NCBI RefSeq assembly: GCF_000496075.1
Contig: NZ_AWXZ01000029.1
Coordinates: 62,001 to 126,000, forward strand
Direction: 5' to 3'
Length of the DNA: 64,000 nucleotides
DNA from: Lutibaculum baratangense AMV1
GTDB taxonomy: Bacteria; Pseudomonadota; Alphaproteobacteria; Rhizobiales; Tepidamorphaceae
Both the position numbers and the translations under genes were made by a program. Below are positions 1-64,000 of this stretch, one piece after another (the stretch's first letter is position 1; each line of letters starts with the position of its first letter). The notes beneath the pieces were generated by a model that saw only the letters and a program-made list of their open reading frames with translations, did no database searches and was not told where the DNA came from.

Positions 1-235
1 CCACGATCTCGATGGCATCATCGAGATAGCCTCGCGCCGTCTCCACCTGCCCCGGCGGCACCATCATGGTCAGTCGCTCGAACCGGGCGATGGCATTGGC
101 GACGCCGGCCCAGGCGCGATAGGCGCCGTCCGCGCCGCCGGTGCCGACGAGCACGTAGTCGCTCACCGGCCAAGCCATCCACGTGCCGTCGTGGGGGGAC
201 CACTCCGGCGGCATCGTCCAGCGCCCGTTCGACAT
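1..235 (-). CDS. agmatine deiminase family protein, N-terminal part (cut by window edge)
   Basis: Only the first 78 codons are in the window, read leftwards from the ATG at 235. The translation opens MSNGRWTMPPEWSPHDGTW and continues MAWPVSDYV. The segment MPPEWxPHxxTWMAWP is the hallmark N-terminus of agmatine deiminase/peptidyl-arginine deiminase-like enzymes, which hydrolyse agmatine to N-carbamoylputrescine plus ammonia. The catalytic Cys lies outside the window, so activity cannot be judged. The Shine-Dalgarno GGAGG is strong but lies in the 3' arm of a long hairpin (240-279). Agmatinase and a polyamine importer occur about 55 kb away on the same strand. Confidence 0.85.
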   Translation of the reverse strand, partial: MSNGRWTMPPEWSPHDGTWMAWPVSDYVLVGTGGADGAYRAWAGVANAIARFERLTMMVPPGQVETARGYLDDAIEIV

Positions 236-239
236 TTCG

Positions 240-279
240 GCTCCTCCTCGCGGCGGCGGACTGTCGCCGCGGGAGGAGC
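240..279 (-). promoter_or_regulatory. 15-bp hairpin containing the Shine-Dalgarno of the agmatine deiminase gene
   Basis: Positions 240-255 and 265-279 are complementary over 15 pairs with one bulged base (248) and a 9-base loop. In the minus-strand RNA the 3' arm carries GGAGGAGC, four bases before the ATG at 235, so the ribosome site would be paired. It may also end transcription from the DUF3008 gene that stops at 304. No T-tract follows, which favours a translational role or a hybrid role; this is inference. Confidence 0.55.
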
Positions 280-303
280 GACTTGCAAGCCCCTGCGCCG
301 ACG

Positions 304-492
304 TCAGTCCTTCGAGTCGTGCTCAGGCTTGCCCTTGCGCTTCGTCGAAGCCATCTCGTCGAGCTTCTTCTCGCTCATCGACTCGTACATGCTCTTCGAG
401 GCGCCCTGGAGGTCGGAGACCTTCGTGTCGCCGCGCTTGGCGGACAGGGCCGCGCCGGCGGCCTTCTGCTGCGCCTTGGACTTCGCAGGCAT
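304..492 (-). CDS. DUF3008 family small protein
   Basis: This is a 62-residue, highly charged protein starting MPAKSKAQQKAAGAAL and ending KRKGKPEHDSKD. The start motif and the Lys/Ser-rich tail with STKRKGKPEH are typical of the DUF3008 family, small soluble proteins of unknown function common in Alphaproteobacteria. The ATG at 492 is chosen because GGAGAG lies 4 bases upstream; an ATG four codons earlier would be inside that ribosome-binding site. The gene is monocistronic, with a hairpin downstream at 240-279. No function is assigned. Confidence 0.85.
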   Translation of the reverse strand: MPAKSKAQQKAAGAALSAKRGDTKVSDLQGASKSMYESMSEKKLDEMASTKRKGKPEHDSKD

Positions 493-576
493 GGTTCTCT
501 CCATCTGTCTGCACCTGTCCGACGAAAACGGCTTCGCCGAGGGCGACGTTCCCCGCCGCCGGCCGCTCCCGCAGGC

Positions 577-2133
577 TCAGCCGTAGATCATGCGGGGCAG
601 CCACGTCGCGAGGCCGGGGAAGAGGCAGAGCACGAAGAGCGCCAGGACCTGCAGGGCGACGAACGGCACGATGCCGCGATAGATCGCCCCCGTCGTCACC
701 TCCACCGGAGCGACGCCTCGGAGATAGAAGAGCGCGACACCGAAGGGCGGCGTGAGGAACGAGGTCTGCAGGTTCACCGCCATGAGCACGCCGAGCCAGA
801 CCGGGCTCACGGGCTCGCCGCCGATCTCCATCCTGAGAAGCGCCGGCGCGACGAGCGGCACGACGACGAAGACGATCTCGAGGAAGTCGAGGAAGAAGCC
901 CAGGAGGAACATCAGCGCCATCACCGCGAAGAGCGCGCCGAACGTGCCGCCCGGCATGGCGGCAAGCGCCGCCTCGACCAGATCCTCCCCGCCGAGCCCG
1001 CGGAACACGAGGCTGAAGAGCGTGGCGCCGATCAGGATCACGAAGATCATCGACGTCACCTGCGCCGTGGCCCCGACGACCGCCCGCAGCACCTGCGTGC
1101 GGTGGAGCCGCCACAGGACGAGGACGAGCCCGCCGGCGAGCACGGCGCACAGGACGAGCGCAACGGCCGCCATGACCGCGCTGCCGCCCCCGCGCAGGTC
1201 CGTCACGGCGGCCAGTCCGAGCACCGCCACGAGACAACCACCTGCGACGGTCGAGGCGCGGCGCCCGCCGCCGATCCGGCGCCCCGCGAGCAGGATCGCG
1301 CCGACCGCGCCAACCGACGCCGCCTCGGTGGGCGTCGCGACGCCCACGAGGATCGAGCCGAGAACCGCCACGATCAGGACGAGCGGCGGCACGAGCGCCT
1401 CGGCGACCTGCCGCAGGTCCGCGCGGTCGGCGGACGGTGCCGAAGGCGCGGGACGCGGGACGCGCGCCGAGGCGAGAAGCTGATAGGCGAGATAGAGGCC
1501 AACGAGCAGGAGGCCCGGCACCAGCGCTCCGGCGAAGAGGTCCCCGACGGACAGCGTCTCCGGCCGGAAGAGCCCCATGTCGAGCTGCGCCTTCTGATAG
1601 GCGTTCGAGAGCTGGTCGGCGAGGATGACGAGGACGATCGAGGGCGGGATGATCTGCCCCAGCGTGCCGGCCGCCGCGATCGAGCCGGCGGCGAGCGAGG
1701 GGGAATAGCCGTGTCTCAGCATGGCGGGCAACGCCAGCAGGCCCATGGTGACGACCGTGGCTCCGACCACGCCGGTCGAGGCGGCAAGAAGCGCTCCCAC
1801 CACGGTGACGGCCAGCCCGAGCCCTCCGCGCAACTTGCCGAACCGGGTCGCAAGGGCCTCCAGCAGGTCCTCCGCCACGCGCGACCTCTCGAGCATCACG
1901 CCCATGAACACGAAGAGAGGCACGGCGACCAGCACCTCGTTCGTCATCGTGCCGTAGATGCGCTGCGGCAGGGCGCGCAGGAAGGCGATGTCGAAGACGC
2001 CGAGGACATGGCCGAGCGCCGCGAAAGCGAGAGCTGTGCCTGCCAGCGTGAAGGCGACGGGAAACCCGGCCATGAGACAGAGGCAGGCGGCCGCGAACAT
2101 CATGAGATCGAGCCACTGGGCGAGCCCGCTCAA
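577..2133 (-). CDS. dctM: TRAP transporter large permease (DctM), long form
   Basis: This is a 518-residue polytopic membrane protein of the DctM family, the Na+-coupled channel subunit of TRAP uptake systems. Family signatures are GFPVAFTLAG near the start, TNEVLVAVPLFVFMGVMLERS, the P-loop-like ASTGVVGATVVTMG, and the C-terminal FLTPPFGVALFYLRG. A TTG start at 2133 overlaps the stop of the upstream small subunit (TTGA), which implies translational coupling. Compared with the second DctM in this window (463 residues), it carries about 65 extra residues after VATPTEAASVGAVGA, including two predicted membrane spans (AGGCLVAVLGLAAV and VALVLCAVLAGGLVLVL). No binding protein is adjacent on this strand. 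Confidence 0.93.
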   Translation of the reverse strand: MSGLAQWLDLMMFAAACLCLMAGFPVAFTLAGTALAFAALGHVLGVFDIAFLRALPQRIYGTMTNEVLVAVPLFVFMGVMLERSRVAEDLLEALATRFGKLRGGLGLAVTVVGALLAASTGVVGATVVTMGLLALPAMLRHGYSPSLAAGSIAAAGTLGQIIPPSIVLVILADQLSNAYQKAQLDMGLFRPETLSVGDLFAGALVPGLLLVGLYLAYQLLASARVPRPAPSAPSADRADLRQVAEALVPPLVLIVAVLGSILVGVATPTEAASVGAVGAILLAGRRIGGGRRASTVAGGCLVAVLGLAAVTDLRGGGSAVMAAVALVLCAVLAGGLVLVLWRLHRTQVLRAVVGATAQVTSMIFVILIGATLFSLVFRGLGGEDLVEAALAAMPGGTFGALFAVMALMFLLGFFLDFLEIVFVVVPLVAPALLRMEIGGEPVSPVWLGVLMAVNLQTSFLTPPFGVALFYLRGVAPVEVTTGAIYRGIVPFVALQVLALFVLCLFPGLATWLPRMIYG

Positions 2134-2648
2134 CGCTCCGTCTCCCCGGCGGTCGCCCCGGCAAGCACGCGGACGGCGCGGAAGGCCATCGAGGCCGCCT
2201 GAAGCGCAAGCTGTGCCGCGAAGATCAGAATGACGGTCTTCAGAAGGTAGACGCCGCCGAGACCGGAGGTCTCCCGCGAACCCTCGCGCACCGCCCAGGC
2301 CTGCGCGACGTAAGGCGTGGCGACCCAGAGGATGAGCGCACAGGTCGGCAGGAGCAGAAGCATCGATCCCAGGAGGTCGACCGTCGCCTTGGCCCGCGGA
2401 GTTGCGCCCCGATAGAAGATGTCGACCCGCACATGCGCGTCGGCGCGCAGCGTCCAGGCGGCGGCGAGCATGAAGAGCGAGGCGTGCATATGGACCACCG
2501 CCTCCTGCATCGCGATCGAGGTGACGCCGAAGACGTAGCGGGAGATCACGACCGTGAACTCGAGCAGCACCATCAGGAGCGCGAGCCACGCCACGGCGCG
2601 TCCCACGCGCGTGTTCAGGCGGTCGATGGCCTTCGCGAGCCGCTCCAC
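2130..2648 (-). CDS. dctQ: TRAP transporter small permease (DctQ)
   Basis: This 172-residue, four-helix membrane protein is the small subunit that clamps DctM. It has the family's EFTVVISRYVFG and HVRVDIFYRGATPR motifs (loop V-D-x-F-Y-R). The start is taken as GTG at 2648, giving VERLAKAIDRLNTRVGRAVAW before the first helix. A longer frame to 2813 would add an implausible 55-residue Ala/Arg-rich leader. Its stop overlaps the TTG of dctM. It is transcribed away from the second dctQ, across a 258-bp divergent intergenic region. Confidence 0.88.
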   Translation of the reverse strand: MERLAKAIDRLNTRVGRAVAWLALLMVLLEFTVVISRYVFGVTSIAMQEAVVHMHASLFMLAAAWTLRADAHVRVDIFYRGATPRAKATVDLLGSMLLLLPTCALILWVATPYVAQAWAVREGSRETSGLGGVYLLKTVILIFAAQLALQAASMAFRAVRVLAGATAGETER

Positions 2649-2906
2649 CGGAAACCGTCTCCATCTCCTGTTGCCTCGCGGCAGCGGCGCTTGTCGCAAG
2701 GCCCGCGTTGCGACACAAGCTTTCTTGGCGGCCGTGGGCAAAGCTGCTAACGATCCACCGCAAGTCAAAGAGGCGGCGCCGCTTGCGGCGAAGGCGCCCG
2801 ACTGGGGAAACACCTATCAGCTACGGCCGGGCGAGGCGGCACTTGCCCCGGCGGCCGAACAAACCGACGGCGGGGTCCCGCGATCTCCGCCAGGAACACC
2901 CGCCTC

Positions 2907-3452
2907 ATGCTGCGCGTCCTCGCCTCACTCGTCCGGTTGATCAGCGGCATCAACCTCGTCATCGGCAACGTCTTCGCCTGGCTTTCCGTGGCGATCGTCG
3001 CCGTCTGCTTCACCGTCGTGGTTCAGCGCTATGTCTTCTCCACGAGCTTCGTGTGGATGCAGGACCTCTATGTCTGGCTGAACGGCGTGATGTTCATGGC
3101 GGTGGCCGGCTTCGCGCTGTTGCGCAACGACCACGTGCGGGTCGACATCTTCTACCGCGCGGCGAGCCCGCGGCGGCGGGCGATCGTCGACCTCTTCGGC
3201 ACCCTCGTCTTTCTCCTCCCATTCACCTTCGTCATCGCGTATTTCGGGTGGGAGTTCGTCGCCAGGTCGTGGCGCTACGGCGAGGGCTCGGTCAATCCGG
3301 GCGGCATGACCGGTCTCTACGTCGTCAAGAGCTTCATCATCGTCTTCGCCGTCCTGGTCGCGCTGCAGGGCCTCGCGATGGCGATGCGCTCGATCATCGT
3401 GCTCGCCGGCCGGGAAGACCTCCTGCCCCCGCGCTTCCACTATCAGGACTGA
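2907..3452 (+). CDS. dctQ: TRAP transporter small permease (DctQ), second system
   Basis: This 181-residue four-span protein resembles the DctQ at 2130-2648, sharing VVQRYVFS, a W-M-Q-D/E start to the second helix region, and the loop DHVRVDIFYRAASPRRRA. It pairs with the DctM that begins four bases after its stop. The ATG at 2907 opens MLRVLASLVRLISGINLVIG, directly followed by the first helix. AGGA is about 12 bases upstream. The two QM pairs look like an old inverted duplication, which is inference from their similarity and divergent arrangement. Confidence 0.9.
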   Translation: MLRVLASLVRLISGINLVIGNVFAWLSVAIVAVCFTVVVQRYVFSTSFVWMQDLYVWLNGVMFMAVAGFALLRNDHVRVDIFYRAASPRRRAIVDLFGTLVFLLPFTFVIAYFGWEFVARSWRYGEGSVNPGGMTGLYVVKSFIIVFAVLVALQGLAMAMRSIIVLAGREDLLPPRFHYQD

Positions 3453-3456
3453 ACGG

Positions 3457-4848
3457 ATGAGTGCCTCGCTCACCGGCGAGATCCTCGCCGGCTCCATGTT
3501 CTTCGTCATCATCGGCGTCTTGATGCTGGGCTTCCCGGTGGCCTTCACGCTGGCCGGCACCTCCCTTCTCTTCGGCCTCGTCGGCTGGCTGCTCGGGACC
3601 TTCGACTTCTCCAATCTCGGCGGGCTCGCCTCGCGCTACACCGGCTTCATGACGAACGAGGTCCTCGTCGCGGTGCCGCTCTTCATCTTCATGGGCGTGA
3701 TGCTCGAGCGGTCGCGGATCGCCGAGCAGTTGCTCGTCACGATGGGGCGCCTGTTCGGCCCGATGCGCGGCGGGCTCGGGCTGTCCGTCATCATCGTGGG
3801 GGCGCTGCTCGCCGCCTCGACCGGCATCGTCGGCGCGACCGTGGTGACGATGGGCCTCATCAGCCTGCCGGCGATGACGCGCGCCGGCTACGACCCGAAG
3901 CTCGCCTGCGGCATCATCTGCTCCTCCGGCACGCTCGGCCAGATCGTGCCGCCCTCCACCGTCCTCATCTTCATGGGCGACATGCTGTCCGGCATCAACG
4001 CGCAGGTGCAGATGGCGAAGGGCAACTTCGCGCCCACGCCGGTGTCGGTCGGCGACCTCTTCGCCGGCGCCCTCCTGCCGAGCCTCGCGCTCGTCGGCGT
4101 CTACATCGTCTTCCTGCTCGTGAAGGCCATGCTGCAGCCCGAGACGGCACCGTCCGTCCAGGTGTCGGACGAGGAGCAGAGCTCGCTCCTCAGGGACATC
4201 CCGGTCGCCCTGCTGCCGCCGCTCCTCTTGATCATCGCCGTCCTCGGCTCGATCATCGGCGGCATCGCGACCCCCACGGAATCCGCCTCCGTCGGGGCTG
4301 TCGGCGCGACCCTCCTCGCACTCCTCCGCGGCCGCCTGACCTTCCGCATCCTGCACGAAGTGGCGATCGGCACCGCGACCATCACCTCGATGGTCTTCGT
4401 CATCCTGCTCGGCGCGTCCGTCTTCTCGATCGTCTTCCGCATGCTCGGCGGCGACGCGCTCGTCCACGACGTCCTGAGCGAGATGCCGGGCGGCGTCGTC
4501 GGCGCCGTGATCGTCGTCATGCTCGTGATGTTCGTGCTCGGCTTCATCCTCGACACGTTCGAGATCATCTTCATCGTCATCCCGATCACCGCGCCGATCC
4601 TGCTCGACCTCGGCGTTAGCCCGGTGTGGCTCGGCGTGATGGTCGGCCTGAACCTGCAGACCTCGTTCCTGACGCCGCCCTTCGGATTCGCCCTCTTCTA
4701 TCTCCGGGGTGTCGCACCGGCCTCGCTCAAGACGGCCGACATCTATCGTGGCGTCATGCCCTTCGTGGCGCTGCAGGTCACGGCAATCGTCCTTCTCTTC
4801 CTGTTCCCCGAGCTCGCGACCTGGCTGCCGGCGCAGCTTTACGGGTGA
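3457..4848 (+). CDS. dctM: TRAP transporter large permease (DctM), second system
   Basis: This 463-residue DctM subunit shows GFPVAFTLAGTS, TNEVLVAVPLFIFMGVMLERSRIAE, ASTGIVGATVVTMGL, GTLGQIVPPST, ATPTESASVGAVGA and FLTPPFGFALFYLRG in the usual order. It forms an operon with the DctQ just upstream (4-base gap). Length is normal for the family. A strong bidirectional terminator follows at 4899-4928. The only binding protein in the locus faces it from the other side of that terminator, so this pair is the likeliest partner of the DctP at 4951-6048. Confidence 0.94.
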   Translation: MSASLTGEILAGSMFFVIIGVLMLGFPVAFTLAGTSLLFGLVGWLLGTFDFSNLGGLASRYTGFMTNEVLVAVPLFIFMGVMLERSRIAEQLLVTMGRLFGPMRGGLGLSVIIVGALLAASTGIVGATVVTMGLISLPAMTRAGYDPKLACGIICSSGTLGQIVPPSTVLIFMGDMLSGINAQVQMAKGNFAPTPVSVGDLFAGALLPSLALVGVYIVFLLVKAMLQPETAPSVQVSDEEQSSLLRDIPVALLPPLLLIIAVLGSIIGGIATPTESASVGAVGATLLALLRGRLTFRILHEVAIGTATITSMVFVILLGASVFSIVFRMLGGDALVHDVLSEMPGGVVGAVIVVMLVMFVLGFILDTFEIIFIVIPITAPILLDLGVSPVWLGVMVGLNLQTSFLTPPFGFALFYLRGVAPASLKTADIYRGVMPFVALQVTAIVLLFLFPELATWLPAQLYG

Positions 4849-4898
4849 ACCGCCGCCCCGGTTCGGCACCGCGGGGCGGCATCACGAACCTAGAACGA

Positions 4899-4928
4899 AA
4901 AAGGCCCGAGCTTCAGCCCGGGCCTTTT
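4899..4928. terminator. bidirectional Rho-independent terminator
   Basis: A perfect 10-bp stem, AAAAGGCCCG against CGGGCCTTTT, encloses a 10-base loop. Each arm ends in a run of A or T, so it works as a terminator on both strands. It sits between the convergent dctM (ends 4848) and dctP (ends 4951). Confidence 0.9.
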
Positions 4929-4950
4929 CGCGTCTCGAGGCTGCCGCCCG

Positions 4951-6048
4951 TCAGGAGAGCTGGAAGTATTTCTCGCGGGCCCGCAGGAACGGCTCGTCCG
5001 CATCCGACGTCTTCTGCCGGACCAGGGCCAGTCCCTCGACGAAGCTCTCGGCGACCTTCTTCGTCAGCGGGTCGTCCGACGCACGCAGCTCCTCGAAGAT
5101 CTCCATCGACGCCTTGGCGCCGGCCTCCATGATGTCCTCGGGGAATGCGAGAACCTTGACGCCGTGGTCGTTCACGAGCGTCTGCAGCGCGCGCGGGTCG
5201 TTCGCCGTGAAGTCCGACCACACCATCTCGTACTCGGCTTGGGCGACCGAGCGGACGATCTCCTGCAGGTCCGTCGGCAGCGCCTCGTACTTCGCCTTGT
5301 CGACGACGAGCTCGGTCGCGAGGCCCGGCTCGATGAAGCTCGGGAAGTAGTAGTTCTTCGCGATCTGGTAGAAGCCGAGCGCGAGGTCGTTGTAGGGACC
5401 GACGAACTCCGCCGCGTCGAGCGTGCCCGACTGGAGAGCCTGGAAGATCTCGCCCGCGGCGAGGTTCGTCACCGTCGCCCCCATCTTCTCCCAGACCCGG
5501 CCGCCGAGGCCCGGCGTGCGGAAGCGCAGGCCCTGGATGTCGGCGACGCTGTTGAGCTCGCTGCGGAACCAGCCGCCGGCCTGCGTGCCCGTGTTGCCCG
5601 ACAGGAAGCCCTTCAGGCCGAACTGGGCGTAGATCTCGTCCCAGATCTCCTGGCCGCCCAGGTGACGCACCCACGCCGACAGCTCGCCCGCGGTCATGCC
5701 GTAGGGCACGCCAGTGAAGAAGTTCAGGCCGACATTCTTGTTCTGCCAGTAATAGGCCGCGCCGTGGCTCATCTCGGCCGAGCCGTCGATCACGGCATCG
5801 AGCGACTGCAACGCGGGCACGAGCTCGCCCGCCGAGAAGAGCCGGACGGTGAGGCGGCCGTCGGAGGCTGCGGTGATGCGGTCGGCCATGCGCTGCGCGC
5901 CGACGCCCAGGCCGGGGAAGTTCTTCGGCCACGTCGTGACCATCCGCCACTCCTGGCGGTTCTGGGAGATGGCGGGCGAGGCGAGCGTCGAGGCGGCGGC
6001 GACGCCACCCGCCAGCCCGGCATTCTTCAGAAACGAACGGCGATCCAT
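4951..6048 (-). CDS. dctP: TRAP transporter substrate-binding protein, TakP-like
   Basis: This 365-residue exported binding protein starts MDRRSFLKNAGLAGGVAAAS, a twin-arginine (RRSFLK) signal peptide. The segments MVTTWPKNFPGLGVGAQRMA, GWFRSELNSVADIQGLRFR and AAEFVGPYNDLALGF match the branch that includes TakP, which binds 2-oxo acids, and proteins labelled mannitol/chloroaromatic TRAP. The ATG at 6048 has GGAGGACAGG upstream; the frame continues 19 codons further without a leader-like sequence. It is the only DctP in a locus with two QM permease pairs. The substrate class (2-oxo acid or hydroxy acid) is inferred from family likeness only. Confidence 0.92.
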   Translation of the reverse strand: MDRRSFLKNAGLAGGVAAASTLASPAISQNRQEWRMVTTWPKNFPGLGVGAQRMADRITAASDGRLTVRLFSAGELVPALQSLDAVIDGSAEMSHGAAYYWQNKNVGLNFFTGVPYGMTAGELSAWVRHLGGQEIWDEIYAQFGLKGFLSGNTGTQAGGWFRSELNSVADIQGLRFRTPGLGGRVWEKMGATVTNLAAGEIFQALQSGTLDAAEFVGPYNDLALGFYQIAKNYYFPSFIEPGLATELVVDKAKYEALPTDLQEIVRSVAQAEYEMVWSDFTANDPRALQTLVNDHGVKVLAFPEDIMEAGAKASMEIFEELRASDDPLTKKVAESFVEGLALVRQKTSDADEPFLRAREKYFQLS

Positions 6049-6362
6049 GGAAACCTGTCCTCCCGGGGGACCGTAAAGCGTTGGATGAGGGCCTGCTCCG
6101 GTCATCCCCGGTGCTGCCCGGCCGCCGTCTCAAGCGGCGGATTGGCCGGAGGTATACAGGCCTCGTCGCGAAATGCACAAGCCGACGCTTCGACTTGTCT
6201 CGGCATTGCGGGCGACGGCGAAGGAAGATTGCCCGATCGGGCCGGCACCCTTGCGACCATGCGGTCGGCACGACCATATTTGCCCGATCGACCCGGGCGC
6301 CGCAGTGGCCGGCCGGCGCAGCGACCTTCAGACGCGGCCCCTTCAGAGAGAGTGCGCAAGAC
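6049..6362. other. divergent intergenic region between dctP and the glutamine amidotransferase-like gene
   Basis: These 314 bases hold no credible gene. They include two copies of TTGCCCGATCG (6229-6239 and 6280-6290); the first is part of the 12-base palindrome GCCCGATCGGGC (6231-6242). These may be operator sites for the gene starting at 6363, but no regulator is recognised. Confidence 0.4.
6229..6290. repeat. pair of 11-base direct repeats TTGCCCGATCG
   Basis: Identical 11-mers start at 6229 and 6280, 51 bases apart, about five helical turns. The first extends into a perfect palindrome, and the second continues as ACCCGGG. The spacing and palindromic core suggest binding sites of a dimeric regulator upstream of the gene at 6363. 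Confidence 0.35.
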
Positions 6363-7130
6363 GTGCCCAAGGAAAAACTGCCGGTGATCGCGGTGCCGGC
6401 CGACATCCGAATTTTCGACAACTATCGCTGGCACGTGGCGGCGACGCCGTATGTCGACGCCGTCGCCAGGGTCGCGGGCACCGTGCCGTTCATCGTGCCG
6501 GCGCTCGGCGAGGCACTCGAGGTCGAAGCCGTTCTCGACAGGGTCGACGGCGTGATGCTCACCGGCTCGAAGTCGAACGTGCATCCCGCGCATTACGGCG
6601 TCGAGCCGACCGAGCGGCACGGGCCGTTCGACGAGGACCGTGATGCCACCACCCTGCCGCTCATCCGCTCGGCGATCGACCGCGGCCTGCCGCTCCTCGC
6701 CATCTGCCGCGGCATGCAGGAGCTGAATGTCGCGCTCGGCGGCTCGATCGCGACGGAGATCCAGGAGATCGCGGGTCGCGACGACCATCGCGCGCCGGAC
6801 CTGCCGACGCAGGACGAGCGCTTCGCCTTGCGCCACGAGGTGCGGGCGGTGCCCGGCGGGATCCTGGCCGGCATCGTCGGCGTCGAGCCCTTCCGCGTCA
6901 ATTCGCTCCACCGGCAGGCGATCGACCGGTTGGCGGAAGGCCTCGCCGTCGAAGCGACCGCCGAGGACGGCACGATCGAAGCCGTGTCGGTGGAGGGCGC
7001 GCGGAGCTTCGCCCTCGGCGTGCAGTGGCACCCCGAATACTGGGCCGGCAGCGAGCCCATGAGCCAGCGCATCTTCCGTGCCTACGGGGCGGCGCTGCGG
7101 GGCGACGCCCCGGCGCGCGCCGTGGCCTGA
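6363..7130 (+). CDS. class I glutamine amidotransferase-like hydrolase (PuuD/PF07722 family)
   Basis: This is a 255-residue cytosolic enzyme of the peptidase C26 group, typified by gamma-glutamyl-GABA hydrolase PuuD. The nucleophile is Cys115 in AICRGMQELNVALGG, with His223 and Glu225 in QWHPEYW. The substrate-side motif MLTGSKSNVHPAHYG is in the expected place. The start is a GTG at 6363 (VPKEKLPVIAVPADIR), with GAGAGAG upstream; the frame is open further but reads as low-complexity shadow. The isolated context gives no substrate, although a gamma-glutamyltransferase lies 4.5 kb downstream. Related enzymes cleave gamma-glutamyl amides or act in guanidine and polyamine routes. Confidence 0.88.
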   Translation: MPKEKLPVIAVPADIRIFDNYRWHVAATPYVDAVARVAGTVPFIVPALGEALEVEAVLDRVDGVMLTGSKSNVHPAHYGVEPTERHGPFDEDRDATTLPLIRSAIDRGLPLLAICRGMQELNVALGGSIATEIQEIAGRDDHRAPDLPTQDERFALRHEVRAVPGGILAGIVGVEPFRVNSLHRQAIDRLAEGLAVEATAEDGTIEAVSVEGARSFALGVQWHPEYWAGSEPMSQRIFRAYGAALRGDAPARAVA

Positions 7131-7165
7131 GCAGAGGCCAATTTGAGCCAGCGCAATTCGCCCGC

Positions 7166-7205
7166 TTCTCCCTTGCGGTAGCGTGATTTGCACCGCAAGG
7201 GAGAA
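7166..7205 (+). promoter_or_regulatory. 14-bp perfect hairpin that pairs the Shine-Dalgarno of the DUF6455 gene
   Basis: TTCTCCCTTGCGGT (7166-7179) and ACCGCAAGGGAGAA (7192-7205) are exact reverse complements separated by 12 bases. The right arm contains the GGGAG ribosome-binding site of the ATG at 7212, so the folded 5' leader would block translation. There is no T-run after it, so it is a poor terminator for the upstream gene that ends at 7130. Confidence 0.6.
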
Positions 7206-7211
7206 CGGCTC

Positions 7212-7634
7212 ATGAGGACGCAGACGAAGATCGGGACTTGGGTGCGCGGGGTCGGCCGCACGGCCGCCGGTTCACTGCGCGACGCGTGGGAGCGGGAGAC
7301 GGAGCGCCTGACCTTCTCCGACCTCGGTCGCGAGGAAACGGAAAGGCTCTTCCGCGACATCGGCCTGCCGCCGAACCAGGGCGTGAGCTGTCTCGACCAG
7401 CCTTTCGCGAACGAGGACCTCGCAGGCTCCCTGATGGAGGTGGTCGGGCTCGATCGCTGTGAGCTGACGGCTGCCCAGCCTGCGGTGATGCGGGACATCG
7501 AGCGCGTCTGCATGGCATGCACCGCCCGCCGCCTCTGCCGTCGCAATCTCTCCCGCGGCGAGGCCGCCCGCGCCTACCGGGCCTACTGCCCGAACGCCGG
7601 GACCTTCGAGGACCTCGAGGCGATCCATGCCTGA
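7212..7634 (+). CDS. DUF6455 family protein with C-terminal cysteine cluster
   Basis: This is a 140-residue soluble protein beginning MRTQTKIGTWVRGVGRTAAG. The second half has LDRCELTAAQPAVMRDIERV followed by CMACTARRLCRR and YCPNA. That is the conserved four- or five-cysteine arrangement of DUF6455, a family common in marine and soil Alphaproteobacteria. The spacing suggests a small metal or Fe-S site, but function is unknown. The ATG at 7212 follows GGGAGAACGGCTC. That ribosome site is sequestered in the hairpin 7166-7205, so expression may depend on temperature, a ligand or a small RNA. Confidence 0.8.
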   Translation: MRTQTKIGTWVRGVGRTAAGSLRDAWERETERLTFSDLGREETERLFRDIGLPPNQGVSCLDQPFANEDLAGSLMEVVGLDRCELTAAQPAVMRDIERVCMACTARRLCRRNLSRGEAARAYRAYCPNAGTFEDLEAIHA

Positions 7635-7649
7635 CGAGGCGGCCGGGCC

Positions 7650-8318
7650 TCAGGCGACGAGGTCCGGCAGTTCCTCGAGCGTGTAGATGACGGCGGCGAT
7701 CTCACCGGGCAGCACGTCTCCCGGCTGATCGAAGCGATTGATGCGCGCGACGCGCAGGCCGAAGGCGGCAGCGCCGCTCGCATCCCACGGGTTCATCGAG
7801 ACGAAGCAGATCTCCGCCGGCTCGCACCCCAGCCTGTCGCAGGCCAGCCGATAGACCTTCGGATGCGGCTTGTAGACCCCGACCTCCTCGATCGAGAGCA
7901 CGGCATCGAGGCTGTCGCAGAGGCCGGCCGTGCGGGTCGCGGATTCGAGCATTCGCGGCGAGCCGTTCGAGAGGATCGCGGTGGTCTTGCCCTTCTCCTT
8001 CAACGCCCGGAGCGCCGGCAGGGCGTCGCCGTAGGCGTCGGGCGTGAGATAGGCTTCGAGCAACCGGTCGCGCATCGCGCGATCGGCACCGGTCACATTC
8101 ATGGCGTAGTCGAGCGCATCGCCGGTGATCTGCCAGAAGTCGGCATGGAGCCCCATGAGCGACCTCAGCCACGTGTACTGCAGCTGCTTTTCCCGCCAGA
8201 GCCTGGAAAGCGGATCGGCTTTCTCCCCAAGGCTCTCGGCCGATCGCGCGACGGGAGAATGAACGTCGAACAGGGTGCCATAGGCGTCGAACACGCAGGC
8301 CTTGATGTTATCGATCAT
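7650..8318 (-). CDS. HAD-superfamily (S)-2-haloacid dehalogenase type II
   Basis: This 222-residue cytosolic hydrolase contains the four HAD motifs in order: nucleophile Asp11 in CVFDAYGTLFD, SNGSP at 118-121, Lys150 in VYKPHP, and VSMNPWDASGA near 173-183 with Ser174, Asn176 and Asp179. The cap region WLRSLMGLHADFW is typical of type II L-2-haloacid dehalogenases, which release halide from short (S)-2-halo acids through an aspartyl ester. The family's VSSNAWD has become VSMNPWD here. The gene is convergent with DUF6455 (15-bp gap). Natural substrates of environmental members are often unclear. Confidence 0.88.
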   Translation of the reverse strand: MIDNIKACVFDAYGTLFDVHSPVARSAESLGEKADPLSRLWREKQLQYTWLRSLMGLHADFWQITGDALDYAMNVTGADRAMRDRLLEAYLTPDAYGDALPALRALKEKGKTTAILSNGSPRMLESATRTAGLCDSLDAVLSIEEVGVYKPHPKVYRLACDRLGCEPAEICFVSMNPWDASGAAAFGLRVARINRFDQPGDVLPGEIAAVIYTLEELPDLVA

Positions 8319-8469
8319 GCCGCAGTCCGCTCCCCCTCCCGGTCGTCTCCGCTTTTCTTGCAGAAGACTCTGCTGGCCCCTCGACCCGATGTCCAGCTTC
8401 GTGAAGGTACGGATGCGAGCCCGGCGCAGGCTGCCCGGCCCCGAGAACCCGTCGCCCTGGAGCCTTTTC

Positions 8470-8561
8470 CGATCAGGTGGGCTGCACCTGATCGAAAGAA
8501 ATGGCTCACGATCCGAATTTGGAGCAGTCCCCGTCCAGATGGACCGATCTGGACGGGGACT
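8470..8561. repeat. two tandem palindromes (10-bp and 15-bp stems)
   Basis: CGATCAGGTG at 8470-8479 pairs with CACCTGATCG at 8485-8494. AGTCCCCGTCCAGAT at 8526-8540 pairs perfectly with 8547-8561 around a 6-base loop. The second lies 4 bases beyond the stop of the DUF1007 gene and may terminate it. The pair resembles dispersed intergenic palindromes known in Rhizobiales genomes, but no second copy is in this window. Confidence 0.5.
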
Positions 8562-8564
8562 GAC

Positions 8565-9215
8565 CTAGTTGCAGGTGACGAGGGCGCGGTTCGCGTTGCC
8601 TGACGTCATCTCGAAGAGGTCGTCGGGGATGTCGCGCATGTCGACAGGAAGCTCGGCGAGCCGCGCGGCGATGCCCGGCGCGAAGCCGCTCGCCCGCTCG
8701 ATGTCGAGGCGGCAGCCGTCCGGCGCACCGGCCATCACGACGCTCTCCGTCTCCGCCAGCGTGAAGTCGACGAAGAAGGTCGGGTCGTAGATCTCGAGCG
8801 AAGTCCTCCGATCGCCGACGAGCATCGGCTTCTCGATCGGCAGGGTGAAGTGGAGGACGAGTTGGTCGCCCTTCTCCTCGAGCCAGTAGTCCTGCGGCTC
8901 CTGGAAGGCGGCCGGATACTCGCCGACCTTGAGAAAGGTGAAGAACTCGAAGTCGCTCAGCGACTCCACGTTCACCTTCGCCAGAGGTTCGAGCTCTTCC
9001 CGCGACAGCACGCCGTCACCGTTCGCGTCGAGCCCCTGCGCGGCATAGGCGCTGAAATACTCGTCGAAGGTCCATTCGTGGCGGACGGCCGCGAGGACGC
9101 CGTTCTTGAAGACGAGTTCCGACTGCGTCGTCACCCAGACATGCGGATGCGCCCGCGCCTCTTGCGCGGCCAACGCCGCCCCCGTGATCGTGAGCCCCCA
9201 AAGAAGCCGTCTCAT
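8565..9215 (-). CDS. DUF1007 family periplasmic protein with EF-hand-like loop
   Basis: This 216-residue protein has a signal peptide (MRRLLWGLTITGAALAAQEARA) followed by HPHVWV, the start typical of DUF1007 proteins. These are periplasmic and usually linked to nickel/cobalt or other transport systems. DANGDGVLSREEL (about residues 63-75) is a canonical EF-hand calcium loop, seen in many DUF1007 members. The later YDPTFFVDF and GCRLDIERA segments also fit the family. The ATG at 9215 has GGAG upstream. The expected partner, an RcnA/NicO-type exporter, is not next to it, so the substrate stays open. Confidence 0.85.
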   Translation of the reverse strand: MRRLLWGLTITGAALAAQEARAHPHVWVTTQSELVFKNGVLAAVRHEWTFDEYFSAYAAQGLDANGDGVLSREELEPLAKVNVESLSDFEFFTFLKVGEYPAAFQEPQDYWLEEKGDQLVLHFTLPIEKPMLVGDRRTSLEIYDPTFFVDFTLAETESVVMAGAPDGCRLDIERASGFAPGIAARLAELPVDMRDIPDDLFEMTSGNANRALVTCN

Positions 9216-9289
9216 GCCGATTCGCCGCTCCTGCGTTCGCGGTGAGCCTACGCAAGATGCCGGCGATTGAAAGGCGGCATCCTGGCGCT

Positions 9290-10123
9290 TCAGCGCCAGA
9301 GGGCGATCGCCCGCCGGAGATGGGTGGCGGTCATCGGCGAGCGGCCGGCGGCCTTCGCTTCCGCGACGGCTGCCCGCACGAGGTCGGCCGTGTGCTCCGC
9401 CCGCTCGCCGGAGGCCGTCTCGAGATTGTTCTCGAAGCCGACGCGCATGTGCCCCCCCTTGGCGAACACGGCCCGCGCGACCTCGTTCTCGGCGGGACCG
9501 AACGCACAGACGCACCATTCGACGCCGTCGCGGGCCGGCTCCAGCGCGTCGAGCATGACCTCGAGCTCCGCGGGATCGGCCATCTGGTTCGTCGCGTAGC
9601 GTCCGAGCACGAGCAGGACCGACGAACGACGTTGGCGGAACAGGTCCCCGTGCCGAAGCGTCGCGAAGCGACGCACGTCGTCCGCATCGTACAGGATGAG
9701 CTGTGGCCAGATCGCTTCGTCGGACATGAAGTTGAAGATGTCCGACACCGGCGCGGGATCGCTGCCTTCGGGATAGATCTCGCGAAGCGCCACCGAGACG
9801 GCTTCGGGCTTCAGCTCGCGAACGAGGGCGATCTGCTCGGCCGCGCCGTAACGGCCCACGGCCTCCGTCGTCGCCTGCAGCACGAGGTCGCTGCCGACCT
9901 CGGCCCGGATGGCGGCTAACGCCTCGCGGTAGAGCCCGGCATCGAGGATGTGTCCGCCGTCGGCGTCCCGGACGTGGACGTGCAGGGCGCAGGCGCCCGC
10001 CTCGAGGCAGCGCACGGCCTCCTCGACGAGCTCCGGGATCGTGATCGGCAGGTTCGGGTGGTCGCGCTTGGTCCGCCGTGCCCCGTTCGGAGCGGCCATG
10101 ATGTAGGTCGGGTATCGGTTCAT
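9290..10123 (-). CDS. beta-keto acid cleavage enzyme (BKACE, DUF849)
   Basis: This 277-residue zinc enzyme belongs to the family of 3-keto-5-aminohexanoate cleavage enzyme. Family members combine a beta-keto acid with acetyl-CoA to give acetoacetate and a new acyl-CoA. Zinc ligands His48 and His50 are in ALHVHVRD and Glu231 in HMRVGFENN. EAVSVALREIYPEG and NFMSDEAIWPQ are also typical. It overlaps the upstream aminotransferase by 4 bases (ATGA), so the two are translated together. The aminotransferase probably supplies the keto acid from a beta-amino acid; the actual substrate is not determinable. Confidence 0.9.
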   Translation of the reverse strand: MNRYPTYIMAAPNGARRTKRDHPNLPITIPELVEEAVRCLEAGACALHVHVRDADGGHILDAGLYREALAAIRAEVGSDLVLQATTEAVGRYGAAEQIALVRELKPEAVSVALREIYPEGSDPAPVSDIFNFMSDEAIWPQLILYDADDVRRFATLRHGDLFRQRRSSVLLVLGRYATNQMADPAELEVMLDALEPARDGVEWCVCAFGPAENEVARAVFAKGGHMRVGFENNLETASGERAEHTADLVRAAVAEAKAAGRSPMTATHLRRAIALWR

Positions 10124-11466
10124 GCCGCCACCTCTCCGAGAGCGCCCTCGACGGCTCCGGCCAGAAACTCGACGATCGTGTCGAGCTCCTCGTCGCTCGC
10201 GATGAAGGGTGGTGCGAGGAGCACGTGGTCGCCGTGCTCGCCGTCGGCTGTCCCGTTGCCGGGATAGCAGACGAGACCCGCCGCCATCGCGCGTGCCTTG
10301 ATCTTGGCGGCGAGACCGGCCTTGCGCGGGAACGGCTGCTTCGACTCTCTGTCCGCGACGAGCTCGATCGCCCGAAAATAGCCGCGCCCCCGGATGTCGC
10401 CGACATGGGGGTTCTGGCCGAATGCTGACTCGAGCCGGCGCGCGAAGGTCTCGCCGGCCTCGGACACGCGCTCCAGCAGCCCCTCGTCTTCGATCACCCG
10501 CTGCACCTCGAGCGCGGCCGCGCAGGCGATCGCGTGGCCGATATAGGTGTGGCCGTGCTGGAAGACGCCGTTCCTCTCGATCGCGTCGACCAGCGGAAAC
10601 CGCGCGAGCACCGCGCCGATCGACTGGTGTCCGGCGCCGAGCCCCTTCGCCACGGTGATGATGTCGGGGACCACGTCCTCCTGCTCGCAGGCGAAGAGCG
10701 TGCCGGTTCGGCCCATGCCGCACATCACCTCGTCGAGCACCATCAGGACGCCGTAGCGGTCGCAGATCCGCCGGATCTCGCGGAAGTAGCCGGGTGCCGG
10801 CGGCACCGCGCCGGCCGTCGCGCCGACCACCGTCTCGGCGAAGAAGCAGGACACGTTCTCGGGACCGAGCTCCAGGATCTTCTCCTCGAGCGACCGCGCC
10901 GCGCGGACGCCGTAATCCTCCTCGCTCTCGTGCGCCCCTTGGTGGCGGTAGGCGTAGCAGGGGTCGACATGGGCGACCGGAAGGCCGAGCAGTGGTTCGA
11001 AGAGCGCACGCCGCGCCGGGTTTCCGCCGAGCGACAGGGCCCCGATCGTGTTGCCGTGGTAGGACTGGAGCCTCGAGATCGCGTAGATGCGGTGGCTTTC
11101 GCCACGTTCGACGTGAACCTGGCGCGCGAGCTTCAGTGCCGCCTCGTTCGCCTCCGACCCGCCCGAGACGAAGTAGACGCGCGTGAAGCCGTCCGGCGCC
11201 GCGCGGACGAGGCGCTCCGCCAGCTCCTCCGCGGGCTCGCTCGTGAAGAAGGCGGTGTGGGCGAACTCGAGCTTCCCCGCCTGGTCGCGGATCGCCTTGA
11301 CGATGCGGGGATGGCAATGGCCGAGACACGAGACCGCCGCACCGCCGGACGCGTCGAGGTACCGCCGGCCTTCCGAATCGACGATCCAGACGCCCTCGCC
11401 CGCCACGGCCAGGGGGTACTCCGTCTTCAGGTCGCGATAGAAGACGTGGCTTCGGCGGTCGGTCAT
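10120..11466 (-). CDS. class III PLP-dependent aminotransferase
   Basis: This 448-residue omega/beta-amino acid aminotransferase starts MTDRRSHVFYRDLKTEYPLA at 11466. Its motifs are GGAAVSCLGHCHP, the cofactor Gly/Ser loop VSGGSEANEAALKLARQ, VLDEVMCGMGRTG with the pyridine-binding Asp, and ITVAKGLGAG with the Schiff-base Lys. HTYIGHAIACAAAL and the C-terminal LLAPPFIASDEELD are also normal for the class. It is the first gene of a two-gene operon with the BKACE. It is divergent from ggt, with 154 bp between the starts. Substrates are probably beta- or gamma-amino acids. Confidence 0.9.
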   Translation of the reverse strand: MTDRRSHVFYRDLKTEYPLAVAGEGVWIVDSEGRRYLDASGGAAVSCLGHCHPRIVKAIRDQAGKLEFAHTAFFTSEPAEELAERLVRAAPDGFTRVYFVSGGSEANEAALKLARQVHVERGESHRIYAISRLQSYHGNTIGALSLGGNPARRALFEPLLGLPVAHVDPCYAYRHQGAHESEEDYGVRAARSLEEKILELGPENVSCFFAETVVGATAGAVPPAPGYFREIRRICDRYGVLMVLDEVMCGMGRTGTLFACEQEDVVPDIITVAKGLGAGHQSIGAVLARFPLVDAIERNGVFQHGHTYIGHAIACAAALEVQRVIEDEGLLERVSEAGETFARRLESAFGQNPHVGDIRGRGYFRAIELVADRESKQPFPRKAGLAAKIKARAMAAGLVCYPGNGTADGEHGDHVLLAPPFIASDEELDTIVEFLAGAVEGALGEVAA

Positions 11467-11620
11467 GATCGTCTCGTTCCCTCTCGGGTCGGTGGATGAC
11501 GTGCGGCGCACGCCTCGCCATCTGGTTGCGAATGCCTCTAGACTGCCCCGCAGCCGGGCCATCCGGCGCCGCTTCGCACCAGTAGCGCAAAGCCCATGTC
11601 GACGGAAGGAGCGAGATCAA

Positions 11621-13399
11621 ATGCACCATTTGTCGGCCCGGGAGCCCGACGCGCCGGCGAGCCGGCCCATCAAGGCCCTCACCCTGTGCCTCGCATGGCT
11701 GTGCCTCGCCCTGCCCCAGCCGGTCCACGCCCAGGCGAGCCGTGCCGCGCCGGAGCCGCCGACGCTCCAGGCGGCGGAGCCGGCGCTCGCCGAGCGGCAC
11801 ATGGTCGTCGCCGCGCACCCGCTCGCCGCCCGTGCCGGACGGGAGATGCTGAGGAAGGGCGGCAGCGCCGTCGACGCCGCCATCGCGGCGCAGATGGTTC
11901 TCGGCCTCGTCGAGCCGCAATCCTCCGGGCTCGGCGGGGGTGCGTTCCTTATCCACCACGACGCGGAGAATGGCGAGCTGACCGCCTGGGACGGGCGCGA
12001 GACGGCGCCGGCCGCCGCCACGCCGGAGCGCTTCCTGGGCGCGGACGGCAGCCCCGCTCGCTGGCCGGAGATGGTGCCAGGCGGCCTCTCCGTCGGTGTG
12101 CCCGGCATGCTCGCGATGGTCGCCGCCGTGCACGACCGCCACGGCGTCCTCCCGTGGGCCGACCTCTTCGAGCCGGCGATCCGTCTCGCCCGCGAGGGCT
12201 TCGGCGTGTCGCCGAGGCTCGCCGCGCTTCTGCGGGACGACGACCCCGAGGCATTCTCCCCCGCCGCCCGCGCCTATTTCTATGACGCTGACGGCGAAGC
12301 CTGGCCGCTCGGCCACGTGCTCACGAACGACGCCTACGCCGATACGCTCGAGCGTATCGCAGCCGAGGGGCCCTCGGCCTTCTATGACGGCGAGATCGCA
12401 GGCGACGTCGCCGCGGCGGTTCGGGAGGCGTGGCGCAATCCCGGCGATCTCTCGGCCGCCGACATGGCGGCCTACGAGGTGGTCGAGCGCGAGCCGGTCT
12501 GCGCGCCCTATCGCGGCCACGAGGTCTGCGGCATGGGCCCGCCCTCCTCCGGCGCCCACACGGTCGGCATGACGCTGGCGATGCTTGAACGCTTCGACCT
12601 CGGCACCGAGCCGACGCCGCGCGCCATGCACCTCGTCGCCGAGGCGGAGAAGCTCGCCTTCGCCGATCGCGACCGCTACATCGCCGACCCTGACTTCGTC
12701 GACGTGCCGGACGGCCTCCTCGACCCCCGCTACCTCGGGGAGCGCTCCGGGCTGATCGAACGCTACCAGTCGATGGGCAGGGCCGAGGCCGGCACCCCGC
12801 CCGGCAGCCGGAGATCTCCCGGCACCGACGGCACGAAGGAGGCGCCCAGCACGAGCCACATCTCCGTCGTCGATGCGGACGGAAACGTCGTCTCCATGAC
12901 GACGACGATCGAATCCGGCTTCGGCTCGCGCCTCATGGCGCGCGGCTTTCTCCTGAACAACGAGCTGACGGACTTCTCCTTCGCTCCCGACGATGAGGAC
13001 GGCCGCCCCGTCGCGAACCGGGTCGAGGCCGGCAAGCGGCCCCGCTCCTCCATGGCGCCGACGATCGTGCTCGGGCCCGATGGTCGCCCCGTCTTCGTTA
13101 TGGGTTCCCCGGGCGGCAGCCGCATCATTCCCTATGTCGTGAAGGCGGTGATCGCGCTCGTCGACTGGGGGATGGATCCGCAGCAGGCGGCCGCCCTCTT
13201 CAATTTCGGCAGCCGCAACGGGCCGTTCGAGATCGAGCGGATGCCCGGCGCGGAGCGGTGGCGCGCGCAGATCGAGCCGTTCGGCCACGAGGTCACGCTC
13301 GCCGAGATGACGAGCGGGCTCCACATCATCGCACTCCGGGACGGAAGGCTCGAGGGAGGCGCTGACCCTCGCCGGGAGGGCGAGGCGGCAGGCGACTGA
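11621..13399 (+). CDS. ggt: gamma-glutamyltransferase
   Basis: This 592-residue secreted enzyme transfers or hydrolyses gamma-glutamyl groups (glutathione, gamma-glutamyl amides) in the periplasm. A hydrophobic leader (LTLCLAWLCLALPQPVHAQA) follows a 19-residue N-region. The self-cleavage and catalytic residue is Thr411 in PSTSHISVVDADGN, with the oxyanion and substrate motifs MAPTIV and GSPGGSRIIPYVV. The N-terminal GLGGGAFL and AAHPLAARAG also fit. The start at 11621 has GGAAGGAGCG upstream. It ends 13 bp from the convergent opgG paralogue. Its context with the aminotransferase/BKACE pair suggests a nutritional role. Confidence 0.93.
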   Translation: MHHLSAREPDAPASRPIKALTLCLAWLCLALPQPVHAQASRAAPEPPTLQAAEPALAERHMVVAAHPLAARAGREMLRKGGSAVDAAIAAQMVLGLVEPQSSGLGGGAFLIHHDAENGELTAWDGRETAPAAATPERFLGADGSPARWPEMVPGGLSVGVPGMLAMVAAVHDRHGVLPWADLFEPAIRLAREGFGVSPRLAALLRDDDPEAFSPAARAYFYDADGEAWPLGHVLTNDAYADTLERIAAEGPSAFYDGEIAGDVAAAVREAWRNPGDLSAADMAAYEVVEREPVCAPYRGHEVCGMGPPSSGAHTVGMTLAMLERFDLGTEPTPRAMHLVAEAEKLAFADRDRYIADPDFVDVPDGLLDPRYLGERSGLIERYQSMGRAEAGTPPGSRRSPGTDGTKEAPSTSHISVVDADGNVVSMTTTIESGFGSRLMARGFLLNNELTDFSFAPDDEDGRPVANRVEAGKRPRSSMAPTIVLGPDGRPVFVMGSPGGSRIIPYVVKAVIALVDWGMDPQQAAALFNFGSRNGPFEIERMPGAERWRAQIEPFGHEVTLAEMTSGLHIIALRDGRLEGGADPRREGEAAGD

Positions 13400-13412
13400 C
13401 CTGCCGGCCGCC

Positions 13413-15017
13413 TCAGGGCATGGCCGCCATCTTCTCGAGGAAGGTCTCGGGGAAGAACTGGTAGAGCACCGTCTCCGTCAGCGCGTCGCCCTCGTGCAGG
13501 AGGTAGACGCGCAGGTCGACCGGCTCCTCTCCCTGTGCGTCGAGGTCGAAGAGCAGCCGCCATTCGTCCGTGCCCACCACGGGATAGGCGCTGACGAGGC
13601 CGATCTCGCCTCGGCTCGCCTCGATCTTGGCCGCCACCCCGCTCTCGCGGGACAGGCGCTTGAGCTTCTCCCCCCGGAAATCGAGAGCGAACTTCGCCAC
13701 GCCCTCCGGCCTTGGCTGGCCCGGCACGCCGCCGCGCCCGATCCGCAGGCTCGCCAGCGTGGCGACCTCGGCCGGATGCGGATTGTCCGCGACCCAGCTC
13801 AGCCGGTAGCGCATGGTCATCGCCCGGCCGGGCGCTGTCGGCTCCGAGGGCGTCCAGAAGGCGACGATGTTGTCGTGGATCTCGTCGTCCGTCGGCAGCT
13901 CCACGAGATCGACACAGCCTTCGCTCCAGTCGCCGAGCGGCTCGACCCACAGGCTCGCGCGCTTCTCGTAGAACACGCCATCGTCCTGGTAGTTCTCGAA
14001 GTCGCGGTCCCGCTGCATGAGGCCGAAGCCTTTCGGGCCCGTCACCATGAAGCTGTTGACCATGACGTGGGGCGGGTTGTTGAGCGGTCGGAAGATCCTC
14101 TCGCCGTTTCCGCTCCAGATCTCGAGCCCGTCGGAATCGTGGATCTCCGGGCGCCAGTCGGACGCCAGATGCCGGCTGTTCTCGCCGTACCAGTACATCG
14201 AGGTGAGCGGCGCGATGCCCAGCCGCTCGACGGCCTCGCGCATGTAGAGCGCGGCCTCCACCTCCTGGACGATGCCGTCCTCGCGCTTCTCGCTCTCGAT
14301 CCGGTAGGCGCCGGCCACGCTCTCGCTGTCCATCAGGGCATGGATCACGAGGCTGTTCTCTCCCGTCGCCTCGAGCCAGAAGCTCGTGAAGCGGGGAAAC
14401 TCCTCGCTTCCGTTCGGAATCGCAGTGTCGACGGCAAGGCCGCGCGTCGACAGCCCGAACTGGCCGAAGGGGCCGGAGGTCCGCCAGTAGGACGCGCCGA
14501 GGAAGGCGAGCCAGTCGTCCTTCTGGCCGGGATCCATCACCCGCAGCCCCGCGAAGCCTATGTCGTCGGGCAGCCTACGGGACGGGCTGTCGAGAGGTCG
14601 CGTGAAGAGATCCGCGCTGTAGAGAAGCTCCCGCGCGCTGCCGTCCGGCCCGACGACGCTGACATTCACCGGATTCTTGAAGTAGCGGCCGAGATGGAAG
14701 AAGCGAACCGCCGGGCTGGCCGGATCCTCGCCCCAGAGCGTCGCATCCGGATCGAAACCGATCCTGTTGTGGGCGTCGTAGTCGATCGTCTCGAGCACGT
14801 CCGCCGCACGCACGAGGGGCTTCGAGTAGGGCGCGCCGGCGAGCGCCTCGGCCGTCTGCTTCAGCCCCTCGAAGGAGAACGGGCGGGCCTCGCCGAACCT
14901 GACGAGACCTTCAGCGAGAGCACGATCGAGACCGCCCCCGAACAAGAGCGCCGCGAGCGCGCCGCCCGTCTGCATGACGCGGCGCCTCGTGACGCCGTTT
15001 CCGTCGTTCACATCCAC
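13413..15017 (-). CDS. periplasmic glucan biosynthesis protein, OpgG/OpgD family (orphan copy)
   Basis: This 534-residue protein of the MdoG family shapes periplasmic (osmoregulated) glucans. It has a twin-arginine leader (TRRRVMQTGGALAALLFGGG), then family blocks VRFFHLGRYFKNPVNV, FGLSTRGLAVDTA, GIAPLTSMYWYGEN, EIHDSDGLEIWSGNGE and GFGLMQRDRDFENYQD. The last of these falls in the conserved beta-sandwich region. The start is a GTG at 15017 after GGGGG; a GTG at 15011 is an alternative. Unlike the copy at 37878-39446, no opgH is adjacent, so it resembles OpgD in being a second, separately placed paralogue. Confidence 0.9.
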   Translation of the reverse strand: MDVNDGNGVTRRRVMQTGGALAALLFGGGLDRALAEGLVRFGEARPFSFEGLKQTAEALAGAPYSKPLVRAADVLETIDYDAHNRIGFDPDATLWGEDPASPAVRFFHLGRYFKNPVNVSVVGPDGSARELLYSADLFTRPLDSPSRRLPDDIGFAGLRVMDPGQKDDWLAFLGASYWRTSGPFGQFGLSTRGLAVDTAIPNGSEEFPRFTSFWLEATGENSLVIHALMDSESVAGAYRIESEKREDGIVQEVEAALYMREAVERLGIAPLTSMYWYGENSRHLASDWRPEIHDSDGLEIWSGNGERIFRPLNNPPHVMVNSFMVTGPKGFGLMQRDRDFENYQDDGVFYEKRASLWVEPLGDWSEGCVDLVELPTDDEIHDNIVAFWTPSEPTAPGRAMTMRYRLSWVADNPHPAEVATLASLRIGRGGVPGQPRPEGVAKFALDFRGEKLKRLSRESGVAAKIEASRGEIGLVSAYPVVGTDEWRLLFDLDAQGEEPVDLRVYLLHEGDALTETVLYQFFPETFLEKMAAMP

Positions 15018-15178
15018 CGTTTGCCCCCGGAAGAGATGAAGAATGCGCGAGACCCTGGAGGCGATCTATGTCCTCAAAGTGGCAGAGGTCCAGCGGCAAG
15101 TCGCGTGGCGGGGGCTCCAAATGCGATGAAGAGACCAGCGGCGCTGGCTCGCCGCCGCCACATCGGGGCCTCTGGCGC

Positions 15179-16366
15179 CTACCGCTCCACCGGAAGCACG
15201 GTCTCCACGAGTTGGGCCCAGAAACTCACTCCGTAGGGTATGGCGTTGTCGTTGAAGTCGTACTGCGGCGTGTGGACCATCGCGCCGCCCTTCTCGCCGG
15301 GCATGCCGTTGCCGAGCCAGATATAGGCGCCCGGCCGCTCGTTCAGCATGTAAGAGAAGTCCTCCGCGCCCATCTTCGGCGCTGCGTCCGTCTGAACCTT
15401 CGCCTCTCCCACGACGGCCCGGGCGACCATCGCCGCGGTCTCGGTCTCGGCGGGCGTGTTGATGGTCGCTGGATAGTTGCGCATGTATGTCACCTCGGCC
15501 CGCGCGTCGTAGGCCGCAGCGACGTTCGTCGCGACACGCCGAAGCTCGCTCTCCAGCAGGTCGCGCACCGACGGGAGGAAGCTGCGGCAGGTGCCGCGCA
15601 GGACGGCCTCCTCGGGGATGACGTTGAAGGCCGAGCCCGCGTGGAACTGGGTGACGGAGACGACCGCCTCCTCGATCGGGTCGACCCGCCGTGACACGAT
15701 GGATTGCAGCGCCATCACGATCGAGGAGCCGACGATGACCGGGTCGCGGCTGACATGGGGCATCGCGCCGTGGCTCCCCCTGCCGAAAACGCGGATCTCG
15801 AACTCGTCGGCGGACGCCATGCAGGGCCCCGACCGCATCGCGATCTCGCCGAGCGGCAGTCCCGGCATGTTGTGCATGCCGTAGACCTGCTCCACGTCGA
15901 ACCTCTCGAAGAGCCCGTCCTCGACCATCACGCGGCCTCCGGCGCGGCCCTCCTCGGCGGGCTGGAAGTAGAGATAGACGATCCCGTCGAAGGCGTCGCG
16001 ATGCTCGGCGAGATAGCGCGCCGCGCCGAGCAGCATCGTCGTGTGCCCGTCATGGCCGCAGGCATGCATCCGGCCGGGGTGGACGGAGCGGTGCTCGAAC
16101 GTGTTCACCTCGTCCATCGGCAGGCAGTCCATGTCCGCTCGCAGCCCGACGGCGCGGTTCGAGCCGCCCTTCCCCCGCACCACGCCGACGACTCCGGTCC
16201 TGGCGATCCCGGTGTGCACCTCGTCGGCGCCGTACTCCTTGAGCTTCTCCGCCACGATCCGGCTCGTGCGCTCCTCCTCGAAGCCGAGCTCGGGATGGGC
16301 GTGGAAATCGCGGCGAATGGCGGTCAGCTCGTCGAGATAAGGGCGCACATCGTCCTTGATGGGCAT
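15179..16366 (-). CDS. M20 family amidohydrolase (hippurate hydrolase-like)
   Basis: This 395-residue metal-dependent amidohydrolase has the AbgB/HipO-type architecture. The metal ligands sit in RADMDCLP, HACGHDGHTTMLLGAARYL and FQPAEEGRAGG, and in KMGAEDFSYMLNERPGAYIWLGNG near the end. The dimerisation domain begins at FEIRVFGRGSHGAMPH. ATG at 16366 follows GAGGACTTTCAG. It lies 74 bp downstream of the fused ABC ATPase on the same strand, so it probably belongs to the peptide-transporter operon and hydrolyses N-acyl amino acids or small peptides brought in by it. The exact substrate is inference. Confidence 0.9.
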   Translation of the reverse strand: MPIKDDVRPYLDELTAIRRDFHAHPELGFEEERTSRIVAEKLKEYGADEVHTGIARTGVVGVVRGKGGSNRAVGLRADMDCLPMDEVNTFEHRSVHPGRMHACGHDGHTTMLLGAARYLAEHRDAFDGIVYLYFQPAEEGRAGGRVMVEDGLFERFDVEQVYGMHNMPGLPLGEIAMRSGPCMASADEFEIRVFGRGSHGAMPHVSRDPVIVGSSIVMALQSIVSRRVDPIEEAVVSVTQFHAGSAFNVIPEEAVLRGTCRSFLPSVRDLLESELRRVATNVAAAYDARAEVTYMRNYPATINTPAETETAAMVARAVVGEAKVQTDAAPKMGAEDFSYMLNERPGAYIWLGNGMPGEKGGAMVHTPQYDFNDNAIPYGVSFWAQLVETVLPVER

Positions 16367-16440
16367 CTGAAAGTCCTCTTTCGATGGAGCGCCCTCTGGG
16401 GCGCCGGAAAGCTGCCGCGGGGGGACGCCCGCGGATCTGG

Positions 16441-18180
<1,740 letters not shown>

Positions 18181-18185
18181 CCCGC

Positions 18186-19130
18186 TCACCTCAGCTTCGG
18201 GTTGAGCGCGTCGCGGAGCCAGTCGCCGAGAAGGTTCACGGCGAGGACGAGCGCGGCGAGCGCGAAGCCCGGGAAGATCGTGATCCACCACTCGCCGGAG
18301 AACAGGAAGTCCTGGCCGATGCGGATCAGCGTCCCGAGCGAGGGCTGCGTCGGCGGAATGCCGACGCCGAGGAACGACAGCGTCGCCTCCGTGATGATCG
18401 CCAGCGCGAGGTTGATGGTCGCGATCACGAGCACCGGCCCCATCACGTTCGGCAGGACGTGGCGGATCATGATCCGGATCGGGTGGACCCCGATCACGCG
18501 CGCGGCCTGCACGTATTCGCGGTTCCGCTCCACCAAGGTCGAGCCGCGCACGGTGCGGGCGTACTGGACCCAGAAGGAGAGCCCGATCGAGACGACGAGC
18601 ACCCAGAAGGCCGACTGCTCCCGCGTCACGTCCATCACGGCGTGGACGCTGCCGTTGATCAGGAGCGCGATCAGGATCGCCGGGAAGGTCAGCTGCACGT
18701 CGGCGATCCGCATGATGACCGTGTCGGTGAAGCCGCCGACATAGCCCGCGACGAGGCCGAGCGTGATGCCGATGATCGCCGCCAGTATGACGCTGCAGAA
18801 CCCGACGGCGAGAGAGATGCGGGCGCCGTACATGATGGCCGAGAGGATGTCGCGGCCCTGATCGTCGGTGCCGAGGAGGAAGCGCGGGTCGCCCATATCG
18901 CTCCACGCCGGCGGCACGAGGGAGTCCATGATCGAGATCTGCCTGAGGTCGAAGGGATCGTGCGGGGCGATCAGCGGCGCGAGCAGTGCACCGAGGAAGA
19001 AGACCGCCGTCACGATCGCCGCGAGCACCGTCACCTTCGAGGCGAGAAAGGAGTGCAGGAGGTCGGAGTCGAGCGAGCGTGCCAGAATGCCGCGGCGCTC
19101 GTCGGGGGCGATCTGTCTCGTCTCGCTCAT
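18186..19130 (-). CDS. peptide/nickel-type ABC transporter permease (DppC-like)
   Basis: This 314-residue inner-membrane permease has the N-terminal soluble segment and LAPLIAPHDPFDL motif of DppC/OppC, FLLGTDDQGRDILSAIMYGAR, and the coupling-helix motif EYVQAARVIGVHPIRIMIRHVLPN. TEATLSFLGVGIPP and NLLGDWLRDALNPKLR close the protein in the usual way. Its ATG overlaps the stop of the upstream permease by one base (TGATG), so translation is coupled. It works with the DppB-like subunit as the heterodimeric channel. Confidence 0.93.
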   Translation of the reverse strand: MSETRQIAPDERRGILARSLDSDLLHSFLASKVTVLAAIVTAVFFLGALLAPLIAPHDPFDLRQISIMDSLVPPAWSDMGDPRFLLGTDDQGRDILSAIMYGARISLAVGFCSVILAAIIGITLGLVAGYVGGFTDTVIMRIADVQLTFPAILIALLINGSVHAVMDVTREQSAFWVLVVSIGLSFWVQYARTVRGSTLVERNREYVQAARVIGVHPIRIMIRHVLPNVMGPVLVIATINLALAIITEATLSFLGVGIPPTQPSLGTLIRIGQDFLFSGEWWITIFPGFALAALVLAVNLLGDWLRDALNPKLR

Positions 19131-20110
19131 CAGGCCGACGCTCCCCCGTCCACCCGGACACGCGGATCGACCACCGTGTAGAGGATGTCGACGACGAGGT
19201 TGATGAGCACGAAGAGGAAGGCGATCAGCAACAGGTAGGCGGCCATGATCGGGATGTCGACATTCTGCACCGCCTGCAGGAACAGGAGGCCCATGCCCGG
19301 CCACTGGAACACCGTCTCGGTGATGATCGCGAAGGCGATGATCGAACCGAGCTGGAGGCCGGTGATGGTGATGACCGGGATCAGCGTGTTCTTCAGCGCG
19401 TGGCTGAAGTTGATCGCACGCCTCGACAGGCCCCGGGCGCGGGCGAACTTGATGTAGTCGGTGCGCAGCACCTCGAGCATCTCGGACCTCACGAGGCGCA
19501 TGATCAGCGTCATCTGGAAGAGCCCCAGCGTGATCGCCGGCATGATCAGGGCCTTGAGGCCGGACCCGGTCAGGAGGCCGGTCCGCCAGAAGCCGAGATC
19601 GACGACCTGGCCGCGGCCGAAGCTCGGCAGGAGGTGCAGGTGCACGGAGAAGACGAAGATCAGCAGGATACCGATCAGGAAGGTGGGCAGCGAGATGCCC
19701 ACGAGCGAAACGGTCATGAAGACCTTCGAAAGCCAGGAATTGCGGTTGATTCCGGTGTAGACGCCCATCGGCACGCCGACGAGGAGGGCGAAAAGCGCCG
19801 AAACGATCGACAGCTCGAGGGTCGCCGGCAGCCGTGAGGCGATCAGCTGCGCGACCGGCTCCTTGAACTGGTAGGAGGTGCCGAACTTGAACTGCGCGGC
19901 GTTCCACATGTAGCGGGCGTACTGCACGATCATCGGATCGTTGAGGCCCAGCCTCTCGCGCAGCGCCGCGCGCTGCTCCGGGGTCGTGTCGACACCGACC
20001 ATCTGGTTCACGGGATCGCCGATGTAGCGGAACATCATGAAGGCGATGAGGCCCACTGCCAGCATCACCACGATCGACTGGACGAGGCGTCGGAGAATAT
20101 AGCCGGCCAC
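19130..20110 (-). CDS. peptide/nickel-type ABC transporter permease (DppB-like)
   Basis: This 326-residue six-span permease begins MAGYILRRLVQSIVVMLAVG from a GTG at 20110. It carries the periplasmic segment with LRERLGLNDPMIVQYARYM, the EAA loop YIKFARARGLSRRAINFSHALKN, and a C-terminus ending in VVDILYTVVDPRVRV. It is the second gene of the operon, 81 bp after the binding protein gene, with a stem-loop in the gap (20158-20180) that probably reduces permease expression relative to the binding protein. Confidence 0.93.
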   Translation of the reverse strand: MAGYILRRLVQSIVVMLAVGLIAFMMFRYIGDPVNQMVGVDTTPEQRAALRERLGLNDPMIVQYARYMWNAAQFKFGTSYQFKEPVAQLIASRLPATLELSIVSALFALLVGVPMGVYTGINRNSWLSKVFMTVSLVGISLPTFLIGILLIFVFSVHLHLLPSFGRGQVVDLGFWRTGLLTGSGLKALIMPAITLGLFQMTLIMRLVRSEMLEVLRTDYIKFARARGLSRRAINFSHALKNTLIPVITITGLQLGSIIAFAIITETVFQWPGMGLLFLQAVQNVDIPIMAAYLLLIAFLFVLINLVVDILYTVVDPRVRVDGGASA

Positions 20111-20157
20111 GGAGCCCCTACTCTTGGAACGACAAACGGAGGCGGCGGGTCGAGGGC

Positions 20158-20180
20158 GGGACCGGCCGAGGGGCCGGCCC
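20158..20180 (-). terminator. intercistronic stem-loop between binding-protein and permease genes
   Basis: GGG-CCGGCC pairs with GGCCGG-CCC with one bulged A and a 4-base loop. It has no T-run. Its place right after the binding-protein gene suggests partial termination or 3'-end protection, as in other binding-protein-dependent operons. Confidence 0.5.
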
Positions 20181-20191
20181 CGGAGCGGTGA

Positions 20192-21781
20192 TCACTCGCT
20201 GAGCGTCATCCACTTGAAGAGGACCTGATTGTCGGCCCTCTGGACGAGATCGAGCTTCGTCGACTTGCCCCACGCCAGCGACTGCTGGTGAAGCGGGATG
20301 TGCGAGACCTCGTCGTGCATGATGGAGAAGGCTTCGAAGATCAGCTCGTTGCGCTTGTCCGGGTCGTTCTCGGTCAGCACCTGGCCGGCAAGCTCGTCGA
20401 CCTTCTCGTTGCACCAGCCGCCGAGGTTGAACGGGCTGCCCTTGCCCGTCTCGTCGCGGCAGCCCGAAAGGTTGGCGAAGATGTTGTAGGAGTCCATCGA
20501 CGAGGGCGTCCAGCCGAGAAGATAGAAGTCGGTGTCGTACCCGCCCGTCGCGAGCACCTTTCCGAAATACTGGGCCTTCGGCTGCGCGTTGAGGTCGATC
20601 CTCACGCCGATCTTCGCAACCATGGACGCGACCGCCTGGCAGATGGCCTCGTCGTTGACGTAGCGGTCGTTCGGGCAGTCCATCGTCACGGTGAAGCCGT
20701 CGCCATACCCCGCCTCCTCGAGGAGCTGCATCGCGGCCTCGGGATCGTAGGCATGACGCTCGAACTCGCCGGCGCGGTCGTAGAGCAGCGGCGAGATGAG
20801 GAGCGCGGACGGCTCGGACATTCCGCGCATGACTTTCTGCTTGATCGCCTCGATGTCGATGGCCTGGTAGAGGGCCTTGCGGACGCGCGCGTCCTTGAAC
20901 GGGTTCTCCCCCTTGATGTCCGAGCTCGAGAGCTCGTCGTCCATCGAATTGAAGCCGAGGAAGATCGTGCGCAGCTCGGGCCCGGTCAGCGCGTCGGTAT
21001 TCGGGTTCTGCTCCACCCGGGCGACGTCCTGCACGGGAACGGGATCGACGAGATCGACTTCGCCCGAAAGCAGAGCGGCGACCCGCGTCGAATCCTGGGA
21101 GATCGGCGTGAAGACGACCTCCTCGATGTTGCCCTCGATCTCGTCCCACCAGTCGGGATTGGCCTTGAAGACGGTCCGCACGCCCGGCTCGTGGCTGTCG
21201 ATCGTGTAGGGGCCTGTGCCGTTCGTCTCGAAGGCTGCTCGGTTGTCGGAGCGGTCGGATGCCGACACGACTTCCGTCGCCCCGTTCTCCTCCGACCATT
21301 CCTTGTCCATGATGTACCAGGTGTCCCACTCGTAGTGCAGGATCGGGTTCGGCTGGGACAGGACGAAGTCGACCGTGTGGTCGTCGACCTTCTCGACCTT
21401 CACGTCGCCCGGCAGGCGGGTCTTCAGATCCGAGTTCTGCGACTGCACGCGCTCCGCGGAGAACACGACGTCATCGGCGTTGAAGTCGTTGCCGTTGTGG
21501 AACTTCACGCCCTGCCGCAGGTGGAACCGCCACCGCGTGGGCTCGATGATCTCCCAGCTCTCGGCCAGCGCCGGCTCGATCTCGAGGTCGGGGCCGCGCC
21601 GCGTGAGGCCTTCGTAGACGTTGCCGAGCTGGCCGAGCGTGAACGTCTCGTTGAGCGTGTAGGGATCGAGCGCGTTCAGCTGCCCCTGGAACGCCCATCG
21701 CAGCGTGGCGGAATCGGCGGGAGAGATCGCCGAAACGGCCACCGCGACGCCAGCGGCGAGCGACAGACCCATGATTCTCAT
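20192..21781 (-). CDS. peptide-type ABC transporter substrate-binding protein
   Basis: This 529-residue extracytoplasmic solute-binding protein of family 5 (DppA/OppA type) has a signal peptide (MRIMGLSLAAGVAVAVSAI, cleaved near SADSA-like ADSATL). It shows family features such as LNETFTLGQLGNVYEGLTRRG, WRFHLRQGVKFHNGNDFNADDV, GTGPYTIDSHEPG, ALYQAIDIEAI and PLHQQSLAWG. It is the first gene of the operon binding protein - permease - permease - double ATPase - M20 amidohydrolase. Ligands may be peptides or N-acylated amino acids; the amidohydrolase favours the latter, as inference. Confidence 0.93.
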   Translation of the reverse strand: MRIMGLSLAAGVAVAVSAISPADSATLRWAFQGQLNALDPYTLNETFTLGQLGNVYEGLTRRGPDLEIEPALAESWEIIEPTRWRFHLRQGVKFHNGNDFNADDVVFSAERVQSQNSDLKTRLPGDVKVEKVDDHTVDFVLSQPNPILHYEWDTWYIMDKEWSEENGATEVVSASDRSDNRAAFETNGTGPYTIDSHEPGVRTVFKANPDWWDEIEGNIEEVVFTPISQDSTRVAALLSGEVDLVDPVPVQDVARVEQNPNTDALTGPELRTIFLGFNSMDDELSSSDIKGENPFKDARVRKALYQAIDIEAIKQKVMRGMSEPSALLISPLLYDRAGEFERHAYDPEAAMQLLEEAGYGDGFTVTMDCPNDRYVNDEAICQAVASMVAKIGVRIDLNAQPKAQYFGKVLATGGYDTDFYLLGWTPSSMDSYNIFANLSGCRDETGKGSPFNLGGWCNEKVDELAGQVLTENDPDKRNELIFEAFSIMHDEVSHIPLHQQSLAWGKSTKLDLVQRADNQVLFKWMTLSE

Positions 21782-21887
21782 CAGTTCGTCCTCCGGCTTG
21801 TTCTTCAGCTCTGGCTGATTGGGCCGAGCTTATAGCCGTGCCCGTCGTGCTGTCACCAGCCAAAGGTGGAAGATGGCGGAGGATCGA

Positions 21888-21913
21888 CTTCCGGATTTCG
21901 CGACGGCCGGAAG
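21888..21913 (-). terminator. hairpin downstream of tadC
   Basis: CTTCCGG (21888-21894) pairs with CCGGAAG (21907-21913) over a 12-base loop, just after the tadC stop at 21915. It marks the end of the pilus operon before the peptide ABC operon, which runs on the same strand. The stem is short and no T-run follows. Confidence 0.4.
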
Positions 21914-21914
21914 A

Positions 21915-22901
21915 TCAGAGGCGCATGAGCTTGATGGCAGCGGGTCCCAGGATCACGATGAACAGGACCGGCAGGAAGAACACGATCATCGGCACTGTCA
22001 GCTTGGGAGGCAGGGCGGCGGCGCGCTTTTCGGCCTCGGACATGCGGATGTCCCGGTTCTCCTGGGCCATGACGCGCATGGCGTTTCCGAGCGGCGTGCC
22101 GTAGCGCTCGGCCTGGGTGAGCGCGGTGACGACGGCCTTCACGCCCTCGAGCCCGGTCCTCTTTCCGAGATTCTCGTAGGCCGCGCGGCGATCCTGCAGG
22201 TAGGAGAGCTCGGCGGTCGTGAGGCTGAGCTCCTCCGCAAGCGCGATCGACTGCGAGCCGATCTCGTTCGACACCCTGCGGAACGCCTGCTCGATCGACA
22301 TGCCGGACTCCACGCAGATCAGCATGAGATCGAGCGCGTCGGGAAAGGCCCGCTGAATCTCCTGCTGGCGGCGCTTGACCTTGTTCGAGATGTAGATGTT
22401 GGGAGCGAAGAACCCGAGATAGGCTGCCCCGAGTGCCACGAGGAACTTGACCATCGTCGGCTGCTCCTCGTAGCCGCCGATGAAGAACATGTAGATCGCC
22501 ACGACCAGAAACAGGACCGGGGGCAGCACGACGCGGAAGAACAGGAAGGTGATGAGATGCGCCTGGCTCCTAAGGCCAGCCATCTTGAGCTTCGTGCGCG
22601 TATCGTCGCTCTCGAGCAGCTTCCGGAGATTCAGCTGGTCGACGACGCGCTGCATGTACGGCTTGGCCGCGTTGCGGCGAAGGGAGCCCGGGCCCTCGGC
22701 CGCGAGCCGCGCCCTCTCCTGTGCGCGGAGGCGATCGCGTTCCTTCGCGACGTAGCGCATGCGCGAGCCGAGGCGGTCGGCCGTCATGTAGGGCATCGCA
22801 GCCGAGACCACCGCGGCGAAGGCGGCGATCGCAACCAGCACGGCAACGAGGACCTCCGGCTGATAGAGCGCGTCGGTGAAGTTCATAAGGCCGCGCAGCA
22901 T
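21915..22901 (-). CDS. tadC: Tad pilus inner-membrane platform protein TadC
   Basis: This 328-residue protein of the GspF/TadC family has an N-terminal helix (VLVAVLVAIAAFAAVVSAAM), a charged cytoplasmic stretch, two central helices around FRVVLPPVLFLVVAIYMFFIGG, and a C-terminal helix ending VILGPAAIKLMRL. The GspF core is visible as FPDALDLMLICVESGMSIEQAFRRVS and QAERYGTPLGNAMRVMAQE. It forms the assembly platform with TadB, 16 bp upstream, and is the last gene of the operon. The start at 22901 follows GGCGGG; an ATG five codons later is possible. Confidence 0.93.
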   Translation of the reverse strand: MLRGLMNFTDALYQPEVLVAVLVAIAAFAAVVSAAMPYMTADRLGSRMRYVAKERDRLRAQERARLAAEGPGSLRRNAAKPYMQRVVDQLNLRKLLESDDTRTKLKMAGLRSQAHLITFLFFRVVLPPVLFLVVAIYMFFIGGYEEQPTMVKFLVALGAAYLGFFAPNIYISNKVKRRQQEIQRAFPDALDLMLICVESGMSIEQAFRRVSNEIGSQSIALAEELSLTTAELSYLQDRRAAYENLGKRTGLEGVKAVVTALTQAERYGTPLGNAMRVMAQENRDIRMSEAEKRAAALPPKLTVPMIVFFLPVLFIVILGPAAIKLMRL

Positions 22902-22917
22902 CGTATTCCCGCCTTCC

Positions 22918-23916
22918 TCAGAAGTCGAAGTTGATCATCTTGCGCATCACCAGGATGCCGCAGAGCATCCAGAACGCCGACGCGACCAGCATGATGTGCC
23001 CGAGCTGCTCCTGCCAGAGGAGCGAGATGTATTCCGGGCTCGTCAGGAAAACGAGAAGCATCACGACGACGGGCAGAGCACCGATGATCGCTGCCGAGGC
23101 CTTCGCCTCCTGGCTCATTGCAATGATCTTCTGGCGCATCTTGCGACGATCGCGAAGAACCTTCGACAGGTTCCCGAGTGCCTCGGAGAGATTGCCGCCC
23201 GCCTTCTGCTGGATCGCCACCACGATCACGAAGAAGTTCACCTCCGGAAGCGGCATCCTCTCGTACATGCGCTCCACCGCCTCGGCGAGCGGCAGGCCGA
23301 CGCCCTGGGACTCGATCACCCGCCGGAACTCGGTGCGCACCGGCTCCTGCGCCTCCGCCGCGACGACGCGTATGCAGTCGGCCAGCGGCAGACCGGCTTT
23401 CACGCCACGCACGATGACGTCGATCGCGTTGGCGAACTCGTTGAGGAACTTCTTCGTCCGCCGCGCGATCAGGTAGTTCACGAGCCATTGCGGAGCCCCG
23501 AGCCCCGCGGCCAGCACCACGCCGAGGACGACCAGAAGCGGCGCGCCGACCGCGTAGGCGACGAAACCCCCGACCGCCGCGAAGACGAAGCTGACGATCA
23601 CGAACGTGTTGATCTCCCAGCTTAGGCCCGCCTGCGCGAGTCTTGCTCTGAGCGGCGGTCTCTTGCGCTTCTTGTTCTTGGTCTCGATCTCCTTCAGCGT
23701 GTCGGCCAGCTGCTTGCGGCGCTTCTGCATGTCCGCGAGCTCGTTGCGGACCGAGCTCGTAAGGGCGTTCCCCTGGTGGCGCGTCAGCGCCTTCACCCGC
23801 TTCTCAGCCGGAGACTGGCCCGAGAGGAGCGGTCCCAGGAAGACCCATGCGAGGCCGCCGACGGCCACCGCCGCCATGAAGGCCATCGCGAGCGCTGTCG
23901 CCGTCGCGCCGAGCAT
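22918..23916 (-). CDS. tadB: Tad pilus inner-membrane platform protein TadB
   Basis: This 332-residue GspF-type membrane protein shows FANAIDVIVRGVKAGLPLADCI and VGLPLAEAVERMYERMPLPE, followed by FFVIVVAIQQKAGGNLSEALGNLSKVLRDR, the classic TadB core. Helices lie near residues 10-30, 95-135 and the C-terminus. It starts three bases after the cpaF stop and is followed by tadC, the conserved order. TadB and TadC together anchor the ATPase CpaF and drive extrusion of Flp pilin. Confidence 0.93.
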   Translation of the reverse strand: MLGATATALAMAFMAAVAVGGLAWVFLGPLLSGQSPAEKRVKALTRHQGNALTSSVRNELADMQKRRKQLADTLKEIETKNKKRKRPPLRARLAQAGLSWEINTFVIVSFVFAAVGGFVAYAVGAPLLVVLGVVLAAGLGAPQWLVNYLIARRTKKFLNEFANAIDVIVRGVKAGLPLADCIRVVAAEAQEPVRTEFRRVIESQGVGLPLAEAVERMYERMPLPEVNFFVIVVAIQQKAGGNLSEALGNLSKVLRDRRKMRQKIIAMSQEAKASAAIIGALPVVVMLLVFLTSPEYISLLWQEQLGHIMLVASAFWMLCGILVMRKMINFDF

Positions 23917-23919
23917 GAG

Positions 23920-25437
23920 CTAGAGCCCCCCGGCCATGGCCGGATCCGGAGCCTCGGCGGCATCGAGCGCGGCCGCGAGCTTCTTCTCCTCGCCGAAATA
24001 GCGGGCCCGATCCCAGAAGCCCGGCCGGGCGACGCCGGTCGAGCGGTGCCGGCCGATCACCCGGCCTCCCGCGTCCTCCCCCTGGATGTCGTAGACGAAG
24101 AGGTCCTGCATCGTGATCACGTCGCCCTCGGTGCCCAGCACCTCGGTGATGTGCGTGATGCGACGCGAGCCGTCGCGCAGGCGGGCCGCCTGCACGATCA
24201 CGTCGATCGAAGACACGATCATCTCGCGCAGCGTGCGCGGCGGCAGGTTGTAGCCGCCCATCAGGATCATGCCCTCGATACGCGACAGCGCCTCGCGAGG
24301 GCTGTTGGCGTGAAGCGTGCCCATCGAGCCGTCGTGACCGGTGTTCATCGCCTGGAGGAGGTCGAAGGCCTCGGGGCCACGCACCTCGCCGACGATGATG
24401 CGCTCCGGCCGCATGCGCAGGCAGTTCTTCACGAGGTCGCGCATCGTCACCTCACCCTCGCCCTCGAGGTTCGGCGGGCGCGTCTCGAGGCGCACCACAT
24501 GGGGCTGCTGCAGCTGGAGCTCGGCGGCGTCCTCGCAGGTGATGACGCGCTCGCTGTGCTCGATATAGGCCGTCAGGCAGTTGAGGAGCGTCGTCTTGCC
24601 AGAGCCCGTGCCGCCCGAGATGAGGACGTTGCATCGGGACTTGCCGATGACCTCGAGGATCTGGGCGCCCTCCCGCGAGATCGACCCGTACTTCACGAGG
24701 TCTTCGAGCGTGAGCTTGTCCTTGCGGAACTTGCGGATGGTCAGGGTCGGGCCGTCGATCGCCAGCGGCGGAGCGATCACGTTCACGCGCGACCCGTCGG
24801 GCAGGCGCGCGTCGCAGATCGGCGAGGACTCGTCGACGCGGCGCCCGATCTGGCTGACGATGCGCTGGCACACGTTCATCAGCTGGCTGTTGTCGCGGAA
24901 GCGCACGCCCGTGCGCTCGATGCGCCCCTGCACCTCGATGTAGACCGTGTCGGCGCCGTTCACCATGATGTCGGCAATGTCGTCGCGCGCGAGCAGAGGC
25001 TCGAGCGGACCATAGCCGAGAACGTCGTTGCAGATGTCGTCGAGCAGGTCTTCCTGCTCCGAGATCGACATCACGACGTTCTTCAGCGAGATGATCTCGT
25101 TGACGATGTCCCGGATCTCGTCGCGCGCGGACTCAGTGTCCATGCGCGCGAGCTGCGACAGGTCGATGGCGTCGATCAGGGCGGAGAAGATCGCGGTTTT
25201 CGTGTCGTAGTAGTCGGCCGAACGGGACCGGCTCGGCGGCGCCTGCGGCTCGCGCACGGGCTGCGGGGTCGCCTTCACCGGCTCCGGGATGACGGGAGGT
25301 GGTGTCTTCGCGCGCTCGACCACCGGCTCGGGCGCGGGATCCGGCGCAACGCGCGGCGGCTCGATCTGGACGGGCTTCGTGTGGGCGTCCGTCTTCGGCG
25401 CCTCAGGCGGCGCGCCGGTGCCTCGTCTGCCGAACAT
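23920..25437 (-). CDS. cpaF: Tad pilus assembly ATPase CpaF/TadA
   Basis: This 505-residue secretion ATPase of the VirB11/GspE superfamily has a proline-rich N-terminal tail of about 80 residues. The N-domain then contains [24 protein letters not shown], followed by Walker [37 protein letters not shown] (Walker B/Asp-box region) and [18 protein letters not shown] (His box). ATG at 25437 follows GGGGG. It powers pilus polymerisation at the TadB/TadC platform. It lies in the usual order between cpaE and tadB with 12 and 3 base gaps. Confidence 0.95.
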
Positions 25438-25449
25438 CGCGGACCCCCG

Positions 25450-26727
25450 TCACCCCTTCTTCAGACGCAACCGCTCGAGGAGCGGCCCGAACGCCGACTT
25501 CTTCGGTCGCCGAACCTCGCCGCGGCCGCTCAGCGTCGTGGCGAGCAGCCGGAATGCCTCTACCGGCTTCGCGTTCGCCTGCATCTCGGCGATCATCTGA
25601 CCGTTGTTCGACGCCGTGGCGAAGAGCTGCGGCTCGAACGCGATGACCGCCGAAGGCTCGATCTCGAGCGCCGCCGCGAAGTCCGCGACACCGATCTCGG
25701 GCTTCTTCGGAACGCCTGCCTGGTTGATCACGAGATGCGGCGGCCGGTCGTTCGGCCTCGTCTGCTTGATGAGATCGATCAGGTTCTTGGCGTTGCGCAG
25801 ATTGGCCAGGTCCGGCATCGCGGTGATCACGATCTCGTCGGCCGCCTGCACCGTGCCCTTTGCCCATCGCGTCCAGAGGTGGGGCACGTCGAGCACGACG
25901 ACGGGAACCGTCTTGCGGATCATGTCGATCACAGGCTCGACCGCGTCGCCGCCGAGGTCGTACTCGCGCTCGAGCGTCGAGGGGGCGGCGATGATGCTCA
26001 GATGGTCCGTGCACTTCGAGAGAAGGCGCTCGAGATAGACCTCGTCGAGACGCTCCGGCGAGTAGATCGCCTCGGCGATGCCCTGCGGCGGGTCCTGGTT
26101 GAAGTCGAGGCCTGCGGTGCCGAACGGCAGGTCGAGATCGGCGATCACCACGTCGTTCTGCGTGTCGCGGGCGATCGACCAGCCGACGTTGTGGGCGATC
26201 GTCGAAGACCCGACGCCGCCCTTCGCGCCGAGGAAGGCGACGGTGCGGCCGAGCGTCGAGGCTTCGGCGCTCTCATAGATCGAGGACAGGGCCCGGAGTG
26301 CCTCCATCGCCGGGACCGGGGCGACGAGGTAGTCGCTGACACCCCGCTCCTTCAGCGCACGGTAGAGGCTGATATCGTTCGTGTGGCCGACGATGATCAC
26401 GTTCGTTCCGGGGTCGCAGCGCTCGGCGAACTGGTCGAGCATGTCGAGCATCGCCTGCGCGTTCGCCGTCGATTCCAGCACCACGACGTTCGGCGTGGGC
26501 TGGTCGGCATATGCCTGAACGGCAGCCGCGATGCCGCCCATCTGGACCGTCATGTGGGCGCGGGCGACGCGCCGGTCGGCCGATGCCTGGGTCAGCGCGG
26601 CGTGAAGCGGGGACGTCTCGCAGAAGCACTGGATGGTGACCCGCGGGAGCGGCGGGATGAAGTTCGACTGAACCTCCGACCGTGGCTCGGAAGCCGCCTC
26701 GGCATCGTGCCGCAATGCCATGCTCAT
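25450..26727 (-). CDS. cpaE: Tad pilus localisation ATPase CpaE/TadZ
   Basis: This 425-residue protein has an atypical receiver-like N-domain (FCETSPLHAALTQASADRRV through VSDYLVAPVPAMEALRAL) and a MinD/ParA-type ATPase domain. The ATPase has the deviant Walker A FLGAKGGVGSSTIAHNVGW, then VIADLDLPFGTAGLDFNQDP and VVVLDVPHLWTRW. TadZ/CpaE proteins place the pilus machine at the cell pole. The ATG at 26727 is preferred (GGGGG eight bases upstream); another ATG follows two codons later. It starts two bases after the cpaD stop. Confidence 0.93.
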   Translation of the reverse strand: MSMALRHDAEAASEPRSEVQSNFIPPLPRVTIQCFCETSPLHAALTQASADRRVARAHMTVQMGGIAAAVQAYADQPTPNVVVLESTANAQAMLDMLDQFAERCDPGTNVIIVGHTNDISLYRALKERGVSDYLVAPVPAMEALRALSSIYESAEASTLGRTVAFLGAKGGVGSSTIAHNVGWSIARDTQNDVVIADLDLPFGTAGLDFNQDPPQGIAEAIYSPERLDEVYLERLLSKCTDHLSIIAAPSTLEREYDLGGDAVEPVIDMIRKTVPVVVLDVPHLWTRWAKGTVQAADEIVITAMPDLANLRNAKNLIDLIKQTRPNDRPPHLVINQAGVPKKPEIGVADFAAALEIEPSAVIAFEPQLFATASNNGQMIAEMQANAKPVEAFRLLATTLSGRGEVRRPKKSAFGPLLERLRLKKG

Positions 26728-26728
26728 G

Positions 26729-27433
26729 CTATTCCCCCACCTCGCTCGCCCTGCCGTCGCCGCCCGTCTCGGCCTCAGCGCCGGTCCGTTCGCCTTGGCG
26801 ATACTTGTCGAAGACGACGTCCCGGCGGGTGGCGTCGCGCGGCGTCTGGTAGCGCGGCCCCTCGAGATCGCGCGGATCCTCGAGCATCGCCGCGAAGTTC
26901 TTCTGGGTCGCGCAGCCGAAATTGTAGTAGGGCTCGTTTCGCGCCCCCTGCGCAGCATTGTCGGGCCACTGGCCGCAGGTCGTGGCCGCCACCATGCGCT
27001 CGTAGACGAGCTTCACCGGCGCACCCCGTGTCACAGGCTCGTAACCGGCGTAGGAGATCGAGGCGACGGGGATGCCCGCAGCGTTGGCGGCACGGCGCGC
27101 GTCCGCGTAGACGGCTTCCGACATCCGCCGGTCACCGCCGTTCGGGGCGAGGACGTAGAGCGGTCCGTGGCCCTCCTGCCCATAGGCCAGCACGAAGCTC
27201 TGCAGTTCGGCGGCACCCCCGCCGTTCACATCGAGCACCACGCGCTCCGGGACGACGCCGATCGGGTGGCGGTCCTCGACCGCGATCGGCATCGATGCGG
27301 TCGTCATCTGGCCGTTCTGGCAGGCGGCGACCGGCAGGATCGCCAGGAGCGCCGCCAGGACCTTCGGGGCAGGCCGGCGGAGGCTGAGGTGTGAGGTGCG
27401 CATCATCGCGGTGATCCCGGGCTGTAGCGTCAT
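26729..27433 (-). CDS. cpaD: Tad pilus outer-membrane lipoprotein CpaD
   Basis: This 234-residue CpaD-family protein is thought to pilot or support the CpaC secretin. A lipoprotein signal is visible (VLAALLAILPVAACQNG, lipobox Ala-Ala-Cys). The core has HPIGVVPERVVLDV, YVLAPNGGDRRMSEAVYADA, and NFGCATQKNFAAMLEDPRDL, which are the family's hallmark C-terminal segments. The ATG at 27433 overlaps the cpaC stop (ATGA). Two further ATGs ten codons in, just before RTSHLSLRR, give a more usual leader length and may be the true start. Confidence 0.92.
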   Translation of the reverse strand: MTLQPGITAMMRTSHLSLRRPAPKVLAALLAILPVAACQNGQMTTASMPIAVEDRHPIGVVPERVVLDVNGGGAAELQSFVLAYGQEGHGPLYVLAPNGGDRRMSEAVYADARRAANAAGIPVASISYAGYEPVTRGAPVKLVYERMVAATTCGQWPDNAAQGARNEPYYNFGCATQKNFAAMLEDPRDLEGPRYQTPRDATRRDVVFDKYRQGERTGAEAETGGDGRASEVGE

Positions 27434-28956
27434 TCGACGATGAAACCGACCTGGCCCTGGTATCCCCCCGTCGGCGTCGCACCGCCCACCCCGTAGAGGC
27501 GGTTGAAGCGGCCGAGCAGGATCGCGGCGGGGTCCGAGGCGGGGGCGAGGTTCTTGTCTGGGCGGGTCAGCTCCTTCGCCGCCACAGGCTTCACGAGGTA
27601 GGGCGTCGCGAAGACGACGAGTTCCGTCTCGTTGTTGATGTAGTCGCGGCTGCGGAAGAGGGCGCCGAGGATCGGCACGTCCTTCAGGCCCGGCACACCA
27701 TTGAAAGCCTGCCGTGACTCCTGCTGGATAAGCCCCGCAAGGACAAGCGAACCGCCGCTCGGTAGTTCGACCGTTGTCTCGGCGCGACGCACCTGGAGGC
27801 CGGGGATCGCGTAGCCATTGGCAATGGTGACCGCCCCCTCGTTTGAGAGTTCACTTGCTTCCGTGCGCACTTTCATCGAGATGCGCCCACCGGACTGGAC
27901 GACAGGCGTGAACCCCAGAGCGACGCCGAACTGCTTGAACTCCAACGTCGGAGCGCCCGTGTCGCGGTCCACACCTGTGATGACCGGGAACTCACCGCCT
28001 GCCAGGAAATCGGCTGTTTCGCCGCTGATCGCCGACAACGTCGGCTCCGCCAGCACCCGCATGAGACCCTGTTGTTCCATCGCGCGGATCTGAGCCGATA
28101 CAAGGTCGCCGTCTACGGCACCGCCAAGGTTGCTACACGCGTTAGATATGAGGTCCGGCACCACGGGAATTATCTCCCCCGGAGCGTAGTCGCCCCCCGC
28201 AAGAGCCCGGCAGGTCGCGTTACCGAGCGTGGCGACGACACTCGTGTCGCTGATGGGGCCATTGACAGAGAAGGGATTCGAGATCTGGCCCGACAGCCGG
28301 TTATTGGCGCCAAGGAACGAGAGGTTCACTCCGAGCTGTTTCAGGACCGAACGCTTCACCTCCGCGATCGTCACCTTTAGGTGCACCTGCTCGGACCCCG
28401 CCGAGGAGATCATGTTCAAGACCTTCTCGGGCTCGCCAATGTAGCGCGCGGCGATGTCGGCGGCGGTCTTCGCGTCGGCCGGCGTCCGAACGCTGCCGGT
28501 CAGCACGATGTTGTCGGCCGCCGCCTCGACCTTGACCTGCGAGCCCGGGATGAGCTGCCGGATCGTCTGGCCGATCGCATGCGTGTCGCGGGCGACGTTC
28601 ACCTCGAGCACCGCGATCTGACGGCCGGCCTCGTCGAAGAAGAACACGTTCGTCTGGCCGACCGTCATACCGATCAGGTAGGCCCGGCGCGCCGTCCGCA
28701 TGACCGCGTCGGCGACGGTGGGATTGGCCACGAGCACGTCCTTGGCGTCCCGCGGCAGGTCGATCACGAGGGACTTTCCGAGACCGAGAGCCACGTCCCG
28801 CGAGGACGAGAGCTCCGCCGGGCTGATCGACATGTGAGACTGCTGCGCGAGGGCTTGCGGCGCGAGGCCCGGTGCCGCCACCGTGAGCAACGCGGCGCCC
28901 GCGAGCATCGCCAGATGCGACCGATGCGGCGCCAGAATCCGAGACAACCTGTTCAT
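27430..28956 (-). CDS. cpaC: Tad pilus outer-membrane secretin CpaC/RcpA
   Basis: This 508-residue secretin forms the outer-membrane pore for the Flp pilus. It has a signal peptide ending LAPQALAQ. The pilus-specific N-domain then includes LVIDLPRDAKDVLVANPTVADAVM and a BON-like segment with DNIVLTGSVRTPADAKTAADIA. The secretin core contains VLAEPTLSAISGETADFLAGGEFPVI, VGLKD-type VPGLKDVPILGALFRSRDY and ELVVFATPYLVKPV. The ATG at 28956 is used; a GTG directly before it is equally possible. It sits between cpaB and cpaD, as in other Tad loci. Confidence 0.95.
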   Translation of the reverse strand: MNRLSRILAPHRSHLAMLAGAALLTVAAPGLAPQALAQQSHMSISPAELSSSRDVALGLGKSLVIDLPRDAKDVLVANPTVADAVMRTARRAYLIGMTVGQTNVFFFDEAGRQIAVLEVNVARDTHAIGQTIRQLIPGSQVKVEAAADNIVLTGSVRTPADAKTAADIAARYIGEPEKVLNMISSAGSEQVHLKVTIAEVKRSVLKQLGVNLSFLGANNRLSGQISNPFSVNGPISDTSVVATLGNATCRALAGGDYAPGEIIPVVPDLISNACSNLGGAVDGDLVSAQIRAMEQQGLMRVLAEPTLSAISGETADFLAGGEFPVITGVDRDTGAPTLEFKQFGVALGFTPVVQSGGRISMKVRTEASELSNEGAVTIANGYAIPGLQVRRAETTVELPSGGSLVLAGLIQQESRQAFNGVPGLKDVPILGALFRSRDYINNETELVVFATPYLVKPVAAKELTRPDKNLAPASDPAAILLGRFNRLYGVGGATPTGGYQGQVGFIVE

Positions 28957-28978
28957 CACCGATCCATCCGCTCGAAAA

Positions 28979-29752
28979 TCAGTTCGTGTTGACCTGGCTC
29001 TGCACGCCGAACTTCACGACGTTCACGGTCGAGGAGCGGCGGGAGACGGTGGTCGTGTCACCCTCGCCGTCGAGAATGCTGCGAAGCGTGAGGGAGAGGT
29101 CGCCCTGCTGCTCTGCGCGGGCGAGCGTCTCCGCATCCCCCGGCTCGAGCTCGAGCGTCGCCACGTTGCCGACCACCACGGACCGTCCGTCCTGGTCCTC
29201 CACCGTCTGGTCGATGGCCAGCACACGGACGTTCTCGAGCACAGTTCGACTGACGAAGAGGTCGCGCCCGTTGTCCGACTGGCGCTGCGTCACGATCACG
29301 TCGACCCGGTCGTTCGGGAGGATGAAGCCACCGGCGCCGGTCTGCGGCGAGGTGCGCGTGGCGACCGCCCGCTTGCCGGCAGGCAGGATGGCGGAGAGGT
29401 AGCCGCCCCTGCCCGCCTGGGCGAGCTTCGTCTCGCGGATCGGCTCGCCGGCGGTGAAGGACGAGCGCGTGACGGCGCCCACGAACTCCTCGGCGCCGCC
29501 TGCCCTGGCGGAGCGGGTGACCATTCCGGCTCCGACGCCGTCCATGGGCCATTTCTGCCAGCGCATGTCGCCGCTCGTGACGACGGAGCCGGGCGGCAGG
29601 TCCCTGGCGGCGACGAGCACCTCGTCGACGTCGATCTCCTGCTGGACCACGACAGGCCCCGCATCGGATGAGCCGAGGTTCCGCGCCATCATCCACGCGA
29701 GGAGGCCCGCGCCGATCGCGATGACAAGGACGATGAGTCGAGCCGCCTTCAT
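28979..29752 (-). CDS. cpaB: Tad pilus assembly protein CpaB/RcpC
   Basis: This 257-residue periplasmic protein has one N-terminal membrane segment (RLIVLVIAIGAGLLAWMMA) and an SAF domain (VLVAARDLPPGSVVTSGDMRWQKWP), followed by the RcpC-type region with LSAILPAGKRAVATRTS and FILPNDRVDVIVTQRQ. CpaB stabilises the secretin. The ATG at 29752 (MKAARLIVL) has GAGG 7 bases upstream; the frame extends 21 codons further but without signal-like sequence. The gene lies 22 bp upstream of cpaC and 120 bp after cpaA. Confidence 0.93.
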   Translation of the reverse strand: MKAARLIVLVIAIGAGLLAWMMARNLGSSDAGPVVVQQEIDVDEVLVAARDLPPGSVVTSGDMRWQKWPMDGVGAGMVTRSARAGGAEEFVGAVTRSSFTAGEPIRETKLAQAGRGGYLSAILPAGKRAVATRTSPQTGAGGFILPNDRVDVIVTQRQSDNGRDLFVSRTVLENVRVLAIDQTVEDQDGRSVVVGNVATLELEPGDAETLARAEQQGDLSLTLRSILDGEGDTTTVSRRSSTVNVVKFGVQSQVNTN

Positions 29753-29872
29753 ACAGAGCCTCATTGCGCGGGAGATCGCGTCCGGCCGCGGAGGTGCGAC
29801 CATGAGGCCGAGCATGCCGGCTCATTCGTCAACTTATGGTTAATGAGAACTGGAGGCGCCCGTAGGGGAAGT

Positions 29873-30394
29873 TTACGGGGCGGGTATGAGGCTCATCCAC
29901 CCGGTCTCCGGGAAAAGCACCAGCGCCGCGGCGGCAAGCGCTATCCCATAGGGAATGCCGGTGTTGCGGTCGTGCAGACGATCGATCCAGCCGACCCTGC
30001 AGAGCATCTGTGGAAGCGGAAGCTGCCTACCCATGAGGATCGCGAGCGTGAGAACGCCGCCAAGGATCGAGAACAGGAGCGCGTACTCCAGAAGATGCGA
30101 CCAGCCGATCCAAAGGGCCGCCGCGGCCGCGAGCTTCGCATCCCCCCCTCCGATCCAGCCGAGGGCGAAGCAGGCGAAGCCAACCGCGAGCGCCAAAGCG
30201 CCGGCGCCGACATGAGCCCAAACGCCGGCTGCCGGCAAGCCGACGAGGATCGCGGCCAGGGCGAAGGACAGCACGAGCGCGATGCTGATCCGGTTGGGGA
30301 TCGTCATGGTCAACGCGTCGAAGGAGGCGGCCAGCCCCATGAGGGCCGGAAATGCCAGCAGGACGATCGAAGTGTCCATGTCGTGTCCCGCCAT
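29873..30394 (-). CDS. cpaA: prepilin peptidase CpaA/TadV
   Basis: This 173-residue, about six-span aspartic protease of the A24 family cleaves the leader from Flp and the TadE-type pseudopilins. The two catalytic aspartates are in AASFDALTMTIPN and in GGGDAKLAAAAALWIG (GxGD signature). The length is right for the short TadV type without an N-terminal methylase domain. The start is taken at 30394 (MAGHDMDTS); an ATG five codons later has a better ribosome site (CGGGA). It lies 67 bp downstream of the flp pilin gene and is probably cotranscribed with it. Confidence 0.93.
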   Translation of the reverse strand: MAGHDMDTSIVLLAFPALMGLAASFDALTMTIPNRISIALVLSFALAAILVGLPAAGVWAHVGAGALALAVGFACFALGWIGGGDAKLAAAAALWIGWSHLLEYALLFSILGGVLTLAILMGRQLPLPQMLCRVGWIDRLHDRNTGIPYGIALAAAALVLFPETGWMSLIPAP

Positions 30395-30461
30395 TTCGGT
30401 AGCCGCGGAAACGGATGATGACCGCGCCGGGGCTCCCGGCGCGGATCATCGGTGTGAGAGC

Positions 30462-30629
30462 TTATTTGTTCAGCTGATCGTTGACCGAGGTGAAGGTGCC
30501 GGTCAGCGACTCGCCGAGCGTGTTGACGATCACGATGATCGCAACCGAGATGCCGGCGGCGATGAGGCCGTACTCGATGGCCGTGGCGCCCGACTCGTCG
30601 CGGGCAAAGCGCTGGATGAGGGCCTTCAT
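30462..30629 (-). CDS. flp: Flp/Fap-type major pilin
   Basis: This is a 55-residue pilin precursor reading MKALIQRFARDESGATAIEY at the start, then one long hydrophobic helix. Processing by CpaA is expected after Gly14. Mature Glu5-Tyr6 (IEYGL) is the conserved Flp motif needed for assembly. The ATG at 30629 is chosen because AGGGAG lies at ideal spacing; the ATG two codons earlier is too close. It is the first gene of the minus-strand pilus operon, below a long AT-richer upstream region. Confidence 0.95.
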   Translation of the reverse strand: MKALIQRFARDESGATAIEYGLIAAGISVAIIVIVNTLGESLTGTFTSVNDQLNK

Positions 30630-31129
30630 TTTCATTTCTCCCTGAAATTCCCGGTTCCTGCACATCGTCCCGTCGCGGTGTGGCTCCCCCGTCCGGAACT
30701 GCCGTGACGCTACGCCCCGCCCGTTACGAACGGCTTAATGAAATAGTGCAGACAGGCCAATAACCGCCATGTCTCCGCCTATAGTAAACAAATTATAACT
30801 TGCCATATTTATGGCGCAAGGCGATTATCCGAAACACAACATTGGTTAACCTCCGTTAGCCAATGTGTCTGCAGGATGTTTATCCCTGAAGTTAACGATT
30901 GAATTGAGGATCGAAACGCCTCCCGCAGCAGGAGCAGGAACCTGAATGGCGCCTCGATACTCTCAATCGATAGACGACGGGGCATCTCGTGCCGACGCGA
31001 GTCGGGCCACGCCCGATGGCTGTGCTTACAGCGCGCAAGCGTTTCCGATCTGTTTACCAATTCCCACTATTGCTGTGATCCAAGGACCGCCGCATCGCGC
31101 GCGTGCCGGTACAGAGAGGCCGTTGAACC
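30630..31129. promoter_or_regulatory. divergent control region between flp and the plus-strand pilus genes
   Basis: These 500 bases are clearly more AT-rich than the rest of the window, and no convincing ORF is present. They contain imperfect palindromes: CATTGGTTAAC/GTTAGCCAATG (30840-30865, one mismatch) and GCCATA-TT-TATGGC (30802-30815, extended by outer pairs). Several GTTAAC/TTAA elements occur. In Caulobacter the pilin promoter is controlled by CtrA, whose sites are TTAA-rich; a CtrA link here is possible but no perfect TTAA-N7-TTAA site was found. Confidence 0.5.
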
Positions 31130-31582
31130 ATGATCGCTCGCTTCGGAGGCGCCGCCTTCCTCGCAGCTCTCCTCGCCCTTCCGTGCGCCGCGGCGGCCGA
31201 GACGGTGACGCTCGGCCTCGACGAGGCAGAGGTTCTGCGCCTCGATCAGCCGGCCAACACGATCATCGTCGGCAACCCGGCGATCGCGGACGCGCTCGTG
31301 CAGAGCCCCCAGCTCCTCGTGGTCACCGGCAAGAGCTACGGCGCCACGAACCTGATCGTGCTCGACGCGGCCGGTGAGAAGGTCGGCGAGTACGCTCTCC
31401 AGGTCGGCGCGGAAGCCCGGACGACGGTGACGGTGCAGCGCGGGCCGAGCCGCTACTCCTACAGCTGCACGCCCAACTGCAACGGCATGCTGACCCCCGG
31501 CACGCAGAAGGACGACTTCGACACCCTGCAACAGCAGTTCGAAGGCCGCATCGGCCTCTCGCGCGGCCAAATGGCCCAATAA
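31130..31582 (+). CDS. stand-alone pilus N-terminal-domain protein (CpaC N-domain-like, PF13629 type)
   Basis: This 150-residue exported protein has a signal peptide (MIARFGGAAFLAALLALPCAAAA) and a single domain like the N-terminal part of secretin CpaC: VLRLDQPANTIIVGNPAIAD, LLVVTGKSYGATNLIVLDAAG and VGEYALQV. The secretin core is absent. The C-terminal tail contains SYSCTPNCNGMLTPG with a Cys-x3-Cys pair, then a short acidic/glutamine stretch. It starts the plus-strand set opposite flp. It may bind or regulate the Tad secretin or pilus periplasmic parts; this is inference from domain and place. Confidence 0.82.
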   Translation: MIARFGGAAFLAALLALPCAAAAETVTLGLDEAEVLRLDQPANTIIVGNPAIADALVQSPQLLVVTGKSYGATNLIVLDAAGEKVGEYALQVGAEARTTVTVQRGPSRYSYSCTPNCNGMLTPGTQKDDFDTLQQQFEGRIGLSRGQMAQ

Positions 31583-31699
31583 ACAGGCTGCCTCCTCGCC
31601 CCTGGTATAGAGGCAAGGGTTCCGAAAGCTTTTTATGGGTTGATCCAGGCTGGAAATCGGCGCGACAGACCGCGCGCTTCTCCACCCGAGGATCAGTCG

Positions 31700-32242
31700 A
31701 TGCGCAAGAAAAGGCCTCTCTTACTTCGGCCGCTTCCGTTCAGGAAGTTCCGTCGCGACGAGACCGGAGCGACTGCGGTGGAGTTCGCTCTCGTCGCAGT
31801 ACCGTTTTTCGCCCTCCTCTTCGCCATCCTCGAGGTCGCGCTGATCTTCTTCGCCCAGCAGGTCATGGACACCGGTGTCTCGCAGGCCGCGCGGCTCATC
31901 CGCACCGGGCAGGCGCAAGGCTTCGAGGCGACATCCTTCAAGACGGCCGTGTGCGACCGCATCCTCGCGCTCTTCGACTGCGATGGAGGCCTGCGCCTCG
32001 AGGTCCGCACCTACCCGAGCTTCGCCTCCATCGACGTCACGCCGCCGGTCGACGAGGACGGCAACCTGCGCAACGACTTCGCCTTCCAGCCCGGCAATGG
32101 CGGCGACATCGTCGTCGTGCGCGCCTTCTACGAGTGGCCGACCATCGTGCCGGGCCTCGGAGCGGACATGGCGAACCTCCCGAACGGCAAGAGGCTCCTG
32201 GCTTCGACCGTGGCGTTCCGCAACGAGCCGTTCGGCAGCTGA
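31700..32242 (+). CDS. TadE-family pseudopilin
   Basis: This 180-residue minor pilin-like protein has a basic leader, then RRDETGATAVEFALVAVPF. Prepilin cleavage is expected after Gly23, leaving ATAVEF with Glu at mature position 5. One hydrophobic helix (PFFALLFAILEVALIFFAQQ) is followed by a roughly 120-residue periplasmic domain with a Cys pair (VCDRILALFDCDGG). The ATG at 31700 has GAGGA upstream. Together with the next gene it supplies the TadE/TadF function that is missing from the minus-strand operon. Confidence 0.9.
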   Translation: MRKKRPLLLRPLPFRKFRRDETGATAVEFALVAVPFFALLFAILEVALIFFAQQVMDTGVSQAARLIRTGQAQGFEATSFKTAVCDRILALFDCDGGLRLEVRTYPSFASIDVTPPVDEDGNLRNDFAFQPGNGGDIVVVRAFYEWPTIVPGLGADMANLPNGKRLLASTVAFRNEPFGS

Positions 32243-32260
32243 GGGAGGCGAGATCGGGGC

Positions 32261-32806
32261 ATGCTTGGAGTTCGCAACATGATGGCGGAGCTGAAGCAGT
32301 TCCGCGACGAGCGAGGCGTTTCGGCGGTCGAGTTCGCGCTCATCCTTCCCATACTGGTGCTGCTCTATCTCGGCTGCGTGGAATTGAGCCACGCCCTCAC
32401 CGTCGACCGCAAGGTGACGACGGCGGCGAGCGTCGTCGGTGACCTCGTGGCGCAGGCCACACAGCTCTCCAATGCAGACATCCGGAACATCTTCGACGCG
32501 ACGGACGCCGTGCTGACCCCATACGACGCCGCGCCGCTCGAGATCGTCGTCTCGAACGTCAGGATCACGCAGAACGGCACCGAAGTCCTGTGGAGCGAGG
32601 CCAGCGGCGGGGGAACGGCGCGAGGCTGCGGCAGCAGCATGAACCTTCCAGACAACATCAGGATCGAGGGCACGAGCCTCGTCGTCGCCGAGGTCAAGTA
32701 CCGCTACAAGCCGACCTTCGGCAACGTGATCAAGGAAGCGATCACCTTCAGCGACACCTTCTACCTCCGCCCCCGCCGCAGCGCCGTCATCGAGCACAGC
32801 TGCTGA
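32261..32806 (+). CDS. TadE/TadF-family pseudopilin, second copy
   Basis: This 181-residue protein starts MLGVRNMMAELKQFRDERG, then VSAVEFALILPILVLLYLG. The segment RG/VSAVEF is a TadE/F-type cleavage site with Glu5. A periplasmic domain follows, with VTTAASVVGDLVAQATQLSN, a pattern typical of TadF/TadE2 proteins. Single Cys residues (GCGSS and the final HSC) could form a disulfide. It lies 18 bp downstream of the first TadE and is presumably cotranscribed. The likely role is a minor pilin or priming complex. Confidence 0.88.
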   Translation: MLGVRNMMAELKQFRDERGVSAVEFALILPILVLLYLGCVELSHALTVDRKVTTAASVVGDLVAQATQLSNADIRNIFDATDAVLTPYDAAPLEIVVSNVRITQNGTEVLWSEASGGGTARGCGSSMNLPDNIRIEGTSLVVAEVKYRYKPTFGNVIKEAITFSDTFYLRPRRSAVIEHSC

Positions 32807-32827
32807 GGCCGATCCCGCCACCCCGCG

Positions 32828-32841
32828 TTGACCGGGATCAA
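32828..32841 (+). promoter_or_regulatory. putative FNR/FixK-type box
   Basis: TTGAC-CGGG-ATCAA differs by one base from the consensus TTGAT-N4-ATCAA bound by FNR, FnrL and FixK. It lies 62 bases before the ATG of the YdcH gene, a plausible activator position. A short hairpin (CATCCGG/CCGGATG, 32870-32891) lies between the box and the start codon. Confidence 0.5.
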
Positions 32842-32902
32842 GGCACGCGATCCGAACAACGGGAACAAACATCCGGAACGACCACCGGATGGAGAGATCC
32901 CG

Positions 32903-33139
32903 ATGTCACACGTCCCGCACGAGCTTCATGAGGACTTCCCCGACAAGGCGGAGCGCATCCACGCCCTGAAGACGAGCGACCCGCACTTCGCCCGTCTCGC
33001 GGAGCGCTACCACGAGATCAACCGGCAGATCCACCGCATCGAGACGGATGTCGAGCCGGCCTCGGACGAGCGCGCGCGGCAGCTCAGACACGAGCGGGTG
33101 GCGCTGAAGGACGAGATCGCGGCCCTGCTCACTGCTTGA
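32903..33139 (+). CDS. YdcH family (DUF465) small protein
   Basis: This is a 78-residue helical protein starting MSHVPHELHEDFPDKAERIH and containing HFARLAERYHEINRQIHRIE and RHERVALKDEIAALL. These are the conserved blocks of the DUF465/YdcH family, small coiled-coil proteins of unknown function. ATG at 32903 follows GGAGAGATCCCG. A near-consensus FNR/FixK box lies 62 bp upstream, so it may be induced at low oxygen rather than being part of the pilus set. Confidence 0.88.
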   Translation: MSHVPHELHEDFPDKAERIHALKTSDPHFARLAERYHEINRQIHRIETDVEPASDERARQLRHERVALKDEIAALLTA

Positions 33140-33439
33140 GCCCGCAGACGGAGGTTGTCCACCACTGTGGAGGAAGCGGCAGGGCGCACGAACGGGTTTA
33201 CAAGTCGTTGACGCACCTGCCCTTCCTCATCTTCGTCCACAGCTTTCCCCACAGGCCGCGCCGCATTTCGGCCAAAACTCGCATCGAATTTGCCGCAGAT
33301 TTTCCCCAATCTGATTGACGCCGAATCCCGCAACGCGCAGGATGATCGCGAATCGTGCGCAGGGGGAAAATGCTCACCTTGTCGGCTAGATGCGGCACAT
33401 CGAAGTCGACGGCGCACGGACGAGATCTAGGGGGCCTGG
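33140..33439. other. intergenic region before the receiver-domain gene
   Basis: No gene is supported in these 300 bases. They are somewhat AT-richer around 33220-33320 and contain two TTTTCCCC/TTTCCCC runs (near 33243 and 33299) and the small palindrome TCCAC-CACT-GTGGA near 33160. The promoter of the following gene probably lies here. Confidence 0.4.
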
Positions 33440-33940
33440 ATGTCCGGCGACGCACTTGCCGGCGCGCACGCGCTTATGTCTTTCCGCGATAGTTGCAGAG
33501 GCGAGACATGGCGCGAGACGCGTCGGGAGAATAACCACGAGCGCTCGCCGTCCGAAGGCGTCTCGGTCCTGCTGATCGACGGCACGGATGCCGAGACGCA
33601 GGAGATCCTGGCCTCGCTGGCCGAGTGCCAGAACCCGAAATTCACCGTCCGGCATGTCTCCGACCCGAAGGAGGCGCAGCACGTCTGGCGCGAGCACAAG
33701 CACGACCTCGTCATCATCGACGTGTGGCTGGGCAGAGGCGTCAGCGTCGAGCTCGTCTCGCTCCTGACGAATTCGCCCTGCTCCTGCCCGGTGGTGATGC
33801 TGTCGAGCCTCTCCTCCGAAGAGCTGCAGGCCTTCTTCACCGACGCGAACCTGTTCATCCACTCCAAGAAGAACATCACCCCCAGTGCGCTCGCCCGCAC
33901 GCTCGAGACCGCCCTGTCCGGCAGCGACGACGCGCTCTGA
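33440..33940 (+). CDS. atypical response-regulator receiver-domain protein
   Basis: This 166-residue protein consists of a polar 38-residue N-tail and one receiver-like domain without an output domain. Phosphoacceptor Asp94 is in LVIIDVWLGRG, the switch Ser in MLSSLSSEE, and the Lys in FIHSKKNITP. The usual pair of acidic residues after the first strand (DD/ED) is reduced to one (VLLIDGTD, Asp47), so phosphorylation may be weak or absent. ATG at 33440 has AGGGGG upstream; an ATG at 33476 is an alternative. Its place beside the Tad genes suggests pilus or attachment control, which is unproven. Confidence 0.75.
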   Translation: MSGDALAGAHALMSFRDSCRGETWRETRRENNHERSPSEGVSVLLIDGTDAETQEILASLAECQNPKFTVRHVSDPKEAQHVWREHKHDLVIIDVWLGRGVSVELVSLLTNSPCSCPVVMLSSLSSEELQAFFTDANLFIHSKKNITPSALARTLETALSGSDDAL

Positions 33941-34173
33941 GACGGCCGGCGGCGCCCGCCTTCGCGTCCCCCACTGACGATCCTGCTGTCGTGGCAGCCG
34001 TTCTCCCCGGCTCCAGAGTATCGGCATGCCGTACGGACGCGGGGAGCCGCGCCCACCGAGGCGCAAGATCCCGCCGCGGCCGCCCTCTGGCCTAATACCT
34101 ATGCGACCTTTTGCATCCTCCTGCGACCCGCGGCGCGAGCTTATATGCGGCGCAGCATTCACAGGAGAAAGAG
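33941..34173. other. intergenic region upstream of the small ORF
   Basis: No gene is recognised. A promoter-like, AT-richer patch (around 34090-34150) precedes the small ORF at 34174. Together with that ORF it fills the 428 bases between the receiver gene and the HisD-family gene. Confidence 0.35.
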
Positions 34174-34281
34174 ATGCGCGTTCCTCCCCGCGTGCTTGGC
34201 ATCGACAGGTTCTCCGATCGCCTGAAGGCGCTCGGCCTCTTCGCGGTGCTCGTCGCGCCGTTCCTCCTCGCGAGGATCTGA
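34174..34281 (+). CDS. putative 35-residue small hydrophobic protein
   Basis: The ORF reads MRVPPRVLGIDRFSDRLKAL, then a hydrophobic stretch GLFAVLVAPFLLARI before TGA. An excellent ribosome site, AGGAGAAAGAG, lies directly upstream. The amphipathic/basic start followed by one possible short membrane helix resembles bacterial small membrane proteins. It ends 87 bases before the HisD-family start. Length is too short for firm recognition; no family is known to me. Confidence 0.5.
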   Translation: MRVPPRVLGIDRFSDRLKALGLFAVLVAPFLLARI

Positions 34282-34368
34282 TCCGGGCGCGCCACTCCGC
34301 CAACTCGCGGCTTGAGACGGCGGCGCAAGTCGACTACTCCGACCTCGCCAACCGAGGTTCAAGCCGCC

Positions 34369-35715
34369 ATGTCCGCCGAACGCCCGACCGTCCGCCTGTC
34401 CCGCCACGAGCTCGCTCGCCTCTCGCACGAGGAGCGCGAGCGCCTGCTCCTGCGCAGCGAGGCTGACCTCTCCGACTTCATCGCCGGCGTGCAGCCGATC
34501 ATCGCCGACGTGAAGGCACGGGGCGACGAGGCCCTCGCGGACTACGGCCGCCGTTTCGACAGGGCGGCCGATCTCGATCCGCGGCGCCTCGCGGCGACCG
34601 AAGAGGAGTTCGACGCGGCGGAGCGCAGGCTCGATCCGGAGCTGAAGGACGCGATGCGGCTCGCCGCCGCCAACATCAGGCGCTTCCACGAGCGGCAGAT
34701 GCCGCACGGCATGTGGCTCGAGGAGATGGGCCCCGGGCAGCTCGCTGGCGAGCGCACCCTCCCGATCCCCTCCGTCGCGTGCTACGTGCCCCGCGGCAAG
34801 GGCGCCTTTCCCTCCGTGGCGCTGATGACGGCGATCCCCGCGGCGGTGGCGGGTGTCCCGGAGATCGTCGTTCTCACACCGCCGACGGAGAGCGGCGGCA
34901 TAGACGATGCCACGCTTTTCGCCTGCCGGCTCGCCGGCGTGACCCGCGCCTATCGCTGCGGCGGCGCCCAGGCCGTCGCGGCCGTCGCCTACGGCACCCG
35001 CACCGTTCCCCGCTGCTCGAAGATCGTGGGTCCGGGCTCGTCCTGGGTCGTGGCGGCGATGCACGTCTTGTCGAACGTGATCGATGTCGGCCCGCCCGCC
35101 GGCCCCTCGGAGTCGATCGTCCTGGCCGACGAGACGGCCGACCCGCGCCGCACGGCGCTCGACCTCCTGAACGAGGCCGAGCACGGGCCGGATTCCTCCG
35201 CCTATCTCGTCACGAACGATCCGCGCCTCGCCGACCGGGTCGAGCTCGCCGTGGAGCACCTCTGGACCCATATGAGCCCGCAGCGCGTGGAGTTTTCGCG
35301 GGCGGTCCTCACCGGCACGCGCGGCGGCATCGTCATCGCGCCCGACATCGACGAGGCCTGCCGCTTCGTCAACGACTACGCGCCCGAGCATCTCATGGTC
35401 GAGAGCAAGGATCCCTGGCCCTACCTCGCGAAGCTCACCCACGCGGGAGAGATCCTGCTCGGCGAGCATTCGGCCATCTCCATCGCGAACTTCGTCCTCG
35501 GACCGAACCATGTCCTGCCGACGGGAGGGTGGGCCAGGACCCGGTCGCCGCTGTCGGTGTTCGACTTCACGAAGCGCCAGACGATCGCCTGCCTGAGTGC
35601 CGAGGGTCTCGAGCCGCTGCGGGCTCCCACCAGGGTGTTCGCGAGATACGAGGGGTTCGACGCCCATGCGAACGCCGTCTCGCGCCTGCGCGACGGCGGC
35701 AACAGCGCCGACTGA
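34369..35715 (+). CDS. histidinol-dehydrogenase-family NAD-dependent dehydrogenase, divergent paralogue
   Basis: This 448-residue HisD-fold enzyme contains GPGSSWVVAAM, GPPAGPSESIVLADE, EAEHGPDSS, YAPEHLMVE and EGFDAHANAVSRL. The catalytic Glu340-His341 pair and His272 and His433 are conserved. Two metal ligands of true HisD are changed: the Gln of SQAEHG is Glu269 and the Asp of AGDYASG is Asn374 (IANFVLGPNH). It stands outside any his operon. It therefore probably oxidises another diol or amino alcohol, as HpsN (sulfopropanediol dehydrogenase) does within this family. The stop abuts the convergent opgH stop directly. Confidence 0.85.
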   Translation: MSAERPTVRLSRHELARLSHEERERLLLRSEADLSDFIAGVQPIIADVKARGDEALADYGRRFDRAADLDPRRLAATEEEFDAAERRLDPELKDAMRLAAANIRRFHERQMPHGMWLEEMGPGQLAGERTLPIPSVACYVPRGKGAFPSVALMTAIPAAVAGVPEIVVLTPPTESGGIDDATLFACRLAGVTRAYRCGGAQAVAAVAYGTRTVPRCSKIVGPGSSWVVAAMHVLSNVIDVGPPAGPSESIVLADETADPRRTALDLLNEAEHGPDSSAYLVTNDPRLADRVELAVEHLWTHMSPQRVEFSRAVLTGTRGGIVIAPDIDEACRFVNDYAPEHLMVESKDPWPYLAKLTHAGEILLGEHSAISIANFVLGPNHVLPTGGWARTRSPLSVFDFTKRQTIACLSAEGLEPLRAPTRVFARYEGFDAHANAVSRLRDGGNSAD

Positions 35716-37890
35716 TCAGCTGGCCGCGAAGCCCTGCGGCGGCTTGCGGCGAGGCAACATCGCCACCCGGTCGAGCCCCTCCGGGTCGGCGAGAAGGGCC
35801 AGACGCTCCTTCTTGGAAAGATAGTGGATGGCGTCCTCGAGGGTCTCCGCGGCCTCGAGGCGCGCCAGCCCCGCCACCAGCGACATGTCGATCTCCCCCG
35901 GCGGCAGCGGCTGCACGGGCGGCAGGCTCGCGCGATGGAAGGCCAGGAGGGCCGGGTCGGACGACAGGCGGAGATAGGCGTCGATATCGCCGCTCAGCTC
36001 GCGCTCGAGATCCTCCGTGATCGCCTGGGAAGCGGTCAGTATGGCCGGCTTTTCCTGCTCCTCCGGCGTCATCATGAGGCCCTTGCGACGCAGCCAAAGC
36101 CCGACATCCCTGCGCGCGACGAAGAGGGAGGCGGGTATCGCGAGAACCAGACCCGCGACCGCCGGGCTCATCCAGGCGAGCAGGTGCGGCGAGACGAGCC
36201 ACGCGCTCACGCCGAGGACGATGCCGAACATCATGTGCATGAAGTGGCGGCGCGCCACGTCCATGACCGGCATCGAGCCGTCGTCGCGCCGTTGCGGGTT
36301 CCAGCCGCTGTCGCGTCCGATCAGGATCTCGATGACGGCGGCCGACTGGATCGCCATCAGGATCGGCGCGATGACAGCCGAGATCAGGCTCTCGACGAGC
36401 AGCGAGACCGTCCCCCGCAACCCGCCGCCGATCGCCCGCCGGCGCTTCTCGTCGAGCAGCGCATAGGCGAGGCCGAGGAACTTCGGCGTGAACAGGAGGA
36501 GCATCGTCGCGATGAACAGGCCGATCGCGCGCTCGGAGTCGATGACCGGCCAGGTTGGAAAGAGCTGGAACTCCCTCGTGAAGTACTCCGGGCGGATGAA
36601 GTGCGCCTGCAGGGCAAGGACGAGACCGGCGAGCAGGAAGGCGAGCCAGATCGGCGAAGCGAGATAGGACATGATGCCCATGCCCAGATGCACGCGGCTG
36701 ATCCAGTGCAGGCCCCTGGCCGGCAGCACCTTGGAGTGCTGCAGGTTGCCCTGGCACCAGCGCCGGTCGCGCTGGGCCAGGTCGATCAGGGTCGGAGGGC
36801 TCTCCTCGTATGAGCCGTCGAGGGTCGGCGCCATCTGGATCTGCCAGCCGGCGCGCCGCATCAGGGCGGCTTCCACGAAGTCGTGGCTCAGTATGTGCCC
36901 GCCGAAGGGCGGCTTTCCCCTCAGATGCGGCAAGCCCGCGGCCTCCGCGAACGCTCGCGTGCGGATAATCGCGTTGTGGCCCCAGTAGTTGCCTTCGGAG
37001 CGGGTCCAAGAGGCGAGCCCGGCGGCGATCACGCGGCCGTACACGCGTCCGGCGAACTGCTGCATGCGGGCGAAGACCGTGTTCCGGTTCGCGAGCATCG
37101 GCACGGTCTGCAGGAGCCCGAGATCGGGATTGGCCTCGATCGTGGCCGCCAGCCGCAGGAGCGTGTCGACCTGCATCAGGCTGTCGGCGTCGAGGCAGAT
37201 GAAGAACGGGTACGCGCCGCCGGAAAGCCTCACCCAGTCGGCGACATTGCCGGCCTTGCGCTCGGTGTTCTTGCGGCGACGCCGGTAGAAGATCCGGCAA
37301 CGCGGGGCGCGCCGCCGGAGGACGGCACGATAGGCGACCTCCTCCGCGACCCAGACGTCGGGATCGGTCGTGTCGGCGAGGACATAGATGTCGAACAGGC
37401 GTTCCGCACCTGCCGCAGCCAACCCTTCCGCCGTGGCGGCTGCCGCCGCGAAGACGCGGGCCGGATCCTCGTTGTACGCAGGAATGAGGATGGCGGTGCG
37501 GCTTCTCGGCATCGGCGTCTCGCCGCCGTCTGCCGGCCAGGCCGAGGGGCGGCGTCCAAGCGCGGCGAAGCCCGCGACCGCGCTGACGGCCGAGAGGGCG
37601 ATCCAGGCGATGTTGATGACGAAGAGGACGAGCATCACCGCCTCGACGCTCGTCAGGCCGGCGACCGCGAGCACCGCATACATCTCGTGGGAGAAGATGG
37701 CCGTCAGCCCGAGCGTGCCGACGACGACACCGGCGCGGATGACCGTGGCAGTCCGGTCCCGCGGCAGTTCACGAATGGTGGCCGGCGGATGTCGCAGGTC
37801 CTGTGCCGGCATCGCCAGCGGCGCCTCGGGCGGCAGAACGACGTCGGCCACCCCCCGCCGCTTGTAGGCGGACTCGTTCACGCCGCCCAT
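35716..37890 (-). CDS. opgH: glucan glucosyltransferase OpgH/MdoH
   Basis: This 724-residue inner-membrane GT2 enzyme polymerises the osmoregulated periplasmic glucan backbone. Two N-terminal helices precede the catalytic domain (ILIPAYNEDPARVF, FFICLDADSLMQVD, GGHILSHDFVEAALMRRAGW and the QRDRRWCQGNLQH motif, i.e. the Q-x-x-R-W signature). At least five C-terminal helices then follow. The ATG at 37890 overlaps the end of opgG by 13 bp. The downstream soluble tail is about 140 residues long. It forms an operon with opgG in the order G-H. Confidence 0.94.
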   Translation of the reverse strand: MGGVNESAYKRRGVADVVLPPEAPLAMPAQDLRHPPATIRELPRDRTATVIRAGVVVGTLGLTAIFSHEMYAVLAVAGLTSVEAVMLVLFVINIAWIALSAVSAVAGFAALGRRPSAWPADGGETPMPRSRTAILIPAYNEDPARVFAAAAATAEGLAAAGAERLFDIYVLADTTDPDVWVAEEVAYRAVLRRRAPRCRIFYRRRRKNTERKAGNVADWVRLSGGAYPFFICLDADSLMQVDTLLRLAATIEANPDLGLLQTVPMLANRNTVFARMQQFAGRVYGRVIAAGLASWTRSEGNYWGHNAIIRTRAFAEAAGLPHLRGKPPFGGHILSHDFVEAALMRRAGWQIQMAPTLDGSYEESPPTLIDLAQRDRRWCQGNLQHSKVLPARGLHWISRVHLGMGIMSYLASPIWLAFLLAGLVLALQAHFIRPEYFTREFQLFPTWPVIDSERAIGLFIATMLLLFTPKFLGLAYALLDEKRRRAIGGGLRGTVSLLVESLISAVIAPILMAIQSAAVIEILIGRDSGWNPQRRDDGSMPVMDVARRHFMHMMFGIVLGVSAWLVSPHLLAWMSPAVAGLVLAIPASLFVARRDVGLWLRRKGLMMTPEEQEKPAILTASQAITEDLERELSGDIDAYLRLSSDPALLAFHRASLPPVQPLPPGEIDMSLVAGLARLEAAETLEDAIHYLSKKERLALLADPEGLDRVAMLPRRKPPQGFAAS

Positions 37891-39446
37891 CGGTAGATCC
37901 AGACCTCTGAAATCGTCTTTCCTCCGCGGGCGAGGGAACAGCGCAGGTCGATCATCTGGGCGCCCTGAGGATCGAAATCCATGCTCACACGGATGCCCGA
38001 CGTGTGGGGATTTCGGCTGATCACGGGACGAGCCATCTCGCCCCCGGTCGTCGTGACGACCGGCTCGATCTCGCTGAGGTCGGTCATCTCGGCCAGCAGT
38101 CCTCCGACGAACTCCGCCACCAGCAGCCGGCGCGACGTGTTCTCGTGCAGCGCCGGATTGCCGCCCGCGCCGCCGAACGTGCCCGCGACGTAAGCGAGGT
38201 TGCGATCGAGCGGGACCGAAGGGCCCCAGTGGAGCTTGTAGGTGTACTGGTAGCTTTCTCCCGGCAGGAGCCTCTCGGCCGGGCGCCAGAAGGCGACGAT
38301 ATTGTCGTGCACCTCGCGGGCCGTCGGGATCTCCACGAGCATCACCGCGCCTTCGCCCCAGTCGCCGACGGGCTCGATCCACAGGCTCGGGCGCCGCTCG
38401 TAGCTCGCCTCGAGGTCGCGGAAGTCGGCAAAGCCGCGAGACCGCTGCATCAGGCCGAAGCCCTGCGGCTGCTGGTCGACGAAGGAGGATACCTGGAGGA
38501 TCATCGGGTTGATCAGGGGCCGCCAGAGCCACTCCCCGCGGCCGTTCCAGATGAGGAGGCCGTCGGAATCGTGCACGGCTTCGCGGTAGTCGTCCACGTC
38601 CTGCCGGTCGTGCGGCGAGAAGAAGAACATCGACGTCATCGGCGCGATCCCGACACGGTCGATCTCGGCGCGCGGGTAGAAGACCGATTCGACATCCATG
38701 ACGGTGAAGTCGCCGTGGCGCACCGTGAAGCGGAAGGCACCGGTCGTGCTCGGGCTGTCGAGGAGCGCGTGGATGACGACCGAGTTGGACTGCGGCCGCG
38801 GGCGCTCGATCCAGAACTCCCGGAAGGTCGGAAACTCCTCGCCCTGCGGCTCCGCGGTGCCGATGGCGAGGCCGCGGGCGGAGAGGCCGTAGGTCTGGCT
38901 TCGGCCGACCGCGCGGAAGTAGCTCGCGCCCTGGAAGACGAGGATTTCGTCGAGATAGTCGTCCCGGTTGACCGGACCGTGCACGCGGAAGCCCGAGAAG
39001 CCGAGGCCTTCCTTCGGCAGGTCCTCCGGAACGAGCGGACCGTAATCGAAGAGCTGAGGCGAGAAGAGGACCTGCCGTGCCTCGCCCGAGGCGACGACGT
39101 TGATCCGCACGAGGTCCGTGAAGACGTTGCCGGGATGGAAGAACTGCACCTCGTACTCAGGTTCCTCGTTCGCCCACAGGGCGGAGGCGCTCCTGAAGCG
39201 GATGTCCCGAAGCTGGTCGTAGGTGAGGTCGCTCACCGCGTCCGGCAAATCACCTTCGGCCGGCTCGTAGGCTTCCGCGGCCAGGGCACGAGCCCGCTGG
39301 CGCACCATCGCGGCGTTGAACTCGGTCGGGTCGCCAAACTGCAGGACCGCCCCCTCCTCCTGCGCCATCGCCTCTCCCGCCGGCAGCCACCGCGCAAACG
39401 CCGCGGCAGCGCCGACAAGAAGAAGTCCTCGACGATCCAACATCAT
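37878..39446 (-). CDS. opgG: periplasmic glucan biosynthesis protein OpgG/MdoG
   Basis: This 522-residue exported MdoG-family protein starts MMLDRRGLLLVGAAAAFARW and has a leader ending near EAMAQ. Blocks include VQFFHPGNVFTDLVRINVV, YGLSARGLAIGTAEPQGEEF, GIAPMTSMFFFSPHDR, AVHDSDGLLIWNGRGEWLW, GFGLMQRSRGFADFRD and PRSLWIEP-like RRPSLWIEPVGDWGEG. Its stop overlaps opgH. It is a paralogue of the protein at 13413-15017, with the same block order but a different leader and adjacent partner. This copy is the canonical one. Confidence 0.94.
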   Translation of the reverse strand: MMLDRRGLLLVGAAAAFARWLPAGEAMAQEEGAVLQFGDPTEFNAAMVRQRARALAAEAYEPAEGDLPDAVSDLTYDQLRDIRFRSASALWANEEPEYEVQFFHPGNVFTDLVRINVVASGEARQVLFSPQLFDYGPLVPEDLPKEGLGFSGFRVHGPVNRDDYLDEILVFQGASYFRAVGRSQTYGLSARGLAIGTAEPQGEEFPTFREFWIERPRPQSNSVVIHALLDSPSTTGAFRFTVRHGDFTVMDVESVFYPRAEIDRVGIAPMTSMFFFSPHDRQDVDDYREAVHDSDGLLIWNGRGEWLWRPLINPMILQVSSFVDQQPQGFGLMQRSRGFADFRDLEASYERRPSLWIEPVGDWGEGAVMLVEIPTAREVHDNIVAFWRPAERLLPGESYQYTYKLHWGPSVPLDRNLAYVAGTFGGAGGNPALHENTSRRLLVAEFVGGLLAEMTDLSEIEPVVTTTGGEMARPVISRNPHTSGIRVSMDFDPQGAQMIDLRCSLARGGKTISEVWIYRWAA

Positions 39447-39653
39447 GAAACCGCTCCGCCCCCTTAAGTGGAGAATGTGACTTCAGGCGCATATGCTCAC
39501 GATCAGGTCACGCCCTTTCTAGAGGCATTTCCCGAGCTTGAGAATGCGGCGCCGGCCGCAGCGACGCGAAGTTGCGCATCAATTTGTGGCGGCGCGTTGA
39601 ATGAAGGCTGAACCCGGCCGCTTCAAGGCATATGAACGCGCTCACCGGCTCGT

Positions 39654-40535
39654 CTAGCCGTGGGCGGTCGCGCGCGCCTCATGCAGGCCGTCCACTGGCA
39701 TGAAGGGAGCGGGTCTTCCTCTCGCTCCTGCGAGAAACCCGCGGATGCGTGCGAGTTGCCGACGCAGGCGCCGCCGCCGCCCCGCCAGAAGGTAGAGCGG
39801 GAGCTTCGCCACGAGGCCAAAAAAGGTCCGCCAGGGCCGGCCGACCCCGTGCCGTCGCATGACGTAGGCCAACGACCAGCCGAAAGACACGTCCTTCACG
39901 AGGCCTGTGGCATCGTCCCCGCTCGACGAGCGGTCGCGAAGATGCTGCACCGTCGCGGACGGCACGTAGATGATCGGTCGGCGCGCTGCGCGGTAGCGGA
40001 AGCAGAGCTCGTCCTCCTCGAAATAGAGGAAGATCGCTGGATCGAAGCCCCCGAATTCCCGGAATGCGCGCACCCGTACCAGCATGGCCGCGCCGGAGAT
40101 AATGGGCACGCATGCCTCGCCCTCGGGAGGACGCCGATGCCGCTGGCGCTTCTCCAGGCTCGACTCCACGCGGTAGAAGCCGGTCCCGTCCTCACCGATC
40201 AGCGCCGGCACGAACAGATCGCACTCCGGGTAGCGCGTGGCGGCGTCCGCGAGCGCGCCGAGGCTTGCGGCATCGATCGCGGCGTCGGGGTTCAGCACGA
40301 GGGCGAAATCCGTATCGACCTGCGCCAGACCGGACATGATCGCGCGGCCATAGCCGATGTTGGCCGGAAGGCGCAGCACGCGCGCGCCGAGCGAAGCGGC
40401 GAGATCGGCGGAGCCGTCGGAACTCGCATTGTCCACCACGAGCACCGGCATCTCGCAGCATTGCCGCGCCTGCCACGGCAGAATCGCCGCGGAGTTGTAG
40501 GAGACGACGAGACGTGTGATCGAGACGTCGATCAT
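39654..40535 (-). CDS. GT2 family glycosyltransferase (rhamnosyltransferase-like)
   Basis: This 293-residue soluble GT-A enzyme begins MIDVSITRLVVSYNSAAILP. Nucleotide-sugar motifs are VLVVDNASSDGSADLAAS, NIGYGRAIMSG, ALVLNPDAAID (DxD-like) and ISGAAMLVRVRAFREFGGFD, followed by FLYFEEDELCFRYRAARR, all in the order of family 2 rhamnosyl/galactosyl transferases. The C-terminus is strongly basic. Its ATG overlaps the stop of the methyltransferase (ATGA), so both act in one cell-surface pathway, possibly decorating polysaccharide. The acceptor is unknown. Confidence 0.88.
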   Translation of the reverse strand: MIDVSITRLVVSYNSAAILPWQARQCCEMPVLVVDNASSDGSADLAASLGARVLRLPANIGYGRAIMSGLAQVDTDFALVLNPDAAIDAASLGALADAATRYPECDLFVPALIGEDGTGFYRVESSLEKRQRHRRPPEGEACVPIISGAAMLVRVRAFREFGGFDPAIFLYFEEDELCFRYRAARRPIIYVPSATVQHLRDRSSSGDDATGLVKDVSFGWSLAYVMRRHGVGRPWRTFFGLVAKLPLYLLAGRRRRLRRQLARIRGFLAGARGRPAPFMPVDGLHEARATAHG

Positions 40536-41185
40536 TGTGGGGTCGCGACCACGATGAACTGCTTGGCGAGCAGCGTGTCCGCCCTCCCGCCGGTCGCCCT
40601 GGAGATCCAGGCCCGCATCTCGGACGCCCGGTAGCGGGTGGCATTGTCGCAGGCCACGAGCTTCAGGCCACCGCAGCAGGCAAGCTCCGCCGCCGTCTCG
40701 CGGACGAAGAAGCGCAGATGCGTCCGATCGAGAAGCCCGGAGTCGCGGTAGCGGAAGTCTCCTTTCGTCAGGAGCCGCCAGATGAACTTCCAGTTGCGAA
40801 TGTTCGGGACCGAGACGACGAGGCGACCTCCGGGCGCGAGCAGGGGCGTAAGCCGGTGCACGGTGGACCAGGGGTCGACGAGATGCTCGAGCACGTCGAG
40901 ACAGAGGACGAGGTCCAGACTTCCCGGCCCGAGGACCTCTTCCAGCGGAGCGGAGGCGACATCGCCCTCGTAGAGGTAGTCCAGATGTCCCCGCGCGGCG
41001 GCTGCCGCGGCCGGGTCGATCTCTATTCCGCCGGCCCAAGCGACGTCGCGGTGGACACGGATGGCCTCGACGGTCGCGCCCGAGCCGCAGCCGACATCGA
41101 GCACGTTGTCGCAGCGCTGCGGGAGGTAGGGCAACACCTCCAGCCGGGCACGCGTGAAGTATCCGCCGGGTTCACCGTCCATCAT
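40532..41185 (-). CDS. class I SAM-dependent methyltransferase
   Basis: This 217-residue protein has motif I NVLDVGCGSGATVEAI, an acidic residue after strand 2 (GGIEIDPAAAAAAR), LDLVLCLDVLEHLVDPWSTV and the post-motif GGRLVVSVPNIRNWKFIWRLL. The last two are typical of the Methyltransf_23 type that modifies sugars or lipid intermediates. ATG at 41185 follows GCAGGCATTCG. It is translationally coupled to the glycosyltransferase. A small hairpin (41235-41249) separates it from the choline transporter operon upstream on the same strand. Confidence 0.88.
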   Translation of the reverse strand: MMDGEPGGYFTRARLEVLPYLPQRCDNVLDVGCGSGATVEAIRVHRDVAWAGGIEIDPAAAAAARGHLDYLYEGDVASAPLEEVLGPGSLDLVLCLDVLEHLVDPWSTVHRLTPLLAPGGRLVVSVPNIRNWKFIWRLLTKGDFRYRDSGLLDRTHLRFFVRETAAELACCGGLKLVACDNATRYRASEMRAWISRATGGRADTLLAKQFIVVATPQ

Positions 41186-41280
41186 CGAATGCCTGCGATC
41201 GATCCTGTTGCCGGGCAGCCGCACGGTACGCGTGCTGCGGGTGCCGCAGGATACGCGGCAGGCGACGCCCCGCAAGCGCC

Positions 41281-42441
41281 TCAGCGGCCGAGCAGCCCCG
41301 CGTAGATCTCGCTGTCTCCGACGCGCCCGACGATACTGCCCTCCTCCGCGACGAAGACCGGATAGCCGCTGACCGTTCTCGCCATCATGAGGTCGCGCAC
41401 CGATGTCCCGCGGTCGGCGATCGCGATGCAGCCCTCCACGGGCTCGTTCGTCCGAAGCTCGACAGTCGGCAGCTCGCTCGCGTTCTGGCGGAACCTTCCC
41501 TCGTCCGTCAGCACGAGGTTTCGCACCTGGTCCACGTAGTAGCCGCCGCTCACCGGGGCGAACGATTCCACCGGCAGCATGATGTCCTGTGCCCTGAGAA
41601 CCGACAGCGGGTTCATGTGCGCCACGAAGTCGGCGACGTACTCGTTGGCCGGCTCGAGCACGATGTCGTGCGGCGTTCCGAACTGGACGATCCGGCCGCC
41701 CTCCATGATCGCGATCTTGTTGCCGATCTTCAGCGCCTCGTCGAGGTCGTGACTGACGAAGATGATCGTTCGCTTCAGGCGCTCCTGGACCTCGAGCAGC
41801 TCGTTCTGAAGCCGTGAGCGGATCAGCGGGTCGAGCGCCGAGAACGGCTCGTCCATCAGGAGGATCGGCGCGTCGGTCGCGAAGGCGCGGGCGAGGCCCA
41901 CGCGCTGCTGCATGCCGCCCGACAGTTCGTGCACGTACTTGTCGCCCCAGCCCTCGAGACCGACGAGGGCGAGCTGCTCCTCGACCTTCCTCTGCCGCTC
42001 CGCCGACTTCACGCCGGAGAGCTGCAGCCCGAAGCCGACATTGTCCGCGACGGTGCGCCAAGGCAGAAGCGCGAACTGCTGGAACACCATCGTCACCAGG
42101 TGCCGCCTGAGGTCGCGGAGATCGGCCCTGGAGCAAGAGTGCGGATTGATCGCCTTCTTCGGCCCGCGCACCACGACTTCTCCGCGTGCGACGTCGTTCA
42201 GGCCGTTCACCGCGCGGATCAAGGTCGACTTGCCGGAGCCGGACAGGCCCATCAGCACGACGATCTCGCCCTCCTCGACGTCCAGCGTCGCATCCGCGAC
42301 CCCGAGGATCTGACCCGTCTCCTCCTGGATTTCGCCGCGGGTCTTGTTCTGGTCGATCAGCGGCAGCGCCGAGCCCGGGTCGTCGCCGAAGACGATCGAG
42401 ACGTTCGTGAAGCGAACGATCGGCTCGCTCTTCTCGTTCAT
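41281..42441 (-). CDS. choV: choline ABC transporter ATP-binding protein ChoV
   Basis: This 386-residue ATPase of the ProV/OpuAA type has Walker A GLSGSGKSTLIRAVNGL, signature HELSGGMQQRVGLARA, Walker B ILLMDEPFSALDP and the H-loop FVSHDLDEALKIG. The N-terminal insert before Walker A (DQNKTRGEIQEETGQILGVA) is characteristic of choline-type transporters. A CBS-like tail follows (VRDLMMARTVSGYPVFVAEE). The ATG at 42441 overlaps the choW stop by four bases. It is the last gene of choXWV. Confidence 0.94.
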   Translation of the reverse strand: MNEKSEPIVRFTNVSIVFGDDPGSALPLIDQNKTRGEIQEETGQILGVADATLDVEEGEIVVLMGLSGSGKSTLIRAVNGLNDVARGEVVVRGPKKAINPHSCSRADLRDLRRHLVTMVFQQFALLPWRTVADNVGFGLQLSGVKSAERQRKVEEQLALVGLEGWGDKYVHELSGGMQQRVGLARAFATDAPILLMDEPFSALDPLIRSRLQNELLEVQERLKRTIIFVSHDLDEALKIGNKIAIMEGGRIVQFGTPHDIVLEPANEYVADFVAHMNPLSVLRAQDIMLPVESFAPVSGGYYVDQVRNLVLTDEGRFRQNASELPTVELRTNEPVEGCIAIADRGTSVRDLMMARTVSGYPVFVAEEGSIVGRVGDSEIYAGLLGR

Positions 42442-43283
42442 CTGCCTTTCCCCGGCTCGTTCACACGGAAGAAGCGGTCGAGCACGATCGCGACGAGCAC
42501 GATGGCCATGCCGACTTCGAAGCCGCGCGCGATATTGACCGTGTTGAGCGCCCGCAGCGTCGGCACGCCGAGGCCGTCGGCGCCGACGAGGGCGGCGATC
42601 ACCACCATGGACAGCGACAGCATGATCGTCTGCGTCAGCCCCGCCATGATGCTCGGCAGCGCGTAAGGCAGCTCGACCTGCCACAGGAGTTGCCGCTTCG
42701 TCGCGCCGAAGGCGAGGCCGGCCTCGATGAGCTGCTTCGGCGTCGAGGAGATGCCGAGCTGCGTCAGGCGGATCGGCGCGGGTATGGCGAATATGACGGT
42801 GGCGATCAGGCCCGGCACCATGCCGAGGCCGAAGAGGATGAGCGCGGGGATGAGGTAGACGAAGGTCGGGATCGTCTGCATCAGGTCCAGGATCGGGCGG
42901 AGCGCCTCCTGGAGCCACTTCCGGTGCGCCGCCGCGATCCCGAGGGGCACGCCCAGGACCATGCAGACGAAGGTCGCCGACAGCACGAGCGACAGGGTCT
43001 GCGTCGTCTCCCGCCAGTAGCCCTGATTGATGATGAAGAGCAGGCTCAAGACCACGAAGACCGCGAAGACCGCCGATCGCCGGACGAGATAGGCGAGCGC
43101 TCCGGCGATCGCGACGATGATCAAGGGATGCGGCGACTGCAGGACCCACAGGATGCCGCCGATCATCCGATCGAGCACGAAGGAGATGAAGTCGAACACC
43201 CCTTGCGCGTTGATCGTGACCCAGTCGACGCCGTCGGCGACCCACGCACCGACGGGAATCTTGTGGTCTGTCAGCCAGTTCAC
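42438..43283 (-). CDS. choW: choline ABC transporter permease ChoW
   Basis: This 281-residue ProW-like permease has about six helices and the usual N-terminal periplasmic amphipathic segment (MNWLTDHKIPVGAWVADGVD). It also has VLGVPLGIAAAHRKWLQEALRPILDLMQTIPTFVYLIPALILFG in pieces, the EAA loop LIEAGLAFGATKRQLLWQVELPYALPS, and LSLSMVVIAALVGADGLG. All are standard for the choline/betaine importers. It lies 73 bp downstream of choX and overlaps choV. Confidence 0.94.
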   Translation of the reverse strand: MNWLTDHKIPVGAWVADGVDWVTINAQGVFDFISFVLDRMIGGILWVLQSPHPLIIVAIAGALAYLVRRSAVFAVFVVLSLLFIINQGYWRETTQTLSLVLSATFVCMVLGVPLGIAAAHRKWLQEALRPILDLMQTIPTFVYLIPALILFGLGMVPGLIATVIFAIPAPIRLTQLGISSTPKQLIEAGLAFGATKRQLLWQVELPYALPSIMAGLTQTIMLSLSMVVIAALVGADGLGVPTLRALNTVNIARGFEVGMAIVLVAIVLDRFFRVNEPGKGR

Positions 43284-43356
43284 CGGAGAGGCTCCTCACG
43301 AAGGACAAGCGGCGCGCGGTTGAACCACGCGCCGCCGGAAGGACGTCGCGCCCGCG

Positions 43357-44304
43357 TCAGAGGCCGAGCGCCTGCTTCGCCGCCGGAAGCCCCTCTTCGC
43401 CCGCTGCGGTCGTCACGCCGTCGAGCCAGCCGTCGAGCGCGTCGGGGTTGTCCTTGAGCCACGCGGTCGCCGCGGCCTGGGCTTCCTGGTTGTCGTCCAG
43501 GATCTTGCCCATGATCTCGTTCTCCATCTCGAGAGAGAAGGAGAGATTCCTCAGGAACTGCCCGACATTCGGGCAGGCCTCGAGGTAGCCCTGGCGCACG
43601 TTGGTATAGACCGTCGCGCCGCCGTAGTCCGGCCCGAACACGTCGTCGCCGCCTTCGAGATAGGCGATGTCGAAGTTCGAGTTCATCGGGTGCGGCTCCC
43701 AGGCGAGGAACACGATCGGCTCCTCGCGCTGCACCGCGCGCCGCACCTGGGCGAGCATGCCCTGCTCCGAGGATTCCACGAGATCGAAGTCGCCGAGGCC
43801 GTACTGGTCGCCCTCGATCATGTCGAGGATCAGGCGGTTCCCGTCGTTGCCGGGCTCGATGCCGTAGATCTTGCCGCCGAGCTCGTCCCTGAACTCGTCG
43901 ATGCTCTGGAAGCTCGTGAGCCCATTGTCAAACGCGTATTGCGGCGTCGCGAGCGTGTATTTGGCGCCTTCGAGGTTCGGCTCGTCGAGCACCTCGACGG
44001 TGCCCTTCTCACGGTAGGGCGCGAGATCGGCCTCCATGGTCGGCATCCAGTTGCCGAGGAAGACGTCGATGTCCCCGCTGGCAAGGGAGGTGTACGTGAC
44101 GGGCACGGAGAGAACCTTCACCTCCGTGTCGTAGCCCAAGGCTTCCAGCACCGTCGTCGCGACCCCCGTCGTGGCGGTGATGTCGGTCCAGCCGACGTCG
44201 GAGAACGTCACGGTTCGGCACGCCTCGGGCTCCTGCGCAAACGCCGGCCCGGTGATGGCGGCCAGTGCCGTCAGTCCGAAAAGCCCCTTCAGAGCAAGGT
44301 TCAT
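43357..44304 (-). CDS. choX: choline ABC transporter substrate-binding protein ChoX
   Basis: This 315-residue periplasmic protein has a signal peptide (MNLALKGLFGLTALAAITGP, cleaved after AFA). The mature part has CRTVTFSDVGWTDITATTG, VFLGNWMPTMEADLAPY, YGIEPGNDGNR and VFLAWEPHPMNSNFDI. The Trp and Tyr residues in these segments match the aromatic cage of ChoX/OpuAC proteins that bind quaternary ammonium. ATG at 44304. It is the first gene of the operon, divergent from betI, with the BetI operator between. Confidence 0.95.
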   Translation of the reverse strand: MNLALKGLFGLTALAAITGPAFAQEPEACRTVTFSDVGWTDITATTGVATTVLEALGYDTEVKVLSVPVTYTSLASGDIDVFLGNWMPTMEADLAPYREKGTVEVLDEPNLEGAKYTLATPQYAFDNGLTSFQSIDEFRDELGGKIYGIEPGNDGNRLILDMIEGDQYGLGDFDLVESSEQGMLAQVRRAVQREEPIVFLAWEPHPMNSNFDIAYLEGGDDVFGPDYGGATVYTNVRQGYLEACPNVGQFLRNLSFSLEMENEIMGKILDDNQEAQAAATAWLKDNPDALDGWLDGVTTAAGEEGLPAAKQALGL

Positions 44305-44406
44305 GTGGGTTCCTCCGCTAGCGATGGCACATGACGACACGCTCGGGCGCCGCCGTCGTCGGGATGGCGGCATTTGAGCACTTTACGGCCGGCCTTGGCA
44401 AGGTTT

Positions 44407-44428
44407 ATTGATTGACCAGTCAATCAAT
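44407..44428. promoter_or_regulatory. BetI operator palindrome
   Basis: ATTGATTGAC-CA-GTCAATCAAT is a perfect 10-bp inverted repeat with a 2-base centre, matching known BetI sites (TTGATTGACCAGTCAATCAA type). It lies between divergent choX and betI. A wider repeat, GAGCACTTT (44376-44384) and AAAGTGCTC (44430-44438), flanks it. Confidence 0.88.
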
Positions 44429-44449
44429 CAAAGTGCTCTGGAGGCCGAC

Positions 44450-45037
44450 GTGCCGAAGGTGGGCGTGCAGCCAATACGCAGGCGGGCACTGATCGGGGCG
44501 GCGATCGAGGCGATTCATGATGCGGGGTTCTGCGAGGTGACGATGGGCCAGATCGCCCGCCGCGCCGGCGTTTCGCCCGCCCTCGCCCACCACTATTTCG
44601 GCTCCAAGGAGCAGCTGCTCGCGGAGACGATGCGCCACCTCCTGAGCGAGCTCGGCCTGGAGGTCTCGAAGCGCCTCGCGGCCGCGCCGGGCCCTCGCGC
44701 GCGGGTTTCGGCGATCATCGCCGGCAATTTCGATCCCGTGCAGTTCACCCCCACCGTCATCTCCGCCTGGCTCGCCTTCTACCTCCAGGCGCAGACGAGC
44801 GAGAGGGCGAACCGCCTCCTGCGCATCTACGCCCTGCGCCTGAAGTCGAACCTGCAGCACGAGCTCGCCCAACTCACGGACCGGACGGCCGGCGCCCGCA
44901 TCGCCGACGGCACCGCCGCGCTGATCGACGGGCTGTGGATCCGCCACGCCCTGCGCGCCGAGCCCCCCGACCCCGCCGCCGCGATCGCGCTCGTGGAGGA
45001 CTATGTCGACACGCAACTGAAGGTGAATGCGCCATGA
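44450..45037 (+). CDS. betI: choline-responsive TetR-type repressor BetI
   Basis: This 195-residue regulator reads [20 protein letters not shown], the diagnostic BetI start. It then has the TetR helix-turn-helix region [32 protein letters not shown] and a ligand domain with [21 protein letters not shown]. The GTG at 44450 is the start because GGAGG lies five bases upstream; the upstream ATG at 44408 falls inside the operator. BetI normally represses its own operon until choline is present. The stop overlaps betA (ATGA). Confidence 0.95.
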
Positions 45038-46698
45038 GCGAGCCGCTCGAGGCCGATTTCGTCATCGTCGGAGCGGGTTCGGCCGGCTGCGCGCTCGCCC
45101 ACCGGCTGAGCGAGGACGGCCGCCACTCCGTGCTCGTCATCGAGGGCGGCGGCACCGACTGGGGCCCGTTCATCCACATGCCGGCCGCCCTCTCCTATCC
45201 CATGAACATGAATCGCTACGACTGGGGTTTTCGCACCGCACCCGAACCGCATCTCGGCGGCCGCCGGCTCGCCGTGCCGCGCGGAAAAGTGCTCGGAGGA
45301 TCGTCTTCCATCAACGGAATGGTCTATGTGCGCGGCCACGCCTGCGATTTCGACGGGTGGGAGGCGGATGGCGCGAAGGGCTGGGGCTTCGCCGATATCC
45401 TGCCCTACTACCTGAAGCTCGAGACGAGCCACGGCGGCGAGGCGGGATGGCGCGGCAGCGACGGTCCGCTCCACGTCACGCGGGGCCCGCGCAGGAACCC
45501 GCTCTACCACGCCTTCGTCGAGGCCGGGAAGGAAGCGGGCTACGGCGAGACCGCCGACTATAACGGCCACCGCCAGGAGGGCTTCGGCCCGATGGAGATG
45601 ACGGTCTGGGGCGGGCGGCGCTGGTCGGCCGCCAACGCCTATCTGCGCAGGGCGTGGAAGCGCAAGAACGTCCGGGTCATGGCGAACAGCTTCGTGCGGC
45701 GTGTCGTGATCGAGAACGGCCGCGCGACCGGCGTCGAGATCGGCGCGAGGGGCGTGGAGCGGACGGTCAGGGCCCGGCGCGAGGTCATCCTGTCGGCATC
45801 CTCCATCAACTCGCCGAAGCTCCTGATGCTGTCGGGCATCGGCGGCGCCGACGCGCTTCGGAAGCTCGGCATCGAGGTGAAGGCCGACCGTCCGGGCGTC
45901 GGCCGCAACCTTCAGGATCACCTCGAGATCTACCTACAGGCGGAGTCGCTGAAGCCGGTGACCCTCTATCGCTACAACAACCTGCTCGGCAAGGCGCTCG
46001 TCGGTGCCCAGTGGCTCTTCACGAAGACGGGCCTCGGAGCCTCGAACCAGTTCGAATCCGCCGCCTTCATCCGCTCGAAGGCCGGCGTCAGTTACCCCGA
46101 TATCCAGTACCACTTCCTGCCGCTCGCGGTGCGCTACGACGGCACGAGCGCGGTCAAGGCGCACGGGTTCCAGGTGCATGTCGGGCCGATGCGCTCGAAG
46201 TCGCGCGGCCACGTGGCGCTCACCTCGCCCGAACCGGAGGCCGCTCCCGAGATCCTCTTCAACTACATGTCGCATGCGGAGGACTGGGAGGATTTCCGCG
46301 CCTGCATCCGACTGACGCGGGAGATCCTGCGGCAACCGGCGATGAAGGACTATCTCGGCCGGGAGATCATGCCGGGGCCGGACGCGACCGACGACGAGGC
46401 GCTCGACGAGTTCGTGCGCGAGGAGGTGGAGAGCGCCTACCACCCTTGCGGCACGTGCCGCATGGGTGCGGCCGAGGATCCGCTCGCCGTCGTCGATCCC
46501 GAGTGCCGGGTGATCGGCGTCGAGGGCCTCCGCGTCGTCGATTCCTCGATCTTCCCGCGCATCACGAACGGCAACCTGAACGCGCCCTCGATCATGGTCG
46601 GGGAGAAGGCGGCCGACCACATCCTCGGCAAGCCTCCGCTGCCGCGCGACACGCGGCGGGTGTGGATCCACCCGGAGTGGCAGACGAAGCAGAGATAG
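45034..46698 (+). CDS. betA: choline dehydrogenase
   Basis: This 554-residue GMC flavoenzyme oxidises choline to betaine aldehyde. It has FAD-binding [40 protein letters not shown], and the GMC signature [11 protein letters not shown] with the active-site His, followed by [19 protein letters not shown] with the second catalytic Asn. Substrate-side segments [12 protein letters not shown] and [13 protein letters not shown] are those of BetA. It follows betI directly. The betaine aldehyde dehydrogenase gene betB, usually in this operon, is not present here. A terminator-like hairpin follows at 46703. Confidence 0.95.
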
Positions 46699-46702
46699 AT
46701 GC

Positions 46703-46728
46703 CCCGCGCTCCGCGAACGGAGCGCGGG
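46703..46728. terminator. hairpin between convergent betA and asd
   Basis: CCCGCGCTCCG and CGGAGCGCGGG form a perfect 11-bp stem with the tetraloop CGAA. It lies five bases after the betA stop and 17 before the asd stop, so it can serve both. It lacks a clear T-tract. Confidence 0.7.
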
Positions 46729-46744
46729 AGCCTGTTCCGTGCGA

Positions 46745-47770
46745 TCAGGCGGCCTTCTTCAGGAGGCCGCGATTGACCACCGTCTCCGCGATCTGGACGG
46801 TGTTCAGCGCGGCGCCCTTGCGGAGATTGTCGGAGACGATCCACATCGCCAGCCCGTTCTCCACGGTCATGTCCTCGCGGATGCGGCTGATATAGGTCGC
46901 ATACTCGCCGACGCACTCCACGGGCGTCACGTAGCCGCCGTCCTCGCGCTTGTCGATCACCAGGATGCCGGGCGAGGACCGCAGGATGTTGCGAGCCTCA
47001 TCGGCCGTGATGGGGTTCTCGAACTCGATGTTCACCGCCTCAGAGTGGCCGACGAAGACCGGCACGCGCACGCAGGTGGCGGTCAGCTTGATCTTCGGGT
47101 CGAGGATCTTCTTCGTCTCGACCATCATCTTCCACTCCTCCTTCGTCGAGCCGTCCTCCATGAAGACGTCGATGTGGGGAATGACGTTGAAGGCGATCTG
47201 CTTCGTGAACTTCTCCGGGCTCGGCTGGTCGGTCACGAAGATGCCGCGGGTCTGCGTCCACAGCTCGTCCATCGCCTCCTTGCCCGCCCCTGAGACGGAC
47301 TGGTAGGTCGACACGACGACGCGCCTGATGCCCGCGTGGTCGTGCAGCGGCTTCAGGGCCACGACGAGCTGCGCGGTCGAGCAGTTCGGGTTCGCGATGA
47401 TGTTCTTCTTCGAGAAGCCGTCGACCGCGTCGGCGTTCACCTCCGGCACGATCAGCGGCACGTCCGGGTCGGTGCGGAAATAGGAGGAGTTGTCGATGAC
47501 GAGGCAGCCGGTCGCGGCGATCTTCGGCGCCCACTCCTTGGCGACGCTGCCGCCCGCCGACATCAGCGCGAAGTCGCACTTCGAGAAGTCGAACTGCTCG
47601 ATGTCGATGCACCGCAGCGTCTTGTCGCCGAAGGAGACCTCCCGCCCGTGCGAACGCCGCGAGGCTATGGCGAAGACCTCGTCGGCCGGAAACTCCCGCT
47701 CGTCGAGAATGTTCAGCATCTCGCGGCCCACATTGCCCGTGGCACCGACGACGGCGACCTTGTAGCCCAT
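46745..47770 (-). CDS. asd: aspartate-semialdehyde dehydrogenase
   Basis: This 341-residue enzyme makes L-aspartate 4-semialdehyde from aspartyl phosphate with NADPH, feeding lysine/DAP, threonine and methionine synthesis. It has the nucleotide motif VAVVGATGNVGREML, NNSSYFR-type VIDNSSYFRTDPDVPLIVPE, active-site Cys in IIANPNCSTAQ, and STYQSVSGAGKEAMDEL. The His region is present as CVRVPVFVGHSE. Length fits the alphaproteobacterial enzyme. ATG at 47770; the open frame beyond is shadow. It is monocistronic. Confidence 0.95.
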   Translation of the reverse strand: MGYKVAVVGATGNVGREMLNILDEREFPADEVFAIASRRSHGREVSFGDKTLRCIDIEQFDFSKCDFALMSAGGSVAKEWAPKIAATGCLVIDNSSYFRTDPDVPLIVPEVNADAVDGFSKKNIIANPNCSTAQLVVALKPLHDHAGIRRVVVSTYQSVSGAGKEAMDELWTQTRGIFVTDQPSPEKFTKQIAFNVIPHIDVFMEDGSTKEEWKMMVETKKILDPKIKLTATCVRVPVFVGHSEAVNIEFENPITADEARNILRSSPGILVIDKREDGGYVTPVECVGEYATYISRIREDMTVENGLAMWIVSDNLRKGAALNTVQIAETVVNRGLLKKAA

Positions 47771-48135
47771 GTCGAAAACTCCTGGAAACGACCTGTCCCG
47801 TCTCTCCCCGGGGCAGTGAAAGCGGCCCTTCGAGGGCCGGCCCTCTCGCCCCGCCGGGGAGAGGGAACCGGGGACGAGGAAGAGCGTCAGGCGCCGGCCG
47901 TGCCGGTGCCCGTGATGGTCTTCGTCGTTTTCGTCGTGACCACGGCGGTCATCCTGAAAATCCTCGTCCGTCGCGCCGCGTGGGCGCGCTGCTATTCCGG
48001 AACACGATAAATGTCCGGCTGTCAACAGAATCCCCAAAGCCCGAACCGGAGACCTTCCGCAACGTTAGCAACAACGCGCGAGCACCTGTGACGGGGCGCG
48101 CCGCGCTTCCTCAACTCCAGCCGGGGAGGCACCCG
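47771..48135. other. intergenic region with GC-rich palindromes
   Basis: These 365 bases hold no convincing gene. They include GGCCCT-TCG-AGGGCC (47824-47838) and the larger hairpin CCCTCTC(G)CCCC/GGGGAGAGGG (47841-47865). A related half-site, TCTCTCCCCGG, lies near 47800. Such palindromes are common dispersed elements in GC-rich genomes. The promoter of asd must lie at the left end. Confidence 0.5.
47824..47865. repeat. two adjacent intergenic palindromes
   Basis: GGCCCT (47824-47829) pairs with AGGGCC (47833-47838). CCCTCTC with CCCC (47841-47852, one bulged G) pairs with GGGGAGAGGG (47856-47865) around a 3-base loop. The second resembles REP-like elements of GC-rich Proteobacteria. Confidence 0.45.
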
Positions 48136-48471
48136 ATGCGCTGGACGTCCTCGACCTTTTCGACCTCGGAAGCCAATGCAGCGCGCGCTGCGCTTCTCGC
48201 CACCTCGATCGCCGCCGCAATCCTGGCGCCGCAGCCGGCTGCGGCGCACAGCTGGTACCCCTGGTCGTGTTGCTCGGACCGCGACTGCAAGCCGGTGGAG
48301 GCCACCGCCGTCCGATTCACGGAAGCGGGCTGGCTCATCGAGCGGACCGGCGAGACGATACCGTTCGAGAAGGCGCGCGTGAGCCCCGACGGGCGCTACC
48401 ATATCTGCAGCGCGGGCGGAAATCCCGACGGCCGGACGATCTGCCTGTTCACCCCCGGCACGGGGAGTTGA
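48136..48471 (+). CDS. small exported cysteine-containing protein of unknown function
   Basis: This 111-residue protein has a signal peptide (AARAALLATSIAAAILAPQP, cleaved after AAA). The mature part starts HSWYPWSCCSDRDCKPVEAT, with three cysteines in six residues, and has two more (YHICSAGG and TICLFTP). The pattern AHxWYPxxCCSxxDC recurs in hypothetical proteins of Rhizobiales. It probably folds with disulfides in the periplasm. ATG at 48136 follows GGGGAGG. Nothing nearby reveals its role; it is convergent with the cytochrome gene. Confidence 0.75.
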   Translation: MRWTSSTFSTSEANAARAALLATSIAAAILAPQPAAAHSWYPWSCCSDRDCKPVEATAVRFTEAGWLIERTGETIPFEKARVSPDGRYHICSAGGNPDGRTICLFTPGTGS

Positions 48472-48495
48472 AGCCGGCCCGGAGGCCCTAGCAGG

Positions 48496-49413
48496 CTACC
48501 GGTCCTCCGGGGTGCGCGCCGGGATCGCCTTCAGATAGGCTGCGATCGCCCGCCTGTCGTCGTCGGCGAGGCGGGACTGGTTGCGCACCACTTCGGCCAT
48601 CGAGCCGCCGAGGGAATCGAACTCCGGCGTCAGCCCCGTCTCCAGCGCGTAGGCGATGTCGCCCTCGCTCCAGTCCGCGAGACCCTGAGGGTGCGGCGTG
48701 ATATTCGGGACCATGCCCTCGCCCTCGGGGTTCGGCGCCCCGGCGAGCCAGATCGAGGGGAGCATGCCGCCGGCGCCGTCGCGCGCGGTGTGGCACTCGC
48801 CGCAGTGGCCCATCGCCTCGACGAGGTACTGGCCGTGGCGCACGGCGGGGTCGTCCGGCAGGTCTTCCACCACCGGATCCTCGGAGAGGTACCGCAACTT
48901 CCACAGGCCGAGGCCGCGGCGGATGTTGTAGGGAAAGGACAGGACGTTGCCGGCGACATCGTTGTCCGACGGCTCCAGCGTGTCGAGGAAGGCCTTGAGG
49001 TCCATCACGTCCTCGACCCTCATCTTGTGGTACGAGGCGTAGGGGAACGCCGGGTAGTAGTGGTGGCCGTCCGGCGCGGTGCCGTACTTCACCGCGCTCA
49101 CGAACTGCGCCATCGACCAACCGCCGATGCCGTGCTCGGGATCGGGCGAGATGTTCGGCGCGCGGAACACCCCGTAAGGCGTCTCGAGCTCCACGCCGCC
49201 GGCGAGCAGCGTGCGCTGGTCGCTGCCGGGGGCGATGTGGCAGGAGGCGCAGCCGCTCGCCCAGAAGACGAACTCTCCGTTCGCGGGATCCGGCTGGTGA
49301 CCCGGCAGGTCCTCGGCGGCGACGCTGACGGGACGGCTGAGCCAGAAGAGGGCGGCCGCCGCGATGACGACGGCGACCGCGGCGAGGGCGAGAAGCGCGC
49401 GGGCGATGCGCAA
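48496..49413 (-). CDS. di-haem cytochrome c
   Basis: This 305-residue periplasmic or membrane-anchored protein has an N-terminal hydrophobic segment (ALLALAAVAVVIAAAALFWL) and two c-type domains. Haem motifs are CASCH at 55-59 and CGECH at 204-208. Each domain has the NISPD/NITPHP block and a Met-containing distal segment, as in the cytochrome subunits of alcohol or aldehyde dehydrogenases. It lies 16 bp downstream of a cytochrome c' gene, so the two are probably one electron-transfer unit. No dehydrogenase subunit is adjacent. Confidence 0.9.
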   Translation of the reverse strand: MRIARALLALAAVAVVIAAAALFWLSRPVSVAAEDLPGHQPDPANGEFVFWASGCASCHIAPGSDQRTLLAGGVELETPYGVFRAPNISPDPEHGIGGWSMAQFVSAVKYGTAPDGHHYYPAFPYASYHKMRVEDVMDLKAFLDTLEPSDNDVAGNVLSFPYNIRRGLGLWKLRYLSEDPVVEDLPDDPAVRHGQYLVEAMGHCGECHTARDGAGGMLPSIWLAGAPNPEGEGMVPNITPHPQGLADWSEGDIAYALETGLTPEFDSLGGSMAEVVRNQSRLADDDRRAIAAYLKAIPARTPEDR

Positions 49414-49429
49414 TGTCGGGTGCTCCGAA

Positions 49430-49876
49430 TCAGTCCTTCTTGACGCGGTAGTCCTCGTGGCACGCGCCGCACATCCTCGTCATCTCCGCGAAGGCGGGGC
49501 GGAACGTCTTGAGATCCTGCGGCACGTCGGCCATGTATTTCGCGGCAACCTGCTGCAGGTTGTCGGCCGCCTTCTCGAAGCCTTCGCGATCGCTCCAGAT
49601 CGTCGGCCTCGCCTCGGTGTCGCCGCCGGTTTCGCTGCCTTCGGGGAAATATTGCGGGAACTGCTCGATCTTCGCGTGGATCGTCGTGAAGACCTCCTCG
49701 GCCGTGGCCGCGTCGAAAGGCTCTTCGGCCTTGGCCATCTTGGCGCCGGCGCCCGTCGCCTTGCCGACGTCCTTCATGATCTGCTGCCGTGTCTCGATCG
49801 GATCGTCCTGCGCGACGGCCGCGACCGCCGCGAAGGCGAGAAAGGCCGCAGATGCGGCGACAAGTGCCTTTTTCAC
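49430..49876 (-). CDS. class II cytochrome c (cytochrome c'-like)
   Basis: This 148-residue protein has a signal peptide (VKKALVAASAAFLAFAAVAA). It is a four-helix-bundle cytochrome with the haem motif near the C-terminus: CGACH at 136-140 in FAEMTRMCGACHEDYRVKKD. The mature start IETRQQIMKDVGKATGAGAKM is the typical cytochrome c' first helix. The start is a GTG at 49876 with a strong GGAGGAG upstream. Roles in the family include NO binding and electron transfer. It is first in the two-gene set with the di-haem cytochrome. Confidence 0.92.
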   Translation of the reverse strand: MKKALVAASAAFLAFAAVAAVAQDDPIETRQQIMKDVGKATGAGAKMAKAEEPFDAATAEEVFTTIHAKIEQFPQYFPEGSETGGDTEARPTIWSDREGFEKAADNLQQVAAKYMADVPQDLKTFRPAFAEMTRMCGACHEDYRVKKD

Positions 49877-50055
49877 GGGATCTCCTCCTCCGTAAACGGC
49901 CCGGTAGCGGGCCAAAGCGGCACGACCGTCGCCGGTGGCCGCAGCAGGATCAAGTCAAAGCAGCGTGACGCGGCGCGGCTGCGTGGACAAGTGCGGTCGC
50001 ATTGACGCTCGCCGCAGGAGAGCATTTAAAGTCCCGATCGGACAAGGAGACGGGA

Positions 50056-50916
50056 ATGGCGAACGCGTCGCGGAGCCTCTGCTGGGTGGACGGCGAATGG
50101 CTTCAGGGCAACCCGCCGATCCTCGGGCCCCTGACCCACGGCCTGTGGCTCGGCAGCTGCGTGTTCGACGGGGCACGCGCCTTCGAGGGTGTGATGCCGG
50201 ATCTCGACCTGCACTGCCAGCGGGTGAACGCCTCGGCGGAAGCGCTGGGCCTCAGGCCGACGAAGCGCTGGCAGGAGATCGTCGAGCTCGTCCGGGAGGG
50301 CGTCGCACGCTTCTCCGGCGACACGGCGCTCTACATAAAGCCGCTCTACTGGGCGGAGGAAGGTGGCTACGTCTCGGTGCCGCCACTGCCCGAATCGACC
50401 CGCTTCGCCCTTGCGATCTACGAGGCGCCGATGCTCGAGCCCACCGGCTTCTCGATCACCGCCACGAGCTTCCGGCGGCCGACGATCGAGCAGGCGCCGG
50501 TGAACGCGAAGGCGGCCTGCCTCTACCCGAACTCCGGCCGGGCCGTGATGGAGGCTCATGCCAAGGGCTTCGAGAACGGGGTCGTGTTCGACGCGATGGG
50601 CAACGTGGCCGAGCTCGCCACGGCGAACCTGATGCTCGTGAAGGACGGCGCGGTGCACACGCCCTACCCGAACGGCACCTTCCTGAACGGCATCACCCGG
50701 CAGCGGGTGATCAAGCTCCTGCGCGGGGCGGGCATCGAGGTTCACGAGCGCATCGTGACCTACCGCGACCTCCTCGAGGCGGACGAGCTCTTCTCGACCG
50801 GCAACTATTCCAAGGTGACGCCGATCAACCGGATCGACGACCGCCACCTGCAGCCCGGGCCGGTCGCCGCGAAGGCGCGCGAGCTCTACTGGGCGTTCGC
50901 CCACGGGCAGCTCTGA
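50056..50916 (+). CDS. branched-chain amino acid aminotransferase-like PLP fold IV enzyme
   Basis: This 286-residue class IV aminotransferase has SCVFDGARAFEG, NAKAACLYPNSGRAVMEAHAKGF with the PLP Lys, NVAELATANLMLVKDG, TFLNGITRQRVI and ADELFSTGNYSKVTP. It fits the IlvE/D-amino-acid aminotransferase family and is near the usual IlvE length (about 300). The start at 50056 (MANASRSLCWVDGEW) has AAGGAGACGGGA. The next gene starts 13 bp later on the same strand, so the two may act together. Activity on branched-chain amino acids is likely but not certain. Confidence 0.88.
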   Translation: MANASRSLCWVDGEWLQGNPPILGPLTHGLWLGSCVFDGARAFEGVMPDLDLHCQRVNASAEALGLRPTKRWQEIVELVREGVARFSGDTALYIKPLYWAEEGGYVSVPPLPESTRFALAIYEAPMLEPTGFSITATSFRRPTIEQAPVNAKAACLYPNSGRAVMEAHAKGFENGVVFDAMGNVAELATANLMLVKDGAVHTPYPNGTFLNGITRQRVIKLLRGAGIEVHERIVTYRDLLEADELFSTGNYSKVTPINRIDDRHLQPGPVAAKARELYWAFAHGQL

Positions 50917-50929
50917 AGAGGATCTTGCG

Positions 50930-52231
50930 ATGAATCTCGCGCACTTGGCAGCTGAGCGGGCGGCGGAGGGCAGGCCGGTCCGCGCAGGATTGATCGGCGC
51001 GGGCAAGTTCGGCTCGATGTTCCTGTCGCAGGTGCCGACGACGCCCGGCCTCGAGGTGGCGGCCATCGCCGACCTCGACCCCGACCGCGCGCGGCAGGCC
51101 TGCCGCGGCGTCGGCTGGGACGAGAGCCTCGTCGCGCGCACCCGCTTCCTCGACGACGGCACCACCCTGTGCGGCGAAGACCTCGACGTGGTGATCGAGG
51201 CGACGGGGCATCCGGCCGCCGGCGTCGTCCATGCGCTCGCCGCCATCGAGGCGGGACGGCACGTGGTGATGGTGAACGTGGAGGCCGACGTCCTCTGCGG
51301 TGCGGCGCTCGCCGAGAGGGCCCGCCGTGCCGGCGTCGTCTACTCCATGGCCTATGGCGACCAGCCGGCGCTCGTGTCCGAAATGGTCGACTGGGCGCGG
51401 GCGGCAGGCTTCGGCGTGCAGGCGGCGGGAAAGGGCACGAAGTACCTGCCTGCCTATCACGAGGTGACGCCCGACGAGGTGTGGTCGCACTACGGGATGA
51501 CGCCGGATTCGGCGCGGGCGGCCGGCATGAACAGCCAGATGTTCAACTCCTTCCTCGACGGCACGAAGTCGGCGATCGAGGCTGCGGCGATCGCCAATGC
51601 CTGCGGGCTCGAGCCGCCGGAGGACGGGCTGGCCTTCCCGCCCTGCGGCGTCGACGACCTGGCGCACGTGCTGCGGCCGGAGGACGTGGGCGGGCAGGCG
51701 CGCGGTCGGGGCGTCGTGGAGGTGGTCTCCTCGCTGGAGCGCGACGGACGCCCCGTCTTCCGCGACCTGCGCTGGGGCGTCTACGTCGTCCTGGAGGCCC
51801 CGAACGAATATTCCGCCGCCTGCTTCAGGCAATACGGCCTGCCGACCGACCCGACCCGCCGTTATGCGGCGATGTACAAGCCCTTCCATCTGATCGGCAT
51901 GGAGCTCGGCATCTCGGTCCTGTCCGCCGCGCTGAGGCACGAGCCGACGGGGCAGACGCGGCGCTTCTCGGCGGATGCGGTGGCGGTGGCCAAGCGCGAT
52001 CTCGTGCCCGGCGACCGGCTCGACGGCGAGGGCGGCCGCACGGTGTGGGGCAAGTGCATCCCCGCCAGGCGCTCGGTGGAAGCCGGTGCGCTGCCGATCG
52101 GCCTCGCCCACGGCGTGGCGCTCGTGCGGCCGGTGGCGCGGGGAGAAATCCTGACCCGGGCAGACGTCGAGGCGATCCCTGACGGACCGGCGACCCGGAT
52201 GCGGGACGAGGCGGCGGGCCTCCTCGGCTGA
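50930..52231 (+). CDS. NAD(P)-dependent oxidoreductase, homoserine-dehydrogenase-like, with C-terminal SAF domain
   Basis: This 433-residue protein has an N-terminal Rossmann domain (VRAGLIGAGKFGSMFLSQV, then AAIADLDPDRARQA and DVVIEATGHPAAG). A middle region contains GKGTKYLPAYHEVTPDEVW and MNSQMFNSFLDGTKSAIE. The C-terminal SAF-type segment VAVAKRDLVPGDRLDGEGG leads into VALVRPVARGEILTRADVEA. Such proteins are often annotated as homoserine dehydrogenase-like or FlgA-like, and some work in sugar-acid catabolism. The reaction is unknown. It follows the aminotransferase by 13 bp. Confidence 0.82.
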   Translation: MNLAHLAAERAAEGRPVRAGLIGAGKFGSMFLSQVPTTPGLEVAAIADLDPDRARQACRGVGWDESLVARTRFLDDGTTLCGEDLDVVIEATGHPAAGVVHALAAIEAGRHVVMVNVEADVLCGAALAERARRAGVVYSMAYGDQPALVSEMVDWARAAGFGVQAAGKGTKYLPAYHEVTPDEVWSHYGMTPDSARAAGMNSQMFNSFLDGTKSAIEAAAIANACGLEPPEDGLAFPPCGVDDLAHVLRPEDVGGQARGRGVVEVVSSLERDGRPVFRDLRWGVYVVLEAPNEYSAACFRQYGLPTDPTRRYAAMYKPFHLIGMELGISVLSAALRHEPTGQTRRFSADAVAVAKRDLVPGDRLDGEGGRTVWGKCIPARRSVEAGALPIGLAHGVALVRPVARGEILTRADVEAIPDGPATRMRDEAAGLLG

Positions 52232-52418
52232 TCGGCCATCCCCCCAACCGCCGCAACCGAGGCGGGCACTTCCACGTGGCCTCCGGTAGGGCCGGCGCAT
52301 GATCGACGCTGGGCAGAGGCGCAGGCTGCCGCGGCCGGAGAAGCCCCGGCGTGCGGGGCACCAGCTCTCACGGGGCCTTGTCGAGGCGACATGTCCCGGT
52401 CGTAACGGGGAGAGAGCC

Positions 52419-53180
52419 ATGCTGACATCGCGCTGGACGCGCTGGTCGATCGTCCCGGGCGTCACCCTGGGCGGCTTCTTCGACGGGATCCTGCTCCACC
52501 AGATCCTGCAGTGGCACCATCTTCTGAGCCTCGTCCCCGGGACGGAGGACCTGAGGGCCCAGGTTCTGTGGGACGGCTACTTCCATGCCCTGATGTATGT
52601 CGTCGCGGCCGCCGGGCTCTGGGGCCTCTGGCGCGCCCACAGGCGCCTGGAAGGCGGATCGGGGCCTCACCTCCTCGGCGGCCTCCTGATCGGCTTCGGC
52701 CTCTGGCACATGCTCGACGGGGTACTGTCGCACTGGCTGCTCGGCATCCACCGCATCAAGCTCGACAGCCCGAACCCTCTGATGTGGGACCTGGCCTGGT
52801 TCTTCGCCTTCGGCATGCTGCCGGCGGTCGCGGGCCTCTATCTCCTCCGGCGCGACGGCGGCTCCGGAGAGGGACTGCCGCGGGCGGGCCTCGCCCTCCT
52901 GCTGGTCGGCGCCGTGACGGTGGGATCCGGGGCCTGGGCGCTTCAGCCGCCGCCCGGCCAGTCTTTCACCACGGTCGTCTTCTCGCACGGCGTCGGGCCG
53001 GCCGAGGTGATGGCCGCGATCGCGGATGCCGACGGCCGGCTCGTCTGGTCGGACCCGGCGATGGGCGTGGTGGTCGTGGACGTCGGGCCGGATCAGCGCT
53101 GGAGCTTCTACCGCGCCGGCGCCCTGCTCGTCGAGGGCTCGGGCCTGACGGCAGGCTGTTTCGACTGGGTGAGGGCCTAG
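52419..53180 (+). CDS. DUF2243 membrane protein with C-terminal extension
   Basis: This 253-residue protein has four membrane spans carrying the DUF2243 hallmarks GFFDGILLHQILQWHHLLS, WDGYFHALMYVVAAAGLWGLW, GFGLWHMLDGVLSHWLLGIHR and NPLMWDLAWFFAFGML. The many His residues suggest a metal site. DUF2243 proteins are usually about 160 residues. This one has a further helix and about 70 residues with QSFTTVVFSHGVGPAEVMAA, giving a soluble domain after LQPPPGQ. ATG at 52419 follows GGGGAGAGAGCC. Function is unknown. Confidence 0.85.
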   Translation: MLTSRWTRWSIVPGVTLGGFFDGILLHQILQWHHLLSLVPGTEDLRAQVLWDGYFHALMYVVAAAGLWGLWRAHRRLEGGSGPHLLGGLLIGFGLWHMLDGVLSHWLLGIHRIKLDSPNPLMWDLAWFFAFGMLPAVAGLYLLRRDGGSGEGLPRAGLALLLVGAVTVGSGAWALQPPPGQSFTTVVFSHGVGPAEVMAAIADADGRLVWSDPAMGVVVVDVGPDQRWSFYRAGALLVEGSGLTAGCFDWVRA

Positions 53181-53237
53181 GCGAGGCGCGCCTGCATCCG
53201 GCGATCGGCGGATCTACCAGAAGCGGCCGGAGGCGTC

Positions 53238-53526
53238 GTGCGCTTCATGGGGCCGCAGATGATGGCGCTTGCGGCGCTCGGCCGGGTGCCGGAGATGCGG
53301 CACCGCTTCGGCACCTATTTCCGGCCACGCGTCGGACCGTCGGAAGACCCGCAGCTCGTGCGCGACGACGAGAAGGCGCACGGGGTCATCGACGCGATGG
53401 GCCGGAGCGCCGGCGTCCTGATGCGCGGCAACGGCGCGGTGACGGCGGGCGCAAGCCTTCAGGAGGCGGTGGTGCTCGCCTGGTATCTCGAGGACATGTG
53501 CCGGGTCGAGTCGCTCGCCCTGTCGA
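53238..53526 (+). pseudogene. class II aldolase/adducin family remnant
   Basis: About 95 codons remain. They include SAGVLMRGNGAVTAGASLQEAVVLAWYLEDM, shown here in reduced form as VLMRGNGAVTAG and EAVVLAWYLED, which is the C-terminal core of class II aldolases. The N-terminal two thirds with the zinc-binding His residues are missing. The frame runs straight into an aldehyde dehydrogenase fragment, so this is a deletion junction rather than a real fusion. Confidence 0.7.
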
Positions 53527-53534
53527 CCGGCCTT

Positions 53535-53752
53535 TCCGAAAGGATCCGCCCCGTATCGCTCGAGCTCGGCGGCAAGAACCCGGCGATCGTCTTCGACGAC
53601 GCCGACATGGAGAAGACGATCGACGGGTTCGGCCGCTCCTGCTTCGCGAACGCCGGGGGGTGAAGGAGATCGAGGCGGGCATCACCTGGGTGAACTGCTG
53701 GTTCCTGCGCGACCTGCGCACGCCCTTCTGCGGCTCGAAGGCCTCGGGCGTC
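53535..53752 (+). pseudogene. hpaE-like aldehyde dehydrogenase remnant (two pieces, internal deletion and frameshift)
   Basis: The first piece reads RPVSLELGGKNPAIVFDDAD and ends FANAGG at the TGA 53661-53663. The second, in another frame from 53660, reads EIEAGITWVNCWFLRDLRTP, then FCGSKASGV. Both belong to 5-carboxymethyl-2-hydroxymuconate semialdehyde dehydrogenase (HpaE): the mid-protein ELGGKNPAIVF and the C-terminal WVNxWFLRDLRTPFGGxKxSG. Roughly 190 residues containing the active-site Cys are deleted between them. The gene cannot be functional. Confidence 0.8.
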
Positions 53753-53775
53753 ACTCGGCCGTCGACATATCCGGG

Positions 53776-54381
53776 CTGCAGCCTTTGCTGCAGGCGGCGG
53801 CCTGTCTGCCGTAGAGCCACGCGGTCGTGCGGCCGGCGTGGAACGACAAGGTGCTGATCAAGCGCATGCTCGACGTCGGCGCGCAGACCGTGCTCGTGCC
53901 ATTCGTGCAGAGCGCGGAGGAGGCCGCGGCGGCCGTCGCCGCGACGCGCTTTCCGCCCGAGGGGATCCGCGGCGTCGCGGGCGCCACGCGGGCGAGCCGG
54001 TTCGGCCTGACGTCCGACTATTTCGAGGTGGCGAACCGCGAGATCTGCGTCCTCGTCCAGCTCGAGACCACGGACGCGCTCGACAGGCTCGAGGCGATCG
54101 CGGCGGTCGAGGGGGTCGACGGCGTGTTCATCGGCCCCTCCGACCTCGCGGCCTCGATGGGGCATCTGGGCAAGGCCGGTGCGGAGCCGGTGCAGGAGGC
54201 CCTGAGGCGGTCGGCGGAGCGGATCGCCGCGACGGGCAAGGCCGCCGGCATCCTCGCGACGACGGCCGAGGACGCGGTGCGCTATCGCGGCTGGGGCTAC
54301 CAGTTCGTCGCAGGCGCCGTGGACCTGGGCCTCCTCCTGCGCGGAGCCCGGTCGGTCCTCTCGGCGATGCGGCAGGGTTGA
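53776..54381 (+). pseudogene. hpaI-like HpcH/HpaI aldolase, 5'-truncated with in-frame stop
   Basis: From SHAVVRPAWNDKVLIKRMLD onward the sequence follows 4-hydroxy-2-oxoheptanedioate aldolase HpaI, including LVPFVQSAEEAAAAVAATRF, CVLVQLETTDALDRLEAIAA, VDGVFIGPSDLAASMG and a normal C-terminus. About 60-65 N-terminal residues with the catalytic His/Arg are lost. A TAG at 53812-53814 interrupts recognisable upstream homology (LLQAAACLP-stop-SHAVVR). A GTG at 53827 could start a 184-residue protein, but it would lack essential residues. It closes a run of three hpa-type remnants. Confidence 0.8.
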
Positions 54382-54405
54382 TCGGCCGCCCTGCCATCGC
54401 CGCTC

Positions 54406-55134
54406 TCAGGCGCCCTTAGCCTCCAGCCACGCGCGGATGATCTCCCTGTGCCGCTCCGGCCCGTAGCTCGGGAAGTGCCCGCCGTGGACGACCGACACCG
54501 GCACGTCGTAGAGCCGCTTCATCGACGAGACGTAGTCGGCGGCGTTCGCATGGTAGGTGTCCTCGATGAGCGGGCCGTCATAGACGATGTCCCCGGAGAA
54601 CAGGATCCCCGTGGCCTTCTCGTAGAGCGCGATCCCGCCCGGTGAATGGCCCGGTGTGTGGATGACCTCGAAATGGCGGTCGCCGAGGTCGATCACGTCG
54701 CCGTCGCGGAGAATGCGCGTCGCCGGCGCCGCTTTCACTGCATAGCTCGCCGAGACGTAGGGCTCCGGCGGCAGCGCGGTGAAGATCTCGTCCGTCACGT
54801 AGGGGTCGGCGAGCGTGTTGCCCCGCGTCGGGTGCGCCAGCAGATCGGCCTCCGCCTCGTGCACGCAGCGCTCGTCGAACTCGTGGTGGCAGCCGATATG
54901 GTCGAAATGGGTGTGGCTCGCCACCGCCGTCAGCGGCCGCTCGGTCACCAGCGGCACGTGCTGCCTCAGGCTGACGACGCCCATGCCGCTGTCGACGAGC
55001 ATGTCGCGGTCGCGGCCCCGGACGTGCCAGATGTTGCAGCGATAGAACTCCAGGATGTGCGGCTCGCCGATATAGGTGACATCGTCGGCCACCCGCCGCG
55101 TCTCGTACCACTTCTCCGCCGGCACGCGGTCCAT
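54406..55134 (-). CDS. MBL-fold metallohydrolase
   Basis: This 242-residue metallo-beta-lactamase-fold hydrolase has the dinuclear site motif SHTHFDHIG (His74, His76, Asp78, His79), then VIHTPGHSPGGIALYE, ILFSGDIVYDG and VVHGGHFPSYGPER supplying further ligands. The start MDRVPAEKWYETRRVADDVT is at 55134. It begins three bases after the stop of the ABC ATPase and is the last gene of the polyamine-type operon. It probably processes something brought in by that system or a toxic by-product; the substrate is unknown. Confidence 0.88.
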   Translation of the reverse strand: MDRVPAEKWYETRRVADDVTYIGEPHILEFYRCNIWHVRGRDRDMLVDSGMGVVSLRQHVPLVTERPLTAVASHTHFDHIGCHHEFDERCVHEAEADLLAHPTRGNTLADPYVTDEIFTALPPEPYVSASYAVKAAPATRILRDGDVIDLGDRHFEVIHTPGHSPGGIALYEKATGILFSGDIVYDGPLIEDTYHANAADYVSSMKRLYDVPVSVVHGGHFPSYGPERHREIIRAWLEAKGA

Positions 55135-55137
55135 CTT

Positions 55138-56211
55138 CTACCTCCCCAGGATGACCGGCGTGTCGGGGCGAACCCACAGGCCGATGCGGTCGCCCGGACG
55201 CGGCTCGCCGGTTTGCGGCAGGAGCACCGTGGCGCGAAAGCCGTCATCCTCCGTATGGCGAACCTTCGCCTGATGGTGCGTGCCGAGGAAGGAGACGCTT
55301 TCGACGACCGCCTGGCCGAGCGACTGGCGGCCGTCCTCGCCCGGTTCGGTGTGGAAGTGCTCCGGCCTGATCGACAGCGTCACGCGGTCGCCCGGCCGCC
55401 AGGAGCCCGCCTCCTCGACGAGGATGTCGCCTGCCGCCGTCAAGACGCGGGCGCGCCCCGCCTCGATGTGGGCGATGGTGCCGGCGAGGAAGCAGCTCAG
55501 TCCCATGAAGTCGGCCGAGAACCTCGAGCGTGGCCTGAGATAGACCCGCTCCGGCGGCCCGTCATCCTCGATGCGGCCCCCGTTCATCACGACGATCCGG
55601 TCGGCGATGGCCATCGCCTCCTCCTGGTCGTGCGTCACATGGACGAAGGTCGTGCCGACCTCGCGCTGGATCCGCTTCAGTTCCTCCTGCATCTGCCGCC
55701 TGAGCTTCATGTCGAGCGCGCCCAGCGGCTCGTCGAGGAGAAGGACGGCGGGGTCGACGGCGAGCGACCGCGCGAGCGCCACGCGCTGGCGCTGGCCGCC
55801 CGACAGTTCGTGCGGCTTCTTGCGGCCCTGCCCGCCGAGGCCGACGAGGGAGAGCATCTCCTCCGCCTTCCGGTCGCGCTCGCGGCGGCCGACGCCGCGC
55901 ATCCGCAGGCCGAAGCCGACATTGGCGAGGATCGTCATGTGGGGAAAGAGCGCATAGTCCTGGAAGACCGTCGTCGTCGGCCGCTTCGCCGGCGGCACGA
56001 GCGTCATGTCCTCGCCGCCGATCGACACATTGCCCGCCTGCGGCACGAGGAAGCCGCCGACGATCGACAGGAGCGTCGTCTTGCCGGAGCCGGACGGCCC
56101 CAGGAGCACGGCGAACTCGCCCTGCCCGATCTGAAGCGACACGTCGTCGAGCGCGACGAAGCTGCCGAAGCGCTGGGTGACGCCTCTGATGTCGATGCCG
56201 GCGCTCGTCAT
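55138..56211 (-). CDS. polyamine-type ABC transporter ATP-binding protein (PotA/PotG-like)
   Basis: This 357-residue ATPase of the spermidine/putrescine group has Walker [20 protein letters not shown]-loop TVFQDYALFPHMT, signature HELSGGQRQRVALARSL, Walker B VLLLDEPLGALD and H-loop HVTHDQEEAMAIAD. A C-terminal TOBE domain follows (ARVLTAAGDILVEEAG, VTLSIRPEHFHTEPG, VESVSFLGTHHQAKVR). The ATG at 56211 overlaps the upstream permease gene by four bases. It energises the importer encoded at 56208-58966. Confidence 0.93.
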   Translation of the reverse strand: MTSAGIDIRGVTQRFGSFVALDDVSLQIGQGEFAVLLGPSGSGKTTLLSIVGGFLVPQAGNVSIGGEDMTLVPPAKRPTTTVFQDYALFPHMTILANVGFGLRMRGVGRRERDRKAEEMLSLVGLGGQGRKKPHELSGGQRQRVALARSLAVDPAVLLLDEPLGALDMKLRRQMQEELKRIQREVGTTFVHVTHDQEEAMAIADRIVVMNGGRIEDDGPPERVYLRPRSRFSADFMGLSCFLAGTIAHIEAGRARVLTAAGDILVEEAGSWRPGDRVTLSIRPEHFHTEPGEDGRQSLGQAVVESVSFLGTHHQAKVRHTEDDGFRATVLLPQTGEPRPGDRIGLWVRPDTPVILGR

Positions 56212-57008
56212 GCCGGCCGCCTCCGCCGGAGCACCGTCAACTCGAGCATCAGGACGAGGACCACGGAGATGCCGAAGACGAGGCTCCCGGCGGCGTTCGT
56301 CTTCGGGTTCAGGCCAGAGCGCAGCATGTTCCAGATTTCCACCGGCAGCGTGACGTCGAAGCGGGTGAGCAGGAAGGAGATGATGAACTCGTCCCAGGAG
56401 AAGGTCATCGACAGGAAGAAGCTCGCGAAGAGCGACGGCCACATCATCGGCACGGTGACGAGCGCGAGCACCTGCCACTCCCGCGCGCCGAGGTCGCGGG
56501 CGGCGCGCTCGGCGTTCGCCTGGTGCTCGCCCATCTGCGAGAAGACGATGGCGAAGCACAGCGGCATGTTGATCACGACATGGCCGATGCCGGCGGCGAG
56601 CAGCGACCTCGGGAAGCCGATCGCGTTGAACGTGATCAGCAGCCCCATGCCGATGATGAGGTAGGAGACGGTCAGCGGCGCGACGAGGAGCGCCTTCTGC
56701 AGGCCGGCGCCTGGCAGGCGGAAGCGGGCGAGCCCATAGGCGGCGAGGAAGCCGAGCGTCACCGCCGCCGCCGAAGAGAGGAGCGCGACGAAGACGGAGT
56801 TGACGAGCGCGGCGGTGAGGCGGCGGTCCGCCAGAAGCTCCTCGTACCAGCGCAGCGAGAAGCCCTGGAAGGGCGGGATCGGGAAGCGGCCGTCCTGGAA
56901 CGAGAACAGGACGAGCACCACGACAGGCAGGAAGATGAAGCCGTAGATCGCCGCCGCATAGAAAGCCGCGAGAATGTTGCCGATGCGCATTCCCTGCCCT
57001 GCCCGCAT
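56208..57008 (-). CDS. polyamine-type ABC transporter permease (PotC/PotI-like)
   Basis: This 266-residue permease has six spans. It starts MRAGQGMRIGNILAAFYAAA and shows the PotC-like FLPVVVLVLFSFQDGRFPIP and GFSLRWYEELLADRRLTAAL. The EAA loop is ERAARDLGAREWQVLALVTVPMMWPSLFASFFLSMTFSWDEF, here broken into recognisable pieces. The ATG at 57008 overlaps the stop of the companion permease; an ATG at 56990 also has a fair ribosome site. It forms the channel with the PotB-like subunit. Confidence 0.92.
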   Translation of the reverse strand: MRAGQGMRIGNILAAFYAAAIYGFIFLPVVVLVLFSFQDGRFPIPPFQGFSLRWYEELLADRRLTAALVNSVFVALLSSAAAVTLGFLAAYGLARFRLPGAGLQKALLVAPLTVSYLIIGMGLLITFNAIGFPRSLLAAGIGHVVINMPLCFAIVFSQMGEHQANAERAARDLGAREWQVLALVTVPMMWPSLFASFFLSMTFSWDEFIISFLLTRFDVTLPVEIWNMLRSGLNPKTNAAGSLVFGISVVLVLMLELTVLRRRRPA

Positions 57009-57871
57009 CAGGCGCGCTCCAGCTTCAGCCAGCGTGCGCACGCGACGTAGACGAGCGTGACGACGACCATCAGCAGGATCGCGAGCGCCGAGGCGGTGGG
57101 GAAGTCGGCGCGCCGGCCGATCTGCAGCATGATCAGCTGCGGCATCACGAGCTCGGAGTTGCCGCCGAGAATCTGCGGCGTGATGTAGTCGCCGATGCAC
57201 AGCACGAAGGTGAGGAACGCGCCGACCATGATGCCCGGCAGGGTGAGCGGCAGGATGATGTGGACGAAGGTCGCGACCGACCCCGCTCCGAGATCGGCGG
57301 CCGCGCGCCGGTAGTTCTTCGGCAGCTGCACGAGGTTCGCGTAGATCGTCAGAGTCAGGAGCATCACGAAGAAGTGGACGAAGCCGATGATCGTGGCGGT
57401 GCGGCTGTTGGCGAGCGACAGCGGCTCGTCGACGAGGCCGACGCCCTGCAGCGCCTGGTTGACGACGCCGTTGTTGGCGAGGACGAGGACCCAGGCGTAG
57501 GAGCGCACGACGTAGGACGTCCAGAAGGGCAGGATCGCGCAGACGAGGCCGATGCGCTGCCAGCGCGGCGGCACCTTCTCGGCGAGGATCCAGGCCAGCG
57601 GGTAGGCGAGCAGGATCGACAGGACGGTCACGATGAGCGTGACCTCGAGCGAGTTCAGCATCGCCTGGAGGAAGTGCCCGCGGGCGAAGAACTTCGCGTA
57701 GTTGGCGAAGCTCCAGCTCGCGACCAGTTCCGTTCCGACGCGCTCCCACAGCGAGACGACAGCCATCACCGCGAAGGGGACGCAGAAGAAGGCGATCGTC
57801 CACAGGAGGGCGGGCGCGACGAAGGCCCAGGGCCTCATGTCGCCCCTGCCGCGCCTGTCGACGATCGCCAT
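57008..57871 (-). CDS. polyamine-type ABC transporter permease (PotB/PotH-like)
   Basis: This 287-residue permease starts MAIVDRRGRGDMRPWAFVAP. Its periplasmic loop (FANYAKFFARGHFLQAMLNS) and LPFWTSYVVRSYAWVLVLANNG, with the EAA loop YRRAAADLGAGSVATFVHIILPLTLPG, are typical of PotB/PotH. GDYITPQILGG is the usual C-terminal signature. It follows the binding-protein gene by 27 bp and is translationally coupled to the second permease. Confidence 0.93.
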   Translation of the reverse strand: MAIVDRRGRGDMRPWAFVAPALLWTIAFFCVPFAVMAVVSLWERVGTELVASWSFANYAKFFARGHFLQAMLNSLEVTLIVTVLSILLAYPLAWILAEKVPPRWQRIGLVCAILPFWTSYVVRSYAWVLVLANNGVVNQALQGVGLVDEPLSLANSRTATIIGFVHFFVMLLTLTIYANLVQLPKNYRRAAADLGAGSVATFVHIILPLTLPGIMVGAFLTFVLCIGDYITPQILGGNSELVMPQLIMLQIGRRADFPTASALAILLMVVVTLVYVACARWLKLERA

Positions 57872-57898
57872 GTCTCGCCCCCGCCCGGTGCCGCGCGT

Positions 57899-58966
57899 TC
57901 AGTGCTGCAGGAATTCCGCCCAGACGTCCTGCATCTGGGCGTCGAGCTCGGCGTCGGGAGCCGGATAGAGCTGCACGTTCTTCAGGTACTCTTCCTGGTC
58001 GTCCCAGCGCAGCGCCTGCTTCTGCTGGTCGCTCAGGTGCTCGCCCGCCGCCTCGTTCGCCGGCATCGCCCAGTAGCAGGAGGAGGTCGCGAGCTTCGCC
58101 TGCCCCTTCGGCGAGAGGATGTACTTCACGAACTCCACCGCGAGGTCCTGGCGCTCGGAATCGGCGAAGATCCCGATCGACTGCGACCACATCACCCCGC
58201 CCTGCTCCGGCAGGATCCAGTCGAGGTCCGGGTTGTCCTGGCTGAGACCCGCCGTCACCCACTCGCCGCCGCCGACGAGCACGTCGACCTCGCCCGTGGC
58301 CAGTGCCGTCTGCGAGGCCACCACTTCGCCGACCAGCGCGGCATTGTCCTTGAGCTTGAACAGCGTGTCGCGGATCTCCGGCAGGTCGTCCGCCGTCAGC
58401 TCCGCCGTGTTCTTGCCGAGCCCCATCGCCACCATGCCCATCACGGGCAGGTAGTAATCGTAGACGGCGATCCTGCCCTTCAGGCTTTCGTCCTCCCACA
58501 GCTTCGTCATGTCCTGCATCGTGGACGCATCGACTTCCGCCTTGTTGAAGGAGACGGTGTTGTAGCCGAACTTCTCGGTGACGGCGTAGCGCTTGCCGTC
58601 GATCACCTGCTGCTCCTCGAGCGCGACCTCGGGGAAGATCGTCTCCGGCACGGCTTCCGCCGGCAGCTCGCCCAGTATGCCGGCCTCGACGACGCGCGGC
58701 ACGTCGATGCCGTCGACGACGAGGACGTCCCAGTCGCCCGGCCGCGACTGCTCGATGAGGGAGAGCGCGGTGCCCGTGCCCTCGTATTCCTTGAGGTTCA
58801 CGCGGACGTCGTGCGCCTCCTCGAAGGGCCGGATCAGCCCCGGATCGGTGTGGTCGCACCAGACGAGCGCGTTGAGCTCCTGCTGCGCCATCGCGGGCGC
58901 CGCCGCCATCAGCGCGCCTGCGGACGCAGCGACCGCCAGAAGGCTCTTCCCCATGATCGTGGTCAT
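57899..58966 (-). CDS. polyamine-type ABC transporter substrate-binding protein (PotD/PotF-like)
   Basis: This 355-residue periplasmic protein has a signal peptide (SLLAVAASAGALMAAAPAMA, cleaved before QQELNALVW). The mature part has LNALVWCDHTDPGLIRPFEE, YEGTGTALSLIEQS and DVLVVDGIDVPRVVEAG, followed by YVEYLLSPKGQ-like FVKYILSPKGQAKLATSS. It fits the extracellular solute-binding family of spermidine/putrescine importers. ATG at 58966 has AAGGGGAACGAG upstream. The agmatinase gene just before it suggests agmatine or another guanidino compound as ligand; that is inference. Confidence 0.9.
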   Translation of the reverse strand: MTTIMGKSLLAVAASAGALMAAAPAMAQQELNALVWCDHTDPGLIRPFEEAHDVRVNLKEYEGTGTALSLIEQSRPGDWDVLVVDGIDVPRVVEAGILGELPAEAVPETIFPEVALEEQQVIDGKRYAVTEKFGYNTVSFNKAEVDASTMQDMTKLWEDESLKGRIAVYDYYLPVMGMVAMGLGKNTAELTADDLPEIRDTLFKLKDNAALVGEVVASQTALATGEVDVLVGGGEWVTAGLSQDNPDLDWILPEQGGVMWSQSIGIFADSERQDLAVEFVKYILSPKGQAKLATSSCYWAMPANEAAGEHLSDQQKQALRWDDQEEYLKNVQLYPAPDAELDAQMQDVWAEFLQH

Positions 58967-59040
58967 CTCGTTCCCCTTCGGTGTGTCCGATGTTCGTCGG
59001 GTGCCGCTGCGGCCGCTCTTCGCGGCGGCCCGTCACGGCC

Positions 59041-59994
59041 TCAATAGGCGACGCCCGGCAGGACGCAGAGCATCTCGTAGAGCAGGTTCGCACCGATCAG
59101 CGCCGTGTTGCCTGACGGGTCGAAGGGCGGCGAGACCTCGACGAGGTCGCCGCCCACGAGGCTGAGCCCGCGGCAGCCGCGCACGATCTCGAGCGCCTGC
59201 CAGGTCGTCAGCCCGCCGACCTCGACCGTTCCCGTGCCCGGTGCGAAGGCGGGATCGAGCGAGTCGATGTCGTAGGACAGATAGACCGGGTGATCCGGCC
59301 CGATCCTGCCCCTGATCTCCTCCATCAGGGGCGTCATCGACTTCCACCAGCACTCCTCCGCCTGCACGACGGTGAAGCCCTTCTCACGCGCCCAGTCGAA
59401 GTCGGCCGGAGAATAGCCCGTGCCGCGCAGGCCGATCTGGAAGACCTTGCCGGCCTCGAGGCAGCCGTCCTCGAAGGCGCGCCGGAAGGGCGTGCCGTGC
59501 GCGATCCTCTCGCCGAACATCTCGTCGTTCGTGTCGGCATGGGCGTCGACATGGATGAGCGCCACCGGCCCGTGCCTCTTCGCCATCGCCTTGAGGATGG
59601 GATAGGTCAGCGTGTGGTCGCCGCCGAGCGTGAGCGGGATGCAGCCGTGGCCGAGGATGCCGTCATAGGCCGCCTCGATGAGGCCCACCGTCTTCTTCAG
59701 GTCGAACGTGTTGATCGCGACGTCGCCGATATCGGCGACCTGCAGGCTCTCGAAAGGCCTCGCGCCGGTGCCCATGTTGAACGGCCGCAGCATGCGGGAT
59801 TCGTCGCGGATCTGCCGTGGGCCGTGCCGCGTGCCGGCGCGGTTCGACGAGCCGATATCCATCGGAATGCCGACGAAGCAGGCGTCGAGGCCTTCCGCCG
59901 TCGCCTGGGCCGGCAGGCGCATCATCGTCGCCGGGCCGCCGAAGCGCGGCATGTCGTTGCCGCCGAGCGGCTGGTTGAGCGCTCTTCCGCCCAC
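59041..59994 (-). CDS. speB: agmatinase / ureohydrolase family enzyme
   Basis: This 317-residue binuclear-manganese ureohydrolase releases urea from agmatine or a related guanidino acid. The metal-binding motifs are LTLGGDHTLTYP, ALIHVDAHADTNDEMFG and VYLSYDIDSLDPAFAPGTGTVE. The N-terminal GIPMDIGSSNRAGTRHGPRQIR is characteristic of agmatinases and guanidinobutyrases/propionases. The start is a GTG at 59994 after GGGAGGGAAAGAGGC. It heads the operon with the polyamine-type importer (74-bp gap). Urea made here can be used by the urease encoded 3 kb away. The precise substrate is open. Confidence 0.92.
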   Translation of the reverse strand: MGGRALNQPLGGNDMPRFGGPATMMRLPAQATAEGLDACFVGIPMDIGSSNRAGTRHGPRQIRDESRMLRPFNMGTGARPFESLQVADIGDVAINTFDLKKTVGLIEAAYDGILGHGCIPLTLGGDHTLTYPILKAMAKRHGPVALIHVDAHADTNDEMFGERIAHGTPFRRAFEDGCLEAGKVFQIGLRGTGYSPADFDWAREKGFTVVQAEECWWKSMTPLMEEIRGRIGPDHPVYLSYDIDSLDPAFAPGTGTVEVGGLTTWQALEIVRGCRGLSLVGGDLVEVSPPFDPSGNTALIGANLLYEMLCVLPGVAY

Positions 59995-60128
59995 GCCTCT
60001 TTCCCTCCCTCGTCGGCGGCCGACACTGCCGCCACGTCTGGTCCCGTCCGGGCAGATTAGGCTTTTGCGAAACTTTGATGGAATAGGAGACGCTCAAACG
60101 TTGGCTTGACGATCCTCAAGGTGAAAGC

Positions 60129-61109
60129 ATGCGCTTCTCCGGCTCCGACCTCCGCCTCCTGCAGGTCTTCGACGCCGTCGTCCGCAATGGCGGGTTCTCG
60201 GCGGCGGAGGCCGAGCTCAACATCGCCTCGTCGACCATCTCGAACCACATGACGGCGCTCGAGCAGCGTCTCGGCATCAAGCTCTGCCAGCGGGGCCGGG
60301 TGGGCTTCGCCCTGACCGAGAAGGGGCGCCGGGTGCACGAGGCCGTCCGGCGGCTCTTCCGGGGCATCGCCGACTTCGAGGCCGACACCGAGGCTTTGCG
60401 CGGCCGGCTGACGGGGGAGCTCAGGATCGGCCTCGTCGACAGCCTCGCGAGCGATCCGAACTGCCGCCTCACCGCCGCGATCGCCCGCTTCAAGACACTC
60501 GCGCCCTACGTTTCCCTGCAGCTCGTGCAGGAGCGGCCGCAGGAGCTTCAGGCGCGGGTGCACGACGGCACCTATCACTGCGGCTTCGGCTCGTTCCCGC
60601 ACACGATCTCGGGGCTCGACTGCACGTTCCTCTACGAGGAGGCCCACTTCCTCTACATCGGCCGCGGTCACCCGCTCTTCACGAAGCCCGAGGATCAGAT
60701 CAGCCGCCAGAGCCTGCAGAAGCACGCCATGGTGCGCCGCGGCTACTGGCGCGAGCAGGACCACAAGCGCTTCGACCTCGGGCCCGTCGAGGCGACGGTG
60801 CACCAGATCGAGCCGCAGCTGATGCTGGTCATGTCCGGCCGCTATGTCGGCTTCCTGCCGGACCACGTGGCAAAGCCCTGGATCGCGTCGGGCGACCTCC
60901 GGGAGATCCTGCGCGACGAGATCGCCTATGTCTGCCGCTTCGAGCTCGTCACAAGGACGGGGCACCGGATGACGGAGGTCCTGCGCAGCTTCATACGTTG
61001 CTGCTCAGAAGCCCATCGCGGACCTGCATCCGCGCGCCCGGAGGCGAAGACGCCGGTTCCGAACCGGTCCGGCGGGCCGCCCTTCGGCAGCGCGACGACC
61101 TCGGCCTGA
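60129..61109 (+). CDS. LysR-type transcriptional regulator
   Basis: This 326-residue regulator starts MRFSGSDLRLLQVFDAVVRN with the winged helix-turn-helix GGFSAAEAELNIASSTISNHMTALEQRLG in its expected position, then a long linker helix and a periplasmic-binding-like effector domain (LRIGLVDSLASDPNCRLTAA onward). The last 35 residues (from EAHRGPASARPEAK) are low-complexity and exceed the family norm. It is divergent from the agmatinase operon, with 134 bp between starts, so it is the likely regulator of that operon, possibly sensing its substrate. Confidence 0.92.
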   Translation: MRFSGSDLRLLQVFDAVVRNGGFSAAEAELNIASSTISNHMTALEQRLGIKLCQRGRVGFALTEKGRRVHEAVRRLFRGIADFEADTEALRGRLTGELRIGLVDSLASDPNCRLTAAIARFKTLAPYVSLQLVQERPQELQARVHDGTYHCGFGSFPHTISGLDCTFLYEEAHFLYIGRGHPLFTKPEDQISRQSLQKHAMVRRGYWREQDHKRFDLGPVEATVHQIEPQLMLVMSGRYVGFLPDHVAKPWIASGDLREILRDEIAYVCRFELVTRTGHRMTEVLRSFIRCCSEAHRGPASARPEAKTPVPNRSGGPPFGSATTSA

Positions 61110-61410
61110 CCTGTCCGCTCATCGGCCGCGGCGCAGAGTGAGGTCGAGCCCCTAGAACCGCGACCCGCGCATGGCGGGGGTTGCTTTCGCCCGGTCCTCC
61201 GGGCGCCGGCACGCGGCTTTATGAGCAGCAGGGGCGCGGCACCGGCCGCCAGATGGTCACTTCATAGGCAAAAGCCGGATAGTGCTTTCTATGCCTACTT
61301 TGTCGTGGTGGCACGGATGGCAGGCTGGCGGCCCCTCGCGGCGAAGGCGTTCGGCGGACGCCGAGGCCGGCGTCTCCGAGAAGAGCCCCCAACCGGCGGA
61401 GTGAGGCGGA
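61110..61410. other. intergenic region before urtD
   Basis: This 301-base stretch shows no urtA, urtB or urtC homology in any frame I could read, and no clear gene. An AT-richer patch around 61258-61310 may hold the promoter of the urtD-urtE-ure operon. Confidence 0.5.
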
Positions 61411-62163
61411 ATGTCCGAGAAACTGACGGGAAGCCTCCTCTATCTCGACGACGTGAGCGTCTCCTTCGACGGCTTCAAGGCGCTGAACGCCCTCTCGCTC
61501 GTCATCGGTCCCGGCGAGATGCGCGCGATCATCGGGCCCAACGGCGCCGGCAAGACGACGATGATGGACGTGATCACCGGCAAGACCCGCCCCGACACGG
61601 GCACCGTCTATTTCGCCGGCACGACGGACCTGACGAAGCTCGACGAGGCCGAGATCGCCAATCTCGGCATCGGCCGCAAGTTCCAGCGGCCGACGACGTT
61701 CGAGAGCCAGACCGTGCGGGACAATATCGAACTGTCGCTGAAGGCTCCGCGCGGTCCCTTCGCGACGCTCTTCCACAAGCTCGACGACGACCAGCGCGAC
61801 CGGATCGACGAGATCCTCGAGACGATCAGGCTCACCGAGCAGCGCGACACCTTGGCCGCCAATCTCAGTCACGGTCAGCGGCAGTGGCTCGAGATCGGCA
61901 TGCTGCTCGCGCAGGAGCCGCAGCTTCTGCTGGTCGACGAGCCGGCCGCCGGCATGACGGACGCGGAGACGGAGCAGACGGCCATTCTCCTCAAGGAGAT
62001 CGCGAGGACGCAGTCCGTCGTGGTCGTCGAGCACGACATGGATTTCGTGCGCGGCCTCGGCGTGAAGGTGACCGTGCTGCACGAGGGCTCGGTGCTCGCC
62101 GAAGGCTCGCTCGACCACGTCTCGGCCGACAGCCGGGTCGTCGAAGTCTATCTCGGGAGGTAA
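61411..62163 (+). CDS. urtD: urea ABC transporter ATP-binding protein UrtD
   Basis: This 250-residue LivG-like ATPase of the urea branch has the N-terminal LYLDDVSVSFDGFKALNALS. Walker A is IIGPNGAGKTTMMDVITGKT, followed by NLGIGRKFQRPTTFESQTVRDN, the signature NLSHGQRQWLEIGMLLA, Walker B LLLVDEPAAGMTDAE and the H-loop VVVEHDMDFVRGLG. The FQRPTTFE and SHGQRQWLEIG variants separate UrtD from amino-acid LivG. ATG at 61411. The usual upstream urtABC genes are absent. It ends three bases before urtE. Confidence 0.93.
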   Translation: MSEKLTGSLLYLDDVSVSFDGFKALNALSLVIGPGEMRAIIGPNGAGKTTMMDVITGKTRPDTGTVYFAGTTDLTKLDEAEIANLGIGRKFQRPTTFESQTVRDNIELSLKAPRGPFATLFHKLDDDQRDRIDEILETIRLTEQRDTLAANLSHGQRQWLEIGMLLAQEPQLLLVDEPAAGMTDAETEQTAILLKEIARTQSVVVVEHDMDFVRGLGVKVTVLHEGSVLAEGSLDHVSADSRVVEVYLGR

Positions 62164-62165
62164 CG

Positions 62166-62864
62166 GTGCTCGCCCTTCACTCCGTCGACCTCCACTACGG
62201 GGCCGCCCAGGCGCTGCGCTCCATCGAGCTTGCCGCCACGCCCGGCGAGGTCACCTGCGTGCTCGGACGCAACGGCGTCGGCAAGACCTCGCTTCTCAAG
62301 GCGATCGTCGGCCACCATCCCGTGTCGCGGGGCCGCGTCGTCTGGCGCGACGAGGAGGTGCAGCGCCTGAGGCCCTACGAGCGGGCCCGGCGCGGCATCG
62401 CCTACGTGCCGCAGGGCCGCGAGATCTTTCCGCTGCTGAGCGTCCACGAGAACCTGCAGACGGGCTTCGCAGCCCTCCCCCGCGGCGAGAAGCACGCGAT
62501 ATCGGACGAGATCTACGAGCTGTTTCCGATCCTGAAATCCATGCGCAGCCGGCGCGGCGGCGACCTCTCGGGCGGCCAGCAGCAGCAGCTCGCGATCGGC
62601 CGCGCGCTCGTCACGCAGCCGAAGCTCCTCGTCCTCGACGAACCTACCGAGGGCATTCAGCCGTCGATCATCAAGGATATCGGGCGCGCCATCGACTACC
62701 TCCGTAGGAAGGGCGACATCGCGATCCTGCTCGTGGAGCAGTATTTCGACTTCGCGCGCGACCTTGCGGACGGCTTCGCGGTGATGGATCGTGGCGAGAT
62801 CGTGATGTCGGGTCGCAGGGAAGAGATGGTGGAGGAGGATGTACGCCGCCGTCTCACGGTCTGA
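62166..62864 (+). CDS. urtE: urea ABC transporter ATP-binding protein UrtE
   Basis: This 232-residue LivF-like ATPase has LHYGAAQALRSIELAATPGE, Walker A VLGRNGVGKTSLLKAIVGHH, IAYVPQGREIFPLLSVHENLQ, signature DLSGGQQQQLAIGRAL, Walker B LLVLDEPTEGIQPSIIKDIG and LLVEQYFDFARDLADG. The double Gln run QQQQLAIGRAL and EGIQPSI are typical of UrtE. The start is GTG at 62166 after GGGAGGTAACG. It overlaps ureD by 26 bases. With UrtD it would energise urea uptake, but membrane and binding subunits are missing from this window. Confidence 0.93.
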   Translation: MLALHSVDLHYGAAQALRSIELAATPGEVTCVLGRNGVGKTSLLKAIVGHHPVSRGRVVWRDEEVQRLRPYERARRGIAYVPQGREIFPLLSVHENLQTGFAALPRGEKHAISDEIYELFPILKSMRSRRGGDLSGGQQQQLAIGRALVTQPKLLVLDEPTEGIQPSIIKDIGRAIDYLRRKGDIAILLVEQYFDFARDLADGFAVMDRGEIVMSGRREEMVEEDVRRRLTV

Positions 62865-63699
62865 GCGCTTCGCAGCCGACCGGCCCGCCCGGACGTCCCT
62901 CGAGCGATCGAGCGGGAGCGCACGCCTGAGCGTGATCCGGGCCGCCGGTGGCGGGCGGGTGGAGGAAGCCTATCAGCGCGGCGCCCTCCGCCTGCGTTTC
63001 CCCCGCGTCTCCGGCAACCCCGTTCCGGAAGCCGTCCTCATCAACACGGCCGGCGGCGTCACGGGCGGCGACAGGTTCGACGTCTCGGCCACGATCCGCG
63101 ACGGCGCCGCAGCGACCCTGACGACACAGGCCGCCGAGAAGGTCTATCGATCCTCGGGCGGCGAGGCCGAGCTGAGGGTCGACCTGCGCGTCGGTGCCGG
63201 TGGCCGACTGGAGTGGCTGCCGCAGGAGACGATCCTGTTCGACCGCGGGCGGCTCAGGCGTCGTCTCGAGGTCGACGTCGCCGAGAGCGGCCGCATCCTC
63301 CTCTGCGAGCCGGTCGTCCTCGGGCGCACGGCGCATGGCGAGACGGTGCGGGCGGGCCTCTTTCGGGACAGCTGGCGCGTGCGCCGCGCGGGGCGCCTCG
63401 TCTATGCGGACGAGGCGAGGCTCGGCCCAGACATCGCGGCGGCGGCGGGCGGCAGCGCCGTGCTGGGTGCGAACCGTGCCTTCGCAAGCATTCTTCTCCT
63501 CGAGCCCCGCGCGGAGGAGAGGCTTTCGGCCACGCGAGCGGCGCTGGAAACGACGGTGGACGTAGAAGCGGGCGCGAGTGCCTGGGACGGCATGCTTGCG
63601 GTGCGCATGGCGGCGCCCGGCGGTCTCGCGCTCAAGCGCGCGGCCCTTGCGGCCCTCGTCGCGCTGGGCGCGGTCGTGCCGAGGGTCTGGAGCATCTGA
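62839..63699 (+). CDS. ureD: urease accessory protein UreD
   Basis: This 286-residue nickel-insertion chaperone acts with UreF and UreG on apo-urease. It has NTAGGVTGGDRFDVSATIRD, LTTQAAEKVYRSSGGEAEL, RLEWLPQETILFDRGRLRRR and LLCEPVVLGRTAHGE, the family's conserved blocks in order. The ATG at 62839 lies within urtE; a start a little further in cannot be excluded. Length is normal. It leads the urease cluster, with ureA 28 bp after its stop. Confidence 0.95.
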   Translation: MYAAVSRSERFAADRPARTSLERSSGSARLSVIRAAGGGRVEEAYQRGALRLRFPRVSGNPVPEAVLINTAGGVTGGDRFDVSATIRDGAAATLTTQAAEKVYRSSGGEAELRVDLRVGAGGRLEWLPQETILFDRGRLRRRLEVDVAESGRILLCEPVVLGRTAHGETVRAGLFRDSWRVRRAGRLVYADEARLGPDIAAAAGGSAVLGANRAFASILLLEPRAEERLSATRAALETTVDVEAGASAWDGMLAVRMAAPGGLALKRAALAALVALGAVVPRVWSI

Positions 63700-63727
63700 G
63701 CGAAACGTTTGAGGGGGGTGCGTAGTC

Positions 63728-64000
63728 GTGAAGCTGACGCCACGGGAGAAGGACAAGCTGCTCGTCGCCATGGCCGCCATGGTGGCGCGAAACCGGCTCG
63801 AGCGCGGCGTGAAGCTCAACTATCCGGAGGCGGTGGCACTGATCACCGAGTTCGTGGTCGAGGGCGCGCGCGACGGCAGGCCCGTGGCCGATCTGATGGA
63901 GGCCGGTGCCCACGTGCTGTCGAGCGACCAGGTGATGGCCGGCGTCGCGGAGATGCTTCACGACGTGCAGGTCGAGGCGACCTTTCCGGACGGCACGAAG
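63728..64000 (+). CDS. ureA: urease gamma subunit UreA (cut by window edge)
   Basis: The first 91 codons of this roughly 100-residue structural subunit are present: [20 protein letters not shown] at the start (GTG start), then [33 protein letters not shown] and [12 protein letters not shown] at the window end. All are hallmark UreA segments. A strong ribosome site (AGGGGGG) precedes the GTG at 63728. The remaining ureB, ureC, ureE, ureF and ureG genes are expected beyond the edge. Confidence 0.96.

Follow-up and report, generated by a model that had tools for sequence, protein, structure and literature searches.

The window analyzed here is a 64,000-nt stretch of the Lutibaculum baratangense genome. 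Within it, a perfect inverted repeat lies between a gene for a peptidase C26/class-I glutamine amidotransferase and a gene for a DUF6455 protein and extends over the ribosome-binding site of the latter. The features of this locus, together with a second hairpin used for comparison, are as follows.

6384 to 7130, + strand: upstream gene, peptidase C26/class-I glutamine amidotransferase; its start is uncertain (called at 6384, taken as 6453 in the Pfam scan)
7143 to 7156, + strand: FixK/FNR-type box TTGAGCCAGCGCAA, axis at 7149.5; matches the FixK2 consensus and differs by one base from the Bradyrhizobium box
7166 to 7179, + strand: left arm of the inverted repeat, TTCTCCCTTGCGGT; between the box and the predicted -10 element, 5′ of the predicted start
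7179 to 7184, + strand: predicted -10 element TAGCGT, in the loop of the repeat, 22 nt past the box; placed by its sequence and by the peak of TA positions at 21 to 22 nt in relatives
7190 to 7192, + strand: predicted transcription start, placed from the -10 element and from the 40.5 bp that separate box axis and start at nosR
7192 to 7205, + strand: right arm of the inverted repeat, ACCGCAAGGGAGAA; opens the predicted 5′ leader
7199 to 7205, + strand: Shine-Dalgarno sequence GGGAGAA, within the right arm
7212 to 7634, + strand: DUF6455 gene (ATG at 7212), 140 amino acids, with a helical C-terminal domain of the pattern CxxC...C...C
240 to 279, - strand: comparison hairpin, bulged, over the Shine-Dalgarno sequence of a PAD_porph gene (ATG at 235)

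As originally predicted from the sequence, the two 14-nt arms (7166 to 7179 and 7192 to 7205) are 100% complementary, enclose a 12-nt loop, and place the Shine-Dalgarno sequence (SD) in the 3′ arm. The accompanying claim that such a repeat is improbable by chance holds at start codons but not for intergenic DNA. We counted repeats with loops of 3 to 20 nt and arms of at least 9 bp at home-made gene calls covering 463 kb of the genome; a single one of 396 called starts, that of the DUF6455 gene, has its SD zone in a 3′ arm, and Markov shuffles lead one to expect 2.0 such repeats with arms of at least 9 bp, 0.6 at 10 bp or more, 0.3 at 11 bp or more, and 0.0 at 12 bp or more. In intergenic DNA, however, perfect repeats with arms of at least 14 nt number five in the 48.4 kb sampled (about one per 10 kb), and because long perfect repeats are this common, the one in the DUF6455 gap is less remarkable than first thought. 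The four others have loops of 3 to 6 nt, compared with 12 nt here. Elsewhere in the window, two perfectly paired 16-bp arms around a 6-nt loop (8525 to 8562) lie just past the stop codon of a minus-strand gene (9215 to 8565); they have no T run after them and probably form a 3′-end hairpin.

We also considered, and rejected, the idea that the repeat exemplifies a genome-wide design. Structures of -25 kcal/mol or lower that hide the SD were observed 37 times among 397 starts (including the minus-strand start at 235, added by hand), against 34.1 expected, so there is no genome-wide excess. The same design had been proposed for positions 240 to 279, where a hairpin does cover the SD but contains a one-base bulge (-34.5 kcal/mol). 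That hairpin likewise lies 3′ of a co-directional gene (DUF3008, 492 to 304), and the site listing for the window contains no FixK-type box near it.

The repeat is lineage-specific. Of the 397 genomes examined from the order, only that of L. baratangense itself has the 10-bp core of the arms, and the 8-bp arm pair with an intervening N6-30 occurs at a single place in this genome; a repeated element or shared operator was rejected on these grounds. A start codon could be assigned to 116 DUF6455 genes (L158, whose start is not assignable, was left out), and only that of the window has a repeat of at least 8 bp over its ribosome site. The original prediction had proposed looking for the anti-SD arm upstream of DUF6455 genes elsewhere and had named its absence from the closest relatives, with the gene retained, as a refutation; in the relatives available, which are of other genera, the gene is retained, and none of the 115 others has such a repeat. 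Any perfect repeat of at least 9 bp within 350 nt upstream was found at 33 of 116 other loci, none of which has one of at least 8 bp over the SD zone. A conserved RNA with covariation was rejected as well, as the repeat is in no relative and there is nothing to align. The nearest relative with a DUF6455 gene belongs to another genus of the same family, and the identity is 36%.

Just upstream of the left arm, TTGAGCCAGCGCAA fits the FixK2 consensus TTG(A/C)-N6-(T/G)CAA as given in PMC5582078, and the box begins 69 nt 5′ of the DUF6455 ATG. Against TTGAT-N4-ATCAA it scores 7 of 10 (threshold 8) and lacks TCAA, and 182 of 385 sampled gene regions of the same genome reach this score; given so weak a match, the weight of the box rests on its orthologous position and on the spacing to the -10 element. 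TAGCGT is itself a weak -10 element at the usual distance of 22 nt. A sigma-70 scan found no promoter-like site at this locus, as expected because the promoter would be activator-dependent.

The predicted start is taken from the nosR promoter of Bradyrhizobium diazoefficiens, whose box, TTGATCCAGCGCAA, has its axis 40.5 bp from the mapped start and whose expression is abolished by deletion of the box (PMC5582078). Applied to the box axis at 7149.5, this distance predicts a start at 7190, and the placement of the -10 element is compatible with a box axis 40.5 to 41.5 bp before the predicted start, that is, with class II geometry. Since a start near 7190 lies two bases 5′ of the right arm, the main mRNA would be without the left arm. 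A start inside the right arm was the other outcome named as refuting the original prediction, and the predicted promoter points to an outcome of this kind. Across the 4.3-Mb genome, the arrangement box-N21-23-TANNNT occurs at eight places, versus two for a reversed control; two of the other places are 5′ of ccoG and of the gene for 5-aminolevulinate synthase, both familiar low-oxygen genes. ccoG/FixG belongs to the core FNR list of PMC2908626. Approximately 7 kb before the ccoG box site lies the gene for a FixK2-like regulator, L057, whose best match among PDB sequences is FixK2 (4i2o, E = 1.5e-27). Two more TTGA-N6-TCAA sites are present in the window, at 32828 to 32841 and 60106 to 60119.

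Boxes of this type are frequent upstream of DUF6455 genes. Within 350 nt upstream, a box scoring at least 8 of 10 was found at 67 of 79 DUF6455 genes of the order (a count that includes the window gene as a miss at 7 of 10) versus 17 of 200 neighboring genes, with a background of 40 of 385 sampled genes of the own genome and 9.4% of Markov shuffles; at a score of at least 9, the counts are 51 of 79 and 5 of 200. The FixK2 consensus was present at 56 of 78 DUF6455 genes, 4 of 200 neighbors, and 23 of 384 sampled own-genome genes. When a -10 element at 21 to 22 nt was also required, these counts became 20 of 78, 0 of 200, and 5 of 384. The second DUF6455 gene of L. baratangense has the box TTGACGTGCGTCAA, and a relative from the same family (L002) carries TTGCGCGAGATCAA 73 nt 5′ of its ATG.

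The box TTGATCCAGCGCAA is present in 26 of 26 Bradyrhizobium relatives, with an in-frame ATG 71 to 75 nt after the box start; in 18 of these 26, a second in-frame ATG, overlapping the SD, lies at 62 to 63 nt. The -10 TA follows the Bradyrhizobium box at 22 nt in 23 of 26 cases and at 23 nt in the other 3, compared with 22 nt in the window. Among DUF6455 relatives as a whole, the TA position peaks at 21 to 22 nt: a TA at 21 to 23 nt is found in 29 of 66 distinct promoters of a first set (12 at 21 nt and 17 at 22 nt) and in 25 of 27 of a second (21 at 22 nt and 4 at 23 nt). In the promoter-spacing and upstream-context comparisons the window box was entered by hand, its score of 7 being below the threshold of 8, and in the box comparison L002 and L009 are one gene, counted in both sets. 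A set of 38 loci, dominated by its 26 Bradyrhizobium members, has a box scoring at least 8 at 33. Several Bradyrhizobium loci (L013, L019, L021, L028, and L030) also carry near-identical GC-rich palindromes (CCTCTCCCGC...GCGGGAGAGG) tens of bases 5′ of the FixK box, which are perhaps terminators or REP-like repeats.

Outside the order, a box scoring at least 8 was found at 12 of 12 tested DUF6455 loci in 11 genomes, a sample that comprises 12 of the 20 matches listed, represents each tandem cluster by its first gene, and has no separate control; three of these boxes lie 261 to 291 nt 5′ of the domain. The DUF6455 loci concerned, inside and outside the order, are L072 to L101, L122 to L168, L009 to L046, and L173 to L190. 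Tandem clusters of two to four DUF6455 genes occur outside the order in genomes G510, G454, G567, G587, and G495 (L172 to L176 and L185 to L193).

Folding was modeled for transcripts with different starts. RNA from 7160 to 7225 folds at -34.1 kcal/mol (z = -5.1). At 37°C, the mean unpaired probability of the SD is 0.04 in modeled RNAs that begin at 7131 or 7160 and 0.08 in one that begins at 7100, but 0.63 to 0.65 in RNAs that begin at 7190 to 7193. The hiding of the ribosome site that was originally predicted therefore applies to RNA begun before about 7160 and not to RNA begun at 7190 to 7193. At 60°C, the SD is still largely paired in the model (unpaired probability of 0.06 to 0.10 for starts from 7100 to 7160). 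A search of Rfam returned five matches, all under the gathering score; the best E value was 0.17, that of JUMPstart.

We consider it likely that a low-oxygen promoter of the class II FixK/FNR type lies across the repeat and that the normal message is free of the hairpin. The box at 7143 to 7156 would be the binding site of a FixK- or FNR-like protein, RNA polymerase would use the -10 element at 7179 to 7184 in the loop of the repeat, and transcription would proceed from about 7190. The normal message would then contain the right arm and the ribosome site without the left arm, so the hairpin could not form and translation would be open whenever the gene is transcribed. With a FixK/FNR promoter at the DUF6455 gene, oxygen or redox control would probably act at transcription, and a thermometer is disfavored. 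The redox link of the original prediction is thus probably right in the form of oxygen-responsive transcription; a translational hairpin switch on the gene's own mRNA is not supported. The repeat would matter only for read-through RNA from the C26 gene, in which the SD would be hidden, or would be a by-product without a role; the latter reading leaves unexplained a repeat over the SD that is longer than shuffles expect. An alternative promoter farther upstream would place the left arm in the mRNA.

Of the competing explanations, the one that fares best, although we regard it as doubtful, gives the repeat a function in this read-through RNA: transcripts arriving from the C26 gene would carry both arms and leave DUF6455 untranslated, while those from its own low-oxygen promoter would start inside the repeat and be translated. 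The C26 gene is co-directional and ends at 7130, a scan found no terminator-like site between the two genes, long RNA buries the SD and short RNA leaves it open in the model, and the repeat exceeds the length expected at starts from shuffles. There is also a precedent in gene e of phage T4, whose long early transcripts form a hairpin that covers the ribosome site, with 100-fold lower lysozyme synthesis, and whose late promoters coincide with the DNA for the 5′ strand of that hairpin (PMC3014915). By sequence, the window has the same anatomy, with the box at 7143 to 7156, the left arm at 7166 to 7179, and the -10 element at 7179 to 7184. However, the other 115 DUF6455 genes checked are without this arrangement, and arms of at least 6 bp shared by promoter spacer and leader occur in 19 of 93 DUF6455 promoters versus 14.6 expected, which is not an enrichment. 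The extent to which a longer RNA closes off the SD does not differ between loci with co-directional (n = 60) and divergent (n = 23) upstream genes (P = 0.47), and the direction of the upstream gene was accordingly discarded as a factor. For IS10-type control of read-through, no description was found in the available part of PMC8450116, and it does not serve as a precedent here. Were the read-through explanation correct, the hairpin would tie expression strictly to oxygen limitation, and the locus would be an example of a chromosomal gene insulated from its neighbor by a hairpin whose loop contains the promoter.

It is unlikely that the repeat is the 3′-end or terminator hairpin of the C26 gene and overlaps the next ribosome site by chance. 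It begins 36 nt past the C26 stop codon, in a genome where long perfect intergenic repeats are frequent (the five with arms of at least 14 nt in 48.4 kb), and perfect GC-rich repeats are also present 5′ of the box at several DUF6455 loci of Bradyrhizobium. Yet no T run follows the repeat, the terminator scan found none, the loop of 12 nt exceeds the 3 to 6 nt of the four other long repeats, and a terminator here would cover the DUF6455 promoter. More improbable again is a DNA operator, with a repressor bound to both arms across the -10 element and the start: the repeat is centered at 7185.5, over the -10/start region of the DUF6455 promoter, but its 8-bp arm pair (N6-30) is found nowhere else in the genome and its 10-bp pair in no other of the 397 genomes, and no relative has kept it. 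The least credible explanation is the originally suggested switch, a hairpin of the normal mRNA that would sense temperature, metal, or redox state. In its favor, the SD is fully paired if the left arm is transcribed. Against it, the predicted start lies 3′ of that arm, the modeled SD is still paired at 60°C (which makes a thermometer unlikely), 1 of 116 DUF6455 genes has the repeat, and Rfam yields no match at the gathering score.

The DUF6455 protein itself matches PF20056 at 23.9 bits versus a cutoff of 23.7 and is borderline by Pfam alone. The cysteine cluster noticed in the original prediction is indeed present: C100, C103, C109, and C126, as well as N128, are found in the window protein and are invariant in an alignment of 42 sequences. 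Structure prediction gives a helical protein (mean pLDDT of 81.2 overall) whose C-terminal domain, which holds the cysteines, is modeled with high confidence (blocks of 95 to 98 over residues 71 to 140). Foldseek found no PDB match at an E value of 0.001 or lower for this structure, and searching the PDB sequences with a DUF6455 profile likewise produced no convincing hit (best E = 0.049). With its four conserved cysteines and an apparent low-oxygen promoter, the gene may encode a protein that binds a metal or an Fe-S cluster. Among the papers searched, one names DUF6455, in a table of ethylene-affected Azospirillum genes (PMC11819568); it is not named in the available parts of two FnrL papers (PMC2908626 and PMC5398030). 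We did not find a DUF6455-FNR link in print; older regulon lists, which use locus tags, could hold it unnamed, and we claim no priority for it.

With the low-oxygen promoter as the preferred reading, the suggested RNA switch gives way to a promoter model that is testable. The DUF6455 family also gains a context, as boxes at 67 of 79 genes in the order and at 12 of 12 tested loci outside it point to a role under oxygen limitation. We raise, only tentatively, the further possibility that the window contains an oxygen-regulated chromosomal gene of the T4 gene e kind and, more widely, that DUF6455 proteins are small four-cysteine helical proteins nearly always under FNR/FixK-type promoters, an uncharacterized part of the low-oxygen response.

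These features can be set beside three known systems. RNA thermometers have the SD in the 3′ arm, as does the DUF6455 repeat; the latter differs in having 14 perfect pairs without a mismatch, in remaining closed when modeled at 60°C, and in probably lying off the main mRNA. T4 gene e resembles the window in that the gene's own promoter occupies the DNA for the 5′ hairpin strand, so that only longer transcripts fold. The DUF6455 gene, however, is chromosomal, its promoter is apparently of the low-oxygen type rather than a late phage one, and its read-through is hypothetical; similar leaders are predicted in T4-type relatives, in contrast to none among DUF6455 relatives. Compared with B. diazoefficiens nosR, a FixK2 class II promoter, the inverted repeat over the start is particular to the window, where the promoter is a predicted one. 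The nosR box, TTGATCCAGCGCAA, nevertheless lies one base from the TTGAGCCAGCGCAA of the window, and in the Bradyrhizobium DUF6455 genes the position of the box relative to the -10 element and the ATG agrees with that in the window.
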